From: Meiothermus cerbereus DSM 11376
GTDB taxonomy: Bacteria > Deinococcota > Deinococci > Deinococcales > Thermaceae
Direction: 5' to 3'
Assembly (NCBI RefSeq): GCF_000620065.1
Contig: NZ_JHVI01000007.1
Location: 64,501-128,500, forward strand
DNA: 64,000 nt
This document shows, piece by piece, positions 1 to 64,000 of the stretch (position 1 is the stretch's first letter; the number at the start of each line of letters is the position of its first letter). A program made the translations under genes and the position numbers. The notes under the pieces were generated by a model. It was not told where the DNA came from and made no database searches. It worked only from the letters and a program-made list of their open reading frames with translations.

Positions 1-72
1 CACGCCCCGCGCCGAGGAGAGCGAGACCTCGTGTTCGCCGGGGGGGCCGCCGGCCAGTAGCAAAACCTTCAA
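1..72 (-). CDS. ddl: D-alanine--D-alanine ligase, N-terminal fragment
   Basis: Only the first 24 codons lie in the window; the gene runs leftward off the edge. The peptide starts LKVLLLAGGPPGEHEVSLSS, matching the N-terminal strand and loop of Ddl ligases (AGG..PEHEVS), which join two D-alanines for peptidoglycan in the cytoplasm. I chose the TTG at 72 because GGAGG lies about six bases upstream. An in-frame GTG at 84 is the alternative. The alanine racemase that would supply D-alanine is at about 44-45 kb. The call rests on a short but characteristic stretch. Confidence 0.72.
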   Translation of the reverse strand, partial: MKVLLLAGGPPGEHEVSLSSARGV

Positions 73-204
73 AGGGCCCTCCACGCGGATCGGCTTATGC
101 AGGGTGGCACCGGGAGTACGATGTGCAATTGACTCATATGGATGATGATACTATTCAGGGATGGTGATGGAGCCTCGAGCTGTGCTCAAAGGCCCCTTCG
201 AATA

Positions 205-210
205 TAGACT
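205..210 (+). promoter_or_regulatory. -10 box, leaderless start
   Basis: TAGACT ends 6 bases before the ATG at 217, so the transcript would begin at or next to the start codon. No convincing -35 box is visible. Confidence 0.45.
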
Positions 211-216
211 GGGGTC

Positions 217-546
217 ATGAGCTGGGTTGTGGTTTTTCTGGCCCTCTTTGTACTCATTGCCCTGTTTGGCCTGGTCAACTACTGGGGCTACCGGCGGGTC
301 GAGAAAGCCCAGCAGGCCTGGTTCCGCCAGGTGCTGGGGGAGGGGGTAGATGTGGAGCAGTTTTTGCAATCGGCCCCTTACACGTACAAACCCCTCAAGG
401 GCAGCAAGGCCTACGGCATCGTGGATAAGCGCACCGGCGAAGAGGTCTGGCGGGTCAAAACCCCCGAGGAGGCCGAAGCCTGGATCGTCACCAACACCCT
501 GGCCGAGCGGGGAAAGTTGCCATCGAAGCCGGGAAAACCAGGCTGA
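217..546 (+). CDS. Small single-span membrane protein, unknown function
   Basis: The product is 109 residues. Residues 3-23 are one hydrophobic segment (VVVFLALFVLIALFGLV), followed by a basic juxtamembrane stretch and a soluble domain of about 80 residues ending in a Lys/Pro-rich tail. The topology suggests a short periplasmic N-terminus and a cytoplasmic C-terminal domain, by the positive-inside rule. No family is recognised. It stands alone between divergent ddl and convergent mutM, with a -10 box 6 bases before the ATG and no Shine-Dalgarno sequence. Confidence 0.7.
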   Translation: MSWVVVFLALFVLIALFGLVNYWGYRRVEKAQQAWFRQVLGEGVDVEQFLQSAPYTYKPLKGSKAYGIVDKRTGEEVWRVKTPEEAEAWIVTNTLAERGKLPSKPGKPG

Positions 547-558
547 ACCAGCCGGCTT

Positions 559-1368
559 CTACCGGCTATTTTGCTGGCACACCGGGCAGAAGTGCGTTCC
601 GCGCCCACCCACCACCATCTTGACAATCCGGCCCTTACAGCCCCTGCGCCTGCAGGGCTGGCCGGTGCGATCGTAGGCCTTGTGGGCAAACTGGAAATAG
701 CCGGGCTCGCCGTTGGGTTGCTGATAGCTTTCGTCCGAGAGGGTGGAGCCCCCGGCCTCGACCGCCTGCCCCATAACTTCCCGGATGGCCCTGTGCAGCC
801 TTTTTACTTCGGCGGGGGAAAGGGTATGGGCGGGCCGTTCGGGGTGAATTTTGCTCAGCCACAGCGACTCGTCGGCGTAGATGTTGCCCACCCCCGCCAC
901 CGCTTCTTGTGAGAGCAGTACCTCTTTGATTTTTCGGCGGGTCTGGGCCAGCGCCTGTTTGAAGCCGACTGGGGTAAAGTCCGGTGAGAGCGGCTCGGGC
1001 CCCATGCGGCCTAAGAGGCCAATCTCGCGGTAGTCGCCCGCCTCGACCACCCACCACTTCCCAAAGCGGCGGGGATCGGTATAGTAGAGGGTCTGCTGGG
1101 GGAGCACAAGGGTTACTCGAGTGTGCCGGTGTGGCTCGAAGCGAAAGCCGCCGGTCATGCCCAGGTGAATAATGGCCTCGAGGCCCTGGTCGAGCTGCAG
1201 AATCAGATACTTGCCTCGGCGCGAGGTGCCCAGTACCTTGCGTCCCTCGGCCCGCTCGGTGTGGCGGTAACGGGCAGGGTCTTGGTGCAGGAGTTTTTGG
1301 ATGCGCTGGCCCAGCAAGTAGGGCTCGAGGATGCGCCGGGTGGTCTCGACTTCGGGAAGCTCGGGCAT
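559..1368 (-). CDS. mutM: Formamidopyrimidine-DNA glycosylase
   Basis: The 269-residue protein has the full family layout. It begins MPELPEVE, whose Pro2 is the Schiff-base nucleophile and Glu3 the acid. It has the conserved beta-hairpin lysine in RRGKYLIL (Lys53), the helix-two-turn-helix motif VGNIYADESLW, and a C-terminal zinc finger of the form CX4C-X16-CX2C. Known family role: removal of oxidised purines such as 8-oxoguanine, with beta/delta-lyase cleavage, in base-excision repair. The gene is convergent with the small membrane protein and appears monocistronic. Confidence 0.96.
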   Translation of the reverse strand: MPELPEVETTRRILEPYLLGQRIQKLLHQDPARYRHTERAEGRKVLGTSRRGKYLILQLDQGLEAIIHLGMTGGFRFEPHRHTRVTLVLPQQTLYYTDPRRFGKWWVVEAGDYREIGLLGRMGPEPLSPDFTPVGFKQALAQTRRKIKEVLLSQEAVAGVGNIYADESLWLSKIHPERPAHTLSPAEVKRLHRAIREVMGQAVEAGGSTLSDESYQQPNGEPGYFQFAHKAYDRTGQPCRRRGCKGRIVKMVVGGRGTHFCPVCQQNSR

Positions 1369-1552
1369 AGCAATGTACAGTTATATCAGCTCTGTACAGG
1401 ACAAACCCTGTTGCACATGACCAAAACCCATACGCGTGGGCCTGGCCAGCGCGTATCGCACCAAGCTTTTGGGGTGGTTCTTGCAGGGCAGCAAAACAAG
1501 TTGGCAAACACACACTGCTGGGGTGCAGTCTCTTCTAAACTGCTCGCTGGCT

Positions 1553-1822
1553 ATGATTACCATGTACACAACCTCCTGGTGCCCCGACTGCCATGCCACC
1601 AAGCAAGCCCTGGCAAACCTTGGTTTGCCTTTCAAAGAAGTCAACATCGAGCAAGACCCCAGCGCTTTAGAGCTGGTGATGAAGGTCAACAACGGCAAGC
1701 GCAGCGTGCCCACCCTGGTATATGGCGAGCATGCCGCCTCGATGAGCCGGTTCTCTATTAGCAAGCTTAAGGCCTGGGTCGAGCAGGTGGGCCTTCGGCC
1801 TGGTGATGCGAACCCCACCTGA
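1553..1822 (+). CDS. Glutaredoxin-like thiol oxidoreductase
   Basis: The 89-residue protein has a thioredoxin/glutaredoxin fold. The redox motif CPDC is at residues 10-13 after the first strand (MYTTSW), and the cis-proline loop SVPTLVYG comes later. The size and the CPDC motif resemble small glutaredoxin-like proteins such as mycoredoxin and NrdH; the electron donor and target cannot be told from sequence. I chose the ATG at 1553, where similarity begins; the reading frame is open further upstream but unconvincing. The last codons and the stop lie inside a dispersed repeat (1811-1900), so the C-terminal NPT is repeat-encoded. Confidence 0.85.
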   Translation: MITMYTTSWCPDCHATKQALANLGLPFKEVNIEQDPSALELVMKVNNGKRSVPTLVYGEHAASMSRFSISKLKAWVEQVGLRPGDANPT

Positions 1823-1900
1823 AGCTTTCGGCTAAGTGCAGGTCAAAACCGAATGGGTGTAAAGCCCCGGCGGTGCTTAGGGGGGCCCAGCAAGAAGAAC
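1811..1900 (+). repeat. Dispersed hairpin repeat, family R1, copy 1
   Basis: This stretch matches 45448-45546: both begin AACCCCACCTGAAGCTTTC and end near CCCAGCAAGAAGAAC or CCCAGCAAAAAGAAC. In the other copy the ends form a 12-bp inverted repeat (CCCACCTGAAGC / GCTTCAGGTGGG). Here the right arm has decayed to GTGCTTAGGGGGG. The left end overlaps the glutaredoxin stop codon. Confidence 0.7.
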
Positions 1901-1958
1901 GCATTGGGGACGTTTCCCGTCACGGCGGTGACCCAGCCGAATTCGGTACAAGAAAACA

Positions 1959-1990
1959 TGCCCAGTACAGCCAAAAAGCCGCACTGGGCA
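1959..1990. repeat. Hairpin, related to the R3 repeat core
   Basis: TGCCCAGT and ACTGGGCA form an 8-bp stem around an A-rich loop. The core resembles the CCCAGTACAG...CTGTACTGGG hairpin in the R3 repeat at 45268-45294. It lies just downstream of the regulator gene's stop codon and might act as its terminator, although no long T tract follows. Confidence 0.5.
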
Positions 1991-2006
1991 CTTTGCTACT
2001 GCTTGG

Positions 2007-3848
2007 TTAGCCTTTTCTCGCGGCTTCTACCGCGTTACGAAAAAATTCGAATACCTCCACTCTGGGCGCCGACTGAGCCTGGGCAGCAGGGGCAATGCGG
2101 TAGGAGGTGACCTCGAGGTCAATCAGGCCGCTTTCGGCGCTGCTGGTGAGGCGAACACTGGCACCAGCCGGCACCCGGAACCAGACCTCGAGTTCTTCCT
2201 GCAAAGGCAACAAAAGCGCATTGTCGGCCAGAGCGCCAGCCTGAATGCCCGGGAGGAAAATGGCGCGGGCTTCGCGCGGTTCTTGAATCTCAAGCGTAAG
2301 GGGCGCAGCGCGTCCCGAGATACCCACCCCTAAGGGGTTTTCCACGTAGACGTTGCCTTTGAGGCGCAGCAGCGAAGCTTCGTCGTGGCTGGCCCAGATA
2401 ATGCCTGAGGTGGTGCCCTGGGAAGGGGTGCGTATCCAGCGCACATGCCGCCCATCCACCTCGAAGCCCTGCCCGAAGCGGGCTTCTTCCAGCAAGGCCA
2501 GTTCGCTGCCTCTGGCTACCTCACTTATGCTGGGCGACATTGGGAGGGTTTCGCTCATGCCCAGCCAGGCCTTAAGACCATAGCGTGTCCAGCCGGGCAG
2601 AGTATTGACAAATGTGCCCCAGTCAGCGGTGTCGCCGGCCATCAGGCGGTGGTAGGCCTCGGCCATGCGCTGCTCCTCCATGGCACACTGCAGGGCGGCC
2701 TGGCGATGGTACTGCTGGCGCCGGCCCGGCTGTAGCCCCAGGTACAGTACGCGGCGGCTGGCATCATCGGCAAACTGCCACTGGCCCGCATAAATCAGCC
2801 AGCCACGGCGCTCGAGTTCGTCGAGGTAAGGGGTGGCCTCGAGGGCATCCAGCAGGCCCTGGCTGTAGGGGCCTGGATGTACCGACAGGCGCTCGAGGGC
2901 CAGGCGGGCCTCCAGCGAAAGCATCCGCGCCTCGAGCTGAACCTGCGCCCGCACCCGCTGGGGCAAGGGCAGCTCGGTGCCGCCGTGGGGGACAGCCAGC
3001 AGCTCGCGCAGGTGGCCCGGCGAGCCGCCCGAAGCCAGAAACAAGCGCGCCGCCTGAGCAAAGGGCAGGTTCGAGAGCATAGAAGCCCGCGCCTCGGCCC
3101 AGGACAAGGGAGGCAGGGTAATGTAGCGGGTTCGCTCGGCGGGGTAGTGGCTCCTGAGCTCCAAAAGCAGCTTGGGGTCTTCGCCATAGGAAGAACGCTC
3201 CACCACCCACAGCCCGTCACGGTCGGTAAGGATGCGCTCCATCGAAACGTCGGTATAGGGTGGACGCAGGTAGTGCAGGGCCTTGCCGCCCCCGCGGGGG
3301 CCTTCCAGGAAGGGTATTCCCAGGACTTTAGCCAGGGCCTGGGCAAAAGCCGTGCGTCCTGAGCCAGGCCGCCCGGTCAGAATCAGCACCGAGGGCAACG
3401 CAATTTGCGAGGCCACCTCCTGCACCAGGCGCTCGCGCCCCACAGTGCCGGTGCTGTTGGCCATGAGCTGTGAGCGCTGACCCTCGAGCCAGGCCCTGAA
3501 CTCCACCGAGATTTCTTCCAGCCCCTCCATGGGCGCCCCAGGCGAAGGGGTACGATCCAGCGTTACGAAGGGCGGGAGTTGCAGGGGGTCTTCGCCTGCT
3601 TTGAACAGGGTGTAGCCCAGGGGGGCCAAAGCCTGGCTCAGGCGGTGCAGTTCGACCCGCAGGTTCTGCGAGGCCGCCGAGTGGCCCCAGAGCAGGTCGG
3701 CCAGCACTTCGCGCCGGGTAGCCCCTTCCAAAGCGAGGTAATACAAAATTGCCAAACCCTTGCGCTGGATCTTTAGCTCACGGCCTTGATACTCTAGCCG
3801 GGCCGGGCCCCATAGCTTAAGTTGGATGGGTCCTCCAGTTTTATTCAT
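2007..3848 (-). CDS. SARP-like regulator with degenerate P-loop domain and C-terminal extension
   Basis: The product is 613 residues. Residues 8-75 read as a winged-helix DNA-binding domain of the OmpR/SARP type (QLKLWGPARLEYQGRELKIQ, then a LADLLW...LRVELHRL helix). Residues about 130-400 look like a P-loop NTPase of the SARP/LuxR/STAND kind, with GRPGSGRT at 159-166; the usual Walker A lysine is arginine. The last 150 or so residues are rich in beta-strand-like sequence and have no recognised family. There is no signal peptide or membrane span, so it is likely a cytoplasmic transcription factor. The ATG at 3848 is preceded by AAGGAG eight bases upstream; a longer open frame to 3944 is less likely. 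Target genes are unknown. Confidence 0.75.
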   Translation of the reverse strand: MNKTGGPIQLKLWGPARLEYQGRELKIQRKGLAILYYLALEGATRREVLADLLWGHSAASQNLRVELHRLSQALAPLGYTLFKAGEDPLQLPPFVTLDRTPSPGAPMEGLEEISVEFRAWLEGQRSQLMANSTGTVGRERLVQEVASQIALPSVLILTGRPGSGRTAFAQALAKVLGIPFLEGPRGGGKALHYLRPPYTDVSMERILTDRDGLWVVERSSYGEDPKLLLELRSHYPAERTRYITLPPLSWAEARASMLSNLPFAQAARLFLASGGSPGHLRELLAVPHGGTELPLPQRVRAQVQLEARMLSLEARLALERLSVHPGPYSQGLLDALEATPYLDELERRGWLIYAGQWQFADDASRRVLYLGLQPGRRQQYHRQAALQCAMEEQRMAEAYHRLMAGDTADWGTFVNTLPGWTRYGLKAWLGMSETLPMSPSISEVARGSELALLEEARFGQGFEVDGRHVRWIRTPSQGTTSGIIWASHDEASLLRLKGNVYVENPLGVGISGRAAPLTLEIQEPREARAIFLPGIQAGALADNALLLPLQEELEVWFRVPAGASVRLTSSAESGLIDLEVTSYRIAPAAQAQSAPRVEVFEFFRNAVEAARKG

Positions 3849-4264
3849 GTGTACGCTCCTTGCAAATTCCCTGGGAGGCCTGGTGGCTTGGTTGTAGCAA
3901 AAACCCAGTAGCGAAAATCCCGGCGTGAATGCCGTGCTGATCACGACCGCTGGCTGTGCGGGGTACTATAAAAGCATTAGAGTGTATCACCAGGGCCGAT
4001 CCAGCGCGGGGTTGCCACAAACCCTGCCAGAAGACAGGCCTCACCAAATGGCTCGAGCCATCTCGGAAGGTGCTTTGTGCGTTACCTCTTTTTCCCAAAG
4101 CGTGAACTCCTTCGTTAAACCTCTCATGCAGGGTAACACGGTGAAAGCCAACCCCGTGTGCAAAATGCACATCCACGTAACACCGGCGTCCTGAAAGGGG
4201 GTTGGGCGTTAAGCCGTGATGGATAAACCCCCAAACGCACCTGGGCGTGAGACAATCTGCAAGT
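3849..4264. other. Intergenic region without a convincing gene
   Basis: This is the divergent spacer between the regulator and the secreted repeat protein. It contains a TATAGT-like -10 on the minus strand near 3965-3970 that could serve the regulator, and a short TGTGCA-AAA-TGCACA palindrome near 4157-4171. The 89-codon plus-strand frame at 3925-4194 has unconvincing composition and no family, so I do not call it. Confidence 0.5.
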
Positions 4265-5416
4265 ATGCCACTGATAAAAATCTTGCTTCTTCTCGCAACC
4301 TTCGGCCTTGCCCTGGCGCAAAACCCCTCCTGGCCCCCCAAGCTCGAGCCGGGCCAGACTTGGCTGGTGGTGATAGGAAACACCAGCTGGATCGTTCGGC
4401 TGGGCGCAGCCCAGAACGGAGTCTATTCGGCCAAGGCCGAAGGCCCCAATGCCCGCGAGGCCCAGGTAGGCTTCTTTACCAGGTTCGCCATTGGCCAAAC
4501 CAGAAACAGTCCCGGAACGGTCTTTCAAAATGTACTGGTCTTCGATTTCAAAGCCTCTCCCGAAGGGCCCGGCTTTAACTGCATCCTAAGTTCCCTTAGC
4601 GAAGGTTCGGCCCGCTTTGAAAACAACCCTACTGCCGGTAGCTTTACCCCCTGTCGTGCTGTCCTTCAGGTGGCCTCGGCCAGGCCTGCCTGGCCCCCTC
4701 GGCTCGAGCCGGGCCAGGTCTGGAACTTCACCCTCGAGGCCCAGGGCCAGCGCTTTGCCTGGAACGTGCGGCTGGGCGCAGCCCAGAATGGGGTCTTCGA
4801 GGCCCAGGCCCAGGGCGTAGACACCCGTCCTGCTCAGGTGGCCTATTTTGCCGATACCCTGCCAGGCACCAGCTACAAAAACGTACTGGTTTTCGACTTT
4901 AAAGCCCCGACCACCCCCTCGAGCTTTGCCTCACCCTTTACCTGCCTGATCCAGCCCGACGGCAAGGGTACGGTAGCGCTGGCCGGGGTGCCCTGCAGTG
5001 CCACCCTGGGCAGCGCCAGCAGCGGCACCTCAGGCGCAGCCGGGGCTCCCACCTGGCTCAAGGAAGCCCGCAAAGAGCCGGTAGCCGGCCAGGTCTGGCG
5101 GCTCGAGGCCTTCAACGTGGCCTGGAGCCTTACCCTGAGCAAACCCGAAAGCGACGGGTTTTCCGGCACGGCCCGCATGGTGGAAAACCGCAGCGGCGAC
5201 CCGCTCCCTGCCGACTGGGCTTTTCGCCTGACCTACGTGGGCCGTACCGTTCGACTCGATGTTTCCGCCGGGCAGGCCATCGTCTCCTGCCTGCTGGAAG
5301 AGCAGTACCAAAACGCCGTGGATGGCGTGCTGCGTGGGGAGGCCAACCTCTACAGCCAGGGGCAGCAGGGCAGCCGTGGTCAGGCGGGTTGCCGGGTGGT
5401 TCTGAGCACAAGATAG
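4265..5416 (+). CDS. Secreted protein with three repeated domains, unknown function
   Basis: The 383-residue protein starts with a signal peptide (MPLIKILLLLATFGLALAQN). Two domains of about 120 residues each open with the motif W-PP-LEPGQ-W (near residues 22 and 139), then a WxVRLGAAQNGV(Y/F) strand and a YKNVLVFDFKA-type segment. A third, diverged copy begins near residue 270 (EPVAGQVWRLEA). The first two domain starts are also close at DNA level, so the duplication seems fairly recent. Cysteine pairs fit an exported protein. No enzymatic motif is seen. I chose the ATG at 4265 because the signal peptide starts there; a GACAAT box lies 8 bases upstream. Confidence 0.72.
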   Translation: MPLIKILLLLATFGLALAQNPSWPPKLEPGQTWLVVIGNTSWIVRLGAAQNGVYSAKAEGPNAREAQVGFFTRFAIGQTRNSPGTVFQNVLVFDFKASPEGPGFNCILSSLSEGSARFENNPTAGSFTPCRAVLQVASARPAWPPRLEPGQVWNFTLEAQGQRFAWNVRLGAAQNGVFEAQAQGVDTRPAQVAYFADTLPGTSYKNVLVFDFKAPTTPSSFASPFTCLIQPDGKGTVALAGVPCSATLGSASSGTSGAAGAPTWLKEARKEPVAGQVWRLEAFNVAWSLTLSKPESDGFSGTARMVENRSGDPLPADWAFRLTYVGRTVRLDVSAGQAIVSCLLEEQYQNAVDGVLRGEANLYSQGQQGSRGQAGCRVVLSTR

Positions 5417-5417
5417 G

Positions 5418-5508
5418 GCGCTCTTCACTAAGCTGCTCACAACTCGATTGCTTTGTCCTGCACAGCACAGTGGCCTCCCGGATGGGAGGCCACGCCTGTG
5501 AAGAGCGC
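5418..5508 (+). repeat. R2 repeat, copy A, intact
   Basis: The 91-bp element has perfect 11-bp terminal inverted repeats (GCGCTCTTCAC / GTGAAGAGCGC). It contains an inner hairpin, GTGGCCTCCC / GGGAGGCCAC. Related copies are at 37301-37390 and, truncated, at 46885-46959, both in the opposite orientation to this one. It fills the gap between the convergent ends of the secreted-protein gene and argS. Confidence 0.8.
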
Positions 5509-5514
5509 AATAAG

Positions 5515-7356
5515 CTACATCACCTCGGGTGCTTCCAGGCCCAGCAGGCCCAGCCCCTGCTTGAGGGTCTGGCGCAGGGCCCTGACCAGCTCCAGCCGTA
5601 CCCCGCGCAGCCCAGCGGGCGCGGTCAGCACCGGCGTGGCGGGTTTGCCCTCGGGGGTTTTGGCGTTGTAGAAACTACTCCAGGCCGCGGCCAGCTCGAG
5701 CAGGTACTGGGCTACAATGTGCGGCGCTTTGTTGCGGGCAGCATCCTGCACGGCTTCGGGAAAACGGAGCAGGGTCTTGGCCAGGGCCACCTCGTATGGG
5801 GTGGCCTGGGCGAAGTCGGCTTCTTCCTGCAAAACCCCCTGCTCTTCGGCTTTACGCAGAATCGAGCCCGCACGGGCATAGGCATACTGGATGTAGGGGC
5901 CGGTATCGCCTTCGAAACTCAGGGCCTGGTCGTAGCGGAAGTCGATTTGTTTTTTGGCCTCGGTTTTGAGCATGGCAAACCGCACGGCACCCACCCCAAT
6001 TTGTTCGGCGGCCTGCTCGGGGCTGGGGTGGTCGGGGTTTTTTTCGGCAATCAACGCGCGCACGCGCTTGACCGCTTCATCCATCACCTCGTCCACCGAG
6101 ACCACAATGCCCTTGCGCCCCGACATCTGCCGGCCCTCCAGCAACACCGTCTCGTAGGCCAGGTGGAAGCATTTTTCGGCCAGGTCGTGCCGCCCCTCGA
6201 CCTCGAGCGAAGCCTGCACCACCCGCAAGGCATGGCTCTGGCGGGCATCCACCACGTTAATAGTCTCGCTGGCCCCACCAAAGGGCATGTGCACCCCTTC
6301 GGGATGCGAGCTATAGAGGGGGGTGCCGCTGGGCTGGGTATCGTACTCCACAAACTGGAGGCCCTCCAGCAGGCCCATCTTCCAAAACTGCAGGGCGATG
6401 TCCTTGGCGGTATAGGTCGAGGTGCCGTTGGAACGAATAAGCACCAGGTAGGGGTCTTCCAGGCCCGGAATAAAGGCGCTGGTATCCATGACCAAAGCGC
6501 CCGCATACTTGCCCTCGCTGGGGCGCGAGACGTAGGGGGAGCTTTCCAGGGCCTGCATGGCCTTACCCAAAAGCCCTTCCCGCACGATATCGGACTCCCA
6601 GACCAAAGCGCTGTACTCGGCCCCCAGACGGTACATGGTCTGTAGCTGGGCCCGCAGAATTTTGTCTACCTCGCCGCGCAGTTCCCCCGCTTCCAGGCGG
6701 TGCAGCGTGGCCTGTACCCCCTGCTCGATGTTGGCTTTCTGCGCGGGGTTCTCCATGGCCTGGTGCAGCCGCACGTAGGCCTGGCCCACCCAGTGATCGT
6801 ATTTGACCTGCGCAGGCGTTTCCTTAAGGCCAAAGTACTGCAGGGCAAATAGGCTCTCGGCCGCCTGTCGCCCGGTATCGTCGATGTAGTTCATCACCTC
6901 TACCTGGCGGCCCGCAAAGCGCAGGATTCGCGCCAGGGAGTCGCCCAAGCAGATGTTGCGCAGATGCCCAACGTGCAGCTCCTTGTTGGGGTTGACCGAG
7001 GTGTGCTCCAAAAGTACCTTGCCCTCGGCCCTGGGAAAAGGGGCCAGTGGCAGGGTGGCCGACTGCACCAGGAAGGCCGGCTCGAGCTCAAAATTGAGGT
7101 ACCCCCCCACCACAAAGGCACGCCTGACCCAGGCCGGGAGCTGGATATTTTGCAGCAGGTCGGCGGCAATCTGGGGTGGGGCTTTGCGCAGGGTGCGGGC
7201 CAGGCTCATGGCCACCGGCGTACCGTAATCGCCTTCTTTGTCGGGTGGGGTTTCCTGCACGACAATCTCGGGCCATTCGCTCAAGCCCAGGGCCTCCATG
7301 GCCTGGGCAATGGCTGCTTTGAGCTGGGACTTGATCTCGGGGCGAGAGGCTAACAC
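5515..7356 (-). CDS. argS: Arginyl-tRNA synthetase
   Basis: The 613-residue class Ia synthetase charges tRNA-Arg. Visible parts are the N-terminal add-1 domain, the HIGH-type signature inside HTSVNPNKELHVGHLRN, a diverged KMSKS region (GRQMSGRKG), and the C-terminal DALR anticodon-binding domain (DTGPYIQYAYARAGSILRKA). The open frame extends to 7665 but enters the divergent peptidase gene. The real start is the GTG at 7356 (VLASRPEIKSQLK), with TATCCT six bases upstream and no Shine-Dalgarno, so it is probably leaderless. Confidence 0.95.
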   Translation of the reverse strand: MLASRPEIKSQLKAAIAQAMEALGLSEWPEIVVQETPPDKEGDYGTPVAMSLARTLRKAPPQIAADLLQNIQLPAWVRRAFVVGGYLNFELEPAFLVQSATLPLAPFPRAEGKVLLEHTSVNPNKELHVGHLRNICLGDSLARILRFAGRQVEVMNYIDDTGRQAAESLFALQYFGLKETPAQVKYDHWVGQAYVRLHQAMENPAQKANIEQGVQATLHRLEAGELRGEVDKILRAQLQTMYRLGAEYSALVWESDIVREGLLGKAMQALESSPYVSRPSEGKYAGALVMDTSAFIPGLEDPYLVLIRSNGTSTYTAKDIALQFWKMGLLEGLQFVEYDTQPSGTPLYSSHPEGVHMPFGGASETINVVDARQSHALRVVQASLEVEGRHDLAEKCFHLAYETVLLEGRQMSGRKGIVVSVDEVMDEAVKRVRALIAEKNPDHPSPEQAAEQIGVGAVRFAMLKTEAKKQIDFRYDQALSFEGDTGPYIQYAYARAGSILRKAEEQGVLQEEADFAQATPYEVALAKTLLRFPEAVQDAARNKAPHIVAQYLLELAAAWSSFYNAKTPEGKPATPVLTAPAGLRGVRLELVRALRQTLKQGLGLLGLEAPEVM

Positions 7357-7423
7357 CGAACTAGGATAGCAGAAAGATTCCCCTGTGCTTCCCCAGACAG
7401 TAGCCAGACAGTAGTATGAGCCC
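7357..7423. promoter_or_regulatory. Divergent leaderless promoter pair, argS / M20 peptidase
   Basis: Only 67 bp separate two divergent GTG starts. TATCCT (minus strand, 7363-7368) ends 6 bases before the argS GTG. TAGTAT (plus strand, 7412-7417) ends 6 bases before the peptidase GTG. Convincing -35 hexamers are not seen. Confidence 0.5.
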
Positions 7424-8542
7424 GTGAAGCCCATCGAACACCTGGAGTCTCGCCTTCCGGCCATCCTGCAAGACCTCGAGGCCATCGTGACCCTCGAGGC
7501 CCCCTCCCACGACCTGAGCGGCCTGGCCAAAGTGGCCGACTGGATTGCCACCCAGTTTGGCCCTTTGGGAAGCCTAAAGCGCGAAGAAACCCCCAACGGC
7601 CCGCTGCTGCGGGTGCGCATCGCGGGCTCGGGCAAAAAGGTGCTGGTGCTGTGCCACTTCGACACCGTGCACCCGGTGGGGGCCTTTGCCGTGCCCTGGA
7701 AGATCGAGGGCCAGCGGGCCTATGGCCCCGGCGTCTACGACATGAAGGGCAACATCGTACAGCTATTGTGGGCTTTACGCACCAACCAGGCCCTGGGGCT
7801 GGCCCTACCCGCGCTCGAGCTTCTCTTCACGCCGGACGAAGAGGTGGGCTCGATGGCCTCACGCGCGGCCATCGAGGCGGGCGCGCTACGCAACGACCTG
7901 GTGCTGGTGCTGGAAGCCCCCATGGGCAACGGCGACCTCAAGGTGGCCCGCAAGGGGGTGGGCCAGTACCGCCTTACCGCCCACGGTAAACCAGCCCATC
8001 AGGGGGTCGAGCCTGAGAAAGGGATCAACGCCATCGTCGAGCTGGCCCATCAGATTCCCAGGGTGGTGGCCCTGCAGGACTGGGAAAAAGGCACCACCCT
8101 GGGGCCCAATGTGATCAAGGGGGGCACCACCAGCAACGTGGTTGCGGCCACGGCCTGGGTGGAGATCGACCTGCGGGTCTGGACTTTGTCTGAGGCCGAG
8201 CGGGTCGAGCGCGCGCTTAAGGATCTGCAACCGGTGCTGCCCGGGGCCACCCTCTCGCTGGAGGGCGGCCTGAACCGACCCCCCATGGAGCCCAGCCCGG
8301 CCTCGCTCGAGCTCTTCGAGCGGGCCCGGCGCATCGGGGCCGAGCTAGGGCTACAGCTTGGCCCGGGGCGGGTGGGAGGCGGCTCGGATGGCAACTTTAC
8401 CGCTGCTTTGGGGGTACCCACCCTGGACGGGCTGGGCCTGTTCGGCGAAGCGGCCCACCAGCTCAGCGAGAACGTCTACATCCCGCAAATTCCCGCCCGC
8501 ATCGCCCTGCTCTCGGGCCTTTTGCACGAACTGGCCCAATGA
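7424..8542 (+). CDS. M20 family zinc metallopeptidase (CPG2/ArgE/DapE-like)
   Basis: The 372-residue protein has the M20 di-zinc motifs in order: CHFDTVHPVG (first metal His and Asp), GPGVYDMKGN (bridging Asp), FTPDEEVGS (catalytic Glu pair), and a C-terminal FGEAAHQLSENVYI histidine. A dimerisation lid domain lies between. The pattern is closest to glutamate carboxypeptidase-type enzymes, which cleave N-acyl or peptide bonds of small substrates; the exact substrate is not predictable. The start is a GTG with TAGTAT six bases upstream. Its stop overlaps the next start (ATGA), indicating co-translation with the deacylase gene. Confidence 0.88.
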   Translation: MKPIEHLESRLPAILQDLEAIVTLEAPSHDLSGLAKVADWIATQFGPLGSLKREETPNGPLLRVRIAGSGKKVLVLCHFDTVHPVGAFAVPWKIEGQRAYGPGVYDMKGNIVQLLWALRTNQALGLALPALELLFTPDEEVGSMASRAAIEAGALRNDLVLVLEAPMGNGDLKVARKGVGQYRLTAHGKPAHQGVEPEKGINAIVELAHQIPRVVALQDWEKGTTLGPNVIKGGTTSNVVAATAWVEIDLRVWTLSEAERVERALKDLQPVLPGATLSLEGGLNRPPMEPSPASLELFERARRIGAELGLQLGPGRVGGGSDGNFTAALGVPTLDGLGLFGEAAHQLSENVYIPQIPARIALLSGLLHELAQ

Positions 8543-9015
8543 AGCTCTCCCCCAGTGCCCAGAAGGTGCAGGAAGCCCTGCATCGGCGGGGCTTTGACCA
8601 CCTGCAGGTGCAGGAGCTGTCGGCCTCAACCCGCACTGCCCAGGAAGCCGCCAGCGCGGTGGGTTGTGCGGTGGGCCAGATTGTCAAGTCGCTCATCTTT
8701 AGGGGGGCAACCAGCACCAAGCCCTATCTGCTGTTGGTCTCGGGGGCCAACCGGGTAGACCTGCCTCGGCTCGAGGCCTACCTGGGGGAGCAGTTAGAAA
8801 AGCCCGATGCCGAGTATGTGCGCCGGGTAACCGGCTTTGCCATTGGCGGAGTGCCACCCATCGGCCATACCCAGCCCCTAGAAGCCCTGTTTGACCCCGA
8901 CCTGCTCGATTACGAGCGCATTTACGCCGCTGCCGGAACCCCCTTTGCGCTGTTTGGCCTCTCGCCACAAGAGCTGCTGCAGCTTACCGGGGGGCGCGTG
9001 CTGGCCCTCAAGTAA
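8539..9015 (+). CDS. YbaK/EbsC-type aminoacyl-tRNA deacylase
   Basis: The 158-residue protein is a YbaK/ProX-superfamily trans-editing domain. Typical features are the AVGQIVKSLIF strand-helix with its conserved lysine, LLLVSGANRVD, and the GFAIGGVPPIGH loop. Known family role: hydrolysis of mischarged Ala- or Cys-tRNA(Pro), or related species. The subtype cannot be fixed here. It overlaps the M20 gene by 4 bp and is convergent with purA. Confidence 0.88.
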   Translation: MKLSPSAQKVQEALHRRGFDHLQVQELSASTRTAQEAASAVGCAVGQIVKSLIFRGATSTKPYLLLVSGANRVDLPRLEAYLGEQLEKPDAEYVRRVTGFAIGGVPPIGHTQPLEALFDPDLLDYERIYAAAGTPFALFGLSPQELLQLTGGRVLALK

Positions 9016-9023
9016 AGCGGGGG

Positions 9024-10226
9024 CTAAACCCAGCTTACCGCCCCAAAGGTGTCCTCGCGGCGGGGGCTGGTGGAAAACATTACCACTGGGGTCTGGGTAT
9101 AGTCTTCGATAAGCTCGATAAAATGCTTCACGCTCGAGGGCAGCCCCTCGCGGCTGCGGATGCCCTCGAGGTTGCCCCAGCCGGGAATTTCCACGTACTT
9201 CACGCTGCCGTCGGGGCGGTGCTCGACACCCACTTTAACCACCGGAAAGCCCGAGAGCACATCCAGCTTGGTGAGCACCAGGCCATCGAAACCGTTGACC
9301 TCGCAGGCGTATTTGAGCAGCACCAGGTCGAGCCAGCCGGTGCGCCGGGCCCGCCCGGTGGTCACGCCAAACTCACCGCCCTTCTGCCTTAGATATTCGT
9401 CTTCTTCACCAAAAAGCTCGGTGGGGAAAGGGCCGTTGCCCACCCGGGTGGCATAGGCCTTGGCCACCCCATAGACCTTATTGATGGCCTTGTGGCTTAC
9501 CCCAGTTCCAACGATAATTCCCCCCACCGTAGGGTGCGAGCTGGTCACGTAGGGGTAGTCGCCGTAGTTGAGGTCCAGGAGGGTGGCCTGGGCGCCCTCA
9601 AAAAGCACCTTCTTGCCCTGCTTGAGGGCCTCACGCAACAGCTGTCCGGTATCGGCGATATGAGGGGCCAGCATCTCGCGCATCCGGTAGAGGTCGGCCA
9701 GGGCCTTTTGGGGGGTATCCCAGCCCGCTTCTCTAGTCGAATTGGGTTTTTCGGTGAGCAGGGTTTGCACCCGCTCTTTGAGCACCGCCTCGTCGAGCAA
9801 ATCGCCCGCCCGGATGCCCACCCGCCGGGCCCGGTCGGAGTAGGCCGGCCCGATACCCCGTTTGGTGGTACCCACAAAGTTGTTGCGGGCCTCCACAGCC
9901 TTGTGGTGGGGCAGCACCAGGTGGGCCTTATCCGAGACCAGCACCCGGGGGTTCAGGCCCTCGGCCCGGATGTTCTGCATCTCCTCGGCGAAGCGGTAGG
10001 CGTCAATGACCATCCCGTCGCCCAGCACGTTGGTGGCCTGGGGGTGAATGACCCCGGTGGGCAGGAGGTTCAGCTTGAAGGTTTTGCCCTGGGCCACCAC
10101 GGTATGGCCGGCATTGGCCCCGCCCTGGTAGCGCACCACAAAGTCGGCATCCTCGGCGAGGGCGTCGGTTACTTTGCCTTTTCCTTCGTCGCCCCACTGG
10201 GCTCCAATAATGGCGATTCCTGGCAC
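9024..10226 (-). CDS. purA: Adenylosuccinate synthetase
   Basis: The 400-residue GTP-dependent ligase converts IMP and aspartate to adenylosuccinate, the first committed step to AMP. It begins IAIIGAQWGDEGKGK (P-loop with catalytic Asp) and has the GGANAGHTVV and TTKRGIGPAY signatures. It is somewhat shorter than the approximately 430-residue enterobacterial enzyme. The start is a GTG with TAGGCT seven bases upstream and no Shine-Dalgarno sequence. Confidence 0.96.
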   Translation of the reverse strand: MPGIAIIGAQWGDEGKGKVTDALAEDADFVVRYQGGANAGHTVVAQGKTFKLNLLPTGVIHPQATNVLGDGMVIDAYRFAEEMQNIRAEGLNPRVLVSDKAHLVLPHHKAVEARNNFVGTTKRGIGPAYSDRARRVGIRAGDLLDEAVLKERVQTLLTEKPNSTREAGWDTPQKALADLYRMREMLAPHIADTGQLLREALKQGKKVLFEGAQATLLDLNYGDYPYVTSSHPTVGGIIVGTGVSHKAINKVYGVAKAYATRVGNGPFPTELFGEEDEYLRQKGGEFGVTTGRARRTGWLDLVLLKYACEVNGFDGLVLTKLDVLSGFPVVKVGVEHRPDGSVKYVEIPGWGNLEGIRSREGLPSSVKHFIELIEDYTQTPVVMFSTSPRREDTFGAVSWV

Positions 10227-10233
10227 GGAATAT

Positions 10234-10239
10234 AGCCTA
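10234..10239 (-). promoter_or_regulatory. -10 box, leaderless purA
   Basis: TAGGCT on the minus strand ends 7 bases before the purA GTG. The same hexamer precedes the TetR gene and the sulfurtransferase gene. Confidence 0.45.
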
Positions 10240-10270
10240 AGCCCAAAGGCCGAAAGGGAAAAGCCCTTGA

Positions 10271-12988
10271 CTACAAACCAGGCAGCAGCAGGCTGAGGTA
10301 AAAGCGCGGCCCGGCCTCCCCCAGGCCCTGGGCCCCGCCCAGGGCCACGCTGCCCCCAGGGGCAAGGTAGAACAGGGTCAGGCCAAGGCGCAGCTCCGCC
10401 CCCAGCGAGAAGCGGGTCTGCTCGAGGCGCAGGGGTGAGCCGGCCACCCCCGCATCCATAAACACAGCGAGGCTCAGGTCGTCGAAGAACACCGGCCAGT
10501 TGCCCAGTCCGCGCTCGAGGCTCCAGGGCGGCAGGCGGTACTCGAGCGAGCCCACCAGGGCCTGCTGGCCCCGCAGCTGGCCCGGCGCGTAACCCCGCAC
10601 TGCCAGGGGCGGCTGGCCTCCAGCAACCAAGGGCAAGGCCCCCAGGTCGAAACCATCGTAGGCCAGGGGCGAGGTGGTGAAGCCCCCTCCCAGGCGCAAG
10701 CCTATAACATGGGTGGCCTCGAGCGGCAGCCGCATCTGCAAGCCCAAGGCCCCCTGCACGCTATAGCGCCAGTCCGGGCTGCCCTCCCGCACAAAAGCCG
10801 TGCCCAGCAGGCTCAGGCTGCTGCGCAGGCGAAAGAGATCGCTGGCCGTGGTATCGGATACCCGAATGCGGGCCGAGAAGGCATGGGTAACCGTGTTCTG
10901 GTTGGGGTCGAGGGCGGGCTCGAGCAGATCCGTGCGCACGTACTGCATATCCAGGCCCCCCTGCGCCGACCAGAACGAAGCACCCACGCCCTGGGCGCTA
11001 TCCCGGCCCGCCCCCACCGCCTGCAGCACCAGCGGAAACCCCAGGCCGGCGTACTGGTAGGCCAGGTTGTAGTAGACCCCACGAAAATTGCTGTCGAAGC
11101 CGGCCCCCACAGAATAAGCATGGATGCCCACGGGGTCGGAGGCCGCAAACGAAACCCCCAGCACCGCCGAAAGGCCAAACCCACCCACCCCGATTCCAGC
11201 GGTGGGTAGCCAGTAGAGCGGGCGCAGGTAGGGGAAGGGGTTGTAAGCCTCCCCCTGTGCAGCCTCGGCGGGCCTGAACTCCGGCAGGGGTTCGCGCTCC
11301 AAAGCTATGCGCTTCCAGGTGCGGGGGTCATAGGCCACCTGGTACAGGTTGTAGCCGGCCTCATCGTAGCCGGTAAAGATGAGGTGCTGCTTGCTGTGGG
11401 AAATGGTGGGCTGGAGGGCCCCGGTGAGCAGGTTGGTTACCTGGAACACCGCCCCGTCTTCGAGCCGGTAGGCGTATAGGTTGTACACCCGGTTCACATC
11501 GCTGCTGTAGATCACATAGCGCCCATCCGGGCTAAAAACCGGGTCGGCTTCTACGTTTTTGTCCTGGGTGAGGGGGGTCAGGGCGCCGGTTTGCAGGGTG
11601 TAGCGGTAGAGGTCTTGAAAGCCCCCGCGCCGCAACAACGAGAGCACCAGTGAGTTACCGTCCGGCGCTACCGCGAATGAGTGTACCACCCCGTCCTGGT
11701 GGGGGAAGCTACGCAGGGGCTGGAGGTGCTCGAGTTCGATAAAGTATCGAGCCAGCTCGGTCGAGCCGTCCGGGGTGTTTTTGGCCAGGAAGATACTCTG
11801 GCCGTCGGGGGCATAGCGGGCATAATAAACCCGCTCACCGCTGGTCAGGCGCTTGACGCGCCCCTCCAGGCGGTCGTACTGGTAGAGGTCGCTGCCCACA
11901 AAGTAGGGGCTGGCCGCCCGGCTGGCGGTAAAGAGCAGGTAGCGCCCGTCCGGCGACCACTGCGGGTACTGGGCTGGGCCGTTCACCAGCTCCCGCTCTT
12001 TTTCATTCACTACGAGCCGCAGCCCGCTGCGTAGGGGTGAGGCGTGGGCGTACACCAGGCCGCTGGCGGAGTCGGTGGGCGCTTCGCTAAAAAACCCCAG
12101 CGTGCTGAGCTTTTGCGCCGGGGTCAGGCCCTCGGCCCGGATGCGGGCAATCTCACCTTCGAACTGGCTGGGCAGCCAGCGCACAAAGTCGGCGTAGATC
12201 TGGTCGAGCGAGACCCCAAAGGCCTTCAGGAAAGGCTGGTTGAAGTCCTTGAAGGCCAGCATCCCGGCGTTGGCCTCGGTAAAGCGGCGGTAGGCATCCT
12301 CGCCGAAGCGCTCCTCCAGGTACTGCACCAGCCAGGCGCTGTAGTTATAGACCAGGAAGCCCAGGGGGGGCCAGGCGGAGCGGCTGTAGGCCTGGCGGAT
12401 CTCGTCGAGGGTGGGAAACCTGCCCGAGATGACCATCTGGCGCAGCATCATGCGGGTGGTGGCGTCGTTCAGGCGCGACTCGCCCAGCTTTTTGTGCTTG
12501 AGGTAAAGCACCGTGCCCTCCACAAAGGGGAAGGGCTTAACCGCGCTCTGGGCGGGCAGTTGCCCGAAGATGCGGGTACGCTCTTTGAGGGGGCCGCGCA
12601 CCTGCGAGAGGTCGAAGATGTGCGCGATCTCATGGAAAATGACCGCCTCCCACCAGGAGGAAAGCCGGGGGTTGAAAAAGTCAGAGCTGCGGAACTGCCC
12701 GGTAAAAATGCCCACCCGGTTGTTGCTGGGGTCGGCGAAGCCGTTGAGGGTATCGCCCACATCCGAGAGCACCAGGCTGATCCGCCCCGGCGGGGCCTCG
12801 AAGTCGGCTTTGAGCAGCGCGTAGGCCTTTTCGGCGTAGATGGCGGCCTCGCTGGCCACGCGCTCGAGGCCGGCATGGTAGTGGATATCGAAGTGCTCGG
12901 AGCGCAGGGTAAACCAGGCCCGGGTGGGGTCGAACTGGGCCAGGGCCAGCGAGCTAAAGAGCAAAATGACGGCCAGTAAGCGCAACAT
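10271..12988 (-). CDS. Outer-membrane protein: HExxH domain, propeller and beta-barrel
   Basis: The 905-residue protein has a signal peptide (MLRLLAVILLFSSLALAQ). Residues about 25-270 resemble a peptidase-MA-like domain with HEIAH at 119-123, a zinc-metallopeptidase motif. Residues about 300-590 carry repeated TolB/PD40 propeller blades (YPQWSPDGRYLLF, YARYAPDGQSIF, DPVFSPDGRYVIYS). The last 300 or so residues have the glycine-rich alternating strands of an Omp85/BamA-like barrel (LRGQQALVGSLEYRLP). This suggests an outer-membrane-anchored protein with a periplasmic peptidase-like head. I chose the ATG at 12988, with TATACT seven bases upstream, over a TTG at 13006. The substrate is unknown. 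Confidence 0.78.
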   Translation of the reverse strand: MLRLLAVILLFSSLALAQFDPTRAWFTLRSEHFDIHYHAGLERVASEAAIYAEKAYALLKADFEAPPGRISLVLSDVGDTLNGFADPSNNRVGIFTGQFRSSDFFNPRLSSWWEAVIFHEIAHIFDLSQVRGPLKERTRIFGQLPAQSAVKPFPFVEGTVLYLKHKKLGESRLNDATTRMMLRQMVISGRFPTLDEIRQAYSRSAWPPLGFLVYNYSAWLVQYLEERFGEDAYRRFTEANAGMLAFKDFNQPFLKAFGVSLDQIYADFVRWLPSQFEGEIARIRAEGLTPAQKLSTLGFFSEAPTDSASGLVYAHASPLRSGLRLVVNEKERELVNGPAQYPQWSPDGRYLLFTASRAASPYFVGSDLYQYDRLEGRVKRLTSGERVYYARYAPDGQSIFLAKNTPDGSTELARYFIELEHLQPLRSFPHQDGVVHSFAVAPDGNSLVLSLLRRGGFQDLYRYTLQTGALTPLTQDKNVEADPVFSPDGRYVIYSSDVNRVYNLYAYRLEDGAVFQVTNLLTGALQPTISHSKQHLIFTGYDEAGYNLYQVAYDPRTWKRIALEREPLPEFRPAEAAQGEAYNPFPYLRPLYWLPTAGIGVGGFGLSAVLGVSFAASDPVGIHAYSVGAGFDSNFRGVYYNLAYQYAGLGFPLVLQAVGAGRDSAQGVGASFWSAQGGLDMQYVRTDLLEPALDPNQNTVTHAFSARIRVSDTTASDLFRLRSSLSLLGTAFVREGSPDWRYSVQGALGLQMRLPLEATHVIGLRLGGGFTTSPLAYDGFDLGALPLVAGGQPPLAVRGYAPGQLRGQQALVGSLEYRLPPWSLERGLGNWPVFFDDLSLAVFMDAGVAGSPLRLEQTRFSLGAELRLGLTLFYLAPGGSVALGGAQGLGEAGPRFYLSLLLPGL

Positions 12989-12995
12989 TGAGCCC

Positions 12996-13001
12996 AGTAT
13001 A
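12996..13001 (-). promoter_or_regulatory. -10 box, leaderless start
   Basis: TATACT on the minus strand lies 7 bases before the ATG at 12988. A TTGTCT hexamer sits 19 bases further upstream, a slightly long spacing. Confidence 0.5.
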
Positions 13002-13028
13002 GGCAATCCAGATGAAGCAGAGACAAAT

Positions 13029-13050
13029 ACCCTCCCGCGCGCGGGAGGGT
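13029..13050 (-). terminator. Terminator after the htrA-like gene
   Basis: This is a perfect 22-bp GC-rich palindrome (ACCCTCCCGCG mirrored), 18 bases past the protease stop. On the minus strand it is followed by ATTTGT, a weak U tract. Confidence 0.6.
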
Positions 13051-13067
13051 CGGCAAACTTGCTGGAA

Positions 13068-14312
13068 TTAGCGGATCACCTGCGGCACCACCCGCACCTC
13101 GCGGGTCTGGCCGTCGCGCCAGACCTTGAGGTTTACAGCCTCGCCTTGCTTCTTGGAGAGGAGCACCGCCCGCAGGTCGTTGATGTTGTTGATGGGGTTG
13201 CCGTCGGCCTCGAGCAGAATGTCGCCGTTCACCCCCAGCTCGATGACCTGTCCGGTGCGGAGCTGAAGCTGCACGGTGCGGGTCGCAGGCCGCAGCCCCG
13301 CCCGTTCGGCAGGGCTACCGCGCTCGACCTGCTGAATCATCAGTCCGGTATCGGGCAGCCGGTTCTGGCGGCGGATGTTCTCGGGGTACTCGGCCATCGA
13401 GAGCAGCGAGAGGGTTACGCCCAGACGAGGCCGGGAACGCACAATCTCTTCGGCGGTAATGTCCTTGCCCGCTTTAAGGTCGTTCAGGTACTGCTTGGCC
13501 AGGTTGATGGGAATGGCAAAGCCGATGCCCGCCGACTGCGCGGCCCCGAAAGCCCCCGCCGAACTGTAGATGAAGGTGTTAATCCCGATCACCTCACCGC
13601 GGGAGTTGAGCAAGGGCCCCCCCGAGTTGCCGGGGTTGATGGCCGCATCGGTCTGTATTACGGTGGGCACAAAAGCCCCTTTACCACTGGCGCTGCCGTC
13701 GTTGGGGTTGCGCCGGATGGCCGATACAATCCCTTCGGTCACGGTAAACTCCAGGCCGAAGGGGTTGCCCATGGCGATGGCCTTCTGCCCTACCCGCACC
13801 TGGTCGGAGTCGGCCAGGCGCATGGGTTTGAGCCTTTCGCGCGGGGCCTGCACCCGGATCAGGGCCATGTCCAGGGGTTCGGCCCTACCCACCACGCGGG
13901 CCGGGTAGCTTTTGGGGTCGTTGTGGAAGCGCACCGTAATCTGGTCGGCCCCTTCAATCACGTGGTAGTTGGTCAGAATCAGGCCGTCCTGGTCTATGAC
14001 AAAGCCTGAGCCTGTTCCTTCCTGGGGTTGGGGTTGCAGAAAGGGAGCAAAAAAGCCAAAATCGCCGCTGGCCCGGGGCGCTGTTCGAACCGCCACAAAC
14101 ACCACCCCATCGCCGGTACGCTGCACCACGTCAATGGTGTTGCGTTCGTTTTCTAAAAAAGCCCGGCTCTGGTCAAAAGACTGCGCCTGGGCCTGCACCT
14201 GCGGCTCGCTCGAGGCCGGCAAAGAGCTCTGGCTCTTGCTCAGGTTGAACCAGGCCACCCCTCCGCCCACCACCAGCAACAAACCCAGGACGATAGAGTT
14301 TCTCATGGACAT
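13068..14312 (-). CDS. HtrA/DegP-type serine protease, one PDZ domain
   Basis: The 414-residue protein has an N-terminal hydrophobic anchor (SIVLGLLLVVGGGVAWF), so it likely faces the periplasm. The trypsin-like domain shows the full triad: His117 in NYHVIEG, Asp148 in PLDMALI and Ser230 in NPGNSGGPL. A single C-terminal PDZ domain starts near residue 300 (PRLGVTLS). The family degrades misfolded envelope proteins. GGAGGAGG lies eight bases before the ATG at 14312; a second ATG is two codons later. A GC palindrome follows the stop. Confidence 0.93.
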   Translation of the reverse strand: MSMRNSIVLGLLLVVGGGVAWFNLSKSQSSLPASSEPQVQAQAQSFDQSRAFLENERNTIDVVQRTGDGVVFVAVRTAPRASGDFGFFAPFLQPQPQEGTGSGFVIDQDGLILTNYHVIEGADQITVRFHNDPKSYPARVVGRAEPLDMALIRVQAPRERLKPMRLADSDQVRVGQKAIAMGNPFGLEFTVTEGIVSAIRRNPNDGSASGKGAFVPTVIQTDAAINPGNSGGPLLNSRGEVIGINTFIYSSAGAFGAAQSAGIGFAIPINLAKQYLNDLKAGKDITAEEIVRSRPRLGVTLSLLSMAEYPENIRRQNRLPDTGLMIQQVERGSPAERAGLRPATRTVQLQLRTGQVIELGVNGDILLEADGNPINNINDLRAVLLSKKQGEAVNLKVWRDGQTREVRVVPQVIR

Positions 14313-14370
14313 CTCAAAAACCTCCTCCCCATAGTGTAGCCAACCACGGTGAAGACGACATGAAGTGCAA

Positions 14371-15240
14371 TTATGAAAACACCACAGTCTTGTTGCCGTA
14401 GACGATGATGCGGTCTTCCAGGTGCCACTGCACCGCCCGAGCCAGCACATTGCGCTCTAAATCGCGCCCCAGCCGCACCAGGTCGGCTACGTCGTGCCGG
14501 TGGGAGACCCGGGCCACGTCCTGCTCGATAATGGGCCCCTGGTCGAGTTCTTCGGTGACGTAGTGGGCGGTGGCCCCGATAATCTTGACCCCGCGGGTAT
14601 AGGCCTGCTTGTAGGGGTTGGCGCCCACAAAAGCGGGCAGAAAGGAGTGGTGGATGTTGATGATGCGGTTGGGGTAGCGGGCCACAAAGTGTGGGGTCAG
14701 AATCTGCATGTAGCGAGCCAGCACCACCAGGTCGGTGTCGCCCAGCAGCTCCAGCATCTGGGCCTCGGCCTCCTCTTTGCGCTCTTTCTCCACAGGCACA
14801 TAGTGGTAGGGAATGCCGAAGCGCTCGACCTCGAGGCGCAGGTCGTCGTGATTAGAGATGACCTGGGTCAGCTCGCAGGGCAGCTCGCGGTTGCTGTGCC
14901 GCCAGAGAAGCTCCAAAAGGGCGTGGTCGTAGCGGGAAACCAGAATGGCGACCTTCTTGAGGTCGGCGGCGTAGGCGATGCGCCAGTTCATCTCGAAGCG
15001 GGCCGCCACCCGCTCGGCAAAGGCTTTTTCCAGAATCTCCCTCGAGACATCCAGGTGGGGGGTCTGAAACTCCAGGCGCATGAAGAATAGCCCCCCCTCG
15101 GGGTCGGTGGAGTGCTGATCCAGCGCGGTGATGTTGGCCCCGTGGTTGAAGAGGAAATTCGAGACTGCCGCCACGATGCCGGGGCGGTCGGGGCAGGTAA
15201 TCAGGAGCCGCGCCGTGGTGTCGGTCTGCATATCTGCCAT
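14371..15240 (-). CDS. purU: Formyltetrahydrofolate deformylase
   Basis: The 289-residue protein has an N-terminal ACT domain ([20 protein letters not shown]) and a formyl-transferase-like hydrolase domain with [12 protein letters not shown] and the [17 protein letters not shown] loop (His and Asp of the active site). The enzyme hydrolyses 10-formyl-THF to formate and THF, balancing one-carbon pools. It reads in the same direction as the htrA-like gene downstream, but that gene has its own strong Shine-Dalgarno sequence. Confidence 0.94.
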
Positions 15241-15326
15241 AGGCTAAAGGCTTTGGGCCCAAAGCTCAAGGCATAAATACGCCCTCGGCACACTCTCCCG
15301 GACTTTCTTGGTCCACACTCAGATGT

Positions 15327-15869
15327 ATGAAAAAGCTGTTTACGGGCCTGATAATCTTGCTTGCCTCGGCAGGATTCGCCCACCAACCTTTTTGGAACCC
15401 CGGTTCCCCTACGCTAGAGCAAGCCTACAAGGTGCTGGAACCCGGTGTCTCAAAGGTGGTTACCAGCCAACTGAACGCAGGTCAGCTTGGCTTCTATGTC
15501 CTCGAGCTCTCGGCAGGCTTTGTGCTCGACCTGGGGCTTTTTGTGGGTGCTGCCTGTCCACCCGCCTTTCAACCCCGGATGTGGCTGGTGGGGCCGGGTT
15601 TCCAAGGGAACGCGCGCCCACCCTTCCCCACTCCTGAGGGCATGGAGGCCAGGGTATTTTCGGGTGGCTGGCGCGACTACCGGGGCCACGGCCTGGTGGC
15701 CCGCAAAGGCCCTGAATTCCGCGAACGGCTCTCAGGCGGAACGTACTACGTGGTGGTCGAGGCGGGGAACGCAGCCGGCTATTACATGATTTCGCTGGGT
15801 GGCTCGGAAGTTCCGGGTGGAACGCCCGAGGGTCGGGCGGCGCTGGGACGGTTCAACCGTTGCAGCTAA
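15327..15869 (+). CDS. Secreted protein, unknown function
   Basis: The 180-residue protein has a signal peptide (MKKLFTGLIILLASAGFAHQ). The mature part has alternating strands (GFYVLELSAGFVLDLGLF, GTYYVVVEAGNAAGYYMISL), suggesting a small beta-sandwich. Two cysteines (one mid-protein, one near the C-terminus) might pair. No family is recognised. It stands alone, divergent from purU. Confidence 0.65.
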   Translation: MKKLFTGLIILLASAGFAHQPFWNPGSPTLEQAYKVLEPGVSKVVTSQLNAGQLGFYVLELSAGFVLDLGLFVGAACPPAFQPRMWLVGPGFQGNARPPFPTPEGMEARVFSGGWRDYRGHGLVARKGPEFRERLSGGTYYVVVEAGNAAGYYMISLGGSEVPGGTPEGRAALGRFNRCS

Positions 15870-16010
15870 AGGTTAGCCTGTACCCGCTACCAAAACTTGG
15901 GACACCTAACCCCTAGCACACATCTTTCGGCACGAGCACACAGAGGGCTTCAGAAAGAATGGTGCAGTTCCAACGAGCGGAAGGCTGCCCCAGGTGGTTT
16001 TGGCAAGTGG

Positions 16011-16016
16011 TATGTT
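16011..16016 (+). promoter_or_regulatory. -10 box of the toxin-antitoxin pair
   Basis: TATGTT ends 6 bases before the antitoxin ATG, giving an essentially leaderless start. Confidence 0.4.
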
Positions 16017-16022
16017 GGTAGT

Positions 16023-16271
16023 ATGAAAGTCAAGACTTCTATCACACTCTCCCAAGAGGTACTGGCCGCCATTGATAAGTTGCACCCCAACCGCTCGGAG
16101 TTCCTGGAGAAGGCCGCCCGGTCTTACCTGCGTGCGCTTCGCCAGGCCGAGCGGGACGCACGCGACCGCGCCCTGTACGAAAAATACGCAGCCGAGCTGA
16201 ACCAGCAGGCCCTCGAGACCCTCGAGTACTCCGCCTACTACAACGAGGAAGACGAGCGTGCGGCGAGGTGA
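16023..16271 (+). CDS. Ribbon-helix-helix antitoxin (MazE/PemI-like)
   Basis: The 82-residue protein begins [20 protein letters not shown], a CopG-type beta-strand plus helix that binds DNA as a dimer. A charged helical tail ([15 protein letters not shown]) is typical of the toxin-neutralising part. It overlaps the downstream toxin gene by 14 bp. Antitoxin first with an overlapping toxin is the usual type II order, and it probably autoregulates the pair. Confidence 0.82.
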
Positions 16272-16605
16272 GCTGTACCTCTACCAGAAGCCGCGCGACT
16301 ACGACCCCCGCAGGCAGAGGGTGTTTGTGGTGGTCGGGCGTCAGGGGTTGATTGACAGCAGCTACTCCACCGTCATCTGCGCACCGGTCTACAGTCGCTA
16401 CATAGGGCTTTCGACGCAAGTGCTGGTTGGCGTCGAGGAAGGGCTCAAGCACGAAAGCGCAATCTACTGCGACGAGTTGACCAGCCTGGAAAAAAGCCGC
16501 CTGACCAATTATGTGGGTATGCTCTCGGCCGCAAAACTCAAGGAGCTCAACCGAGCACTGGCCATCGCCCTCGAGCTGCCCGAGCCGGACGACTTGGAAC
16601 CTTAA
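16258..16605 (+). CDS. MazF/PemK-family toxin (putative mRNA interferase)
   Basis: The 115-residue protein starts at a GTG inside the antitoxin gene. It has the MazF-fold pattern: [11 protein letters not shown] first strand, [19 protein letters not shown], and a C-terminal helix pair ([20 protein letters not shown]). The family cleaves RNA at short motifs. Its stop overlaps the convergent typA stop by three bases. Whether it is active cannot be judged; the usual RPVVVV motif is altered to QRVFVVV. Confidence 0.8.
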
Positions 16606-18389
16606 ACCGCTTCGGCCCGCTTGCGCTGGCTAGGGTCGAGCACCCGTTTACGCAGGCGCAGGCTCTGGGGGGTGATTTCCAGCAGCTCGTCGGGGGCCAG
16701 GAACTCCAGCGCCTCCTCCAGCGTGAACTTGCGCGGGGGGATGAGCCTTATGTTTTCGTCGGAACCGGCGGCCCGCACGTTGGTAAGCTTCTTGTTGATG
16801 TTGACGTTCACGTTCAGGTCGTTGTCGCGCACGTGCTCGCCCACAATCATGCCCACATACACCTCGGTGCCGGGCTCGATAAAGAAGTTGACCCGCTCTT
16901 GCAAGCGGAACAGGCTGTAGGCATAGGCTACCCCGGCCTCCATCGCCACTGCACTGCCGGTGGTGCGGGTTTCCAGGCTGCCCACATGCGGCCCGTAGGC
17001 GTGGAAGTTGTGGCTCATCACGCCCTCGCCCGCAGTGAGGGTGAGGAACATGGTGCGAAAGCCAAACAGGGCTCGAGCCGGCACGGTGAACTCGGCCCGG
17101 ATGCGCCCCGATTCTTGTTCCATATGCACCATCTGGGCCTTGCGGCTGCCCAGGGTTTCCATCACCGGGCCAAACTTGGCTTCGGGCACGTCCACCACCA
17201 GGTACTCGTAGGGTTCTTGAACCTGGCCGTCGATCTCCTTGAGCAAAACGCTGGGCTGGCCCACCGAAAGCTCGTAACCCTCGCGCCGCATGGTCTCCAA
17301 GAGTACGCTCAGATGCAATTCGCCGCGCCCGTGCAGCTCGAAGGTATCGGGCGTAACCTCGATGACCCGCAGGGCCACGTTGGTCTCGAGCTCTTTGGTA
17401 AGCCGCTCCCGAATCTGACGGCTGGTGACAAACTTGCCCTCCCGCCCGGCAAAAGGCGAGGTGTTGGGGGTGACGGTGATGCTGACCGTGGGTTCGTCCA
17501 CCGCCAGACGCGGCAGGGCCTCGGGGGCCTCCCGAGCTGCGATGGTATCGCCAATCTCCACGCCCTCCATACCGGCAATAGCCACGATGTCGCCGGGGGT
17601 TACTTCGTCTACCTCGAGGCGCTCTAAGCCCCGGTGGGTAAAGACCGCCACCACCTTCTGGTCGCGGTTGCCGTGCTCGCCCACGATGGTCACAAACTGG
17701 TTTTTGCGTACCGTACCCCGGTGAACCTTGCCCAGGGCAATTTTGCCCACAAAGTTGGAGTAGTCGAGGTTGGCTACCCGAAGCTGGAAGGGGCCATCGG
17801 CCACTTTAGGGGCAGGGATGTGCTGGAGGATGGTCTCGAACAGGTCGGTCAGGTCGGGCTTGGGGGTCTGGCCCAGCCAAGCCGTACCTTCGCGCCCCAC
17901 CGCGTACAGGTAGGGGAAGTCGAGCTGTTCCTCGCTGGCCCCGAGTTCGGCCATCAGGTCGAAGGTCTCGCCCAGCACCTCGTCGGGCCGGGCGTCTTTT
18001 TTGTCGACCTTATTAATCACCACAATGGGCTTGAGTCCGGCTTCGATGGCTTTCTTGAGCACAAAGCGGGTCTGGGGCATGGGGCCCTCGGCGGCATCCA
18101 CCAGCAAGAGCACCCCGTCCACCATGCTTAAAGCCCGCTCGACCTCGCCGCCAAAGTCGGCGTGGCCGGGGGTATCCACGATGTTGATCTTCACGCCCCC
18201 CCACTCCACGGCGGTGTTTTTAGCCAGAATGGTAATGCCGCGCTCGCGTTCTAAGTCGCCCGAGTCCATGATGCGCACGCCGCCCTCGTCGTGGCGGGAA
18301 AGGGCTTTGGCCTGCTTGAGCATGGCGTCTACCAGGGTGGTCTTACCGTGGTCTACGTGCGCAATAATTGCGATGTTTCTGAGTTCCAT
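16602..18389 (-). CDS. typA: Translational GTPase TypA/BipA
   Basis: The 595-residue protein carries EF-G-like GTPase motifs ([44 protein letters not shown]), domains II and III/V, and the BipA-specific C-terminal domain. It binds ribosomes and helps 50S assembly and stress growth in known species. GGAG stands before the ATG at 18389 ([12 protein letters not shown]). The 3' end overlaps the toxin gene's stop on the other strand. Confidence 0.96.
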
Positions 18390-18507
18390 TGTGTCTCCGG
18401 TGGGATTGCCGTCTGGTATGCCGACAGCAGGCAACCCTGTCAGTGTAGCCGAAGAATCGGGGTTTTGTATACAGCAACATTTACAAAGTCTTCACCGCTT
18501 TCTGAGC

Positions 18508-18596
18508 GCGGTTCCCACGAATACCCAGTACCACAAAAACCGTTGTACGGGGGGTCAAATACGCTGCGTACCATACAGCGCAAGGGTGGGAACCGC
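18508..18596 (+). repeat. R3 repeat, copy with perfect 11-bp terminal inverted repeats
   Basis: GCGGTTCCCAC at the left end and GTGGGAACCGC at the right bound an 89-bp element. Inside is CACGAATACCCAGTAC, shared with a diverged copy at 45235-45310 in the opposite orientation. It occupies most of the approximately 290-bp gap upstream of typA, in which I see no gene. Confidence 0.72.
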
Positions 18597-18681
18597 AATG
18601 AGAGGGTCTTTATTGAGCCCCTCTACCTCTGGGTTAAGGAGGTGAGTCAGCGCCTCAGGGCAACCTCTACAAGTTCAACAA

Positions 18682-20232
18682 CTACAAGTTCAACAACCAA
18701 TCGGCCGCTTTCTCTGCAACCATCAGGGTGGGGATGTGGGTGTTGCCGCGCACCACCCCCGGCATCACCGAGGCGTCCACCACGTAGAGGTTCTCGGTGC
18801 CGTAGACCTTCAGGTGCGCGTCCACCACCTGCCCCATGCTGCAGGTTCCGGCGGGGTGGTAGAGGGTCTGGGCGTAGCGGCGGATGTAGGCCGCCAGCTC
18901 GGAGGGGGTTTTCACCCCGGCCTGATTGGCGTGGGGCGGGCCCCGGTAGGGGTCGAAGGCTTTTTGCGCGGCAATTTCGCGGGCGATCTCCAGGCCCCTC
19001 CGCAGCACCTCGAGGTCGCCTGGCTCGCTCAGATAGCGGGGCTGGATTACCGGCGCAGCCTCCGGGTCGGCGCTCCTCAGGCTGATCAAACCCCGGCTCT
19101 GGGGAGCCACCAGGGTGGGGCCAATGGTAAAGAAGTAGCCCTCCTCGCGGTCGAAGCCGTGGTTGCTGAAGAAGGCCGGACCAAAGTGGTACTGCAGGTC
19201 AGGGGCGGAAAGCTCGGGCCGGGTGCGTAAAAAGGCCCCCGCCTCGGCCACGTTGCTTACGAAGGGGCCGCTTTGGGTTAGCAAGTAGCGCACGATGTTG
19301 GCAAGGCTCTCGGCTTTGTCCAGGCTCACCGGCTGGGTGCTGTGCCAGATGATCGGCAGGGCCAGGTGATCCCAGAGGTTTTGTCCCACCGGCAGATCCT
19401 GCCGCACCTCGAGGCCCAGCGACTTCAGGTGGTCGGCGGGGCCGAATCCCGAAAGCATCAAAAGCTGGGGCGACTGCACCGCCCCGCTCGAGACGATCAC
19501 CGCCCGGCTGGCCCGCACCTGCCAGAGCTGGCCCTGGTGGTGGTACTCCACCCCTACGGCTTTAGTGCCTTCAAATAGGATGCGGTGTACCCTGGCCCCC
19601 GTCTGGGCATCGAGGTTGGGGCGCGGCAGGGCCGGCGCCAGGTAGGCCGCAGCAGCGCTATGCCGGGCGCCGTTTTTCTGGTTGACGTGGAACAGGCCTA
19701 CCCCTTCCTGCACGGGGCCATTGAAGTCGTCGTTCTGCTTCAAGCCCCACTGCTCCGCGGCCTCGATAAAGGCAAAGGAGAGGGGGTTGGTGTACTTGCG
19801 TACCTCTACATGCAAAGGGCCCTGGTCGCCGTGGTAGGGGGAGGGGCCCAGGGGATGGGTCTCGAGCTTCTTAAAGTAGGGCAGCACCTCGGCAAACGAC
19901 CAGCCGGGCTGCTTCCAGTCGTCGTAGTCGCGGGGGTTGCCACGGATGACGATCATGGCGTTGATGCCGCTGCTACCCCCCAGCCCCTTGCCCCGGGGCC
20001 AGTACAGGGTGCGCCCTTCCAGCTCGGCCTCTGGCTCGGTGTAAAAAGCCCAGTCGTAAGGCCCCTTGAAGAGCTTGGGGAAGGCCGCCGGAGCCTTGCA
20101 AAATAGCCCCTGCATGGGCTCCCCGGCCTCGAGCAAAAGCACCTTCAGGTCGGGCCTGGCCGAGAGCCGGTGGGCCAGCACACACCCTGCCGAACCCGCC
20201 CCCACGATGACGTAGTCGTATTCTGGTCTCAT
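18682..20232 (-). CDS. GMC-family FAD-dependent oxidoreductase (choline dehydrogenase-like)
   Basis: The 516-residue flavoenzyme has the ADP-binding motif GAGSAGCVLAHRLS, the GMC signature WPRGKGLGGSSGINAM, and the C-terminal pair YHPAGTCSMG and GNTHIPTLM supplying catalytic His and Asn/His residues. Family members oxidise primary or secondary alcohols. The substrate is unknown; there are no choline-pathway genes nearby. There is no signal peptide, so it is probably cytoplasmic. TAAAAT lies 8 bases before the ATG. Confidence 0.9.
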   Translation of the reverse strand: MRPEYDYVIVGAGSAGCVLAHRLSARPDLKVLLLEAGEPMQGLFCKAPAAFPKLFKGPYDWAFYTEPEAELEGRTLYWPRGKGLGGSSGINAMIVIRGNPRDYDDWKQPGWSFAEVLPYFKKLETHPLGPSPYHGDQGPLHVEVRKYTNPLSFAFIEAAEQWGLKQNDDFNGPVQEGVGLFHVNQKNGARHSAAAAYLAPALPRPNLDAQTGARVHRILFEGTKAVGVEYHHQGQLWQVRASRAVIVSSGAVQSPQLLMLSGFGPADHLKSLGLEVRQDLPVGQNLWDHLALPIIWHSTQPVSLDKAESLANIVRYLLTQSGPFVSNVAEAGAFLRTRPELSAPDLQYHFGPAFFSNHGFDREEGYFFTIGPTLVAPQSRGLISLRSADPEAAPVIQPRYLSEPGDLEVLRRGLEIAREIAAQKAFDPYRGPPHANQAGVKTPSELAAYIRRYAQTLYHPAGTCSMGQVVDAHLKVYGTENLYVVDASVMPGVVRGNTHIPTLMVAEKAADWLLNL

Positions 20233-20240
20233 TCAACATC

Positions 20241-20246
20241 ATTTTA
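20241..20246 (-). promoter_or_regulatory. -10 box, GMC oxidoreductase
   Basis: TAAAAT on the minus strand ends 8 bases before the ATG at 20232, consistent with a leaderless or near-leaderless transcript. Confidence 0.4.
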
Positions 20247-20424
20247 TCGCTCATGCATGTATAACCGGGACAACCCGCCAGGGGTATCTTGAGGAGTTGT
20301 CGGAAACGTGATGATTTCAACATCATGGCAAGCCAGCGGACTGGTCTTTATACCAAACTTTGCGTCGGAGCCAGATTACCTGGTGCATACGGGAATCTCT
20401 CGCATCTCTTGTTGAGGTGAATGA

Positions 20425-21684
20425 CTAGCCTTTTGCCGTCGGTAGCCAGATACCGACCCGGGCGCCCCCCTCTGGGCGGTTCTCGGCGCGGGCCTGCCCC
20501 CCCATCACCTGGGCCACCGCTGCCACCAGGGCCAGACCCAGGCCCACCCCGTCGCTCTGGTTGTTTTTGGTAAAGGCCTCGAAGGCCCGGGGCAAGAGTT
20601 CGGGCTCGAAGCCCGGGCCCCGGTCGCATACCCAGAGCCAGATACCCCCAGCGTCGGGCTCGAGCACAATTTTCTCGATACCCCCCGCGTGTTTATGGGC
20701 ATTTTGCAGAAGGTTCTCAAGCATCACTACCATCAGGTCGGGGTCGGCCTCCACCCACCCGCTTCCTTCGACCTCGAGCCCGCGCTGCTCCAGAAAGGTT
20801 TTCAAGTCCAGTGGCTGGCCCTGCACCCGCCCCTGCCCTTCCAGCCGAGCCAGGGTTAGCAAGCCCTGCAACAGCGACTCCATCCGAATGGCCTCGCGCA
20901 AAGCCCCCTTGGTGGCCCTGGGCTCTCCTGGTCGGCGCTGCAACACCTCGAGGTAGCCCTTGAGGGCGGCCAGGGGATTGCGCAGCTCGTGCGAGGCCCC
21001 ATAAGCAAAGCGCCGTGCGGCCTGTTCCTGCACTTTGAGCCGATGCAGGGCGGCCTTGAGCTCGCCCATCAGGGCGTTCATGGCCTCCACCGCAGGGCGG
21101 GCTTCGTAGAGGGAGGGGGTTGAGAGGGGCTCGAGGTTTTCGGCATTGCGGCGGGCCAGCTCACGCGAAACCGCATCCAACGGGCGCAACGATCCCGAAA
21201 GGCCCCACGCTCCCACAGCAAAGGCCAACAGCGCCAGCAGCCCCCCAATGCTCAGATAGAGCTGCAGCAGACGCTGTGGCAGCGCCGCCACCTCTTCCAA
21301 AGGCGTGCCCAGGCCCAAACCCCCCTCGTCGGTGGGAAGCGCCACCCACAGCCAGTTATCCCGCACCTCTCGAAAGCTCTGCCCCCTTTTCAGGGTCTCC
21401 TCGAGGCCCTCCGGAAGCCGGTAATCGCCCAGGTCGGTAAAGGCCGTGCGGCCTTCGGGGCCAAGGATAAAGCCCACCCCGCCAAACTCCTGCACGATTT
21501 GCGCCAGGTCCTGAATGCGAAGCTGCCCCTGGCTAAGCAAAAAGCCCAGCCTGGATAGGGCCGCTCGCTCGAGGGTCTCCTGCACGGTGCGCTGGGCTTG
21601 CCGCACAGTTATAACCCCCAACGGCACCAGCAGCAGGGCCAGGGCCAGCAGTAGCCATAACAAAAGGCGGAGGCGCAGGGTCAT
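20425..21684 (-). CDS. Two-component sensor histidine kinase
   Basis: The 419-residue protein has membrane spans at about 6-26 and 143-163 around an approximately 115-residue extracytoplasmic sensor. A linker and a HisKA dimerisation domain with phosphoacceptor His232 (YGASHELRNPLAALKG) follow. The HATPase domain has an N box (ENLLQNAHKHA), G1 (CDRGPGFEP) and G2 (GVGLGLALV). It starts 6 bases after the response-regulator stop, so the two are co-transcribed. The signal is unknown. Confidence 0.93.
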   Translation of the reverse strand: MTLRLRLLLWLLLALALLLVPLGVITVRQAQRTVQETLERAALSRLGFLLSQGQLRIQDLAQIVQEFGGVGFILGPEGRTAFTDLGDYRLPEGLEETLKRGQSFREVRDNWLWVALPTDEGGLGLGTPLEEVAALPQRLLQLYLSIGGLLALLAFAVGAWGLSGSLRPLDAVSRELARRNAENLEPLSTPSLYEARPAVEAMNALMGELKAALHRLKVQEQAARRFAYGASHELRNPLAALKGYLEVLQRRPGEPRATKGALREAIRMESLLQGLLTLARLEGQGRVQGQPLDLKTFLEQRGLEVEGSGWVEADPDLMVVMLENLLQNAHKHAGGIEKIVLEPDAGGIWLWVCDRGPGFEPELLPRAFEAFTKNNQSDGVGLGLALVAAVAQVMGGQARAENRPEGGARVGIWLPTAKG

Positions 21685-21690
21685 GGCCCG

Positions 21691-22338
21691 CTACTTTCGC
21701 AGGATATACCCGTGCCCCCGCAGGGTGTGAAGCAGTGGGGGCTCGCCTAGGGCTCGACGCAGCGCCGAGAGGTGCACCTCGAGGGTGTTGGGCTCGACCT
21801 CTTCCCCCCAGACCCGCTGCATCAGGGTCTCCTTGGGCAGGACACGCTCGGCGTGCTCCAAAAAACACTGCAGTAGCTGTAGGGCTTTGGGGGATAGCTC
21901 CAGCAGGCGCTCATTTCGGCGGGCTTCCATCTTGCCTGGGTAAAGCGCCACATCGGCGTAGGCAAGCACCTCCTCCAGGCGTTTACTTCGGCGCAAGAGG
22001 GCCTCGATGCGAGCCAGCAACTCCGACAGCGCGTATGGCTTCACCAGGTAGTCGTCGGCCCCCTCGCGCAAGCCCTTGACCCGCCACTCCACCTCGTCCA
22101 GCGCCGTGAGCATCAGCACCGGTACCGCGCTCCGCTTGCGAATCTCGCGCAGCACCCCAAACCCATCACCCCCCGGCAGCAGCACATCCAGTACCACCAC
22201 CTCGGGGTTTTCGGCCAGCCGACGTAGACCATCGGCCCCCGTACCCGCCTCCAGAACCTGGTAACCCTCGAGTTCCAGGCCAAGGCGCAGGGCTTCGCGC
22301 ACCCCGGTATCGTCTTCGATGAGCAGCACCCGGGCCAT
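21691..22338 (-). CDS. OmpR/PhoB-family response regulator
   Basis: The 215-residue protein has a receiver domain with acidic pair Glu8/Asp9/Asp10, phosphoacceptor Asp51 (VVVLDVLLPGG), and the conserved LTA and KPY switch residues. The C-terminal winged helix reads LELSPKALQLLQCFLEHAER ... TLEVHLSALRRALG ... LRGHGYIL. It is first in the operon with the kinase. CAGAAT precedes the ATG by six bases, a weak -10. Confidence 0.94.
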   Translation of the reverse strand: MARVLLIEDDTGVREALRLGLELEGYQVLEAGTGADGLRRLAENPEVVVLDVLLPGGDGFGVLREIRKRSAVPVLMLTALDEVEWRVKGLREGADDYLVKPYALSELLARIEALLRRSKRLEEVLAYADVALYPGKMEARRNERLLELSPKALQLLQCFLEHAERVLPKETLMQRVWGEEVEPNTLEVHLSALRRALGEPPLLHTLRGHGYILRK

Positions 22339-22392
22339 GCCCCTATTCTGGCAGAAACTACCCCGGATGCCGGTGATCTGGAGGTTAGGGCC

Positions 22393-22947
22393 TCACTGTC
22401 TGGGGGGTTCTCCTTTGCCCTCCGGCAAACCCCGCACGAAAAGTGCCACCCCCTCCTGCAAAAGCTGTTCTGCCGAATAACCGGGCATGTGCTGGGCGGT
22501 CATGTAGGCCCCATGCACAATCGAGGCAAAGATGACCGCCAGGGCTTTGCCGTGCCTAGGCGAGACCTGCTCCAATAGCTCGGCCAGTTGTTCGATGCCC
22601 CGCCGCATAGCTTCGCGGGCCAGTTGGACGGCCTCGAGGTCGCCCCCCCGGCGGCTCGAGTAAGCGGTCATGAGGGCGGTGAGCGGCTCCACCTGCCCCC
22701 GGTAAGCCAGGGCCAGGGCCAGCAAGCGCTGATGCAAGGTGCCTGGCTGGGAAAGCGCCCGCTGGGTCTCCACAAAGCCTTCCTGCAAAAGGGCCTCCAA
22801 GAGCGCCCGCTTGGAAGCAAAGTGGTGGTACACTGCGGCCTTGGTCAGGCCCAGGGTGCGGGCCAGGTCTTCCAGGCTGGTAGCAGCGTACCCCCGCTCT
22901 GCAAACGCTTTACGGGCGCTTCGCAACAGGGCCTGACGGGTATCCAT
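22393..22947 (-). CDS. TetR-family transcriptional regulator
   Basis: The 184-residue protein has an N-terminal TetR helix-turn-helix (AFAERGYAATSLEDLARTLG followed by LTKAAVYHHFASKRALLEAL) and a helical ligand-binding domain. The ligand and targets are unknown. It lies upstream of the two-component genes in the same direction, but 54 bp separate them and each has its own promoter-like box. TAGGCT is 8 bases before the ATG. Confidence 0.92.
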   Translation of the reverse strand: MDTRQALLRSARKAFAERGYAATSLEDLARTLGLTKAAVYHHFASKRALLEALLQEGFVETQRALSQPGTLHQRLLALALAYRGQVEPLTALMTAYSSRRGGDLEAVQLAREAMRRGIEQLAELLEQVSPRHGKALAVIFASIVHGAYMTAQHMPGYSAEQLLQEGVALFVRGLPEGKGEPPRQ

Positions 22948-22955
22948 CTACCTAT

Positions 22956-22961
22956 AGCCTA
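22956..22961 (-). promoter_or_regulatory. -10 box, TetR gene
   Basis: TAGGCT on the minus strand ends 8 bases before the ATG at 22947. No operator palindrome is obvious next to it. Confidence 0.4.
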
Positions 22962-23163
22962 CGCCTTGTTCTTCTAAACGTGCTGTGGCTCCAGCAACAG
23001 AAACCTCAACAGGCAGATGCGCAAGAGGGGCACACCCTGGTTAACCCAACCCGCTTTTTTTGCCCCCAAGAGGCGGGTAAACACCCATGGCCCACGCAGT
23101 TTACTGGCTTTGGCCCGCCCCAAGCCCCTCCATGCTACATCAGCGAGAAAGCTTGCTCTTGCG

Positions 23164-23637
23164 TCAAAACAAGTAGTTCACCCCAAAGCGAAGCTGGATA
23201 CCAAATGCCGTGCCGTAGATACCGGTAGCATCGCTGGCCAGGTAAAGGGTAGGCACCGCCTCGGCAAAGAGGCCCGCATCGCTGGCGGTGCTGTAATTGA
23301 CCCCTATCGGAGCGCGAATCCCAAAGAAGTTAATGGCTCCTAAGCCCACCCAGTTGCCCCCCAGGCCCCCATAGGGCAACAGACGGCCCGCCCCAAACGG
23401 GAACAGCAGGTCTGCGCCCAGCTCGAGGAAGCTGGGATTCAGGCCAATGCCCACATTGGCCCTGGCCCCAAAACCTCCGCCGAGGTTATAGCTGCCCGCC
23501 TGCAACATCAGGCTGTTGAGGGAGGTGCCTTCTACCCACTGAAACACCAGGCTGGCCCCCGCAAAAGGCTTTGCGCTTTGTGCAAAGGCCATCCATCCCA
23601 AGCATAGCAGGGAAAAAACCGCGATTCGTTTGCCCAT
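23164..23637 (-). CDS. Small outer-membrane beta-barrel-like protein
   Basis: The 157-residue protein has a signal peptide (MGKRIAVFSLLCLGWMAFAQ) and a mature part of alternating amphipathic, glycine-rich strands ending in FGVNYLF with a terminal phenylalanine, as in outer-membrane barrels. About eight strands would fit. The function is unknown. TAAAAT lies 9 bases before the ATG. It is divergent from the lipoprotein gene at 23754. Confidence 0.68.
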   Translation of the reverse strand: MGKRIAVFSLLCLGWMAFAQSAKPFAGASLVFQWVEGTSLNSLMLQAGSYNLGGGFGARANVGIGLNPSFLELGADLLFPFGAGRLLPYGGLGGNWVGLGAINFFGIRAPIGVNYSTASDAGLFAEAVPTLYLASDATGIYGTAFGIQLRFGVNYLF

Positions 23638-23740
23638 GATGGGCCTATTTTATGGCGATTTCAAAACACCAGAGGCCCGACATCGTGTTACATAAAGATT
23701 TCATTAGCCAATGCTAAGACTTCCCTCGAGGCTTCTTTCC

Positions 23741-23746
23741 TAGACT
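23741..23746 (+). promoter_or_regulatory. -10 box, leaderless lipoprotein gene
   Basis: TAGACT ends 7 bases before the ATG at 23754, the same hexamer as at 205. Confidence 0.45.
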
Positions 23747-23753
23747 GCCAGAT

Positions 23754-24200
23754 ATGCGCCCATCGTACCTGGCCTTGCTGCTGCTAACCCCGCTCCTGGC
23801 GGCCTGTGGCGGCCAGAGCGTCTTCCGGCCACCCAGCAACCCCGGCACACCCCCACCCCCTGCACCCGGTGAAAGCTTCGGCATGACCGCCGATCCCTTC
23901 ACGCTACCGCGGGGCGGCACCGCCACCCTTACGGTGCGGGTCACCTTCAACACCAGCAACCTGACCCGTGTGTTTTTGAATTACCAGAGCAACACGGCGG
24001 GGCTCGAGGTCACCCCCAAGGAACAAAATGCCGTGCGGGGCAGCTCCAACACCCAGACCGCCACCTTTACCGTAACCGACCGCAGCGTGGATCCGATGGA
24101 AAAGCGGCCCTTTTTCTACATCTACGGGATCGCCTGCACCAGCAGCGGGTGTAACAACCAGTCTCAGCGCAGCGTGCCTATACAGTGGAATATGCCCTAG
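23754..24200 (+). CDS. Lipoprotein, unknown function
   Basis: The 148-residue protein has a signal peptide ending in lipobox LLAAC (Cys18), then a proline-rich linker (PSNPGTPPPPAPGE) and one beta-sandwich-like domain. A disulfide is possible in CTSSGC. No family is recognised. It is convergent with the large lipoprotein gene at 24263; the 62-bp spacer holds a weak GTCTGG/CCAGAC inverted repeat. Confidence 0.68.
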   Translation: MRPSYLALLLLTPLLAACGGQSVFRPPSNPGTPPPPAPGESFGMTADPFTLPRGGTATLTVRVTFNTSNLTRVFLNYQSNTAGLEVTPKEQNAVRGSSNTQTATFTVTDRSVDPMEKRPFFYIYGIACTSSGCNNQSQRSVPIQWNMP

Positions 24201-24262
24201 GAGTCTGGCAAAAAAGGGTTACCAGACGAGCCTGGCTACCAAAAATTACCGCTCATGTATCT

Positions 24263-25846
24263 TCAGTTGACCGTGCCCAGAGCACCTTCCAGCTCGACGT
24301 CCTGGGTGTTGCCCCCGCGCACATACAACCCGCGCCAGGCGTCCTCGGTGGTGAAGAAGCCATCCAGGCGCAGGTCGGTGCCGGGTTTGATGTACTGCTT
24401 TAGGGGGCCGATGCCCGAGTTGCGGTCGCCAGCGATGTAGGGGCCGTCGCCGTACAGGTTGGTCTCGAAGTAGCCGTCGCCGTCGGGGTCGAGTTCAGGC
24501 TTGTAACGCAGGTGCAGGTTCATAATTTGCAGCGTGCGCCGGGTGCTGGAGGAGTTGTTGGTAACCAGGTCGGTGCAGTTCAGGCTGTTGCAGGCCGTGG
24601 CCGGGTTCTGGATGTCAATGCCCATGCCGGGGCCGCTGAATTCCATGCCCAGGGCCTTTACCAAACCCCCATCCCACTGCTCATAGCCCGAGTTGTTGGC
24701 CGCGATGCGGATGCGCTTGGAGGCGCGGGTGTTACTTTGCACCTGCTGACCGATCTGCTCCTGGGTGACCTGCTGGCCGGTGCGGGGGTCGGTGCAGGTG
24801 TTGGCAAAGAAGGGGTTGTCGCCCTGGTTCTGCCTCGAGGCCCCAAAATCGCCCTTGTAGTTGAGCTCGGCCAGCTTCTCGCCGGTGCGCCAGCGGGTGG
24901 CTACCACCACCACGGTGTGGAAACGAGCACAGACCCGCTGGTCGGTGCTGGTCTCGGAGTGGATGTTGATGTACCAACCGATATCGCCATCCCGAATGGC
25001 AAAGCCCTTAAACCCCTCGGCCCGCTCGGGCTGGTTGTTGGTGTACTGGGCGGTGTAGAGGAAGGGGGCCTGGTAGCCAATCAGGCCGGGGTCGGAGTTG
25101 TGGTCGTGGCGGTAGTAGCACCAGTACACCGGGTCAATCTGGGGGTGCCAGCTCGGATAGTTGCGTCCATCCGGCCCCTTAGCCAGCCAGAGGTTGTCCA
25201 GCCAGGAGGGGCAGGTAGTGTTGGGCACGGGACGTTCGGTAATGCCAGAGGGCAGGGCGGGTTCTGCCGAAGGCTGCCCATTGGCCTCGGCCAGCAGCAC
25301 CCAGTACTCCCCCTTGCCCTCAGGCGAGCCCAGGGTGATTTCGCCGGCCCGGAAGGTGCGGGTGTAGGTGTTGAACTTCTTGCCATCGGCGGCGGTGGTC
25401 TCGCCTCTTTGCCAGCCCACCAGCCACAACGCCGAGTTTTCCCAGGCCACCACCACCGTGGCCCCCCGGGTCAGGGTCAGGCGCAGCCAGTCCGCGCGGG
25501 TCGAGCTCGAGCCCGGCGCGTCCAGAATGTCCCAGCCGGCATACTGGGTAAAGCGCGGCCCCGAAGGCTGGCTGGGGTTGTTGGGGTTGCGGTTTTTATC
25601 GGCCTGGCGGGGCCAGTAGCGCAGCCCGCCGTAACTGGCCCGCAGCCGGCCGTTGTCTTCGCTCACCACCACATAGCGGCTCAAGAGCGTAAGGGGCTGG
25701 TTGGTCGGGTGTTGGGTCAGGGACTCGGCCAGAAACGGGCCGTTGGAGCTATCGGGGTTGGGGTTGTCCGCGTACTCTCCACCGCCACAGGCCCCCAACA
25801 AAAGCCCCAAACCTCCCAGCAGCGAAAGCATCTTCATTCGTTGCAT
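24263..25846 (-). CDS. Large lipoprotein, unknown function
   Basis: The 527-residue protein has a lipobox LLGAC (Cys20) followed by an Asn/Pro/Ser-rich linker. It is rich in aromatic residues, Asn and Thr, has scattered cysteines (CPSW, YWCYY, NTCTD, ACNSLNC), and has a DPDGDGYF segment resembling a calcium-binding loop. This fits an exposed envelope protein. GGAGGAG stands 5 bases before the ATG, so unlike many neighbours it uses a Shine-Dalgarno sequence. The long plus-strand frame over it is a GC shadow. Confidence 0.68.
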   Translation of the reverse strand: MQRMKMLSLLGGLGLLLGACGGGEYADNPNPDSSNGPFLAESLTQHPTNQPLTLLSRYVVVSEDNGRLRASYGGLRYWPRQADKNRNPNNPSQPSGPRFTQYAGWDILDAPGSSSTRADWLRLTLTRGATVVVAWENSALWLVGWQRGETTAADGKKFNTYTRTFRAGEITLGSPEGKGEYWVLLAEANGQPSAEPALPSGITERPVPNTTCPSWLDNLWLAKGPDGRNYPSWHPQIDPVYWCYYRHDHNSDPGLIGYQAPFLYTAQYTNNQPERAEGFKGFAIRDGDIGWYINIHSETSTDQRVCARFHTVVVVATRWRTGEKLAELNYKGDFGASRQNQGDNPFFANTCTDPRTGQQVTQEQIGQQVQSNTRASKRIRIAANNSGYEQWDGGLVKALGMEFSGPGMGIDIQNPATACNSLNCTDLVTNNSSSTRRTLQIMNLHLRYKPELDPDGDGYFETNLYGDGPYIAGDRNSGIGPLKQYIKPGTDLRLDGFFTTEDAWRGLYVRGGNTQDVELEGALGTVN

Positions 25847-26069
25847 CTGATCTCCTCCCGTTTGTCCTTTGGTTGTGGACAGCCCTCAGTCACCAAAGTA
25901 CATGGACTTTTGAGCGTTGCTTTTCTGGATTAACCGCAGCTTAAGAATCAGGCCGCTACAGGCTCAGAAAGCCCTAACCCTGCTCACAAATGCGTTACAT
26001 GATTAAGACCTGTCCCCCAAACGGCTCTGGGTTTTATCCAGCCGGGGATTGCGTAGAATACAAGGGCGC

Positions 26070-27980
26070 ATGAACGAGCGAGTTTTTTTTGCGGGCATGG
26101 CGGGTCAGATGGGGGCGCTGGACGCCTACCGATCCGCCGACCTCGAGGCCAGGGTGTGCCGCTACCTGCCCGAGCTGATGGCCGGGTTGCAGGCGGTTTA
26201 CCCCGAGGCCCCCGCCGTAGCCGCGCGGGTAGCCGAGGTGATTGGGCGGAGCCTGGCCGAGCGTCCTCAGGATCTGCAGGCTTTAGACCTAAAGCGCATC
26301 CACACCCCGGACTGGTTTCAAGAGCCCCAGATGCACGGCTACATCGCCTACACCGACCGGTTTGCCGGCACCCTGAAGGGGGTGGGGCAGCACATCGGCT
26401 ACCTGAAGGAGCTGGGTATCCGCTACCTGCACCTGATGCCCCTGCTGCTCCCCCGCGAGGGGGAGAACGACGGTGGCTACGCGGTGGCCGACTACCGCCA
26501 GGTGCGCCCCGACTTAGGAACCATGGACGACCTCGAGGCCCTCTGCGCCCAGCTTCGTCGGGAGGGCATCAGCCTCTGTCTGGATCTGGTGCTCAACCAC
26601 GTGGCCCGCGAGCACCCCTGGGCCCTGGCCGCCCGGCAGGGCGACCCCAAGTACCGCGGCTACTTCTACATCTACCCCGACCGCACCCTGCCCGATGCTT
26701 TCGAGCGCACCCTGCCGGAAGTCTTCCCCGACTTTGCCCCCGGCAACTTCACCTGGGACGACGAGGTACAAGGCTGGGTCTGGACGACCTTTAATAGCTG
26801 GCAGTGGGACGTAAACTGGAGCAACCCCGAGGTGTTCTTGGAGTACCTCGAGCTGATTTTGTGGCTCGCCAACAAAGGGGTGGAGGTCTTCCGGCTCGAT
26901 GCCATCGCCTTCACCTGGAAACGCCTGGGTACCAACTGCCAGAACCAGCCCGAGGTGCACGCCCTGACACAGGCCCTGCGGGCTGCGGTACGCATCGGCG
27001 CGCCGGCAGTAGCCTTCAAGGCCGAGGCCATCGTGGCCCCCGAAAACCTGATCGCCTACCTGGGCACAGGGACACACTACGGCAAGGTAAGCGACCTGGC
27101 CTACCACAACACCCTGATGGTGCAGATCTGGAGCAGCCTGGCCAGCCGCGACACCCGGCTTTTCACCCAGGCCCTGCAGCGCTTCCCACAAAAGCCCCCC
27201 AGCACCGCCTGGGCCACCTACCTGCGCTGCCACGACGACATCGGCTGGGCCATCTCCGACATCGACGCGGCGGCGGTAGGCCTGAGCGGCCCGGCCCATC
27301 GGCATTTCTTATCTGAGTTTTACAGGGGCGACTTTCCAGGCTCGTTTGCCCGGGGGATGCATTTCCAGGCAAACCCCACCACCGGCGACCGGCGCACCTC
27401 CGGTTCGACGGCCAGCCTGGCCGGCCTGGAAACCGCGCTCGAGTCGGGCCATCCGCGCCAGATCAGCCTGGCCCTCGAGCGCATCCTGCTGGCCCACGCA
27501 GTCTTCATCGGCTATGGCGAGGGCATCCCGCTCATTTACATGGGCGACGAATTGGGCCTGCTCAACGACTACGGCTATGTCCACGAACCCGCCCACAAAG
27601 ACGACAACCGCTGGCTGCACCGGCCCAAGATGGACTGGGCTAAGGCCGAAAAACGCCACCAGCAAGGCACCGTGGAACACCGGATTTTCCACGGCATCAA
27701 AGAGCTGCTCGAGGCTCGAGCCCGCATCCCCCAGATGCACGCAGCCTTCCCCACCCAGGCCCTCTGGCAGCCCAACCCCCACCTGCTCCTGCTCAAGCGC
27801 GAACACCCCCAGGGCCGGCTGGTGCAGGTCTACAACTTCAGCGAGCAAGACCAGCCCTTCCCTTTCGAAGCCCTGCGCCAGGAGGGCATTGTGCAGCCCT
27901 TCGACCTCATCACCCAGACCCCTGCCCCGGCCTACCTGGAACCTTATGCCCGGCTGTGGCTAACCCAGCACCCGGTATAA
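26070..27980 (+). CDS. Amylosucrase-like GH13 glucosyltransferase
   Basis: The 636-residue protein starts with a helical N-domain of about 90 residues, as in amylosucrases, then a (beta/alpha)8 barrel. Catalytic residues are visible: nucleophile Asp in VFRLDAIAF, acid/base Glu in AFKAEAIV and transition-state Asp in RCHDDIGW; the [12 protein letters not shown]-like loop is [17 protein letters not shown]. The family makes alpha-1,4-glucan from sucrose, or hydrolyses or isomerises it. TAGAAT is 10 bases before the ATG at 26070. The alpha-glucosidase gene follows after 10 bp. Confidence 0.87.
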
Positions 27981-27990
27981 AGGAGACTGT

Positions 27991-29580
27991 ATGGAATGGT
28001 GGAAAACCGCAACTATCTATCAGATTTACCCCCGCAGCTTCCAGGATTCGAATGGTGACGGGATTGGCGACCTGCCGGGCATCAAAAAGCGCCTCACGTA
28101 CATCCGCGACCTGGGCTTCGACTGTATCTGGCTCTCGCCCTTTTACAAGTCGCCCATGAAGGACTTCGGCTACGACGTGGCCGACTACTGCGATGTAGAC
28201 CCCATCTTTGGTACCCTGAGGGACTTTGACGAACTCCTGGCCGAAGCCCACCGGCTGGGCCTCAAGGTCATCATCGACTTTGTGCCCAACCATACCTCCG
28301 ACCAGCACCCCTGGTTTCTGGAATCCAGAAAGAGCCGCGACAACCCCAAGCGCGACTGGTACGTCTGGCGCGATCCTGCACCGGATGGGGGGCCCCCCAA
28401 CAACTGGCAGGCCTACTTTGGCGGGCCCTCCTGGACGCTGGACGAAAGAACCGGCCAGTACTACCTGCACCAGTTCCTGCCCGAGCAGCCCGACCTCAAC
28501 TGGCGCAACCCTGAGGTACGCCAGGCCATGTACGAGGCCATGCGCTTCTGGCTGAACAAAGGGGTAGATGGCTTCCGCATCGACGTGATCTGGCTGTTGG
28601 TGGAGGATGCCCTCTTCCGTGACGAGCCCGACAACCCCCACTACAAGCCCGGCGACATCGACCGCTTCCGCCATATCCACATCTACCAGGAAGACCAGCC
28701 CGAGACGCGCGAGATCGTGCAGGAGATGCGCGCTGTGCTGGACGAGTATCCGGGCGACCGGGTGATGGTGGGGGAAATTTACCTACCCTACCATCAACTT
28801 ATGCCCTATTACGGAACAGCAGAAAAACCCGGCTGCCACCTGCCCTTCAACTTCCACCTGATTTTCCGGGGCCTGAACAACTGGACGGCAGAAAACATCC
28901 GCGCCATTGTGGAGGAGTACGAGGCCAGCCTGCCGCCTTTTGCCACCCCCAACTGGGTACTGGGCAACCACGACCAGCACCGCCTGGCCAGCCGCATCGG
29001 GCACGACCAGGCCCGGGTGGCAGCCATGCTGCTTTTTACCCTGCGTGGCTCGCCCACCTGGTACTACGGCGACGAGATTGGCATGGTGGATGGGCAAATC
29101 CCCCCCGAAAAAGTGCAGGACCCCGCCGCTCTACGCCAGCGCGGGGCCGCCGGCGAGCACGGCCTCGACCCAGGCCGCGACCCCGAGCGCACCCCCATGC
29201 AGTGGACCCCCTATGCCTACGCCGGCTTCAGCACCCGCGAACCCTGGCTGCCCATAAACCCCGACTACACCGAGCGCAACGTGGAGGCCCAGGACGCCGA
29301 CCCCGAATCCATGCTGACCCTGGTGCGCACCTTGCTGGTGGTGCGAAAAGAAACCCCGGCCCTCTTGCACGGAAACTACCAGAGCTACAAGGCCCCGGCG
29401 GGCGTGTTCGCCTACCTGCGCGGCAGCGAGGTACTGGTGGCCCTGAACTTCACCCAGGAGCCTAAGGCGCTCTCTATTCCCGGAGGGGAAATTTTGCTTT
29501 CGACCCACCTGGATCGGTACGGCCAGGTGGAAGGAAGGCTCGGGCTGCGGCCCCACGAAGGCCTGATCGTAAAGCTATGA
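27991..29580 (+). CDS. Alpha-glucosidase, GH13 oligo-1,6-glucosidase type
   Basis: The 529-residue protein opens WWKTATIYQIYPRSFQDSNG, the standard start of this subfamily. The barrel has VIIDFVPNHTSDQHPWF, nucleophile Asp in DGFRIDVI, acid/base Glu in MVGEIYLP and VLGNHDQHR. It hydrolyses terminal alpha-glucosidic bonds of small oligosaccharides in the cytoplasm. AAAGGAG stands before the ATG. It sits between the amylosucrase-like gene (10-bp gap) and the phosphatase gene (ATGA overlap), so the three form one operon. Confidence 0.93.
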   Translation: MEWWKTATIYQIYPRSFQDSNGDGIGDLPGIKKRLTYIRDLGFDCIWLSPFYKSPMKDFGYDVADYCDVDPIFGTLRDFDELLAEAHRLGLKVIIDFVPNHTSDQHPWFLESRKSRDNPKRDWYVWRDPAPDGGPPNNWQAYFGGPSWTLDERTGQYYLHQFLPEQPDLNWRNPEVRQAMYEAMRFWLNKGVDGFRIDVIWLLVEDALFRDEPDNPHYKPGDIDRFRHIHIYQEDQPETREIVQEMRAVLDEYPGDRVMVGEIYLPYHQLMPYYGTAEKPGCHLPFNFHLIFRGLNNWTAENIRAIVEEYEASLPPFATPNWVLGNHDQHRLASRIGHDQARVAAMLLFTLRGSPTWYYGDEIGMVDGQIPPEKVQDPAALRQRGAAGEHGLDPGRDPERTPMQWTPYAYAGFSTREPWLPINPDYTERNVEAQDADPESMLTLVRTLLVVRKETPALLHGNYQSYKAPAGVFAYLRGSEVLVALNFTQEPKALSIPGGEILLSTHLDRYGQVEGRLGLRPHEGLIVKL

Positions 29581-30026
29581 CCAGGGTACTGTTTGTCTGC
29601 ATGGGCAACATCTGCCGTAGCCCCATGGCCGAGGGCATCTTTCGCCGCAAGCTGCGCGAGCGGGGGCTCGAGGGGGCTTTTGAAGTGGACTCCTGCGGTA
29701 CCGGCGGCTGGCATGAGGGCGAGACCGCCGACCCCCGCGCCCAGGCCGTGCTAAGCAAGTACAACGCCCATTTTCCCCATGTGGCCCGCCAGGTTCGCGC
29801 CGAAGACCTGGAGTATTTCGACCACATCTTTGTGATGGACAAAGAAAATCTCTGGACCCTGGGGCGCATGTTTCCCGCGCACAAGGGAAAAGTCCGCCTG
29901 CTTTTGGATCTAAACGGCGGGGGCGAGGTGCCCGACCCCTACTACGGGGGGCTGGAGGACTTCGAGGCGGTTTACCAGATGCTCGACGAGGCGCTCGAGG
30001 TCTTCCTGCAAACCCAGGCCCCCTGA
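29577..30026 (+). CDS. Low-molecular-weight protein-tyrosine phosphatase
   Basis: The 149-residue protein has the P-loop FVCMGNICRSP (Cys8 nucleophile, Arg14) and the general-acid loop VPDPYYGG. Typical family length. It overlaps the alpha-glucosidase stop by ATGA. Bacterial members dephosphorylate tyrosine kinases or arginine phosphate; the substrate here is unknown, and no tyrosine-kinase or polysaccharide-export gene is adjacent. Confidence 0.93.
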   Translation: MTRVLFVCMGNICRSPMAEGIFRRKLRERGLEGAFEVDSCGTGGWHEGETADPRAQAVLSKYNAHFPHVARQVRAEDLEYFDHIFVMDKENLWTLGRMFPAHKGKVRLLLDLNGGGEVPDPYYGGLEDFEAVYQMLDEALEVFLQTQAP

Positions 30027-30113
30027 AGTCTCCTGCAAGCCCTCGGCAAGCGGCCTGGCTTTTTGTAATGATTCGGTAACAGGTATGCAATACCCCTAAA
30101 GACAGGGGGTGGT

Positions 30114-30560
30114 ATGACCAAGCAACTTGGGCGCTGGGAGCACTTTTACCACCAGGCCGATATCGGGGTGCGGGGCATCGGCCCCACCCTGGATGAAGCC
30201 TTTGAGCAGGCGGCCCTGGCCCTCACCGCCGTGGTTACCGACCCCGCCCGGGTGCGGCCTAAGCAGGTCATCGAGATTGAGTGTGAAGCCCCCCGGGTCT
30301 CGCTTTTGCTGGTGAACTGGCTCAACCGGCTGGTCTACGAGATGGCCACCCGCCGGATGCTCTTTAGCCAGTTTGAGGTGCACCTGAGCCCGCCCGACCT
30401 GGGGGGTGCGCTAAGCCTGCACGCCCTGACCTGGGGGGAGCCGGTAGACCCCGCACGTCACCAGCCCGCGGTGGAGGTCAAGGGGGCCACCTACTGCGAG
30501 CTCGAGGTTCGGCAGGACGAGCAGGGCCACTGGGTGGTGCAGTGCGTGGTGGATGTCTGA
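30114..30560 (+). CDS. Archease, RtcB cofactor protein
   Basis: The 148-residue protein matches archease: an acidic [22 protein letters not shown] start, a [15 protein letters not shown] helix, and a C-terminal [22 protein letters not shown] segment with the metal-binding Asp near the end. Archease speeds guanylylation and turnover of the RNA ligase RtcB. The rtcB gene follows directly. Confidence 0.9.
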
Positions 30561-30570
30561 CGGAGGCCCT

Positions 30571-31998
30571 ATGGATATATCCCGCCTGGTTCAAAAATCC
30601 GAGTTTGAGTGGTGGCTGGAGGCCACCCCCCCCATGCGGGTGCCCGGCATCCTGTATGCCAGCGAAGCCCTGTTGCGCGAGATGGACGACAAGGTGCTGG
30701 AGCAGATCGCCAACGTAGCCAGCCTGCCGGGGGTTGTGCAGGCGGTGTACGCCATGCCCGATGCCCACTGGGGTTATGGTTTTCCCATTGGGGGGGTGGC
30801 GGCTTTCCGCGAGGAGGATGGGGTGGTCTCGGCGGGTGGGGTGGGGTTCGACATCTCCTGCGGGGTGCGGACCCTCCACACCGGCCTGACGGTAGACCAG
30901 ATTGAGCCGATTAAGGAAGACCTGGCCCAGGGGCTCTTCCGCCACGTGCCGGCAGGGGTGGGAAGCATCGGCAAGATTCACCTCGAGCCCGCCGAGCTCG
31001 AGGCCATGCTGCAAGGTGGGGCGGTATGGGCCGTGGAGCGTGGCTACGGAAGGCCCGAGGATTTAACGTACATCGAGGAGCAGGGCCGCATGGAAGGGGC
31101 GCTGCCCGAGCAGGTCTCCGCGCAGGCCAAACGGCGTCAGGCCGACGAGATGGGCACCCTGGGCTCCGGCAACCACTACCTCGAGGTGCAGCAGGTGACC
31201 GAGGTGTATGACCCGGTGGTAGCCGAGGCCTTTGGTGTAAAGGTGGGCGATGTGCTGGTGAGCATCCACAGCGGCTCGAGGGGCCTGGGCCACCAGGTTG
31301 CCACCGACTTCAGCAAACAGATGATTCAGGCCGCCCACAAATACGGCCTCGAGCTGCCAGACCTCGAGCTGGCCTGCGCCCCCATCCAGTCCGAAGAGGG
31401 CCAGGCCTACCTGGGGGCCATGCGGGCCGCCATCAACTGCGCCCTGGCCAACCGGCAGATCCTGACCCACCTGGCCCGCGAGGCCTTCGCCTACCTGCTG
31501 CCCCAAGCCGACCTACGTCTGATTTACGACGTCTCGCACAACACCGCCAAGCTCGAGGAACATCTGGTAGATGGCAAACCCCAGCGGCTCTACGTCCACC
31601 GCAAAGGGGCTACCCGCGCCCTCGGCCCCGGTCACCCGGCCCTACCGCAAGCCTACCGGGCCGTCGGCCAGCCGGTGCTGATTGGCGGAACCATGGGCAC
31701 CGCCTCGTACATCCTGGTGGGCACCCAGGAGGGCGTGGTCCGCTCGCTAAGCTCGTCCTGCCACGGGGCCGGACGGGCCATGAGCCGCCACCAGGCCCTC
31801 AAGCACTGGCACGGCAAGGAAGTGGTGCGCGAGCTGGGCCAGCGGGGCATCATCGTGCGCAGCCCCTCCCCCCGCGGCGTGGCCGAGGAAGCCCCCGGCG
31901 CCTATAAAGACGTAACCGCAGTGGTGGACGCCGCCCACGCCGCCGGACTCTCGCGCAAGGTAGCGCGGCTCGAGCCCCTTATCTGCATTAAGGGGTAA
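30571..31998 (+). CDS. rtcB: RNA-splicing ligase RtcB
   Basis: The 475-residue ligase has the Mn/GTP signatures: SAGGVGFDISCGVRTL (metal-binding Cys), GSGNHYLEVQ, HSGSRGLGHQ, and SSCHGAGRAMSR containing the guanylylated His. It joins 2',3'-cyclic phosphate and 5'-OH RNA ends. I chose the ATG at 30571, four bases after GGAGG; the ATG at 30553 would overlap archease. The TAA stop coincides with one of the 3-bp direct repeats flanking the mobile-element-like R4 repeat. Confidence 0.96.
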   Translation: MDISRLVQKSEFEWWLEATPPMRVPGILYASEALLREMDDKVLEQIANVASLPGVVQAVYAMPDAHWGYGFPIGGVAAFREEDGVVSAGGVGFDISCGVRTLHTGLTVDQIEPIKEDLAQGLFRHVPAGVGSIGKIHLEPAELEAMLQGGAVWAVERGYGRPEDLTYIEEQGRMEGALPEQVSAQAKRRQADEMGTLGSGNHYLEVQQVTEVYDPVVAEAFGVKVGDVLVSIHSGSRGLGHQVATDFSKQMIQAAHKYGLELPDLELACAPIQSEEGQAYLGAMRAAINCALANRQILTHLAREAFAYLLPQADLRLIYDVSHNTAKLEEHLVDGKPQRLYVHRKGATRALGPGHPALPQAYRAVGQPVLIGGTMGTASYILVGTQEGVVRSLSSSCHGAGRAMSRHQALKHWHGKEVVRELGQRGIIVRSPSPRGVAEEAPGAYKDVTAVVDAAHAAGLSRKVARLEPLICIKG

Positions 31999-32154
31999 TA
32001 CCAGATTCGGTTAGTTCGTTACCGAACGGTGATGAACTAACCCGACCGAAGGGATGCGCTTTCTTCGCCGAGCGCAGCGAGGGGTGTGCTCTAGGATTCA
32101 AAAAGATAGCCCCTTGATGTTTTTTGTTTGAAGAGTATCTTTTTGAATCCGGTA
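31999..32154 (-). repeat. R4 MITE-like element, long copy
   Basis: The 156-bp element has terminal inverted repeats TACCAGATTC / GAATCCGGTA (one mismatch) flanked on both sides by TAA. It is near-identical to 45316-45440 in reverse orientation except for about 31 extra bases in the middle. It contains two hairpins: GGTTAGTTCGTTACCG paired with its partner, and TTCAAAAAGATA / TATCTTTTTGAA. It has no coding capacity. Confidence 0.82.
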
Positions 32155-32297
32155 TAACCAGCAAGTTCTTTGGAGCCTCATACTGGGTTACGTCGCGGGC
32201 TTCATCAGGAGAGGTAAGCCATTGCAATTGCCTTTCCCACAAAGGGCTTCAATTGGCCCGGCTTTATTGAGACCTGGATAGCAATGGTTTCAACACC
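32155..32297. other. Spacer between the R4 element and the copper-operon terminator
   Basis: Together with the R4 copy and the terminator this is a gene-free stretch of about 350 bp (31999-32350). A minus-strand frame (32242 leftward, reading into the R4 element) has no recognisable family; it might be a relic interrupted by the element, but that cannot be shown. Confidence 0.4.
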
Positions 32298-32332
32298 AAA
32301 AAAATACCGAGCCTGGCTTCACAGACTCGGTA
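32298..32332 (-). terminator. Rho-independent terminator of the copper operon
   Basis: On the minus strand TACCGAG-T-CTG pairs with CAG-G-CTCGGTA around a short loop, and TTTTTTT follows directly. It lies 18 bases past the DUF305 stop. Confidence 0.85.
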
Positions 32333-32350
32333 GGGTCGAGAACACGCAGC

Positions 32351-32932
32351 TTATGGCAGGCTCTTTAGCCACTGCCGGTACTGCTCAATCTCGCGGCTCT
32401 GCACGGCGATGACCCCCTGGCAGAAGCGCTTGAGTTCGGCCCTGGCGGCTTTTTGCAAGCACAGCTTGGACATATCCACGGCATCCTGGTGGTGGGGAAT
32501 CATGCCCTCTAAAAAAGCCCGGTCGGGCGAGCTGCCGTGTCCTGGCATCATGCCCATCAGGGACTCGTCCATCATGGGCTTCATGTCGGCCCGCATCATC
32601 GCCATGTAGCGCTGGCTGGGGGCTACGCCGTACCAGCTTCTGAGCCAGCCGGTAAGCTGGGTAATTTCCTTGTTCTGTACTGCGATAATTTCCTGGGCCG
32701 CCTTGCGGATGCGGGCGTCTTTAGAAACTTTCAGGATGGCCTGGGCCATCTCCACCGCGCCTTTGTGGTGGTCAATCATCATGGACATGTAGGCGATATC
32801 GAAGTTGCGCCCCTGGAGCTTTTGTAGCTCGGCCATGGCCTGCATGGTCATACTGCCGTGCCCGGCATGGTCGGTCTGGGCCAGGCTCCACCCCAGGAGC
32901 AACACCATAAGCATTCCCAAAAATTTCTGCAT
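32351..32932 (-). CDS. DUF305 exported metal-binding-like protein
   Basis: The 193-residue protein has a signal peptide (MQKFLGMLMVLLLGWSLAQ) and two DUF305 half-repeats, each with a His-His core: FDIAYMSMMIDHHKGAVEMA and DRAFLEGMIPHHQDAVDMS. It is rich in Met and His, including HAGHGSM and SLMGMMPGHG, as in proteins that bind copper or silver. It is last in the copZ-csoR-copA operon, 14 bases after copA, and followed by a terminator. The context supports periplasmic copper binding (inference). Confidence 0.88.
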   Translation of the reverse strand: MQKFLGMLMVLLLGWSLAQTDHAGHGSMTMQAMAELQKLQGRNFDIAYMSMMIDHHKGAVEMAQAILKVSKDARIRKAAQEIIAVQNKEITQLTGWLRSWYGVAPSQRYMAMMRADMKPMMDESLMGMMPGHGSSPDRAFLEGMIPHHQDAVDMSKLCLQKAARAELKRFCQGVIAVQSREIEQYRQWLKSLP

Positions 32933-32946
32933 CGTTTCCTCCCTAA

Positions 32947-35604
32947 CTAAGCAAGCCCCTGCGCCAGCTCTCCCACCGGGGCCACAACCTTAGGCCCAAA
33001 CGGCGGCCTGAAAGAACGCAGGCGCAGGGCGTTGGACAGCACAAATAGCGAAGAGAGGCCCATGGCCGCTCCGGCCAGCATGGGCGAGAGCAGCCAGCCC
33101 GTAAATGGGTACAAGGCCCCTGCCGCCACTGGAATCAGGAGCACGTTGTAGGCAAAGGCCCAGAACAGGTTGAGCTGGATGTTACGCAAGGTGGCCCGCG
33201 AGAGCGCAATGGCGTTCGGCACACCCCGCAGGTCGCCCGAGATCAGGATCACATCGGCAGTCTCGATAGCCACGTCGGTTCCGCTGCCAATGGCGATACC
33301 CACATCGGCCTGGGCCAGCGCGGGCGCATCGTTGATGCCATCGCCCACGAAGGCCACCTTTTGGCCCTTGTTCTGGAGTGCCCGCACCGCCTCGGCCTTA
33401 CCGTCCGGCAGAACCTCGGCCTGCACCTCGTCGATACCAAGCTGGCGGGCAATGGCGTGGGCGGCGCGGGTATGGTCGCCGGTAATCATAGCCACCTTGA
33501 AGCCCTGGCGGTGCAGGGCGGCAATGGCCTCCGGGCTACCCTCTTTGATGGGATCGGCCACCGCCAGAATCGCCGCCAGTTTTCCGTTAATTGCGGCGTA
33601 GAGGGGGGTCTTGCCCGCATCGGCCAGGCGGGCGGCCTCGCTACCGAAGACCGAGACATCCAACCCCAACCGCGCCATGTAGCGATCAGCCCCCACGTCC
33701 ACGCGGACGATCCCCGGTTGGGACAGACCGCTATCGCGGCTGTTCACCGGGCGGACGATCCCCTCTTGGGACAGACGGCTATCGCCGCTGTTCACCGGGC
33801 GGACGATCCCCGGTTGGGACAGACCGCTATCGCGGCTGTTCACCGGGCGGACGACGCCCACCTGGCCGCTCACCCCGAGGCCGGGGAAAGCCTCGAAGCC
33901 CTGCGGCTCGCTGAGCGGTAGCCCTCTGGCCTGGGCCACCTGCACGATGGCGCGGGCGATGGGGTGCTCCGACTTCTGCTCGAGGGAGGCCACCAGCGCG
34001 AGCACCTCAGCCTCGTTGAAGCCTGGGGCCACCTCGAGGTCGGTCAGTTCGGGCCTGCCCCTTGTGAGGGTTCCGGTCTTGTCGAGGGCCACCACCCGGG
34101 CCTCTTGCAGCGTCTGCAGCGCCTCACCCTTGCGGAAAAGCACCCCCAGCTCGGCGGCCTTGCCGGTGCCCACCATGATGCTCACCGGGGTGGCCAGGCC
34201 CATGGCGCAGGGGCAGGCGATAATCAGCACCGCCACGGTGTTGACCAGGGCAAAGGTGAGGGCATTTTCACCGCCAAACACCAGCCACACCAAGGCCGTA
34301 AGGGCAGCGATGGCCAGCACGATGGGCACAAAGACCGCCACCACCCGGTCGGCCAGGTTCTGGATGGGGGGTTTGGAAGCCTGGGCGTTTTCGACCAGCC
34401 TAATAATCTGCGCCAGCACGGTGCCTTCGCCCACCGCCGTGGCCCGAAAGGTGAGGGTTCCGTTCTGGTTGATGGTTCCCCCAATCACCCTGTCCCCCTC
34501 GGTTTTACGTACCGGGATGGGCTCGCCGGTGATCATGGACTCGTCCACGTAGCTCTGTCCCGAGACCACCACCCCGTCCACCGGGATTTTTTCACCGGGC
34601 CGAACCACCACCAAATCGCCTGCCAGCACCTCGTCCACGGGGATTTCCCGCTCGAGCGTCCCCTCCACCACCCGCGCGGTCTTGGCCTGCAGCGAGAGCA
34701 GCCGCCGCATGGCTTCGGAGGTGCGGCCTTTGGCCAGGGCCTCGAGGTACTTGCCCAGGAGTATCAGGGTAATGACCACCCCCGCCGCCTCGAAATAGGC
34801 ATGGCGGGCCTGCGGGGGAAAGAGGCCTGGAAAAAGCACCACCCCCAAGCTGTAAAAGTAGGCCGCGCTGGTGCCCAGCATCACCAGGCTGTTCATATCG
34901 GGCGAGCCTGAGCGCAGGCTCTGCCAGCCGTGGCGGTAAAAGCGCAGGCCCGGGCCAAACTGAATGGGGGTAGCCAGGGCCAGCATCACCCAGTTTAGGC
35001 TGCTCATCACGCCGTGCCCAAAGGTGGCCATCAGCCAGGCCTCTAGGGGTGGGAAGAGCATCGGCAGCATGGCGACCAGGAAGAGGGGCAGGGCGAATAC
35101 CGCCGAGATGAGCAGTGCGCGGCGCAGATCGGCCACTTCTTTGGCACGGGCCTCGCGCTCGAGGTCGGCCCGGCCCTGGCCCGTTCCCAGCTCGAGCACG
35201 CCGTAGCCCGCCTCGCGGATGGCCCGCTTGAACTGGGCCACGCTGGTGCTGGCCGGAAGGTACTTCACCCAAGCCCGCTCGGTAGCCAGGTTGACGCTGG
35301 CCTCCAGCACCCCCTCCAACTTCTTCAAGGCCCGCTCCACCCGGTTCACACAGGCCGCGCAGGTCATGCCGGTCACGCCCAGTTCGACCTCGGCCACCAC
35401 CGGGGTGTAGCCCGCCTCGCGCACCTTCTCCAGCAGGGCCTGGGAGGTGGTCTTTTGGGGGTCGTAGACCACGTGAGCGTGCTCGGTTGCCAGATTGACC
35501 GAGACCGCCTCCACCCCTTCAAGCTTCTTCAGCCCGCGTTCCACCCGGTTCACACAGGCCGCGCAGGTCATGCCCTGGACGCCGATTTGCAGCTCTTTGC
35601 TCAT
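32947..35604 (-). CDS. copA: Copper-exporting P1B-type ATPase with internal tandem repeat
   Basis: The 885-residue protein has two heavy-metal-binding domains (GMTCAAC, Cys14/Cys17 and Cys82/Cys85), eight expected membrane spans, the actuator TGEPIPV, the metal-translocating motif [10 protein letters not shown], the phosphorylation site DKTGTLT, the [10 protein letters not shown] nucleotide motif and [10 protein letters not shown]. It exports Cu(I). Oddity: residues 587-634 of the nucleotide-binding domain are three tandem 16-residue repeats ([16 protein letters not shown] and a variant) encoded by 48-bp palindromic DNA units. The frame is intact, and 16 bases separate it from csoR upstream. 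Confidence 0.95.
33703..33846 (-). repeat. Three tandem 48-bp palindromic repeats inside copA
   Basis: Copies are at 33703-33750, 33751-33798 and 33799-33846, with a 9-base remnant after. Copies 1 and 3 are identical; copy 2 differs at four bases. Each unit can fold: outer stem CCGGT/ACCGG, inner stem ACAG-CCGC/GCGG-CTGT, loop TATC. Two of the four changes in copy 2 swap one base pair (C-G to G-C) in the inner stem. Confidence 0.95.
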
Positions 35605-35620
35605 ACCTTACCCATAGCCC

Positions 35621-35905
35621 TTAGCGGTACTTGAGAACCTCCATCAGCTCTTCCACCATCTGCTTGGTGTCGCCCCGCTGGGCGGCGCTGGCTACGTGGT
35701 GCTCGAGGTGGCTCTTGAGCACCATCTCCCCCACCTTGTCGAGGGCCCCCTGCACGGCCTTGATCTGCTTGAGCACGTCCACGCAGTAAGGCTCACCCTC
35801 GAGCATCTTGAGGACGCCCTCGAGGTGCCCCCTGGCCGAAAGCAGCCGGTTGCGGGCCTCCTGGCGCACCTTGGGGTCGAGGTGCAGGGTGTGTTCGTGC
35901 GTCAT
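35621..35905 (-). CDS. csoR: CsoR-family copper-sensing repressor
   Basis: The 94-residue all-helical protein has an N-terminal His-rich start, LLSARGHLEGVLKMLEGEPYC, and the metal-site residues Cys41, His66 and His70. This Cys-His-His set, rather than Cys-His-Cys, is what is known for the Thermus thermophilus CsoR. On binding Cu(I) the protein leaves its operator. The start codon directly follows the copZ stop. The likely operator lies just upstream of copZ (36126-36150). Confidence 0.93.
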   Translation of the reverse strand: MTHEHTLHLDPKVRQEARNRLLSARGHLEGVLKMLEGEPYCVDVLKQIKAVQGALDKVGEMVLKSHLEHHVASAAQRGDTKQMVEELMEVLKYR

Positions 35906-36103
35906 TCAAGCCACCCGAGCGGTATAGCCCTCTTCCTGCACCGCCTCGATCAGCTTCTCCACCGGCGCCGTCCCGCTCACGGTAGCCCGGCCCTCTTGCA
36001 GCGAAACCTCCACCTGCTCGACCCCCGGTACCTTTTTGAGGGCTTCGGTCACGTGGCGCACGCAGTTGTTACAGCTCATACCTTCAATCTTGAGTTGGGT
36101 CAT
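35906..36103 (-). CDS. copZ: Copper chaperone CopZ
   Basis: The 65-residue HMA-fold protein begins MTQLKIEGMSCNNCVRHV with the Cu(I)-binding Cys11/Cys14. Such chaperones deliver copper to CopA and to the sensor. The ATG at 36103 has GGAGGTG about four bases upstream; the frame is open to 36157 but those codons overlap the promoter and operator. It is first gene of the copZ-csoR-copA-DUF305 operon. Confidence 0.94.
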   Translation of the reverse strand: MTQLKIEGMSCNNCVRHVTEALKKVPGVEQVEVSLQEGRATVSGTAPVEKLIEAVQEEGYTARVA

Positions 36104-36125
36104 GGTCACCTCCACGGCCCCAGTA

Positions 36126-36150
36126 TACCCTCCCCCCCTGGGGTGGGGTA
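36126..36150. promoter_or_regulatory. CsoR-type operator over the copZ promoter
   Basis: A 25-bp G/C-tract dyad runs from TACCC (36126) to GGGTA (36146-36150), with C-runs on one half and G-runs on the other, as in known CsoR operators. The TATACT -10 (minus strand, 36122-36127) overlaps its left edge, and TTACCC at the -35 position overlaps the right end. Repressor binding would cover the promoter. Confidence 0.75.
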
Positions 36151-36266
36151 AGGACAAAAGTCACGATTGCCTGGACGAAGGTAACGCTTCCTTCAGCTTC
36201 GGTTAAGAATCCACCATGCCTCCCCTTCAGTTTTCAGGAGCATCCTCTAAAACAGGAGGAAGAGCC

Positions 36267-37253
36267 ATGTACAAGACCCTGCGCAACCTCGCCGGACTCA
36301 CCCTGTTGGGCCTGCTGGCCGCTTGTGGAACCCAGCAAACCCAGAGCACCCTAACCCAGGCCGATGCCCAGGCCCTCTCCGAAGCCGCCCAGGGCGACCT
36401 GCAACTCACCGGCGCCATGCTGGGGGATGCCAGCAGCGCAGCCTTGAGCGCCCAGGGGCAAGTAGACAGCCTGGATGCCAACGCCCAGACCTGGGGTCTG
36501 CCCCGCCGCATCCACCTGTTCTTGCGGGCGGTAGGGGTGCTGTACCTGCCCCCTTCGGGCAGCGGGAACTGCGCCATCAGCACCAGCCCTTCCCCGCTAG
36601 TAGATGCCGACGATGATGGTGTGCCCGCCAACGCCACAACATCCTATGATTGCAGCTACACTGGCTCCGGCGGCATCAGCTACAACCTGAATGGCTCCAT
36701 TAGCCTCCAGGACACCAACGACAACCAGCCCTATAGCGGCTATAGCGTCACCTTCACCAATTTCAAAGCGCGGGTCAGTGGCGACAACCGCTCCGTGGAG
36801 CGCACCCTGAACGGTAGCTACTCGATTGACAAGCAAGACGCCACCCTCTTCAAGATCAGCAAGAACTACACCCATAGCGTGAGCAAGACCGTTTTCAACA
36901 ACACCTACACCGGCTCGCTGGTCTTCAACGTCAGCAAGACCTATGCCCCCGACAACGACGGCAACAGCAACCCCTGGGATGCCGGCACCATCACGGTGGA
37001 CAAAAACAACCCCGGCAGCGCTACCTGGACACGCGGCAACAACACCCGCAGCCTGATCTGGTACACCGACCCCACCCTGCACTGGAACCGCACGGCCTGC
37101 CAGAACCCCCTGGGTCGGATGATGAACTTTGACAATGGGGCTAAGGAATTTGTCTACACCAACCCGGCAGGCCAAACGTCTACCCTGCGGATCGAGTTTA
37201 GCGGCTGCGGCCAGTTCAGCGTGACCCTGAACGGGCAGCCGGTGCAGCCGTAG
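36267..37253 (+). CDS. Lipoprotein, unknown function
   Basis: The 328-residue protein has a signal peptide with lipobox LLAAC (Cys20). A low-complexity Ala/Gln linker follows, then a domain rich in Asn, Thr, Ser and beta-strand-like segments (YSVTFTNFKARVSG, YTGSLVFNVSKTYAPDNDG). Asp/Asn clusters (DADDDG, DNDGNSN) could bind calcium. No family is recognised. GGAGG stands 7 bases before the ATG at 36267. It is divergent from the copper operon and ends in a strong terminator. Confidence 0.72.
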   Translation: MYKTLRNLAGLTLLGLLAACGTQQTQSTLTQADAQALSEAAQGDLQLTGAMLGDASSAALSAQGQVDSLDANAQTWGLPRRIHLFLRAVGVLYLPPSGSGNCAISTSPSPLVDADDDGVPANATTSYDCSYTGSGGISYNLNGSISLQDTNDNQPYSGYSVTFTNFKARVSGDNRSVERTLNGSYSIDKQDATLFKISKNYTHSVSKTVFNNTYTGSLVFNVSKTYAPDNDGNSNPWDAGTITVDKNNPGSATWTRGNNTRSLIWYTDPTLHWNRTACQNPLGRMMNFDNGAKEFVYTNPAGQTSTLRIEFSGCGQFSVTLNGQPVQP

Positions 37254-37265
37254 CAAACGCCAACC

Positions 37266-37293
37266 AAAGCCACCCCCGTACGGGGGTGGCTTT
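37266..37293. terminator. Perfect palindromic terminator
   Basis: AAAGCCACCCCCGT and its mirror form a gap-free 28-bp palindrome, so A/T tracts flank it on both strands. It lies 13 bases past the lipoprotein stop. Confidence 0.85.
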
Positions 37294-37300
37294 GTCTATC

Positions 37301-37390
37301 GCACTCTTCACAGACGTGGCCTCCCCTCCAGGAAGCCACTGTGCTATGCAGGGTCAAGTTGGCAAGCAGCTCGATGATTATGAAGAGTGC
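37301..37390 (-). repeat. R2 repeat, copy B
   Basis: The 90-bp element has ends GCACTCTTCAC and ATGAAGAGTGC, the same family as 5418-5508 but in the opposite orientation and diverged. It sits between the lipoprotein terminator and the DsbA-like gene's stop. Confidence 0.75.
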
Positions 37391-37391
37391 T

Positions 37392-38009
37392 CTATTTACG
37401 GGGCCGCTTGATGGTCTCGATCTGGGCTCCGTTATGCAGCACAGAAGTGAAAAGCTCCCACAGGTTTACCGCCAGCTCGGGCTCGGTGGTGAGCTGGGTA
37501 AAGCGAAAATAGGCCGCATCGCCTGAGGGCAGCACGAAGGTGGGTGTGTCAAATACCCCCAGCTCACCGGCTTGTTCCAGGTCGCGGGCCAGCTCGAGCC
37601 GTCGGCTCTCCTCGTCTTCCAGGTCGGCCATAAAGCGCTCCAGATCCAGCCCGGCCCGGCTGACCGCATCCACCAGGGTCTGGTCTTCGTCCAGCTTGCG
37701 CCTTTCCTGGTGACGCAGGCGAAACAGCTCGAGGGCAAAGCGCAGGTGGGCGGCCTTGCCTTGCTGCCGTGCAGCATGGGAGGCCAGGAAAGCCCGCAGC
37801 GATCTGGGGCCTTCCAGGGGTTGTTCGACCAGCTTCCAGGTCGGAGCATTGCGAGGAAGACTGGCATTCTCGGGGTGGTTGCCCTGCTCGAGGCTGTAGT
37901 GCCGAATTTCAAAGTCCAGGGCAAGCTGGGGGGCCACCACATAGGCCAGCTCGAGGCCCCGCCAGGCAAAAGGGCACAGGTAATCGAGGTAGACCGTAAC
38001 GCGCTGCAT
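37392..38009 (-). CDS. DsbA-like thioredoxin-fold protein
   Basis: The 205-residue protein begins with strand VTVYLDYLCPFAWRGLEL, where the redox motif CPFA has only the first cysteine. A helical insertion and the cis-Pro region GVFDTPTFVLPSG follow. This is the DsbA/FrnE/HCCA-isomerase superfamily; with a single cysteine, a disulfide-exchange role is uncertain. There is no signal peptide, so it is cytoplasmic. The ATG at 38009 is two bases past the argC stop; a TTG at 38015 is possible. It is last in the arg cluster. Confidence 0.82.
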   Translation of the reverse strand: MQRVTVYLDYLCPFAWRGLELAYVVAPQLALDFEIRHYSLEQGNHPENASLPRNAPTWKLVEQPLEGPRSLRAFLASHAARQQGKAAHLRFALELFRLRHQERRKLDEDQTLVDAVSRAGLDLERFMADLEDEESRRLELARDLEQAGELGVFDTPTFVLPSGDAAYFRFTQLTTEPELAVNLWELFTSVLHNGAQIETIKRPRK

Positions 38010-38011
38010 CT

Positions 38012-38977
38012 TCAATCACCAAAGTACTCGTAGGTGTGCGAACCTTCCAGGCCCAGCATCAGGTCGAGGTTCTGCACCGCTGCCCCCGAAGCCCCCTTGC
38101 CCAGGTTGTCGAAACGGGCCACCAGCAAAGCCTGTTCCTGCGCGGGGTTTTCGTAGACGAAGAGCTCGAGCAGGTTGGTGCCGCTCAGGGCCTCCGGGTC
38201 GAGCACCGGGTGGTACTGGCCGTAGGTTTCCAGGGGCATCACCCGCACGAAGCGCTGGCCCTGGTAGCGCACCACCAGGGCTTCGTGCAGCTCGGCAGCG
38301 GTCACCTTGTTGGGCAGGGCCCAGAGGTGTACCGGGATGAAGTCCAGCATGCCCTGGCGAAAGCGCCCCACCGCCGGGGTAAAGATGGGGGGGTGTTGTA
38401 GACGCGAATAGTGGGTCATCTCGGGGATGTGTTTGTGGGTAAGCTCGAGGCCATAGGCCCGGTAGTTCCCCGCCAGCCGGTGCTCTCCCCGGCCTTCCAT
38501 GGCGTCTATTAGCGACCGCCCCCCGCCGGAGTAGCCCGAGATGGCGCTCACCGAAGCGGCAAAATCCGCAGGCAGAAGCCCCCCGTCCACCAGGGGCCGC
38601 AGCAGGGCAATCACCCCGGTGGGGTAACAGCCGGGGTTGGAGACGAAGCGCGCTTGGCGGATCTGCTCGGGCTGCTCGGGGCTTAGCTCGGGAAAGCCAT
38701 ATACCCAGCCCTCCGCCACCCGGTGGGCCGAGCTGGCGTCCAGCAGGCGGGTATGGGGGTTTTCCAGCATTCCCACCGCGGCTTTGGCCAAGTCGTCGTG
38801 CAGGCAGAGGATGGCCACATCCACCGCATTCAGCAGGCGCTTGCGCTCGAGTTCGTCCTTGCGTTTGGCAGGATCAATCGAAATGAGCTCTATATCGTCT
38901 CTATGCTGCAAACGGGCCCGGATTTGCAGGCCCGTAGTCCCGGCCTCGCCGTCAATGAAAACCTTGGGTTTACTCAT
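38012..38977 (-). CDS. argC: N-acetyl-gamma-glutamyl-phosphate reductase, short (type 2) form
   Basis: The 321-residue enzyme starts [19 protein letters not shown], the type-2 AGPR Rossmann motif, with the active-site Cys in [11 protein letters not shown]. It performs the NADPH-dependent third step of arginine synthesis (LysY/ArgC family; argC is favoured by the argF neighbour). AAGGAA precedes the ATG. It follows the 56-aa ORF by 9 bases and runs into the DsbA-like gene. Confidence 0.93.
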
Positions 38978-38986
38978 GGGTTTTCC

Positions 38987-39157
38987 TTATTTGGCCCCCG
39001 GCCCAGGGCGACCAACCAACTTTCGAACGTGTGGGTGCTCATGGTTCGGCTGAATGCCCAGCCCTAGAAGCATCTGTCGAAGAAGAAACACTTGGGCCAG
39101 CGGTGACTTTACCTGCGGCTGGCCCACCTGCTTGCGCACGCGCTCGCTCTGCCCCAT
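38987..39157 (-). CDS. Small basic 56-residue protein between argF and argC
   Basis: The ORF starts at the ATG at 39157, four bases after the argF stop, and ends nine bases before argC. The sequence opens MGQSERVRKQVGQPQVKSPL and continues through a hydrophobic helix (AQVFLLRQMLLGLGI) to a basic tail. The exact fit between two operon genes argues that it is real, though its ribosome-binding site is weak. I have an unverified memory that Thermus arg operons also carry a small ORF at this place. The function is unknown. Confidence 0.6.
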   Translation of the reverse strand: MGQSERVRKQVGQPQVKSPLAQVFLLRQMLLGLGIQPNHEHPHVRKLVGRPGPGAK

Positions 39158-39161
39158 TACC

Positions 39162-40103
39162 CTAGCTTAGCAAATGGTACAGCAGCGCCTTCTGCGCGTG
39201 CAGCCGGTTCTCGGCCTGGTCGAAGACGCGGGACTTCTTGTGCAGGGTGGCTTCCTCGACCACCTCCTCGCCGTAGTGGGCCGGTAGGCAGTGCAGGAAA
39301 ATGCCGTCGGGGTCAATCAGGTCGAGCATAGCCGGGTTGACCTGAAAACCGGCAAAGTCTTTGATTTTGCGCTTCTGGCTGGCCTCGGCCTCCTGGCCCA
39401 TCGAGACCCAGACATCGGTATAGAGCACCTGGGCGCCCTCGGCCGCCGCCAGGGGGTCGTGGGTCAGGGTGATGTCGGCACCCAGCTTGAGCGCCTCCAT
39501 ATAGATGATGGCGTTGGGCTCGTAGCCGCGGGGGGTGGCAATGGTCAGCTTGGCTCCAGAGAGCACCGCGCACTGGATATGGGCGTTGGCCATGTTGTTG
39601 CCATCGCCAATGTAGGTAATCTTCAGGCCCTTGGTGTTGGGAAAGGTTTCCTCGATGGTCTGGTAGTCGGCCAGCAGTTGCACCGGGTGCAGCAGATCGG
39701 AAAGGCCGTTGATGACCGGCTTTGAAGAATACTGGGCCAGCTCCTCGAGGGTCGAGTGCAGGTAGACCCGGGCCATGATGCCCTCCACCCAGCGCTCGAG
39801 GTTGAGGGCAATGTCGCGCACCGGCTCGCGGGTGCCCAGGCCAATTTCGGAATTGGTCAGGTTAACCGCGTGCCCACCCAGTTGGTTCATGGCTACCTCA
39901 AAGGTGGTGCGGGTACGCAAGGAGGGCTTCTCGAAAATCATAGCCAGGGTCTGGCCCTCGAGGGGCCGCAACCCCTTAAAAGCCCCCCGCTTCATGGCAT
40001 GGGCCGTATCGAGCACCGCCCGGTACTCGGTAGGCGATAGGTCGAGGTTGGAGAGGAAGTCGCGGCCTTTCAGGCTGGCAACCGGCTTGATGACATCAAC
40101 CAC
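39162..40103 (-). CDS. argF: Ornithine carbamoyltransferase
   Basis: The 313-residue enzyme has the carbamoyl-phosphate motif FEKPSLRTRTTFE, the Gln-Leu-Leu region HPVQLLADYQT, and the ornithine-binding HCLPAHYGEEV. It makes citrulline from ornithine and carbamoyl phosphate. I chose the GTG at 40103, five bases after GGAGG; the longer frame to 40163 overlaps the promoter. It is first gene of the arg cluster. Confidence 0.95.
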   Translation of the reverse strand: MVDVIKPVASLKGRDFLSNLDLSPTEYRAVLDTAHAMKRGAFKGLRPLEGQTLAMIFEKPSLRTRTTFEVAMNQLGGHAVNLTNSEIGLGTREPVRDIALNLERWVEGIMARVYLHSTLEELAQYSSKPVINGLSDLLHPVQLLADYQTIEETFPNTKGLKITYIGDGNNMANAHIQCAVLSGAKLTIATPRGYEPNAIIYMEALKLGADITLTHDPLAAAEGAQVLYTDVWVSMGQEAEASQKRKIKDFAGFQVNPAMLDLIDPDGIFLHCLPAHYGEEVVEEATLHKKSRVFDQAENRLHAQKALLYHLLS

Positions 40104-40154
40104 AGGTACCTCCACAGGTGCCCCGCGCGCATAAAAACACACGCCTGGGGTTTG

Positions 40155-40160
40155 ATTATA
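40155..40160 (-). promoter_or_regulatory. -10 box upstream of argF
   Basis: A consensus TATAAT on the minus strand lies 51 bases upstream of the argF GTG, leaving a leader of about 45 nt with a Shine-Dalgarno. The -35 position is poor (GTTTTG). Confidence 0.55.
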
Positions 40161-40244
40161 CAAAGATCGGGCCCAAGCAAAACCTAAAGCAGCACGAGAG
40201 CTCGCCGGACACGTTGGTTGCTATTTATGGCGGACTGCTCCGAG

Positions 40245-40943
40245 CTAGATGGTCTCCAGCGCAACTTCAACCATCTGGTTGAAGGTCTCCTGCCTTTCTT
40301 GGGGGGTGGTCTTCTCGCGGGTAATCAGGTGGTCGCTGATGGTAACGATACACAACGCCTGTACCCCAAACTTGGCCGCCAGCGTGTAGAGCCCTGCGGC
40401 CTCCATCTCTACGGCCAGTACCCCAAACTGGGCCCAGAGCTGGTAGGGGTTGGGCAGGTCGTGGTAGAAGGTGTCGGTCGAAAGCACGTTGCCCACATGT
40501 ACCGGCATACCCCTGGACTGGGCCTGCTCGTAGGCGCGGCGCATCAGGTCGAAGGTGGCGATGGGGGCGTAGTTCTGCCCCGAGAATCGCAGGTTGTTGA
40601 TGGAAGAGTCGGTGCAGGCGGCCTGGGCGATGACCAGATCGCGCAGCTTGAGGTGCTCCGTGATGGCCCCGGCGGTACCGACCCGTATCAGGGTCTTGCA
40701 ACCATAAAACTGAACCAGCTCGTGAATGTAGATGCTGGCCGAAGGAATGCCCATTCCGGTGCCCTGCACGCTAACCCGCTTGCCCTTGTAGGTTCCGGTA
40801 TAGCCAAACATATTGCGCACCTGGTTGTAGAGCACCGGATTTTCCAGAAAGTTCTCGGCGATGTACTTGGCCCGCAGGGGGTCTCCCGGTAGCAGAATGG
40901 CTTCAGCAACAGCGCCTTGCGGAGCGGAGATATGTGGCGTCAT
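40245..40943 (-). CDS. deoD: Purine-nucleoside phosphorylase, hexameric type
   Basis: The 232-residue enzyme has the family signatures [15 protein letters not shown] (phosphate site), [20 protein letters not shown] and [13 protein letters not shown], plus TISDHLI with the catalytic Asp. It cleaves purine ribo- and deoxyribonucleosides with phosphate. A good promoter stands directly before the ATG. The nucleoside hydrolase and ribokinase at 47-49 kb fit the same salvage theme. Confidence 0.95.
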
Positions 40944-40949
40944 GCCTGT

Positions 40950-40977
40950 ACTTTATCCTGTTGTACCGGAATCACAA
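40950..40977 (-). promoter_or_regulatory. deoD promoter
   Basis: On the minus strand TTGTGA (40972-40977) and TAAAGT (40950-40955) are 16 bases apart, and the -10 ends 6 bases before the ATG: a leaderless promoter with a recognisable -35. Confidence 0.55.
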
Positions 40978-41044
40978 AAGTACGGTAAGGTTTTCCGCCA
41001 GAATCCAGACCTGCGTTCTGCCCCAGGCCTTCGCCGCCACCAGT

Positions 41045-42139
41045 CTACTTGGCGTACCCATCCGACCCCTCCTCGCTCGACTGCCGCAGGACGGCCAGCT
41101 CGAACTGGGTGGGGTTTTGGGCATGCAGGCGGGCCGTCTGATAGTCCACCCGGCCCTGGTAATACAGCGCCAGCAGGTTCTGGTCAAAGCTCTGGTAGCC
41201 CTCGAGGCCCTGTTCGCGCAGCACTTCGCGCAAGCGGTCGGTCTGGCTAGGCTGCTTGAGGGCCTCGCGGATACGCGGGGTCATGGTGATGACCTCGGTG
41301 ATGGGAACCCGGTTGCCATCGGTGGTGGGCACCAGACGCTGATGAATGATGCCGAGCAGGCTTTCGGCCAGCAGCACCCGGTTGATGTTGCGCTCCCCCT
41401 GGTTAAAGAGCTCGAGCATTCGGTTCAGTACGCTGGTACTATCGCTGGAAACGAAGGTTGAGAGCACCAGGTGGCCCGTGTAAACCGCATTGAGCACTGC
41501 CGAGGCCGTGGCTGAGTCGCGGATTTCGCCAATTACAATCACATCGGCATTCTGGCGCATGGCCGCCAGCAGGGCCTTCTCGTAGGAGACCGCGTCGGAG
41601 CCTATTTCGCGCTGAATCACCGCAGAACGCTTGGGCCGGTGCAGGTACTCGATGGGGTCTTCCACCGTGACGATAATGCGGGTGTGGTGGGTGTTAATTT
41701 CGTCTACCAGGCGGGCCAGGGTGGTGGATTTTCCTGCCCCAATGGGCCCCGTAACCAGCACCAGACCCCGGCGTTGTTCGCGGAAGAACTCGAGGTACCC
41801 CTGGCGCAAATTAACCTTGCTGAGGTCGGTATCCTCACTGCTGAGGGTGTGCAAAACAGCACTGATGGAACCCCGCTGGTAAAACAGGTTAACCCGTAGG
41901 CGGGTCAGGCCCGGCAGGCTATAGGCCACATCCACCTGACGAAAGGTGCGCAGGCGGGCTTTTTGTTGCGGTGTGCAGAGTTTTTCGACCAGGCTGGCCG
42001 TGAACTCGGGGGTAACCAGGCTCTGGCTGACGGTTTTTAGTTCATCTCCAATGCGGGCCAGCACCGGCATGCCGGCGTGAAGATGGATATCCGAAGCACC
42101 TTTATGTACCAGCAAGACGAGCATTTCTTCAAAATGCAT
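41045..42139 (-). CDS. PilT-like type IV pilus retraction ATPase
   Basis: The 364-residue protein has an N-terminal PAS-like domain (KGASDIHLHAGMPVLARIGD), Walker A GPIGAGKSTT, an Asp box (VEDPIEYLH), Walker B with VIVIGEIRDSATA, and the His box GHLVLSTF. The layout fits PilT/PilU hexameric motors that retract type IV pili for twitching and DNA uptake. The C-terminus lacks an obvious AIRNLIRE motif, so a PilT paralogue is possible. The ATG at 42139 was chosen; upstream is open from a TTG. Confidence 0.87.
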   Translation of the reverse strand: MHFEEMLVLLVHKGASDIHLHAGMPVLARIGDELKTVSQSLVTPEFTASLVEKLCTPQQKARLRTFRQVDVAYSLPGLTRLRVNLFYQRGSISAVLHTLSSEDTDLSKVNLRQGYLEFFREQRRGLVLVTGPIGAGKSTTLARLVDEINTHHTRIIVTVEDPIEYLHRPKRSAVIQREIGSDAVSYEKALLAAMRQNADVIVIGEIRDSATASAVLNAVYTGHLVLSTFVSSDSTSVLNRMLELFNQGERNINRVLLAESLLGIIHQRLVPTTDGNRVPITEVITMTPRIREALKQPSQTDRLREVLREQGLEGYQSFDQNLLALYYQGRVDYQTARLHAQNPTQFELAVLRQSSEEGSDGYAK

Positions 42140-42410
42140 AAGCGACCAAGGCAAAGGTTATCACTTTTTGCATAACCCCCTGCTCAAAATTCAAACCACC
42201 CGGCGTTACGTGTGTGGGCAAGGCTTTGCTTATGGCTTCTCCACGCGGCAAGGCACGCCATGCGGGGCTTTGGGCGTATTTGGCGTGCATCCCATCACCC
42301 AATCTACCGGAATGCACAGCGCGCGCCCCGGTGATAAAGACCTGCTGCTGCAAGCTGGAACATCCATTCCCGCGCCCCCAAGGGCAAGGGGCTTCTTGGG
42401 GCTGGTACAG
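42140..42410. other. Gene-free spacer with an inverted repeat
   Basis: About 270 bp lie between mogA's end and the pilT start. GCACGCCA (42253-42260) pairs with TGGCGTGC (42281-42288). The plus-strand open frame here runs into mogA antisense and shows no family. Confidence 0.45.
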
Positions 42411-42917
42411 CTAGTCGAAGGAAAAACCGTTGGCCAGCTGGGCCACCGGACGACCGGAGATGCGCTGCACAGCCTCGGGAAGGAGCGGCAGAATCACCTC
42501 GAGGGAGTCCTTGCTGCCTTGCGGCCCCCCTGGAAGATTGACGATCAGGGTTTTGCCGCGCACACCCGCCACCCCTCGAGATAGCACTGCCAGGGGGTTT
42601 TTCTTATAGGTTTCCATGCGGATCAGCTCGGCGATACCAGGGGCTTCTTTCTCCAGCATTTCGCGGGTGGCCTCGGGCGTGTGGTCACGGTTGCTGAGGC
42701 GGATGCTGCCCACCGTCAGGATGACATCCAGGCCATCGCGGTCGGTCCAGAGACGCAATACGCGCTTTATCTGAGCGGGCTCATCGGGAATAATCTCGTA
42801 ACTGGCAATCTCGTAGGGCCCCAGGGCCAGGATCTCGCGCAACACGGCGTAGGTGCGGTCTTCAATCTCGCCGCGTGCTTCACGGTCGGAGATGGTGAGG
42901 ATACCGACTCGAATCAT
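42411..42917 (-). CDS. MogA/MoaB-family molybdopterin protein with altered GGTG motif
   Basis: The 168-residue protein has the MoCF-biosynthesis fold: VGILTISDREARGEIEDRT start, RDHTPEATREML, KNPLAVLSRGVAGVRGKTLI and LPGGPQGSKDSLEVIL. Family members adenylylate molybdopterin. The usual substrate-binding GGTG before the RD-TPEA motif is VGSIR here, so activity may differ. TAAACT is 9 bases before the ATG. It is divergent from the GNAT gene. Confidence 0.87.
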   Translation of the reverse strand: MIRVGILTISDREARGEIEDRTYAVLREILALGPYEIASYEIIPDEPAQIKRVLRLWTDRDGLDVILTVGSIRLSNRDHTPEATREMLEKEAPGIAELIRMETYKKNPLAVLSRGVAGVRGKTLIVNLPGGPQGSKDSLEVILPLLPEAVQRISGRPVAQLANGFSFD

Positions 42918-42960
42918 TTAGTACAGAGTTTAGACCATAATGGTGTTAGCTTTGGGTTAT
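42918..42960. promoter_or_regulatory. Divergent leaderless promoter pair, mogA-like / GNAT
   Basis: TAAACT (minus strand, 42927-42932) precedes the mogA-like ATG by 9 bases. TAGCTT (plus strand, 42947-42952) precedes the GNAT ATG at 42961 by 8. The whole divergent spacer is 43 bp. Confidence 0.4.
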
Positions 42961-43536
42961 ATGTGGCACGAGAGCGTAACCCTGGAGGGTCGTTATATCC
43001 GGCTAGAGCCTTTGAACCTGGGGCATGCCCCGGCCATGCTCGAGCACTTCGATGCCGAAATGGTGCAGTATTTGAGCAATGCGCCCAGGGAGGCCACTCT
43101 CGAGGCCATGCAGAACTACATCCGCACCCTGCTGGCGGCCAAAGACCGGGTCAATTGGGCCATCATCAACAAGACCAGCGGCCAGATGGCAGGGCGTACC
43201 GGCTATGTGCGGGTCAACCCCGAGTACCGATCTTTAGAAACCACCACCTGGATTTTTTCCCCCTTTCAGGGGGGGTACGCCAACACCGAAAGCAAATACC
43301 TGCTGCTACGGAGGGCCTTCGAAAACCTGGGGGCGATTCGGGTGCAGTTCAGGGCCGATGCCCGCAATGTGCGTAGCTGTAAGGCCATCGAGAAGCTGGG
43401 CGCCACCTTCGAGGGTATCTTGCGTAAAGACCAAATTTATCCGAGCGGCCTCATCCGCAACACTGCGGTGTACTCGATTATCGACGACGAATGGCCCCAG
43501 GTGAAACAAGCGCTCGAGGCCCGGCTTTATCGCTAA
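42961..43536 (+). CDS. GNAT-family N-acetyltransferase (RimJ/RimL-like)
   Basis: The 191-residue protein begins VTLEGRYIRLEPLNLGHAPA, the usual start of RimJ/RimL-type acetyltransferases. The acetyl-CoA loop region is QGGYANTESKYLLLRRAF, followed by RVQFRADARNVRSCKAIEKL and LGATFEGILRKD. The substrate is unknown. I prefer the ATG at 42961, eight bases after TAGCTT, to an in-frame ATG at 42940. Confidence 0.87.
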   Translation: MWHESVTLEGRYIRLEPLNLGHAPAMLEHFDAEMVQYLSNAPREATLEAMQNYIRTLLAAKDRVNWAIINKTSGQMAGRTGYVRVNPEYRSLETTTWIFSPFQGGYANTESKYLLLRRAFENLGAIRVQFRADARNVRSCKAIEKLGATFEGILRKDQIYPSGLIRNTAVYSIIDDEWPQVKQALEARLYR

Positions 43537-43590
43537 AGCGCGGCTATCTAAAGCCCCCGTGCAGGGCCTGGTTTATGCCCGCAGCAAACC

Positions 43591-43911
43591 TCAAATCTGC
43601 CGCAAATCTTCCAGCAACTGCCAGCCCACCTCTTTGGGCGTGGCCTCGAGGTAGGGGCTTAGCTCCTGGCTCACCCATAGGGCCAGGGGTTTGAGTTCGG
43701 CGGGCTCCTGCTCGGTGCGCACCAGCAAGGTGACCTGATAAAACTGCTGGGTCTCGGTAGGGGTGCCGTCCTCGAAAAAGGTCATGGGAGGCCGTACCTT
43801 GTCAATCAGCACATGCACCTCCCCCAGCCGGCGGGGAATCGCCTCACGGGGGTCAAAGGGGAGTTCCTTGGGGTGCCACAAGTACCCCTGAAAAAGCTTG
43901 ATGGCTTTCAT
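43591..43911 (-). CDS. Hypothetical cytoplasmic protein
   Basis: The 106-residue protein begins MKAIKLFQGYLWHPKELPFD and has mixed alpha/beta character, with a strand YQVTLLVRTEQEP and a helix ALWVSQELSPYLEAT. There is no signal peptide or motif. The frame is open to 44100 but those codons overlap alr in another frame, so I use the ATG at 43911. It lies downstream of alr in the same direction and is convergent with the GNAT gene. Confidence 0.62.
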   Translation of the reverse strand: MKAIKLFQGYLWHPKELPFDPREAIPRRLGEVHVLIDKVRPPMTFFEDGTPTETQQFYQVTLLVRTEQEPAELKPLALWVSQELSPYLEATPKEVGWQLLEDLRQI

Positions 43912-43985
43912 CGCAATCACGTATCCGATTTTCGCCGCAGAAACAAAATACAAAAGTGGCTTTGGTCCGCCCCTCTGGAGAATAC

Positions 43986-45098
43986 CTACTCCACCCGTGC
44001 CACCTCCACCCCATCCCGCAGGTACACCCTGGGCAAACGCGGGGAGAGCCGCACCGCAGGCTCGTAGCTCACGGTTCCGGTGAGCTCGGCCCAGCCCCAC
44101 AGGCTGCTGGTGGGGTCGAAATCGGGGGTAACCACCTCAAACACCTGATCCAGGCTTACCGGCGCTGGAATCTTCACGGTAATCTGATCCATCGAGACCC
44201 GCCCCACCACTGGACAGATGCAAGGCTGGGGGTTCAGAGCTTCGGGTTCTGGGTAATAGCGAACCGTGGCCCGGTTGAAGACCAGGCGGGGCATTCCATC
44301 GGCATAGCCCACCGGCAGGGTGGCAATCCACTCGAGGCCCTGGGTGGTGTAAAGGCCGCCATAGCCGATTCTGCGCCCCGCCGGAAGCGCCTTGACCTGG
44401 GTGGGCTTGGCCAGCAGGCGGGCAATGGGTTTCAGTCCCAGACCCGGCAGCAGGCCGTACAGGCCGATGCCCGGGCGCACGGCACTAAAGCCGTAGGCGC
44501 TGTAGTTGAGGGCTCCAGCTGTGTTGCACAGGTGGTAGAAGTAGCCCGGCCCAAAAACCCGCCGCACCTGCTGAAACTGGGCCGTCTGCTCTCTTGTCCA
44601 GGGCTCATCTTCTTCTGCATCAGCAAAGTGGGAGTAGATGCCCTGGATGAGCAGGTTTTGGTAGCGGGCAAAGCGTTCTTTGACCAGCGCGGCCTCCTGG
44701 GGCTGGAAGCCCACCCGGCCCATGCCGGTGTCGAACTCGAGGTGCACCCTCACCGGTTTCCCCAGCGCGTTGAGGGCCTCGGCGCTCTCGAGGGTGGAGA
44801 TAGAAGGAATCAGGTCTAGCTCTACCACTTCCTGGGCTTGTTGGGGGTGCAGGCTTCCCATCAACAAAATGCGGGCCACAATACCCGCCTTTCGCAGTTG
44901 GCGGGCCTCCTCGGTGGTCGCTACCGCCAGCCCCCAGGCCCCCAGGCGCAGCAATTCCTTGCCCACCTCCACCGCTCCATGGCCGTAGGCATTAGCCTTG
45001 ACCACCCCAACCACCTGCACATTGCCCGCCCTGGCCCTTATCAGGTTGAAATTGTGGGCCAGGGCGTCAAAGTTTATTTCCAGCCAGGCAGGGCGCAT
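43986..45098 (-). CDS. alr: Alanine racemase
   Basis: The 370-residue PLP enzyme has Lys34 in GVVKANAYGHGAVEV, the barrel, and a C-terminal beta domain with GYGGLYTT (catalytic Tyr region) and VGRVSMDQITV. It makes D-alanine for the cell wall, upstream of the Ddl reaction. The frame extends to 45278, but similarity and a TAAACT box seven bases upstream fix the ATG at 45098. Confidence 0.96.
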   Translation of the reverse strand: MRPAWLEINFDALAHNFNLIRARAGNVQVVGVVKANAYGHGAVEVGKELLRLGAWGLAVATTEEARQLRKAGIVARILLMGSLHPQQAQEVVELDLIPSISTLESAEALNALGKPVRVHLEFDTGMGRVGFQPQEAALVKERFARYQNLLIQGIYSHFADAEEDEPWTREQTAQFQQVRRVFGPGYFYHLCNTAGALNYSAYGFSAVRPGIGLYGLLPGLGLKPIARLLAKPTQVKALPAGRRIGYGGLYTTQGLEWIATLPVGYADGMPRLVFNRATVRYYPEPEALNPQPCICPVVGRVSMDQITVKIPAPVSLDQVFEVVTPDFDPTSSLWGWAELTGTVSYEPAVRLSPRLPRVYLRDGVEVARVE

Positions 45099-45105
45099 GA
45101 CAGAC

Positions 45106-45111
45106 AGTTTA
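45106..45111 (-). promoter_or_regulatory. -10 box, leaderless alr
   Basis: TAAACT on the minus strand ends 7 bases before the alr ATG. Confidence 0.45.
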
Positions 45112-45234
45112 CGGTCAAGCAGTGGTAGCCCAGAAAGGGTTATGGTGGTTGGCTTGCTGGCAAAACAATTCCAGGGCAGACCGCCAAAGTGTTTCTTCAC
45201 CAATGGATCGGGCGAACGGGATGCGCTCTTATCA

Positions 45235-45310
45235 CGGTTCCCAACAATTACCCTACGCGCGTTTACCCAGTACAGCAAAAACCGCTGTACTGGGTATTCG
45301 TGAGAACCCC
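45235..45310 (-). repeat. R3 repeat, diverged copy
   Basis: It contains a near-perfect hairpin, ACCCAGTACAG / CTGTACTGGGT around an A-rich loop, with ends GGTTCCCAAC and GTGAGAACCCC. It aligns in reverse to 18508-18596 and its core resembles 1959-1990. Confidence 0.68.
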
Positions 45311-45315
45311 TCTTA

Positions 45316-45440
45316 TACCAGATTCAAAAAGATACTCTTCAAACAAAAAACATCAAGGGGCTATCTTTTTGAATCCTAGAGCACTCCCTTCGGTCGGGTT
45401 AGTTCGTCACCGTTCGGTGACGAACTAACCGAATCTGGTA
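45316..45440 (+). repeat. R4 MITE-like element, short copy
   Basis: The 125-bp element has perfect 10-bp terminal inverted repeats TACCAGATTC / GAATCTGGTA and TTA on both flanks. The right half is a 16-bp perfect hairpin (GGTTAGTTCGTCACCG, loop TT). The left half is a second stem, TTCAAAAAGATA / TATCTTTTTGAA. It matches 31999-32154 in reverse apart from an approximately 31-base gap. Confidence 0.85.
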
Positions 45441-45447
45441 TTATATG

Positions 45448-45546
45448 AACCCCACCTGAAGCTTTCTGTTTAGGGCAGGTCAGAGCCGACCGAATGCAAG
45501 GGCAGCTCCTGGCGCAGCTTCAGGTGGGGGCCCCAGCAAAAAGAAC
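45448..45546 (+). repeat. R1 repeat, intact copy
   Basis: CCCACCTGAAGC (45451-45462) pairs perfectly with GCTTCAGGTGGG (45517-45528). The tail GCCCCAGCAAAAAGAAC matches copy 1 at 1811-1900. It ends 15 bases before the lipoprotein gene's stop. Confidence 0.75.
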
Positions 45547-45560
45547 AAATCGAAGACATT

Positions 45561-46736
45561 TTACTTCAGTTCTACTTCCACATTGGTCATTTGGAAGTCT
45601 TCAACCACCACGCCCGTGGCCTGCCCAGTTACCGGAGCGCCGCCCACAGCAGCGCTTGCGCTCACGCTGTAGGTACCGGGCGGCAATGTGGCGAAAGTAT
45701 ATTTGCCGTCTGGGTCAGCCTGGCTGCTCGTAGCCACCGTAACACCGCTGGCATCCTTTACCTCTACAGCTACGTTGCTGGGAGCCGAGGCCGATTTGAG
45801 CGAGACCCTAATCCCACCGGTCAGTTCAAATTCGGCATTGACTGTGGTGGTGGTATTGGCAGGTATCGAGACAGTTTTCCGGGTCAGGTAAACCACGCCC
45901 TCGGGGGTCTGAAAACGGAAGGTAAACTCGTAGGAAGCCGGCGCTGCCAGCGCCAGGAAGCTATACAAACCATCGGCGCTGGTGGTGGTGAGGTAGGTGT
46001 TGTTGGCCGACCGGGCCTCCACCAAAGCATCCTGCACGGGGCGGCCCCCTTTGAAGGCAACCCTGCCGTTCACAGCACCAGAAGCCACATCACCGCTGGC
46101 TTTGACCACTGGCTTAAGCATGTAGCGGCCGTTGCCCGTTCGCACCAGCGAGCGGCCGAGGTCGAAGGCCAGCGTAAGGGTGGTGATGGCATCTACCCGC
46201 ACGTCGAGCCTACCCTGGATTACCAGCTTGAGGCCGGTTTGCTGTCCGCTGGGGATATGCAACGGTATCTTGCTGCCATCTTTCATGACCAGGTAGACCG
46301 ATAGGGCTTCGGTGCCCGGCTCGACGGGCGAAAACAGGCGGAACTGGGTGTACACCCCTGCCGGGATGGTGCCTTTTACTATGGGCGTAGCTCGGTTCGA
46401 CAGGGTCAACAAGTCCAGATCGGGCTTGCCGTCTGCATCGCTGTCGCCCAGCGCGGGGTTGGGCTCGAGGCCAACCACCCGTCCCCCCTCCCCTACCAGC
46501 TCAATGCGATCCAGGTTGACCACCACCCTGGCAATCTGTGAGAGGTCGGTTTTGGGGCGGTCCAGCGGCTTTAGGGAAGACACCGACTGAACCAATGTGC
46601 TGCTCGACAGATCGGCGGCTACCAGCAGGGCCTGAAAGTTGGGCTGTTTGACACTGGCAGGCGAGGAGTTACAACCTGCGATGAGTGGCGCCAGCAAAAA
46701 GGCCACAAACAAGCTCCGGAAAAATGTAGGGTTCAT
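45561..46736 (-). CDS. Lipoprotein with DUF4382-like and carboxypeptidase-regulatory-like domains
   Basis: The 391-residue protein has lipobox LIAGC (Cys22). Residues about 60-220 resemble DUF4382 (VVVNLDRIELVGEGG, AGVYTQFRLFSPV, a LKLVIQGRLDV strand). Then come two carboxypeptidase-regulatory-like beta-sandwiches (GRVAFKGGRPVQDALVEARS ... ADGLYSFLAL, and ADPDGKYTFATLPPGTYSVS). It is probably a surface protein of structural or adhesive role. GGAGGAAG stands before the ATG. Confidence 0.78.
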   Translation of the reverse strand: MNPTFFRSLFVAFLLAPLIAGCNSSPASVKQPNFQALLVAADLSSSTLVQSVSSLKPLDRPKTDLSQIARVVVNLDRIELVGEGGRVVGLEPNPALGDSDADGKPDLDLLTLSNRATPIVKGTIPAGVYTQFRLFSPVEPGTEALSVYLVMKDGSKIPLHIPSGQQTGLKLVIQGRLDVRVDAITTLTLAFDLGRSLVRTGNGRYMLKPVVKASGDVASGAVNGRVAFKGGRPVQDALVEARSANNTYLTTTSADGLYSFLALAAPASYEFTFRFQTPEGVVYLTRKTVSIPANTTTTVNAEFELTGGIRVSLKSASAPSNVAVEVKDASGVTVATSSQADPDGKYTFATLPPGTYSVSASAAVGGAPVTGQATGVVVEDFQMTNVEVELK

Positions 46737-46884
46737 GCTTCCTCCGGCCAGGTTCCCACCCCAGGGGGCTAGAACCGGACTAAGCAGAGTCTAGTAAGGG
46801 GCAATTAATCGGGGGTAAACGCCTCAGGCATTATGAGCGCAAAGTAAAGACTTGGTAAAGGTTGCACCCCTGCCCCACCGGCTA
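46737..46884. other. Upstream region of the DUF4382-like lipoprotein gene
   Basis: About 150 bp that should hold the promoter of the leftward lipoprotein gene, then the truncated R2 copy. I cannot pick out a convincing -35/-10 pair and see no gene. Confidence 0.4.
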
Positions 46885-46959
46885 CCCATCCGGGAGGCCA
46901 CTGTGTTGTGCAGGACAAAGCAATCTAGTTGTGAGCAGCTCAATACTTGTGAAGAGCGC
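46885..46959 (-). repeat. R2 repeat, copy C, truncated at the left
   Basis: It keeps the inner sequence CCCATCCGGGAGGCCACTGT and the right end GTGAAGAGCGC but has lost the left terminal repeat. It ends two bases before the stop of the small gene at 46961. Confidence 0.7.
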
Positions 46960-46960
46960 T

Positions 46961-47224
46961 CTAAACTTTACGAATCTTCATGCTCTGCACCTGGCCGGTT
47001 TCGGCATTGATGCGGAAGATTTTGTACTCGCGGGTGCGGGCCGCATCGCCTAAGCTCAGGTAGGCGGTGGGCTCACGTACCACAAAGGAAAGCGTGACTT
47101 CCCAAAACTGATTGTCGGGTGTGAGCTCGACCTCCTCCAGCCGCAGTTCGGGAATTTGCTTTTCGCTAAACAGGGTTTGGATATACTCGGTGGCAATCTT
47201 GACCGCTTCTTTGACCTCGAGCAT
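46961..47224 (-). CDS. Hypothetical 87-residue protein
   Basis: It begins MLEVKEAVKIATEYIQTLF, an amphipathic helix, followed by three or four strands (LRLEEVELTPD, WEVTLSFVV, EYKIFRINAETGQVQSMKI). This helix-plus-sheet order is reminiscent of PepSY-like domains but I do not claim membership. There is no signal peptide. TACAAT lies 10 bases before the ATG. It is divergent from the nucleoside hydrolase. Confidence 0.68.
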   Translation of the reverse strand: MLEVKEAVKIATEYIQTLFSEKQIPELRLEEVELTPDNQFWEVTLSFVVREPTAYLSLGDAARTREYKIFRINAETGQVQSMKIRKV

Positions 47225-47277
47225 AGATAAAGCGATTGTACCGCACCAGACGTCGCCTCTGGTGTAAGCTAACTAGC
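47225..47277. promoter_or_regulatory. Divergent leaderless promoter pair, hypothetical / nucleoside hydrolase
   Basis: TACAAT (minus strand, 47235-47240) and TAAGCT (plus strand, 47265-47270) face away from each other in a 53-bp spacer. TAAGCT is 7 bases before the hydrolase GTG. Confidence 0.45.
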
Positions 47278-48207
47278 GTGCCGCGCAAAATTATCCTCGA
47301 CTGCGACCCCGGACACGACGACGCCATCGCCATGATGCTGGCCCTGGCCAGCGAGGAGCTCGAGGTTTTGGGTATTACCACAGTTTTTGGCAATGTGGGC
47401 CTCGAGCGCACCACCCGCAACGCCCTGGTGGTGCGGGAAGTGCTGGGCAAAAGGGTGCCCATCTATGCCGGATCCGACCGCCCTTTGGTGCGCGAGCGCA
47501 TCAGTGCCGAGGCCGTCCACGGGGTCTCGGGGCTGGAAGGCCCCCACCTACCCACCCCCACCGGCCAGGCCGAGCCCCTGCACGCCGTACATTTCATCAT
47601 CGAGCAGGTGCTCAAATACCCCGGCGAGGTCACGCTGGTACCGGTGGGCGCCCTGACCAACATCGCACTGGCCATGCGCCTGGAGCCCCGCATCATTCCC
47701 CAGATTCGCGAAATTGTTCTGATGGGCGGCTCAATTGACATCGGCAACTGGACCCCCAGCGCAGAGTTCAACATTCTGTGTGACCCCCATGCTGCCAAAA
47801 TAGTCTTTGAGGCCGGGGTTCGAGTGGTAATGATGGGTCTCAACCTGACCCACCAGACCGTGGCCCATCCCGCCCGGATAGAGCGCTTCCGTGCCCTAAG
47901 GACGCGGGTGGGGACGTTTGTGGCCGAGTTGCTCGAGTTCTTCCGCGAGCATCATATAAAGCGCTACAAGTGGGACGGAGCTCCCATCCACGATGCCTGT
48001 GCAGTGGCTTATTTGTTGCGCCCCGAGCTGTTCAAAACCGCCCTGTTTAACGTGGAGATTGAAGCCAACGAAGGACTGGCTTTCGGGCGCACGGTCTGCG
48101 ATTACTGGCACGTGACCGGCAAAGCGCCCAACTGTGAGGTGGGCCTCGAGGTCGATGTGGATGGTTTCTACGACCTGCTGGTAGAGCGCATCGCTCGCTA
48201 CGAATAG
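47278..48207 (+). CDS. Inosine-uridine-preferring nucleoside hydrolase family protein
   Basis: The 309-residue protein begins PRKIILDCDPGHDDAIAMML, the calcium-binding DxDxGxDD motif of nucleoside hydrolases. Also visible are LVPVGALTNIALA, VLMGGSIDIGNWTPSAEFNI and GAPIHDACAVAYL with the second metal Asp and catalytic His. It splits ribonucleosides to base and ribose. The start is the GTG at 47278, seven bases after TAAGCT. Ribokinase follows 67 bp on, which can phosphorylate the ribose. Confidence 0.94.
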   Translation: MPRKIILDCDPGHDDAIAMMLALASEELEVLGITTVFGNVGLERTTRNALVVREVLGKRVPIYAGSDRPLVRERISAEAVHGVSGLEGPHLPTPTGQAEPLHAVHFIIEQVLKYPGEVTLVPVGALTNIALAMRLEPRIIPQIREIVLMGGSIDIGNWTPSAEFNILCDPHAAKIVFEAGVRVVMMGLNLTHQTVAHPARIERFRALRTRVGTFVAELLEFFREHHIKRYKWDGAPIHDACAVAYLLRPELFKTALFNVEIEANEGLAFGRTVCDYWHVTGKAPNCEVGLEVDVDGFYDLLVERIARYE

Positions 48208-48261
48208 TCCAGTTTGTTGTCGGTGGCCCAGGCCCGCGCCTTCGGCTGGCTGCGTCCGGTA

Positions 48262-48267
48262 TAAGCT
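48262..48267 (+). promoter_or_regulatory. -10 box, leaderless ribokinase
   Basis: TAAGCT ends 7 bases before the ATG, the identical hexamer and spacing to the nucleoside hydrolase start, so both may be read by the same sigma factor with similar strength. Confidence 0.45.
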
Positions 48268-48274
48268 ATAGGCC

Positions 48275-49219
48275 ATGAGCATCGTCGTGGTTGGGAGCAT
48301 CAACATGGATCTGGTGGTACGGGTCAAACGGCATCCCCTGCCAGGAGAAACCCTGTTGGGCTCAGACTACGAGACCCACCACGGGGGCAAAGGGGCCAAC
48401 CAGGCGGTAGCAGCCGCCCGCATGCTGGCCCGCAGCGCCCAGCCCAGCAAAGGGGTCATTTCCGGCCAGGGCCTGGGCGTGCGCATGATTGGGCGGGTTG
48501 GGCAGGATGAGTTTGGCAATCAGCTTCGCAACGCCCTCAAGCGCGAGGGCATCAACGTACACGCCACCATCCCCATCGCCGCCCCCACTGGGGTGGCCTT
48601 TATTGCGGTCAACGAAGAAGGACAAAACACCATCATCGTCTCGCCTGGGGCCAACCACCGCCTCCGGCCCGAAAACCTCTCCCCCGCCGAGTTCGAGGGG
48701 GCGCGGGTGGTGGTATTGCAGCTCGAGATTCCCCTCGAGACCGTGCGCCGGGCTGCCGAGCTGGGCCGACAGGCCGGGGCCAGGGTCATCCTCAACGCCT
48801 CGCCGGCGCAGCTACTGCCCAACAAGCTGCTCGAGCACACCGACATCCTGGTGGCAAACGAAAGCGAAGCCTATGGCCTGACCGGGGTACAGCCCGATTC
48901 GCCCGAGATGGCCCTCGAGGTAGCCCAGGTACTGGCCGAAAAAGTGCCCACCGTAATCATCACCCTGGGCGAACAGGGCGCGGTATGGGTAGCCCCCGAG
49001 GGCAAAGGCCACCAGCCGGTTCCCAAAGTAGAGGCCATTGATACCACTGGGGCTGGGGATGCTTTTATTGGGGCGCTGGCCACCGCCATCTGCGAAGGCA
49101 GGTCTCTGTCCCGGGCCGTGGAACTTGGCTGTGTGGCCGGGGCCCTGGCAGCCACCAAGGCGGGGGCCCAGTCTTCGCTGCCCTGGCGTGAGGATGTATT
49201 CGCCCGGCTCGAGCCCTGA
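48275..49219 (+). CDS. rbsK: Ribokinase
   Basis: The 314-residue PfkB-family kinase has VVVGSINMDLVVRV, HHGGKGANQAVAAARM, the anion-hole motif DTTGAGDAFIGALA and NESEAYGLTG. It phosphorylates ribose to ribose-5-phosphate. Compared with typical ribokinases there are about 16 extra residues (LARSAQPSKGVISGQGLGV region) between the GG-K-ANQA motif and RMIGRVGQDEFG. It has its own leaderless promoter and forms a functional pair with the hydrolase. Confidence 0.93.
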   Translation: MSIVVVGSINMDLVVRVKRHPLPGETLLGSDYETHHGGKGANQAVAAARMLARSAQPSKGVISGQGLGVRMIGRVGQDEFGNQLRNALKREGINVHATIPIAAPTGVAFIAVNEEGQNTIIVSPGANHRLRPENLSPAEFEGARVVVLQLEIPLETVRRAAELGRQAGARVILNASPAQLLPNKLLEHTDILVANESEAYGLTGVQPDSPEMALEVAQVLAEKVPTVIITLGEQGAVWVAPEGKGHQPVPKVEAIDTTGAGDAFIGALATAICEGRSLSRAVELGCVAGALAATKAGAQSSLPWREDVFARLEP

Positions 49220-49249
49220 AGGCTACCCATCGCCCGGCCTTGTTTTTGA

Positions 49250-49255
49250 TAGTCT
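49250..49255 (+). promoter_or_regulatory. -10 box, leaderless transglutaminase gene
   Basis: TAGTCT ends 7 bases before the GTG at 49263; this spacing decides the start codon. Confidence 0.45.
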
Positions 49256-49262
49256 GCAATTG

Positions 49263-50078
49263 GTGCTGCTATCGATCTATCATCTAACGGAGTACGTTTA
49301 CCCTGATGAAGCGCGGGACTCCTTCAACGAGCTGTGGCTCTACCCGGTAGACGACCATCGCCAGGGGCTTCTGGAGTTTCGCCTTCACATCGCGCCCCAC
49401 ACCATGCCCCGTAGCCGCCAGGATTATTTTCATAACCGGGTCTACAGTTTTCATGTCAATCACCCCCACCAGCAACTGCGGGTGGAAATGCAGGCCAGGG
49501 TTTTGACGTTTACCGCGCCAGAGCCGCTGCCAGTGCCAGTGCAGGCCCTGAGCAACCTGGAATCCAGGTTTTTTGAGTTCCTGGCCCCCACCCCCCGGGT
49601 GCCCCTGCATTACAACTGGCTCGAGCTGCTGAGCCTGCGCCGCCCCCACCCTCACGAAAGCCTGCACGCTTACTTGCTGGAAGTAACCGAGCATCTGTAT
49701 CGGAGCTTCCGCTACGACACCACGGCCACCCAGGTAGACACCCCGCTCATCCAGTTTGTGGAAGGCAGGGCTGGGGTCTGCCAGGACTACGCCCAGGCCA
49801 TGCTGGCCGTGCTACGCAGTGTGGGGATCCCAGCCCGGTATGTTTCGGGATACCTGGCTACCGGGGTGGGTTCACAAGGCAGCCATGCCTGGGTTGAGGC
49901 CTTTGTGCCAGGCTCGGGCTGGTATGGCTACGATCCCACCAACAACTCGGTCATAACTGAGCGGTATGTCAAAAAGGCCCACGGGCGCGACTACGACGAC
50001 TGCCCCCCGATCAAAGGGCTCCGCCGGGGCGGCGGCAAAGAGCACCTGCAGGTGTTGGTCAGGGTCGAGGCGGTGTAA
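49263..50078 (+). CDS. Transglutaminase-like cysteine protease-fold protein
   Basis: The 271-residue protein has an N-terminal beta domain (transglutaminase-N type: YHLTEYVYPDEARDSFNELWL) and a core with the triad Cys in GRAGVCQDYAQAML, His in GSHAWVEAFV and Asp in GYDPTNN. Such proteins act as proteases or amide-transferring enzymes, often on peptides. There is no signal peptide. The open frame reaches back into rbsK; I use the GTG at 49263. Confidence 0.87.
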   Translation: MLLSIYHLTEYVYPDEARDSFNELWLYPVDDHRQGLLEFRLHIAPHTMPRSRQDYFHNRVYSFHVNHPHQQLRVEMQARVLTFTAPEPLPVPVQALSNLESRFFEFLAPTPRVPLHYNWLELLSLRRPHPHESLHAYLLEVTEHLYRSFRYDTTATQVDTPLIQFVEGRAGVCQDYAQAMLAVLRSVGIPARYVSGYLATGVGSQGSHAWVEAFVPGSGWYGYDPTNNSVITERYVKKAHGRDYDDCPPIKGLRRGGGKEHLQVLVRVEAV

Positions 50079-50187
50079 CGCTGTCCAGGAGACATCCGCG
50101 CATAGTGCACCCATCTGTTCCAACCAACACAGCGCGTCGGCGTGGTTGTGGCTTTGTTGCCGAGGGAAATGGCAATTAGGGTTCAGC

Positions 50188-51369
50188 CTAGCGGTTGCGG
50201 GCCGGACGCAAGGCGGTCTGGGTGGGCAGGCGGTAGCCGTGGTCGTCAGGGGCATCATCGGTCGCGGCAGTAATCACCCGGCCCGACTTCAGGCGGGTTC
50301 CTTCGCCCACCAGCCAGACCGCACCCCAGGGGCGGTAGGTGCTGGTGAGGGTATCTTTGAGCACCCTGCCGTCGGAAAAGCGGATGGTGCGATAGACGTT
50401 CACTGTGGCCCCCTCGGCAGCCCAGTCTACCTGCACAAAGCGCTGGGGGGGCAGGTCGGGGCTAACGATGTAGCGGGTAGGTGGCGCGGGAATACGGGTT
50501 AGTGTAACTGGGCTGCTCCAAGTTACTTCGCGGTCTTTGCTGCCAAAGATGCGGAAAGTAATCTGGCTGCCGTTTACGCTGCTCTGGATCAGCAGGTAAC
50601 CCGGGGTATCGTTTTTGAACTTGAGGTCCAGGGAAGGCAAAAACACCGCAGCATCGAGGCCGGTAGGCTGGTAGTAGCGAACCTGGTAGCTGTGCGGGCG
50701 GCGCTGCACGATGGGCAGGCCCGAGAAGTACGCTGCGCGGAAAAGGGTGGTCGAGACCTGGCACATTCCCCCGCCCACCCCCTCTACCGTCTGCTCACCG
50801 GAGATAACAAAGGCTTTTTTGAAACCGGTGCGTTCGGAAACCTCGCCCATCGCCCTGGCAAACGAGAAGGTTTCGCCGGGAGCAATCAGCACGCCGTTCA
50901 GGCGGCTGGCCCCGAGCTGGATGTTGTAGCCGCGTTCGTAGGACGAACCCGCAAAGGAGGTGGTGGCCTCAGCGAGTAGCTGGCGGATGCCGAGGCTGTA
51001 GTAATAAGGGGCCCCCAGGGGGTGCAGGGTGTGGTTTACAGGCAGTAAAAACTCCGTCTGGCCTGCCTTCAGGGCCTCGAGGTAGCGCTTTTTGGCTTCG
51101 GCCAGGTCGAAGCTGTGGCCCATCTGATCCTGTAGCACCCAGTCTTTTAGGGTGGCATTGTAGCGCCAGCGGGCCTCGAGCGCAGGCCGGGCGGCCCTGG
51201 TCAAGAGGGTTGGAAGCTGCCCCACCCCCCCAATCTTGATGCGCTGGGGCACCCCGATGGTCACAATCTGACCTTTTTCGATGCGGTTCTCCAGGGCATA
51301 GTAAACGCCATCCGGCCCCGCCAATGCCAGAGAAATCAAGCAAAAAACACCCAGAATAGCAGCCCGCAT
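50188..51369 (-). CDS. VanW-family exported protein
   Basis: The 393-residue protein has a signal peptide (MRAAILGVFCLISLALA). The VanW domain lies in the middle: NIQLGASRLNGVLIAPGETF, GVGGGMCQVSTTLFRAA and QRRPHSYQVRYY. A small beta domain follows that may be G5-like. VanW proteins are linked to the cell envelope but their activity is not settled. TACAGT is 5 bases before the ATG at 51369. Confidence 0.86.
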   Translation of the reverse strand: MRAAILGVFCLISLALAGPDGVYYALENRIEKGQIVTIGVPQRIKIGGVGQLPTLLTRAARPALEARWRYNATLKDWVLQDQMGHSFDLAEAKKRYLEALKAGQTEFLLPVNHTLHPLGAPYYYSLGIRQLLAEATTSFAGSSYERGYNIQLGASRLNGVLIAPGETFSFARAMGEVSERTGFKKAFVISGEQTVEGVGGGMCQVSTTLFRAAYFSGLPIVQRRPHSYQVRYYQPTGLDAAVFLPSLDLKFKNDTPGYLLIQSSVNGSQITFRIFGSKDREVTWSSPVTLTRIPAPPTRYIVSPDLPPQRFVQVDWAAEGATVNVYRTIRFSDGRVLKDTLTSTYRPWGAVWLVGEGTRLKSGRVITAATDDAPDDHGYRLPTQTALRPARNR

Positions 51370-51409
51370 ACCCCACTGTACAACCAAAAATGCTCAAAAG
51401 CAGGGCAAA

Positions 51410-52042
51410 TCAACCCTGGCCGCGCGCATGCCGGGCGATCCAACTCTGCAGCACGGCCTCATAGTCTTCTGGCGAAAGGCGGGGCCGCTGGTAAAACCCT
51501 GCCTGCAAGCGCTGCCGCTGGGCCTCAAACAGAATCACCGCTGCCGCCACCGAAACGTTGAGGCTCTCTACCATGCCCATCATGGGAATCAAGATGTGGG
51601 CATCGGCCCGCTCGGCGGCTTCGGGCGACACCCCCCATTTCTCGGTGCCCAGCAGGATGCAGGTAGGGCGGGTGTAGTCGGCCTGGCGATAGTCCACCAC
51701 CCGTTCGGAAAAATGCGCCGCCAGCACCTGAAACCCCTGCGATTTCAGGTGGGCAAAAGCCGAGGCCACATCGGGGTGAATCTGCAAACCCACCCACTTG
51801 GCCGCCGAACCGGAGGTTTCGTTGAAGGTTTTGCCTTTCAGGCTGAGGTTCTCAGCTTCCTCCAGGTTGGGGATTCCGTGCCGGGCTGGGATGGCGTGGG
51901 CCTCGAGCACCCCCACCGCATCGCAGGAGCGCAGAATGGCCGAGAAATTGTGGGGCTTATGCACCCGCTCCATCAACACCGTCAGGTCGGGCTGGCGTTT
52001 ATCCAATACTGCACGAATCCTGGCAAGGCGTTCAGGCGTCAC
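51410..52042 (-). CDS. trmH: tRNA (guanosine-2'-O-)-methyltransferase TrmH
   Basis: The 210-residue SPOUT enzyme has [20 protein letters not shown] with the Asn-Ser/Arg of motif 1, motif 2 [13 protein letters not shown] and motif 3 [20 protein letters not shown]. It methylates the 2'-OH of G18 in tRNA; the sequence closely resembles the Thermus enzyme as I recall it. The start is a GTG, eight bases after TACAAT. It is divergent from the oxidoreductase gene, with 32 bp between starts. Confidence 0.93.
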
Positions 52043-52050
52043 AAGGGTTT

Positions 52051-52056
52051 ATTGTA
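52051..52056 (-). promoter_or_regulatory. -10 box, leaderless trmH
   Basis: TACAAT on the minus strand ends 8 bases before the trmH GTG. Confidence 0.45.
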
Positions 52057-52074
52057 CCGTGCCAGAATAGCTTC

Positions 52075-53043
52075 ATGAAAGCTATTGTGGTTGAGCAAAA
52101 CGGCCCGCCCGAAAACCTGCGCTACCAGGAGGTGCCAGACCCCAGGCCCAAGGCCGACGAAGTGCTGGTGCGCACGACCCTTACCAGCCTCAACTACGCC
52201 GATGTGCAGGCCCGGCGGGGCGGCTACGAGGCGGGTTCACCACCCCCCTTCATACCGGGGCTGGATGCGGTGGGGGTTGTGGAAGCCCTGGGGGCAGACG
52301 TAACAGGCCTGAAGCTGGGACAACGGGTGGCAGTGTTTACCAGCGGGGGCTCGTATGCCGAAAAAGTGCTAGCTAAAGCAGTGCTGGCCTACCCGGTTCC
52401 TGCCAAGCTTCCCGACGAGGCTGTATCGGGCCTGACTGCCCTGGTTACGGCCTACAACATCCTGACCTGGGCCGCACGGCTGCAAAAGAACGAGACCGTG
52501 CTGGTGCATGCCGCTGCCGGAGGGGTGGGCAGTCTGGCGGTACAGATGGCCAAAGCCCTGGGTGCGGGGCTGGTCATTGGCACTGTGGGGGATACAGCCA
52601 AAGCCGATGCTGTTCGCCGTCTGGGGGCCGACGAAGTGCTGGGGTATGCGGATTTTGCCGAGCAGGTGCTGAAGCTTACCAAACAACAAGGCGCCGATGT
52701 AATTCTCGACTCGGTGGCGGGCGAGGTCTTTAATCGGGGAATGCAGTGCCTGGCTCCTTTTGGCCGAATGGTGGTGTATGGACATGCCAGTGGGCAGGCC
52801 GGCAGCTTTGAAACCCGCCCGCTGCACCGCCAGAGCAAAGCGGTCATCGGCTACAGCAGCGGGCACTACCGCCGCAGTCGGCCCGCGCTTTTGAGACCCA
52901 CCGTAGAGGCCGTTTTTGCCCTGCTCCAGGCCGGGCAGGTTCGGCTTTTGGTTGGCGCGCGCTACAGGCTCGAGCAGGCCGCAGAGGCCCACGCCCTGAT
53001 GGAAAGCCGCCGGAGCACAGGCAAAATTTTGCTTTACCCCTAA
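52075..53043 (+). CDS. Zinc-independent quinone oxidoreductase-like MDR protein
   Basis: The 322-residue medium-chain dehydrogenase/reductase has [15 protein letters not shown] near the N-terminus, the Rossmann motif [19 protein letters not shown], and lacks the structural and catalytic zinc cysteines. It likely uses NADPH to reduce quinones or enones. Its stop overlaps the stop of the aldo/keto reductase gene on the other strand by 4 bp. Confidence 0.88.
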
Positions 53044-54056
53044 ACTTCGCGCTCGGTGCGGGTGAGGGGCCAGCTAGACACTTCATTGAGCGCGGCAATT
53101 TCCTCTGCCCCAAGCTGCAGTCCGGCGGCTGGGAGCAGGTCTTGCAACTGCTGAACCGTATTGGCCCCCACAATCGGGGCGGTAATGAAAGGGCGCGACA
53201 ACTGCCAGGCCAGGGCCACCTGCGCTGGATGGGCCCCGTGTCGATCGGCGATTTCCAGCACCTTATCCAGAATCTTCCAGTTTTGCTCGCTAAAGCGCCC
53301 ACTGGCAATGCCCTGGGCCCGCACGCTCTCGGGCAGGGGTTGGTCGCGGCGGTACTTGCCGGTGAGGAAGCCACCCGCCAGGGGGCTGTAAGGGATTACC
53401 CCCAGGCCATAGGTCTCGCAAACTCGAGCCAGCTCCCGCTCGAAGTTCATCCGGGTAGGCATAGTTAGGCTGTACTCAGGCTGGATCGAAACAAAGCTTT
53501 CGAAGCCGTGTTTATCGGAAGCCCACAAGGCCTGCATCAGGCGCCAAGCCGAAAAGTTGGAGCAGCCGATGTAGCGCACATAGCCTTTATGCACCAGGTC
53601 GGTCAGGGCCGAGAGGGTTTCCTCGATGGGCACCTGATTGTCAACCCAGTGCACCTGGTAAAGGTCGATATAGTCCACGCGCAGGCGGCGCAAGCTGTCT
53701 TCGACTGCCCGCATGATCCAGGCACGTGATAGCCCCTCGCGCTGCAGGGGGTGGTTGCGCCCCTCGGAACCCCCCGGCCCCATCGGACCCCGTACCTTGG
53801 TAGCTAAGACCACCCGCTCACGCAGCCCTCGACTTTGCATCCAACGCCCAATAATCTCCTCCGAGACCCCACCCGGATTGCCAGGTGCCCAGGTGCTGTA
53901 GATGTCGGCGGTATCAATCAGGTTGCCTCCCGCCTCCACAAAAGCGTCCATGATGGCAAAGGAGGTGGGTTCGTCGGCAGTCCAGCCAAACTGCATGGTG
54001 CCGAGGGCGATGGGATGAACAAACAAACCCGACTTTCCCAGTTTGCGGTAGCTCAT
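53040..54056 (-). CDS. Aldo/keto reductase
   Basis: The 338-residue barrel protein starts [20 protein letters not shown]. It has the catalytic Asp/Tyr region ([15 protein letters not shown]), Lys in VVLATKVRG and His in DLYQVHWVD. It probably reduces carbonyls with NADPH; the substrate is unknown. I chose the ATG at 54056, eight bases after TAGAAT, not the open frame to 54077. Confidence 0.93.
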
Positions 54057-54064
54057 AGGGCTTG

Positions 54065-54070
54065 ATTCTA
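54065..54070 (-). promoter_or_regulatory. -10 box, aldo/keto reductase
   Basis: TAGAAT on the minus strand ends 8 bases before the ATG at 54056. Confidence 0.4.
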
Positions 54071-54203
54071 CGCCCACAGCGTTCCAGATGACACCACGTT
54101 CTCCACCCGCAGCCGCCTGGCTGCTGCCCTACGAAGTGGCGGGCCGCCCTACACATCTGGGTCGGTTATCGTCAGCTTTGGTATAAGGGGCTCCCAGTGC
54201 CCA

Positions 54204-54845
54204 TTAGCTGGCGGTGAATGGGTTATGGGCATTGGCCCGCAAGCGCTCGATCAGGGGGCGCAGCAGATCGCGCTTGAGCTTGAGCGACTGGCGGTTGACT
54301 ATGAAGCGGGCGGTGGAGTGGGCCAGCACCTCGACCTCGAGCAAGCCCGCCGCCCTGAGGGTAGCCCCGGTCTGTACCACATCCACCACGGCATCGGCCA
54401 GCCCGGTGAGGGCGGCCAGTTCGACATTACCGGCCAGCTCGATAATATCGGCAACTATTCCCCGTTCACGCAGTACCTGGGCGGTAAAGCGGGGGTACTT
54501 GGTGGCAATGCGGCGGATGGGCCCGCTAGAGGCAGGGTGGCGGATGAGGGAAAGGCGGCAGGCCCCTGTGCCCAGGTCAACCGGCTCGTACACGTCCCGA
54601 CCCGACTCTAGCAGCACATCGTTGCCCACCACCCCCACATCGGCAATGCCCAGATCCACATAGGTGGGCACGTCATGGTTGCGCAGCTCCAGAACAGCGA
54701 TGCCCCCTTCGTTACCGTGCAGCAAGGCCCGCCCATTTTGCACTGGCGGCAGCTCGAGCCCAGCCTTCGTTAGCGCCTGGTAGCCGTCGGCGAAGTTGCG
54801 CCCTTTGGGCAGGGCTACCACCAAAGCATAGCGTCCGCGAATCAT
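54204..54845 (-). CDS. hisG: ATP phosphoribosyltransferase, short form
   Basis: The 213-residue protein matches short His[18 protein letters not shown] start, [19 protein letters not shown] and the PRPP-binding [19 protein letters not shown] loop. It catalyses the first step of histidine synthesis. The short form lacks the regulatory C-terminal domain and is known to need HisZ, which is not in this window. GGGAGC precedes the ATG. Confidence 0.94.
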
Positions 54846-54928
54846 CCCAGCTCCCTTATATCACAAACCGCCAGCTTCGATTCAGGGAGCGCAGCAGCAC
54901 CTTTACGAACCTCAATGGCTGTCAAAGG

Positions 54929-56269
54929 CTACGACAGCACAGGCTTGGCCGGGTCTTCGGGGGTCTGGTCGTGGTCGGGGATCAGGGCTTCTGCCTCGCG
55001 TATCACCCGGAACAAGTAGCCCCCCAGGCCCACCGCCATACCCAGCAGGCCGCTCATAACCAGCAGCAGCGCCATGCCAGCCCCCGGCCCCACCCCCACC
55101 AGGCCCCCAAAAAGACCAACCAGGGAGCCACCGGGCATCATGGCCGGGGTCAGCACCCGGTCGGCCAGCGGACCCGCTACCAGCATAGACAGCGGCCCGG
55201 CTACCCAGGCAATCATGCGGCGGGCGGCAAACACCTTACCCTGCACGTCGGGGGGCACTTTGGCCTGCCAGATGGCCTGGTTAGAGCCGTTCAGAATGGG
55301 CACAATCAGGGCGAACATGAAAGCACAGGCAGCCCAGATCCACACACTCTGCCCCAACCCCAACAACACGCTTCCAAAAAGGCTCGAAAACACCCAGCCC
55401 AAAAGCACCCCATGTACCTTGCGCCGGGGGCCACCCCAGGTCGAGAGCAACACCCCACCCAGCACCCCGCCAATGCCCGCAGCACTTTGCACGGTAGCCA
55501 GTGCGGTTTCGCTCGAGGCCGTGCGGGCCAGAATCATTGCGGCCATAATGGCCGAGCCCAGGTTGGCCACCAGATTGCCCAGCAGAAACACCGTCTGCAG
55601 ACCCAGCAGGCTCGGCCTGGCAAAAATGAAGCGGAAACCATACAGTGCCTCACGCAGCAGACTTCCCCGGCTTTCCAGGCCAGCGGCGCTTTGCTTGGGT
55701 TGGGGCACCTGCACCAGAATTAAGGTGACGAAGGCAGCCACAAAAGTGACCAGATCCAGCAGCAGAATGCCCCCTAACCCCACCAGCCCCAGAAAGATAC
55801 CCGCCAGAATGGGTGCCCCAATACCCGAGGCCGACTCTGCCAGCGAGAGCAGGCCGTTGGCCCGCGCATAGTCCTTCTTGGCTACCATGGTCGAGATGGC
55901 CGCAGAGTAAGCAGGCCATTGAAAAGCGCTGGTCAGACCGTTCAGGGCCCCTACCACGTACAGGTGCCACACCTCCAGGCTCCCACTCAGGTAAAGCAAA
56001 AACACCGTCAGCGTGCCCAGCGCAGCGCCCAGATCCGAGATCATCATCATGAGCTTGCGGTTGGCCCGATCTACCCAGGCCCCAGCAAAGGGCGAGATCA
56101 GGATAAGCGGCACCATATAGAAAAAACCCATCAGGGCCAGCGAGGTAGCCAGCCCGGTTTTTTCGAAGGCCCAGATGGTAAGGGCAAACTGGCTCATACC
56201 GCTGCCCACCAGCGAGACCAGTTGCCCCAAGGCCACCAGTGTGAATCCCCTTAGTCCGGTCAAATGCAT
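54929..56269 (-). CDS. MFS transporter, drug-exporter-like
   Basis: The 446-residue protein has about twelve hydrophobic spans. It has the loop-2/3 motif GAWVDRANRKLMMMISDLGA and a long cytoplasmic central loop with PQPKQSAAGLESRGSLLREA. It is most like the enterobactin-exporter/macrolide-efflux (EntS/MefA) branch of MFS. The substrate is unknown. The divergently transcribed winged-helix gene at 56378 is a likely regulator. Confidence 0.88.
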   Translation of the reverse strand: MHLTGLRGFTLVALGQLVSLVGSGMSQFALTIWAFEKTGLATSLALMGFFYMVPLILISPFAGAWVDRANRKLMMMISDLGAALGTLTVFLLYLSGSLEVWHLYVVGALNGLTSAFQWPAYSAAISTMVAKKDYARANGLLSLAESASGIGAPILAGIFLGLVGLGGILLLDLVTFVAAFVTLILVQVPQPKQSAAGLESRGSLLREALYGFRFIFARPSLLGLQTVFLLGNLVANLGSAIMAAMILARTASSETALATVQSAAGIGGVLGGVLLSTWGGPRRKVHGVLLGWVFSSLFGSVLLGLGQSVWIWAACAFMFALIVPILNGSNQAIWQAKVPPDVQGKVFAARRMIAWVAGPLSMLVAGPLADRVLTPAMMPGGSLVGLFGGLVGVGPGAGMALLLVMSGLLGMAVGLGGYLFRVIREAEALIPDHDQTPEDPAKPVLS

Positions 56270-56365
56270 AGCTCTTTGAGCCAGGGCAGGCTATTCGGGC
56301 CCTGGTGCCTTTCCATGGTCCAAGTTTAGAGAAGCTCTACTCAGCAAATAAGACAAGATTTTGAG

Positions 56366-56371
56366 TAGAAT
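56366..56371 (+). promoter_or_regulatory. -10 box, leaderless regulator gene
   Basis: TAGAAT ends 6 bases before the GTG at 56378 in the 108-bp spacer shared with the MFS gene. Confidence 0.45.
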
Positions 56372-56377
56372 GCAGGT

Positions 56378-57025
56378 GTGTCCAGCACAAGCGAAAATAC
56401 CAGGGTGCTCGAGCTCAACAATGCGCTGGCCGCCCGTATTCTGGCCGACCCCGAGGTAGCTGTCTTCCTCAAGCCCTTTATGCATGGGCCCACCACCGTT
56501 AAGGCCGCGGCCGAAGCGTTTAATCTGCCCATTCAGACCATGCACTACCGCGTGGGTCAGATGCTTAAGGCCGGTCTATTGCAGGTGGTGGCTGTATCGC
56601 ACAGGCAGGGGCGACCCATCAAGCAGTATCAGGCCACCTCCACAGCCTTTCGCTTTCCCCTAAAGCTGGTGCCCCAGCGTCTCCTGGAAAACCTGACCAG
56701 CCATGTGTTCTGGAAAGCCCAGCTCGAGCGCAGCCTGGAAAAAGCCCTGCAAGCAAACACCCACCAGGCACACATGGTGGTCTATCGCAACCAGGACGGG
56801 CTGCTCACCTGGAGCTCCCACCCGGATGATGAGGCAGAAGAGCCCGAAGTCCTGGGCCTGCAATACCCAGCCACCTTCAACCTCTGGACCGGAGGCCTTA
56901 TGCTTGACCGGGCCGATGCCAAAGCCTTACAGCGTGAACTATGGGAACTCTACGAGCGCTATGCCCATCGGGGAGGTGCCGAAAAATACGTAATGCACCT
57001 GGGCCTGGCCCCAAGCTTCGAATAG
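56378..57025 (+). CDS. Winged-helix (ArsR-like) transcriptional regulator
   Basis: The 215-residue protein has an N-terminal helix-turn-helix (FMHGPTTVKAAAEAFNLPIQ, then TMHYRVGQMLKAGLLQVV) and a wing RQGRPIKQYQAT. An approximately 130-residue C-terminal domain with no recognised family follows and may sense a ligand. The divergent MFS exporter is the natural target (inference). It starts at a GTG six bases after TAGAAT. Confidence 0.82.
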   Translation: MSSTSENTRVLELNNALAARILADPEVAVFLKPFMHGPTTVKAAAEAFNLPIQTMHYRVGQMLKAGLLQVVAVSHRQGRPIKQYQATSTAFRFPLKLVPQRLLENLTSHVFWKAQLERSLEKALQANTHQAHMVVYRNQDGLLTWSSHPDDEAEEPEVLGLQYPATFNLWTGGLMLDRADAKALQRELWELYERYAHRGGAEKYVMHLGLAPSFE

Positions 57026-57080
57026 CCAGGGCGCTGCTCGTGTCCGGGCACCGATAAAACTACCTCAGCCCTGCATAGCC

Positions 57081-57109
57081 TTGACGCATAACGCATATGG
57101 GTGTATGAT
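57081..57109 (+). promoter_or_regulatory. Strong promoter of the pseudouridine synthase gene
   Basis: TTGACG (57081-57086) and TATGAT (57104-57109) are separated by exactly 17 bp, the best sigma-70-type promoter I see in the window. Transcription should begin near 57116, giving a leader of about 35 nt. Confidence 0.8.
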
Positions 57110-57120
57110 TTTTTTATCAG

Positions 57121-57142
57121 CCCCGGAAATCGGGGGTTTTTT
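57121..57142 (+). terminator. Terminator-like hairpin in the 5' leader
   Basis: CCCCG (57121-57125) and CGGGG (57131-57135) form a stem with a GAAAT loop, followed by G and TTTTTT, then seven bases to the ATG. It lies after the promoter, so it may act as an attenuator, or it may end readthrough from the regulator gene. Confidence 0.65.
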
Positions 57143-57149
57143 ATTTAAC

Positions 57150-57899
57150 ATGGGCAAAGAGCGTTTAGACAAAATACTGGGGCATCTGGGCGTGGGTACC
57201 CGCAAAGAAATACACAGGCTGGCTCGAGCGGGCCTGATTACCGTCGATGGCGAGATCATCACCGACTCGGCCTTTAAGTTCGACCCCAGCCTCGCACGCA
57301 TCGAGGTGGCCGGGGAGCGCTTGGAGTACCAGACCTATTTTTACCTGATGCTCAACAAGCCTGCAGGCTACATCACCTCTACCAAGGATCGCGACGGCAT
57401 TCCCATTACCGCACTGCTGCCCGAGGAATTGCAAAGGGACGACTGGATGCCAGTGGGCCGCCTGGACAAAGATACCGAGGGGCTCTTGCTGCTCACCACC
57501 GACGGCGAACTGCTGCACCGGCTGACCCATCCGCGCTGGAAGGTGACCAAGCGCTACTACGTGGAACTGGCCCGCCCAGCCACCCCCGACGATGTGGCGG
57601 TGTTTGCGGCAGGCGACCTCGAGCTCGATGGTGAGGCGCTTCAGCCAGCAGAACTGCACCTGAGCCCCGACCCTTACAAGCCCGACCCTTACAAGGTAGA
57701 GCTGGTCATTCGGGAAGGCCGCTTTCACCAGGTCAAGCGGATGTTTGCCGCCAGAGGTAATGAGGTTACCTACCTGAAGCGGGTGGCTTTTGGGCCGATC
57801 TGGCTTCCCGCCGACCTGCCTCTGGGTGGCAGCCGCAAACTGACCGCCGAGGAAACCCAGGCCCTGTACCATGCGGTGGGCCTGGCAAATGCAAAATAA
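57150..57899 (+). CDS. RsuA/RluB-family 16S/23S rRNA pseudouridine synthase
   Basis: The 249-residue protein has an N-terminal S4 domain (RLDKILGHLGVGTRKEIHRL) and a catalytic domain with Asp in VGRLDKDTEGLLLLTTDG and the late motif EGRFHQVKRMFAARG. It isomerises uridine in rRNA; RsuA and RluB types cannot be separated here. A 15-bp duplication yields DPYKPDPYK. The ATG at 57150 has no good Shine-Dalgarno outside the hairpin. An upstream in-frame start at 57081 would lie on the promoter. Confidence 0.92.
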   Translation: MGKERLDKILGHLGVGTRKEIHRLARAGLITVDGEIITDSAFKFDPSLARIEVAGERLEYQTYFYLMLNKPAGYITSTKDRDGIPITALLPEELQRDDWMPVGRLDKDTEGLLLLTTDGELLHRLTHPRWKVTKRYYVELARPATPDDVAVFAAGDLELDGEALQPAELHLSPDPYKPDPYKVELVIREGRFHQVKRMFAARGNEVTYLKRVAFGPIWLPADLPLGGSRKLTAEETQALYHAVGLANAK

Positions 57900-57919
57900 G
57901 CCCATCTAGGGCTATGCCT

Positions 57920-57925
57920 TAGGAT
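57920..57925 (+). promoter_or_regulatory. -10 box, leaderless membrane-protein gene
   Basis: TAGGAT ends 6 bases before the ATG at 57932. Confidence 0.4.
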
Positions 57926-57931
57926 GAAGGC

Positions 57932-58375
57932 ATGTACGACTTCCTTCTTTCCATCCACAACATCGCCCGCTGGCTGGTGCTGCTCGCGGCCATTTATCTG
58001 CTTTACCGCAGCCTCAGTGGGCTCCGCAGCCGCAGTTATGGATCCGCCGACCGCCAGGCCGGCCTGATGTATACCGCTTTGATGGACACGCAGCTGCTGC
58101 TGGGCATTTTATTGATGGTTCTAAGCCCCCTAGTACAGAGCGCGCTGGCCAACCCTGGTGCTGCCATGCAGAATGACCAGACCCGCTTCTTCCTTGCCGA
58201 ACACTGGGTGCTGATGCTGGCTGCAGTGGTGCTGGCGCATGTGGGTAGCGTCCGCGTCCGAAAAGCCGCCGAGGCCCTGCTCAAACAGCGTCAGGCCCTG
58301 ATCTGGTACGGCTTGAGCATAGCGCTGATGTTGCTGGGCATCCCCTGGTGGCGGCCCCTGCTGCGCCTCGGCTAG
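57932..58375 (+). CDS. Four-span integral membrane protein, unknown function
   Basis: The 147-residue protein has hydrophobic spans at about 11-27, 46-68, 87-105 and 124-141. Conserved-looking polar residues are in the spans (SIHNIARW, HWVLMLAAVVLAHVG), including histidines that could bind haem, as in cytochrome-like four-helix proteins; this is only a possibility. It appears monocistronic and ends at a bidirectional terminator. Confidence 0.72.
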   Translation: MYDFLLSIHNIARWLVLLAAIYLLYRSLSGLRSRSYGSADRQAGLMYTALMDTQLLLGILLMVLSPLVQSALANPGAAMQNDQTRFFLAEHWVLMLAAVVLAHVGSVRVRKAAEALLKQRQALIWYGLSIALMLLGIPWWRPLLRLG

Positions 58376-58391
58376 GCATCTCATGCAAATC

Positions 58392-58419
58392 AATAGAGGA
58401 GGCTTTGGCCTCCTCTATT
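58392..58419. terminator. Bidirectional terminator between convergent genes
   Basis: AATAGAGGAGGC pairs perfectly with GCCTCCTCTATT around TTTG, a 12-bp stem. It sits 16 bases from both the membrane-protein stop and the HU stop. Confidence 0.85.
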
Positions 58420-58435
58420 GGAAGGGACTGCGGGT

Positions 58436-58738
58436 TTATTTCTTGACGGTTTCCTTCAGGGCCTTGCCAGGCTTGAAGGCAGGGTACTTGGAGGCGGGGA
58501 TCTTGATCTTCTGGGTGGTGCCAGGCTTCACACCGGTACGGGCTTTACGGCTGCGCACTTCGAAGGTGCCGAAGCCGGTCAACTGCACTTTATTACCAGC
58601 CTTGAGGGCGTCTTCGATCTTGCTCAGGAAAGCGTCCACGGCGGCTTTGGCATCTTTTTTCTTCAAGCCAGCGGTGGCGGCTACTTGGTCAATCAGGTCG
58701 GCTTTGGTTTTGGTTTTCTTTGCTGCGGCTCTTGCCAT
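58436..58738 (-). CDS. Histone-like DNA-binding protein HU
   Basis: The 100-residue protein has a Lys/Ala-rich N-terminal extension ([12 protein letters not shown]), then the HU core: [47 protein letters not shown] and a C-terminal [15 protein letters not shown]. It bends and compacts DNA. The N-terminal extension is longer than in E. coli HU; similar extensions are known in Deinococcus-Thermus HU. A strong AAGGAGGT stands before the ATG, unlike the leaderless neighbours, fitting high expression. Confidence 0.96.
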
Positions 58739-58845
58739 ACTGTTACCTCCTTTATTTTCCCTTCAGCACGGAGTGTAGCACACCTGATATACAAATCGCA
58801 AGCACCAGAGCAGCGCGGAGGGCAATTTCGTTTCGGACAGAATGC

Positions 58846-59487
58846 CTAAACCGTGGGCTTTCTGTGGTATTCAGGGGGCAAAAGTGCGGTCACGGCTGCC
58901 TCGAGCTGGCGTGTAACCTCCTCCAGGGTCTTGTGATCGGTTTTCCCCGGAGGTATGGCAATGGGATCGCCGAATACCACACGAACCGGTCGCCGCAGAC
59001 GCGGCCCCTTGCCCACCGGCCAGGCTTTGTCGCTGCCGATGATGGCCGCCGGAACGATCACGGCACCCGTACGCAAGGCAATGGCCGCCACCCCGGTCTT
59101 GAACGGCTCGATAAACCCGGTGCGGCTGCGACGCCCTTCGGGAAAGATACCAAAGGCCATGCCGTTTTTTAGAACGCGAATGGCCGCCTTAATGGCCCCC
59201 AGATCGCCCGCCCCCCTCGAGACCGGAATCACGTACAGGCGTGGCAAAAGCCAGCGCAGGATGGGGTACTTGAACACGTCGTCGCGCGACATATAGCTCA
59301 CCACCCTGGGGCAGGCCACCCCCATCACCACCGGGTCGAGGAAGGACATGTGGTTGGAAGCCAGTATTACCGGGCCTTCCATGGGAATTTTCTCCGCGCC
59401 TTCCACCTTCAAACCAAACAGCACCTGCAGCAGCACTCGAGCCAGCGCTTTGGTGTTGTGGTAAACCCTTAAGCCATACTCGTACAT
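58846..59487 (-). CDS. plsC: 1-acyl-sn-glycerol-3-phosphate acyltransferase
   Basis: The 213-residue membrane-associated acyltransferase has the catalytic NHMSFLD (His46, Asp51) and the glycerol-phosphate-binding FPEGRRSRTG, then VIVPAAIIG. It makes phosphatidic acid. TATGAT lies 8 bases before the ATG. It lies downstream of the MDR reductase in the same direction, but a 52-bp gap holds its own -10 box. Confidence 0.92.
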   Translation of the reverse strand: MYEYGLRVYHNTKALARVLLQVLFGLKVEGAEKIPMEGPVILASNHMSFLDPVVMGVACPRVVSYMSRDDVFKYPILRWLLPRLYVIPVSRGAGDLGAIKAAIRVLKNGMAFGIFPEGRRSRTGFIEPFKTGVAAIALRTGAVIVPAAIIGSDKAWPVGKGPRLRRPVRVVFGDPIAIPPGKTDHKTLEEVTRQLEAAVTALLPPEYHRKPTV

Positions 59488-59495
59488 CGCGCCCC

Positions 59496-59501
59496 ATCAT
59501 A
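59496..59501 (-). promoter_or_regulatory. -10 box, plsC
   Basis: TATGAT on the minus strand ends 8 bases before the plsC ATG. Confidence 0.4.
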
Positions 59502-59539
59502 AGCAGAAAGTCGGGAATCGAGGGCCAAAGCACAGGCAC

Positions 59540-60520
59540 TCAGGCCATTTTCACCACCACCCGCCCCCGCACCTGACCTTGCAGGATGGCCTGGGCCCGT
59601 TCCGGCACTTCTTCCAGGCTAACAACCTGCATAGCTTCTTCCAGCAAGGGCCTGGGCAGGTCGTGGGCCAGACGCTGCCAGGCCTCCAGGCGCTTTTCCC
59701 GGGGGCACATCACCGAGTCGATGCCCAGCAGGTTCACCCCGCGCAAAATAAAGGGGAATACGGTGGTCTCGAGCTTCACCCCACCCGCGTTGCCGCAGGC
59801 TGCCACGCTGCCGCCGTAGGCCATGCGCGGCAACACCCCGGCCAGCACCGCCCCGCCCACGGTGTCCACCGCCCCGCCAAAACGTTCGGACTCGAGCGGC
59901 TTGCTGGGTGCTGTCAGCGCAGCGCGATCCAGAATCTCGCCCGCACCCAACGACCTCAAATGGGCTTCTTCACTGGTGCGGCCGGTAGAGGCCACCACCC
60001 GGTAGCCCAACCGGGCCAAAAGCGCGACCGCCAGGCTGCCCACCCCACCCGCTGCGCCAGTAACCAGCACTTCTTTGCTTTTATCTATCGCATGGGCCTC
60101 GAGGGCCATCACCGCCAGCATGGCGGTAAAACCCGCCGTGCCGATGCCCATAGCCTGCTGCAAGGAAAGCCCCTGGGGTAGAGGCACCAGCCACTCCGAG
60201 CGCACTCGAGCCAGTTCCGCCAGCCCGCCCCAGTGCCGCTCCCCCACCCCCCAGCCGGTCAGGATGACCGAGTCGCCGGGTTTGTACGCGGGCGAGGCCG
60301 ACTCCAGCACCGTTCCGGCCAGGTCAATGCCGGGAACCATGGGGAAACTGCGGATCACCTTGCCTGCACCTGTAATGGCTAGGCCGTCCTTGTAGTTGAG
60401 GCTGCTGTAGGCCACCCGCACCAGCACATCCCCTTGCGGCAGTTCATCCAGGGTAGCCTGCCGAATCTGGGCGGTATAGGGGTCGCCCGATTCCACTACC
60501 AGGGCCTTGAAGGTTTGCAT
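59540..60520 (-). CDS. YhdH/AcuI-type MDR oxidoreductase
   Basis: The 326-residue medium-chain reductase has SSLNYKDGLAITGAGKVIR, VPGIDLAGTV, GWGVGERHWGG and [19 protein letters not shown]. These are characteristic of the YhdH/YhfP/AcuI group (acrylyl-CoA reductase-like), which uses NADPH and no zinc. The substrate is not proven. TAATCT is 6 bases before the ATG. Confidence 0.9.
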   Translation of the reverse strand: MQTFKALVVESGDPYTAQIRQATLDELPQGDVLVRVAYSSLNYKDGLAITGAGKVIRSFPMVPGIDLAGTVLESASPAYKPGDSVILTGWGVGERHWGGLAELARVRSEWLVPLPQGLSLQQAMGIGTAGFTAMLAVMALEAHAIDKSKEVLVTGAAGGVGSLAVALLARLGYRVVASTGRTSEEAHLRSLGAGEILDRAALTAPSKPLESERFGGAVDTVGGAVLAGVLPRMAYGGSVAACGNAGGVKLETTVFPFILRGVNLLGIDSVMCPREKRLEAWQRLAHDLPRPLLEEAMQVVSLEEVPERAQAILQGQVRGRVVVKMA

Positions 60521-60526
60521 GGCCCT

Positions 60527-60532
60527 AGATTA
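60527..60532 (-). promoter_or_regulatory. -10 box, leaderless MDR gene
   Basis: TAATCT on the minus strand ends 6 bases before the ATG at 60520. Confidence 0.4.
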
Positions 60533-60604
60533 CCCGATGAAGGCTGGACGAAAACAATTCGGTAGTAGCTCACATGTTTCCGCTGGCGGTGTTAGGCTTT
60601 TGGT

Positions 60605-61441
60605 ATGCGTTCTCCACTGGTCAGCGCCCAATGGCTGCACGATCGCCTTAACGACGAGCGGCTGCGGATTGTGGACTGCCGCTTTTCCCTGCAAGACCCC
60701 CTGGCCGGTCGGCAGGCCTATGTAGCGGGGCACATCCCCGGTGCTTTGTTCCTCGACTTAGAACAAGACCTCTCGGCCCCGGTGCGGCCCGACCGCCGGG
60801 GGGGCCGCCATCCCCTGCCCACCCCCGAAGCCCTGGCCGAAACCCTGGGCCGCGCAGGCATTGGCAACCAGCACTTTGTGGTGGCCTACGACGACCCCCC
60901 CGCCGGTGGGATGTATGCCCCGCACTTGTGGTGGTTGCTGAAGTGGCTGGGCCACGACCAGGTGGCCGTACTGGACGGCGGCATCAGGGCTTGGCAGAAG
61001 GCAGGTTACGAGATTTCTACCTCGGCGGTGGAGCACGCCCCCACCACCTTCCGGCCCCACCCTCGGCCCGAGATGGTGGTGGATGCCGATTTTGTAGCCC
61101 ATCGCCCCCCTGGCACGGTGCTGATTGATTCCAGGGCCCCCGAGCGCTACCGGGGCGAGGTGGAACCCATCGACCCGGTGGCCGGGCATATTCCTGGGGC
61201 CATCAACCGCAGCTGGCTGGACAGCCTGGAGGCCTCGGGAAGATTCAAGCCCGCCGAGGCCCAGCAAAAGCGCTTCGAGGGCCTCGAGGGCGAAATTATC
61301 GCCTACTGCGGCTCGGGCGTCTCGGCCACGGCCAATGTGCTGGCCTTAGAGCTCATCGGGAAGCCCGCCCGCCTGTACGCCGGCTCCTGGAGCGACTGGG
61401 TGTCCGACCCTAGCAGGCCCGTCGCAACGGGTGAGGAATAA
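60605..61441 (+). CDS. Thiosulfate/3-mercaptopyruvate sulfurtransferase
   Basis: The 278-residue tandem-rhodanese protein has an inactive N-domain ([35 protein letters not shown]) and a catalytic C-domain with active-site Cys in [15 protein letters not shown]. The CGSGV loop is nearer to 3-mercaptopyruvate than to classical thiosulfate enzymes, but this is not decisive. TAGGCT is 5 bases before the ATG. Confidence 0.92.
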
Positions 61442-61558
61442 GCGCCAACCCCAGGTGAAAACCGCTCCCCCACATCGACCATCGGCTGTTTTAGACCGCT
61501 ATAAAACATACACGGCGCACACTGCATCCCATCAGACCGGGTAAACTTAGGCCCAGCT

Positions 61559-62419
61559 ATGCTGGCACCGGGCAGCCGACTCCGAACCTATCTCGACCTG
61601 ATCCGCTTCGAGCACACCTTGTTCGCCCTTCCCTTTGCCTATGGGGGTATGCTGCTGGCCGCCCGGGGCTGGCCGGGCTGGGAAGTATTTGCCTGGGTTA
61701 CCGTGGCGATGGTGGGCGCCCGCACCGGGGCCATGGCCCTCAACCGCCTGATTGACCGCCACATCGACGCAGCCAACCCCCGCACCGCCGGACGGCATCT
61801 GCCCCGCGGCCTGGTCAAACCCGGCGAGGTGTTGGGGCTGGCCGTGGTGGGTATTGTGTTGCTGGCCCTGGCGGCCTTCAACCTCAACCCCCTTACCGCG
61901 AAACTGCTGCCGGTGGCGGTATTTTTTCTGGTGGGCTACAGCTACACCAAGCGCTTCACCTGGCTGTGCCACTTCTGGCTGGGCCTGACCATCGGCGCGG
62001 CCACCGCCGGGGGCTGGATTGCCGTCACGGGCGCTTTTGAGCCGGCCTTGTTCGCCCTCTGGGCTGGCACCGCCTTCTGGCTGGCTGGCTTCGATATCCT
62101 CTACGCCACCCAGGACTACCGCTTCGACCGCGAGAACGGCATCCACAGCGTACCGGCCCGCTTCGGCATCCCCACTGCCCTGCGCATTGCCCAGGCCTGC
62201 CACGCCCTCACCTTCGGTTTCTTTATCCTGACCGGCCTGCTCTGCGGCGCGGGCTGGGTGTACTTTGCGGGCGTGCTGGCGGTGGGGGCGGTGCTTTGGT
62301 ACGAGCACCAGCTGGTCAAGCCCAACGACCTCAGCAAAGTAGACCAGGCTTTTTTTCAGGCCAATGTGGTGGTGAGCCTGGGGATGTTGGTGGCCATTGC
62401 GCTGGACACCTGGATTTGA
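61559..62419 (+). CDS. UbiA-family prenyltransferase (menaquinone type, MqnP-like)
   Basis: The 286-residue integral membrane protein has the two Asp-rich prenyl-diphosphate motifs: [15 protein letters not shown] and [19 protein letters not shown], among about eight spans. It attaches a polyprenyl tail to an aromatic acid. Thermaceae use menaquinone, so a menaquinone role (MqnP of the futalosine route) is more likely than ubiquinone. TAAACT lies 11 bases before the ATG. It is convergent with the aminotransferase gene. Confidence 0.88.
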
Positions 62420-62448
62420 AGGGTCCTCGAGGCCCTCAGCCACCATGC

Positions 62449-63516
62449 TCAAAAATCAGCCAGCACATCCTCGAGCATCCGCGCGACCGCATAGGCATCG
62501 TACAGATCGGAGTAGCCCATCAGCGAGAGACGGAAGACCCGGCCCTTGAGCTGGCCCTGCCCCCCGATGATGGTGGCCCCCCGCGCCGCGAAGGCCTCCT
62601 TGAGCTGGGCGTAGCTTGTCCCTTCGGGCAGGTAAAAGCAGGTGGTGGCCGGGCTTTTTACCTCGGGGACGGGCTTTAGGCCAAGCCGCTCACCGCTGGC
62701 GTAGAGGATTGCGTTTTGCTGCTCTTTGAGGGCGAGGTGCTCGGGCAGCCGGGGCAGCAACTCCTCCAGCACCGCGGCGGTGGCGGCCACCAGGTTGATG
62801 GCCGGTGTCCAGGCCGACTCACCGGAACTCTGCACCTTGAGCTCGGAGGCCAGGTTCAGATAAAAGCCTCGAGGCTTCAGGTGTTCTATGGCCCGGGGCG
62901 AGAGGGCCGCGTAGCCCAGCCCCGGCGGGCACATGATGCCCTTTTGCGAGCCACAAGCCGCCGCATCAAGGCCCCAGCCTTCCAGCTCGAACTCGCTCAA
63001 GAACATGCTGGTAATGGCGTCCACCACCACTAAGCCCTCTGGGAAGCGGGCCTTGAAGGCCTGGGCCAGAGTGCGCACGTCGTTCAGGGCCCCGGTCGAG
63101 GACTCGGAGTGCGTCAGCAGCAGGCCATCGAAGGGGCCGCTGGCCTCTTCCAGGTGCTCAGGTCGCACCACCCGGCCCCACTCGAGCTCCAGGCGCACCA
63201 CCTCGAGGCCAGCCTGTTGGGCAATTTTGGCCCAGCGCTCGGAGAAGTTGCCGTGCACCGGTACCAGCACCCGGGCCCCCGGCGCAAAGAGGTTCTGCAC
63301 CAGGGCGTCCATGGCCGCCGTGCCCGAGCCGGTGAGCATCAGAACCTGACCCTGGGTCTTGAAGGCGGCCTCGAGGCCGGCCTTAGCTTTGAGAAAAACC
63401 CGCTTGGCCTCGTCGCTGCGGTGGTGGAGTTGGGGGCGGGAAAGGGCTTCCAGGGCCCTGGGGTGCAGCTCGACCGGGCCGGGGGTGAGCAGGCGGGGGC
63501 GGTACATACCGGGCAT
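62449..63516 (-). CDS. Class V PLP aminotransferase (serine/alanine-glyoxylate type)
   Basis: The 355-residue fold-type I enzyme has MLTGSGTAAMDALV (cofactor phosphate), VVVDAITSMF (Asp contacting the pyridine) and Lys192 in CGSQKGIMCPPGL. It is of the purine-catabolism/serine-pyruvate aminotransferase group. It starts 9 bases after the serA stop in one operon, so a phosphoserine or serine transamination role is likely (inference). GGGAG precedes the ATG at 63516; an ATG three codons later sits 7 bases after TAAAAT. Confidence 0.88.
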   Translation of the reverse strand: MPGMYRPRLLTPGPVELHPRALEALSRPQLHHRSDEAKRVFLKAKAGLEAAFKTQGQVLMLTGSGTAAMDALVQNLFAPGARVLVPVHGNFSERWAKIAQQAGLEVVRLELEWGRVVRPEHLEEASGPFDGLLLTHSESSTGALNDVRTLAQAFKARFPEGLVVVDAITSMFLSEFELEGWGLDAAACGSQKGIMCPPGLGYAALSPRAIEHLKPRGFYLNLASELKVQSSGESAWTPAINLVAATAAVLEELLPRLPEHLALKEQQNAILYASGERLGLKPVPEVKSPATTCFYLPEGTSYAQLKEAFAARGATIIGGQGQLKGRVFRLSLMGYSDLYDAYAVARMLEDVLADF

Positions 63517-63525
63517 TTTATCTCC

Positions 63526-64000
63526 CTAAAGCGCAGCTAAGTCCACCCGCTCGAGCACGTCCAGCCCGCGCAGCACCTCCAGCACCGCCTCGCTGGGGCG
63601 CTCGTCAATGGCCAGCACAAACAGGGCCTTGCCGCCGGGGTTGTCGCGGCCAAGCTGCATCCCCGCAATGTTGATGCTGTTCTCACCCAGTAGGGTGCCC
63701 ACCTTGCCTACCACCCCCGGTCGGTCGCGGTTGATGCAGACCAGCATGTAGCCGCTGGGCACGGCCTCTACGGTGTGGTCGTCAATACCCACGATGCGGG
63801 GTTTGCCGCCCAGCACCGCCCCCCGGGCCTTGCGGGTCTCCCGGTCGGTCTCGAGGCGCACCTCCAGCACCTGGCGGTAGTCCAGCGACTGCTCGACCTG
63901 GCGGGTGATGAGCGAGATGCCCCGGTCGCGCATGAGGGGCCGGGCCGAGACCAGGTTGGTAGCCCCGGCCCCCAGCACCTGATCGAGCAGGCCTTTGGCC
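63526..64000 (-). CDS. serA: D-3-phosphoglycerate dehydrogenase, C-terminal part
   Basis: About 158 residues are visible and the gene continues beyond the right edge. The segment has an allosteric-substrate-binding domain (SARPLMRDRGISLITRQVEQ) and a C-terminal ACT domain (YMLVCINRDRPGVVGKVGTL ... NIAGMQLGRDNPGGKALFVL), the layout of long-form SerA. It catalyses the first step of serine synthesis, with likely serine feedback through these domains. The aminotransferase follows in the same operon. Confidence 0.92.
   Translation of the reverse strand, partial: AKGLLDQVLGAGATNLVSARPLMRDRGISLITRQVEQSLDYRQVLEVRLETDRETRKARGAVLGGKPRIVGIDDHTVEAVPSGYMLVCINRDRPGVVGKVGTLLGENSINIAGMQLGRDNPGGKALFVLAIDERPSEAVLEVLRGLDVLERVDLAAL

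Follow-up and report, generated by a model that had tools for sequence, protein, structure and literature searches.

The rtcB gene of Meiothermus cerbereus DSM 11376 ends in a TAA codon that is followed directly by a 156-bp sequence with inverted-repeat ends and then by a second TAA, which raises the questions of whether this sequence is a mobile element, how it came to lie on a stop codon and what moves it. The locus was analysed in a window of 64,000 nucleotides (contig NZ_JHVI01000007.1, positions 64,501 to 128,500), and genome-wide searches were made in the window's own assembly, comprising 3.03 Mb in 54 contigs. An initial annotation of the window had proposed a MITE-like element that transposed with a 3-bp duplication. 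We consider that reading as a whole, a non-coding transposon moved in trans with duplication of a 3-bp TNA target, to be very probable. The element is short and without a transposase gene, has terminal inverted repeats, is flanked by a duplication of fixed length and occurs as many near-identical dispersed copies.

Structure of the element at rtcB

The boundaries first proposed for the element at rtcB (copy 1), with TAA on both sides, were exact to the base, and its left TAA does terminate the rtcB reading frame, as had been claimed (Table 1). The ends required correction, being imperfect 10-bp inverted repeats in which TACCAGATTC and TACCGGATTC match at nine of the ten positions. The 156-bp element is non-coding and carries no transposase gene; the single ORF of at least 80 aa overlapping it (84 aa, minus strand) spans the element and both of its flanks. 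One hairpin lies beside the left end and another at the right end, and the outer part of the right hairpin overlaps the right terminal repeat. The second copy noted initially, flanked by TTA on both sides, was recovered in the window as a 125-bp form on the minus strand.

Table 1. Coordinates of the two element copies, their parts and their flanks, numbered from the first nucleotide of the window
Feature	Position	Strand	Basis
rtcB, tRNA-splicing ligase RtcB, 481 aa	30553–31998	+	ORF and Pfam PF01139, E=1.5e-169
Left target-site duplication TAA of copy 1, also the rtcB stop codon	31996–31998		Sequence; TNA duplication genome-wide
MITE copy 1, 156-bp form	31999–32154	+	Sequence, genome-wide copies and end-pattern counts
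Left terminal inverted repeat TACCAGATTC	31999–32008	+	Conserved at left ends counted in the genome
Palindromic hairpin H1, 15-bp stem, 4-nt loop	32009–32042	+	Fold z=-5.3; family-wide compensatory changes
31-bp segment of the 156-bp form, missing from the 125-bp form	32055–32085	+	Comparison of two consensus sequences and the window copies
Hairpin H2, GGATTCAAAAAGATA (32094–32108) pairing with TATCTTTTTGAATCC (32136–32150)	32094–32150	+	DNA fold; conserved arms
Right terminal inverted repeat GAATCCGGTA	32145–32154	+	Conserved at right ends counted in the genome
Right target-site duplication TAA of copy 1	32155–32157		Sequence
Target-site duplication TTA of copy 2	45313–45315		Flank reading
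MITE copy 2, 125-bp form	45316–45440	-	Window comparison and consensus
Target-site duplication TTA of copy 2, abutting repeat R2	45441–45443		Flank reading

Several other repeats were observed in the same window. A second interspersed repeat, R2 (ending in GGGGTTCATA), lies at approximately 45441–45530 and at 1810–1852, and recurs elsewhere in the genome at loci L005, L007, L016, L030, L048, L053, L114, L116, L122, L303, L306, L307 and L314. In the R2 copies examined a TNA comes right after the repeat, and in several of them (at window copy 2, L007, L016 and L030) the MITE is inserted precisely at this TNA. R2 may itself be mobile and follow the target rule of the MITE. A third interspersed repeat, GGTTCCCACGAATACCCAGTAC, is found at window positions 18505–18531 and 45287–45313 as well as at L009 and L014, and adjoins some of the MITE copies. 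In addition, a copper P-type ATPase gene on the minus strand contains tandem 48-bp in-frame repeats (33703–33865), and short sequences resembling them recur elsewhere in the genome, on contigs C14, C53, C15 and C37, which gives the impression that the gene has taken up an interspersed repeat.

Genome-wide copies, target sites and empty sites

A nucleotide search of the assembly returned dozens of MITE copies. The end pattern TNATACCRGATTC with a flanking TNA matched 170 times genome-wide, at 87 left and 83 right ends, and the reversed control of this pattern gave no match in the genome. The ends pair into 78 elements, and the same TNA was found on both sides of 75 of these, where 30% would be expected (P=6.5e-36). 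Flanks were also fetched for 82 complete copies, the genome holding at least that number; 50 of them are 125 bp long, 29 are 156 bp long and three are of other lengths. Identical TNA trinucleotides flank 77 of the 82 (TTA in 29, TAA in 26, TCA in 11 and TGA in 11), and none of the 82 has a 4-bp flank match. The initial annotation had held that the transposition reading would fail if other copies lacked a flanking duplication, and these counts instead support transposition with a 3-bp duplication. Outside the TNA, a palindromic target preference was present on both sides (S-N-W-S-TNA-S-W-N-S), with G/C as the first base outside the TNA, A/T as the second and G/C as the fourth.

Mean pairwise identity was 96–98% inside each length class. 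Only 39 distinct sequences were found among the 82 copies, one of them occurring 18 times, which indicates that the MITE has spread recently in this genome. The shortest form of the family is possibly a 44-bp element at L122 (G000:C25:6566-6615), which consists of the left end and its inverse alone, TACCAGATTCGGTTAGTTCG-GTGA-CGAACTAACCGAATCTGGTA, and has mismatched flanking trinucleotides (TTA and TGA).

An empty site was found for a copy on the small contig C41 (L325), within a reading frame that matches carbon-nitrogen hydrolase in its C-terminal part. Once joined, the flanks of this copy give a gap-free alignment of 220 bp, at 98–99% identity, with the related genomes G002 and G015, in both of which one TGA occupies the place of the TGA-element-TGA of the present genome. 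The comparison directly demonstrates that the element inserted and that 3 bp were duplicated. The gene is interrupted, because the net 128 bp shift its frame. It was also observed that the interrupted gene is 98–99% identical to those of two other species of the genus, and that identity at the other compared loci is about 70–90%, a difference that suggests the gene was probably acquired by recent horizontal transfer.

For rtcB itself, the initial annotation had suggested comparing the downstream regions of relatives for an empty site with a single TAA. One part of this expectation was borne out: no element lies downstream of rtcB in relatives with a readable 3′ end (e.g. G002, G004 and G013), so that the element is not a fixed feature of orthologous loci with the same flanks, a pattern that had been named as evidence against transposition. 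The other part was not: the spacer downstream of rtcB is unconserved among the relatives, and for this reason none of them gave a base-exact empty site.

Matches to the MITE were found in 19 of the 61 genomes searched, all within three genera of one family, the Thermaceae. These genera are Meiothermus, Calidithermus and Allomeiothermus, with bearers including Meiothermus hypogaeus and Calidithermus chliarophilus; the other genera among the 61 genomes gave no matches. M. taiwanensis and Allomeiothermus silvanus also carry copies on plasmids, and a search of a phage collection returned no match. A literature search found no description of this high-copy repeat, a new family within the well-known class of bacterial MITEs. 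A repeat common to the three genera is now explained, with its boundaries and its target rule, and can be used to trace recent changes in the genomes of these thermophiles.

Hairpins and stop codons

The fold of the element as DNA (z -5.3) could also be expected of a functional repeat resembling REP, ERIC or BOX, kept as an RNA hairpin, mRNA stabilizer, terminator or protein-binding site, and many copies do lie at gene 3′ ends. Compensatory change in the left hairpin, H1, is likewise strong. Among 105 distinct left hairpins 82% of cells are Watson-Crick pairs, and 141 double-change cells were counted, over distinct sequences without correction for relatedness, against a shuffled mean of 46 and a maximum of 59; the covariation was lost when one arm was slid. 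This covariation alone is nevertheless no proof of a selected function, because strand switching across the palindrome also keeps its arms matched, and both orientations of the H1 loop, GAAC and GTTC, are found, which would fit such switching. The right hairpin, H2, is conserved and displays little covariation. A functional repeat is further argued against by the absence of the element downstream of rtcB in readable relatives, by the copy that breaks a gene on C41 and by the lack of any promoter-like or terminator-like pattern (including a T-run) inside the element and of any Rfam match at E≤1 in window positions 31900–32300. Retention for such a function is in our view very unlikely.

The coincidence of the TNA with a stop codon recurs beyond rtcB, in about one copy in five. 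Among 68 copies with enough flank and lying outside called genes, the TNA falls exactly on the stop codon of a flanking gene in 14, whereas TNA sites outside genes, taken together, predict 4.2 (P=6e-5). The excess of about threefold is approximate, as is the null, genes having been called by a simple ORF/GC3 method. When each site was weighted by a target preference derived from the remaining copies, the expectation increased only to 5.3 (P=6e-4), and a smaller test on 39 copies showed an excess in the same direction. At locus L026, relatives have a stop codon and no element at the position corresponding to the insertion.

The excess is likely to reflect survivorship. Insertions into stop codons would be harmless, tolerated and persistent, because duplication of the TNA rebuilds TAA or TGA and leaves the protein unchanged. 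At rtcB the element has inserted into the stop codon, and since TAA fits TNA the duplication has regenerated the stop, with no change to the RtcB protein. This is a simple way for a mobile element to strike genes harmlessly. The same counts, and their persistence after weighting by the target motif, would also be produced by true targeting, in which the transposase itself prefers stop codons. TAA and TGA, however, are among the TNA targets on either strand, and selection acts on the intergenic space that precedes genes, so that insertions are expected to accumulate at harmless sites; given also the approximate gene calls and null, we regard true targeting as unlikely. Equally speculative is a safe-harbour strategy, in which the preference S-N-W-S-TNA-S-W-N-S would fit GC-rich final codons followed by TAA or TGA so that stops are rebuilt, and the palindrome would be retained for a role in the transposition process.

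Candidate transposases and known elements

The family raises the question of which transposase moves it. A putative DDE transposase would recognize the TACCRGATTC ends and act in trans, and the target would be cut with a 3-bp stagger at TNA, leaving the TNA duplicated. The initial annotation had suggested searching for an IS with TACCAGATTC-like ends, and no such IS emerged. In the genome itself, a search by transposase family (DUF4096 and DDE_Tnp_1) gave no transposase locus with TACCRGATTC ends. Apart from those truncated at contig edges and a few in short copies that have diverged, the exact MITE ends in the assembly that could be judged all lay in short elements. Two annotated plasmid stretches contained no parent. 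In 17–19 genomes, variant ends with Y or RY after TNATACCRGATTC were rejected as parents, since they belonged to variant MITEs or to sequence unrelated to the element. Right ends left unpaired in named relatives were traced to decayed or truncated MITEs, one assembly gap and one MITE split by an IS5 element, and those outside the Thermaceae to chance matches. An autonomous element with the exact ends was thus found neither in the assembly nor among the ends sampled in relatives, and the mobilization in trans proposed initially fits this result.

The TNA target rule alone points to IS5/IS1031. According to PMC12016507, elements of the IS1031 group of the IS5 family target TNA and generate exclusively 3-bp repeats, and the MITE shares both this target and this duplication length. 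A resident IS that has the ends GAGACTGTCTTAAAAC and encodes an IS5-type (DUF4096) transposase was also identified, and an end search allowing up to two mismatches found it flanked by TNA at 11 of 11 ends, read one end at a time, with contigs breaking inside its copies. Because the group is reported to use TNA and this resident element is TNA-flanked, we lean by analogy towards an IS5-family, IS1031-type transposase as the driver. Mobilization by the resident IS itself is not claimed, because its ends (GAGACTGTC) are unlike the TACCRGATTC of the MITE. These dissimilar ends, and the lack of an IS with matching ends in the assembly or among those sampled in relatives, would suit an ordinary MITE moved by a transposase of another 3-bp-duplicating family, or by an autonomous element that is lost or unassembled. 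Such an origin is possible but somewhat doubtful, as duplication of TNA alone is characteristic of the IS5/IS1031 group and the IS5-type element of the same genome is itself TNA-flanked in every case.

IS5-type elements were also observed next to MITE ends. On contig C2 (L096/L336, G000:C2:1-337) one is positioned exactly at the TNA next to a MITE end, and on contig C7 (L345, G000:C7:105941) another lies beside the MITE-end-like sequence AGATTTGGTA-TGA. The two loci suggest that the same TNA targets have been used in a nested fashion.

Among known systems, the mosaic SNRs of Deinococcus radiodurans (PMC1978522), of the same phylum, are alike by description, being short, non-coding modular repeats, and no shared origin is claimed. 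The RUP, Correia and ERIC elements (PMC2229807) are similarly short, palindromic and interspersed in many copies per genome, but mostly have a terminal TA motif, whereas the Meiothermus MITE duplicates TNA with a variable middle base. Assignment to this TA type was rejected, as all three bases of TNA are duplicated and the middle one is identical on the two sides. The IS1031 group, e.g. ISLrh (PMC12016507), has the same TNA preference and exclusive 3-bp duplication, but encodes a transposase and has ends of the GA.CTGTC type rather than TACCRGATTC. MITEAba12 of Acinetobacter (PMC6382973) differs in its 9-bp duplications and in a coresident parent IS that shares its ends, in contrast to the 3-bp TNA of the Meiothermus MITE, for which no parent was found. 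In other respects the two are alike, MITEAba12 being a non-coding element of about 110–160 bp with terminal inverted repeats, a target-site duplication and many copies, for which mobilization in trans has likewise been inferred.
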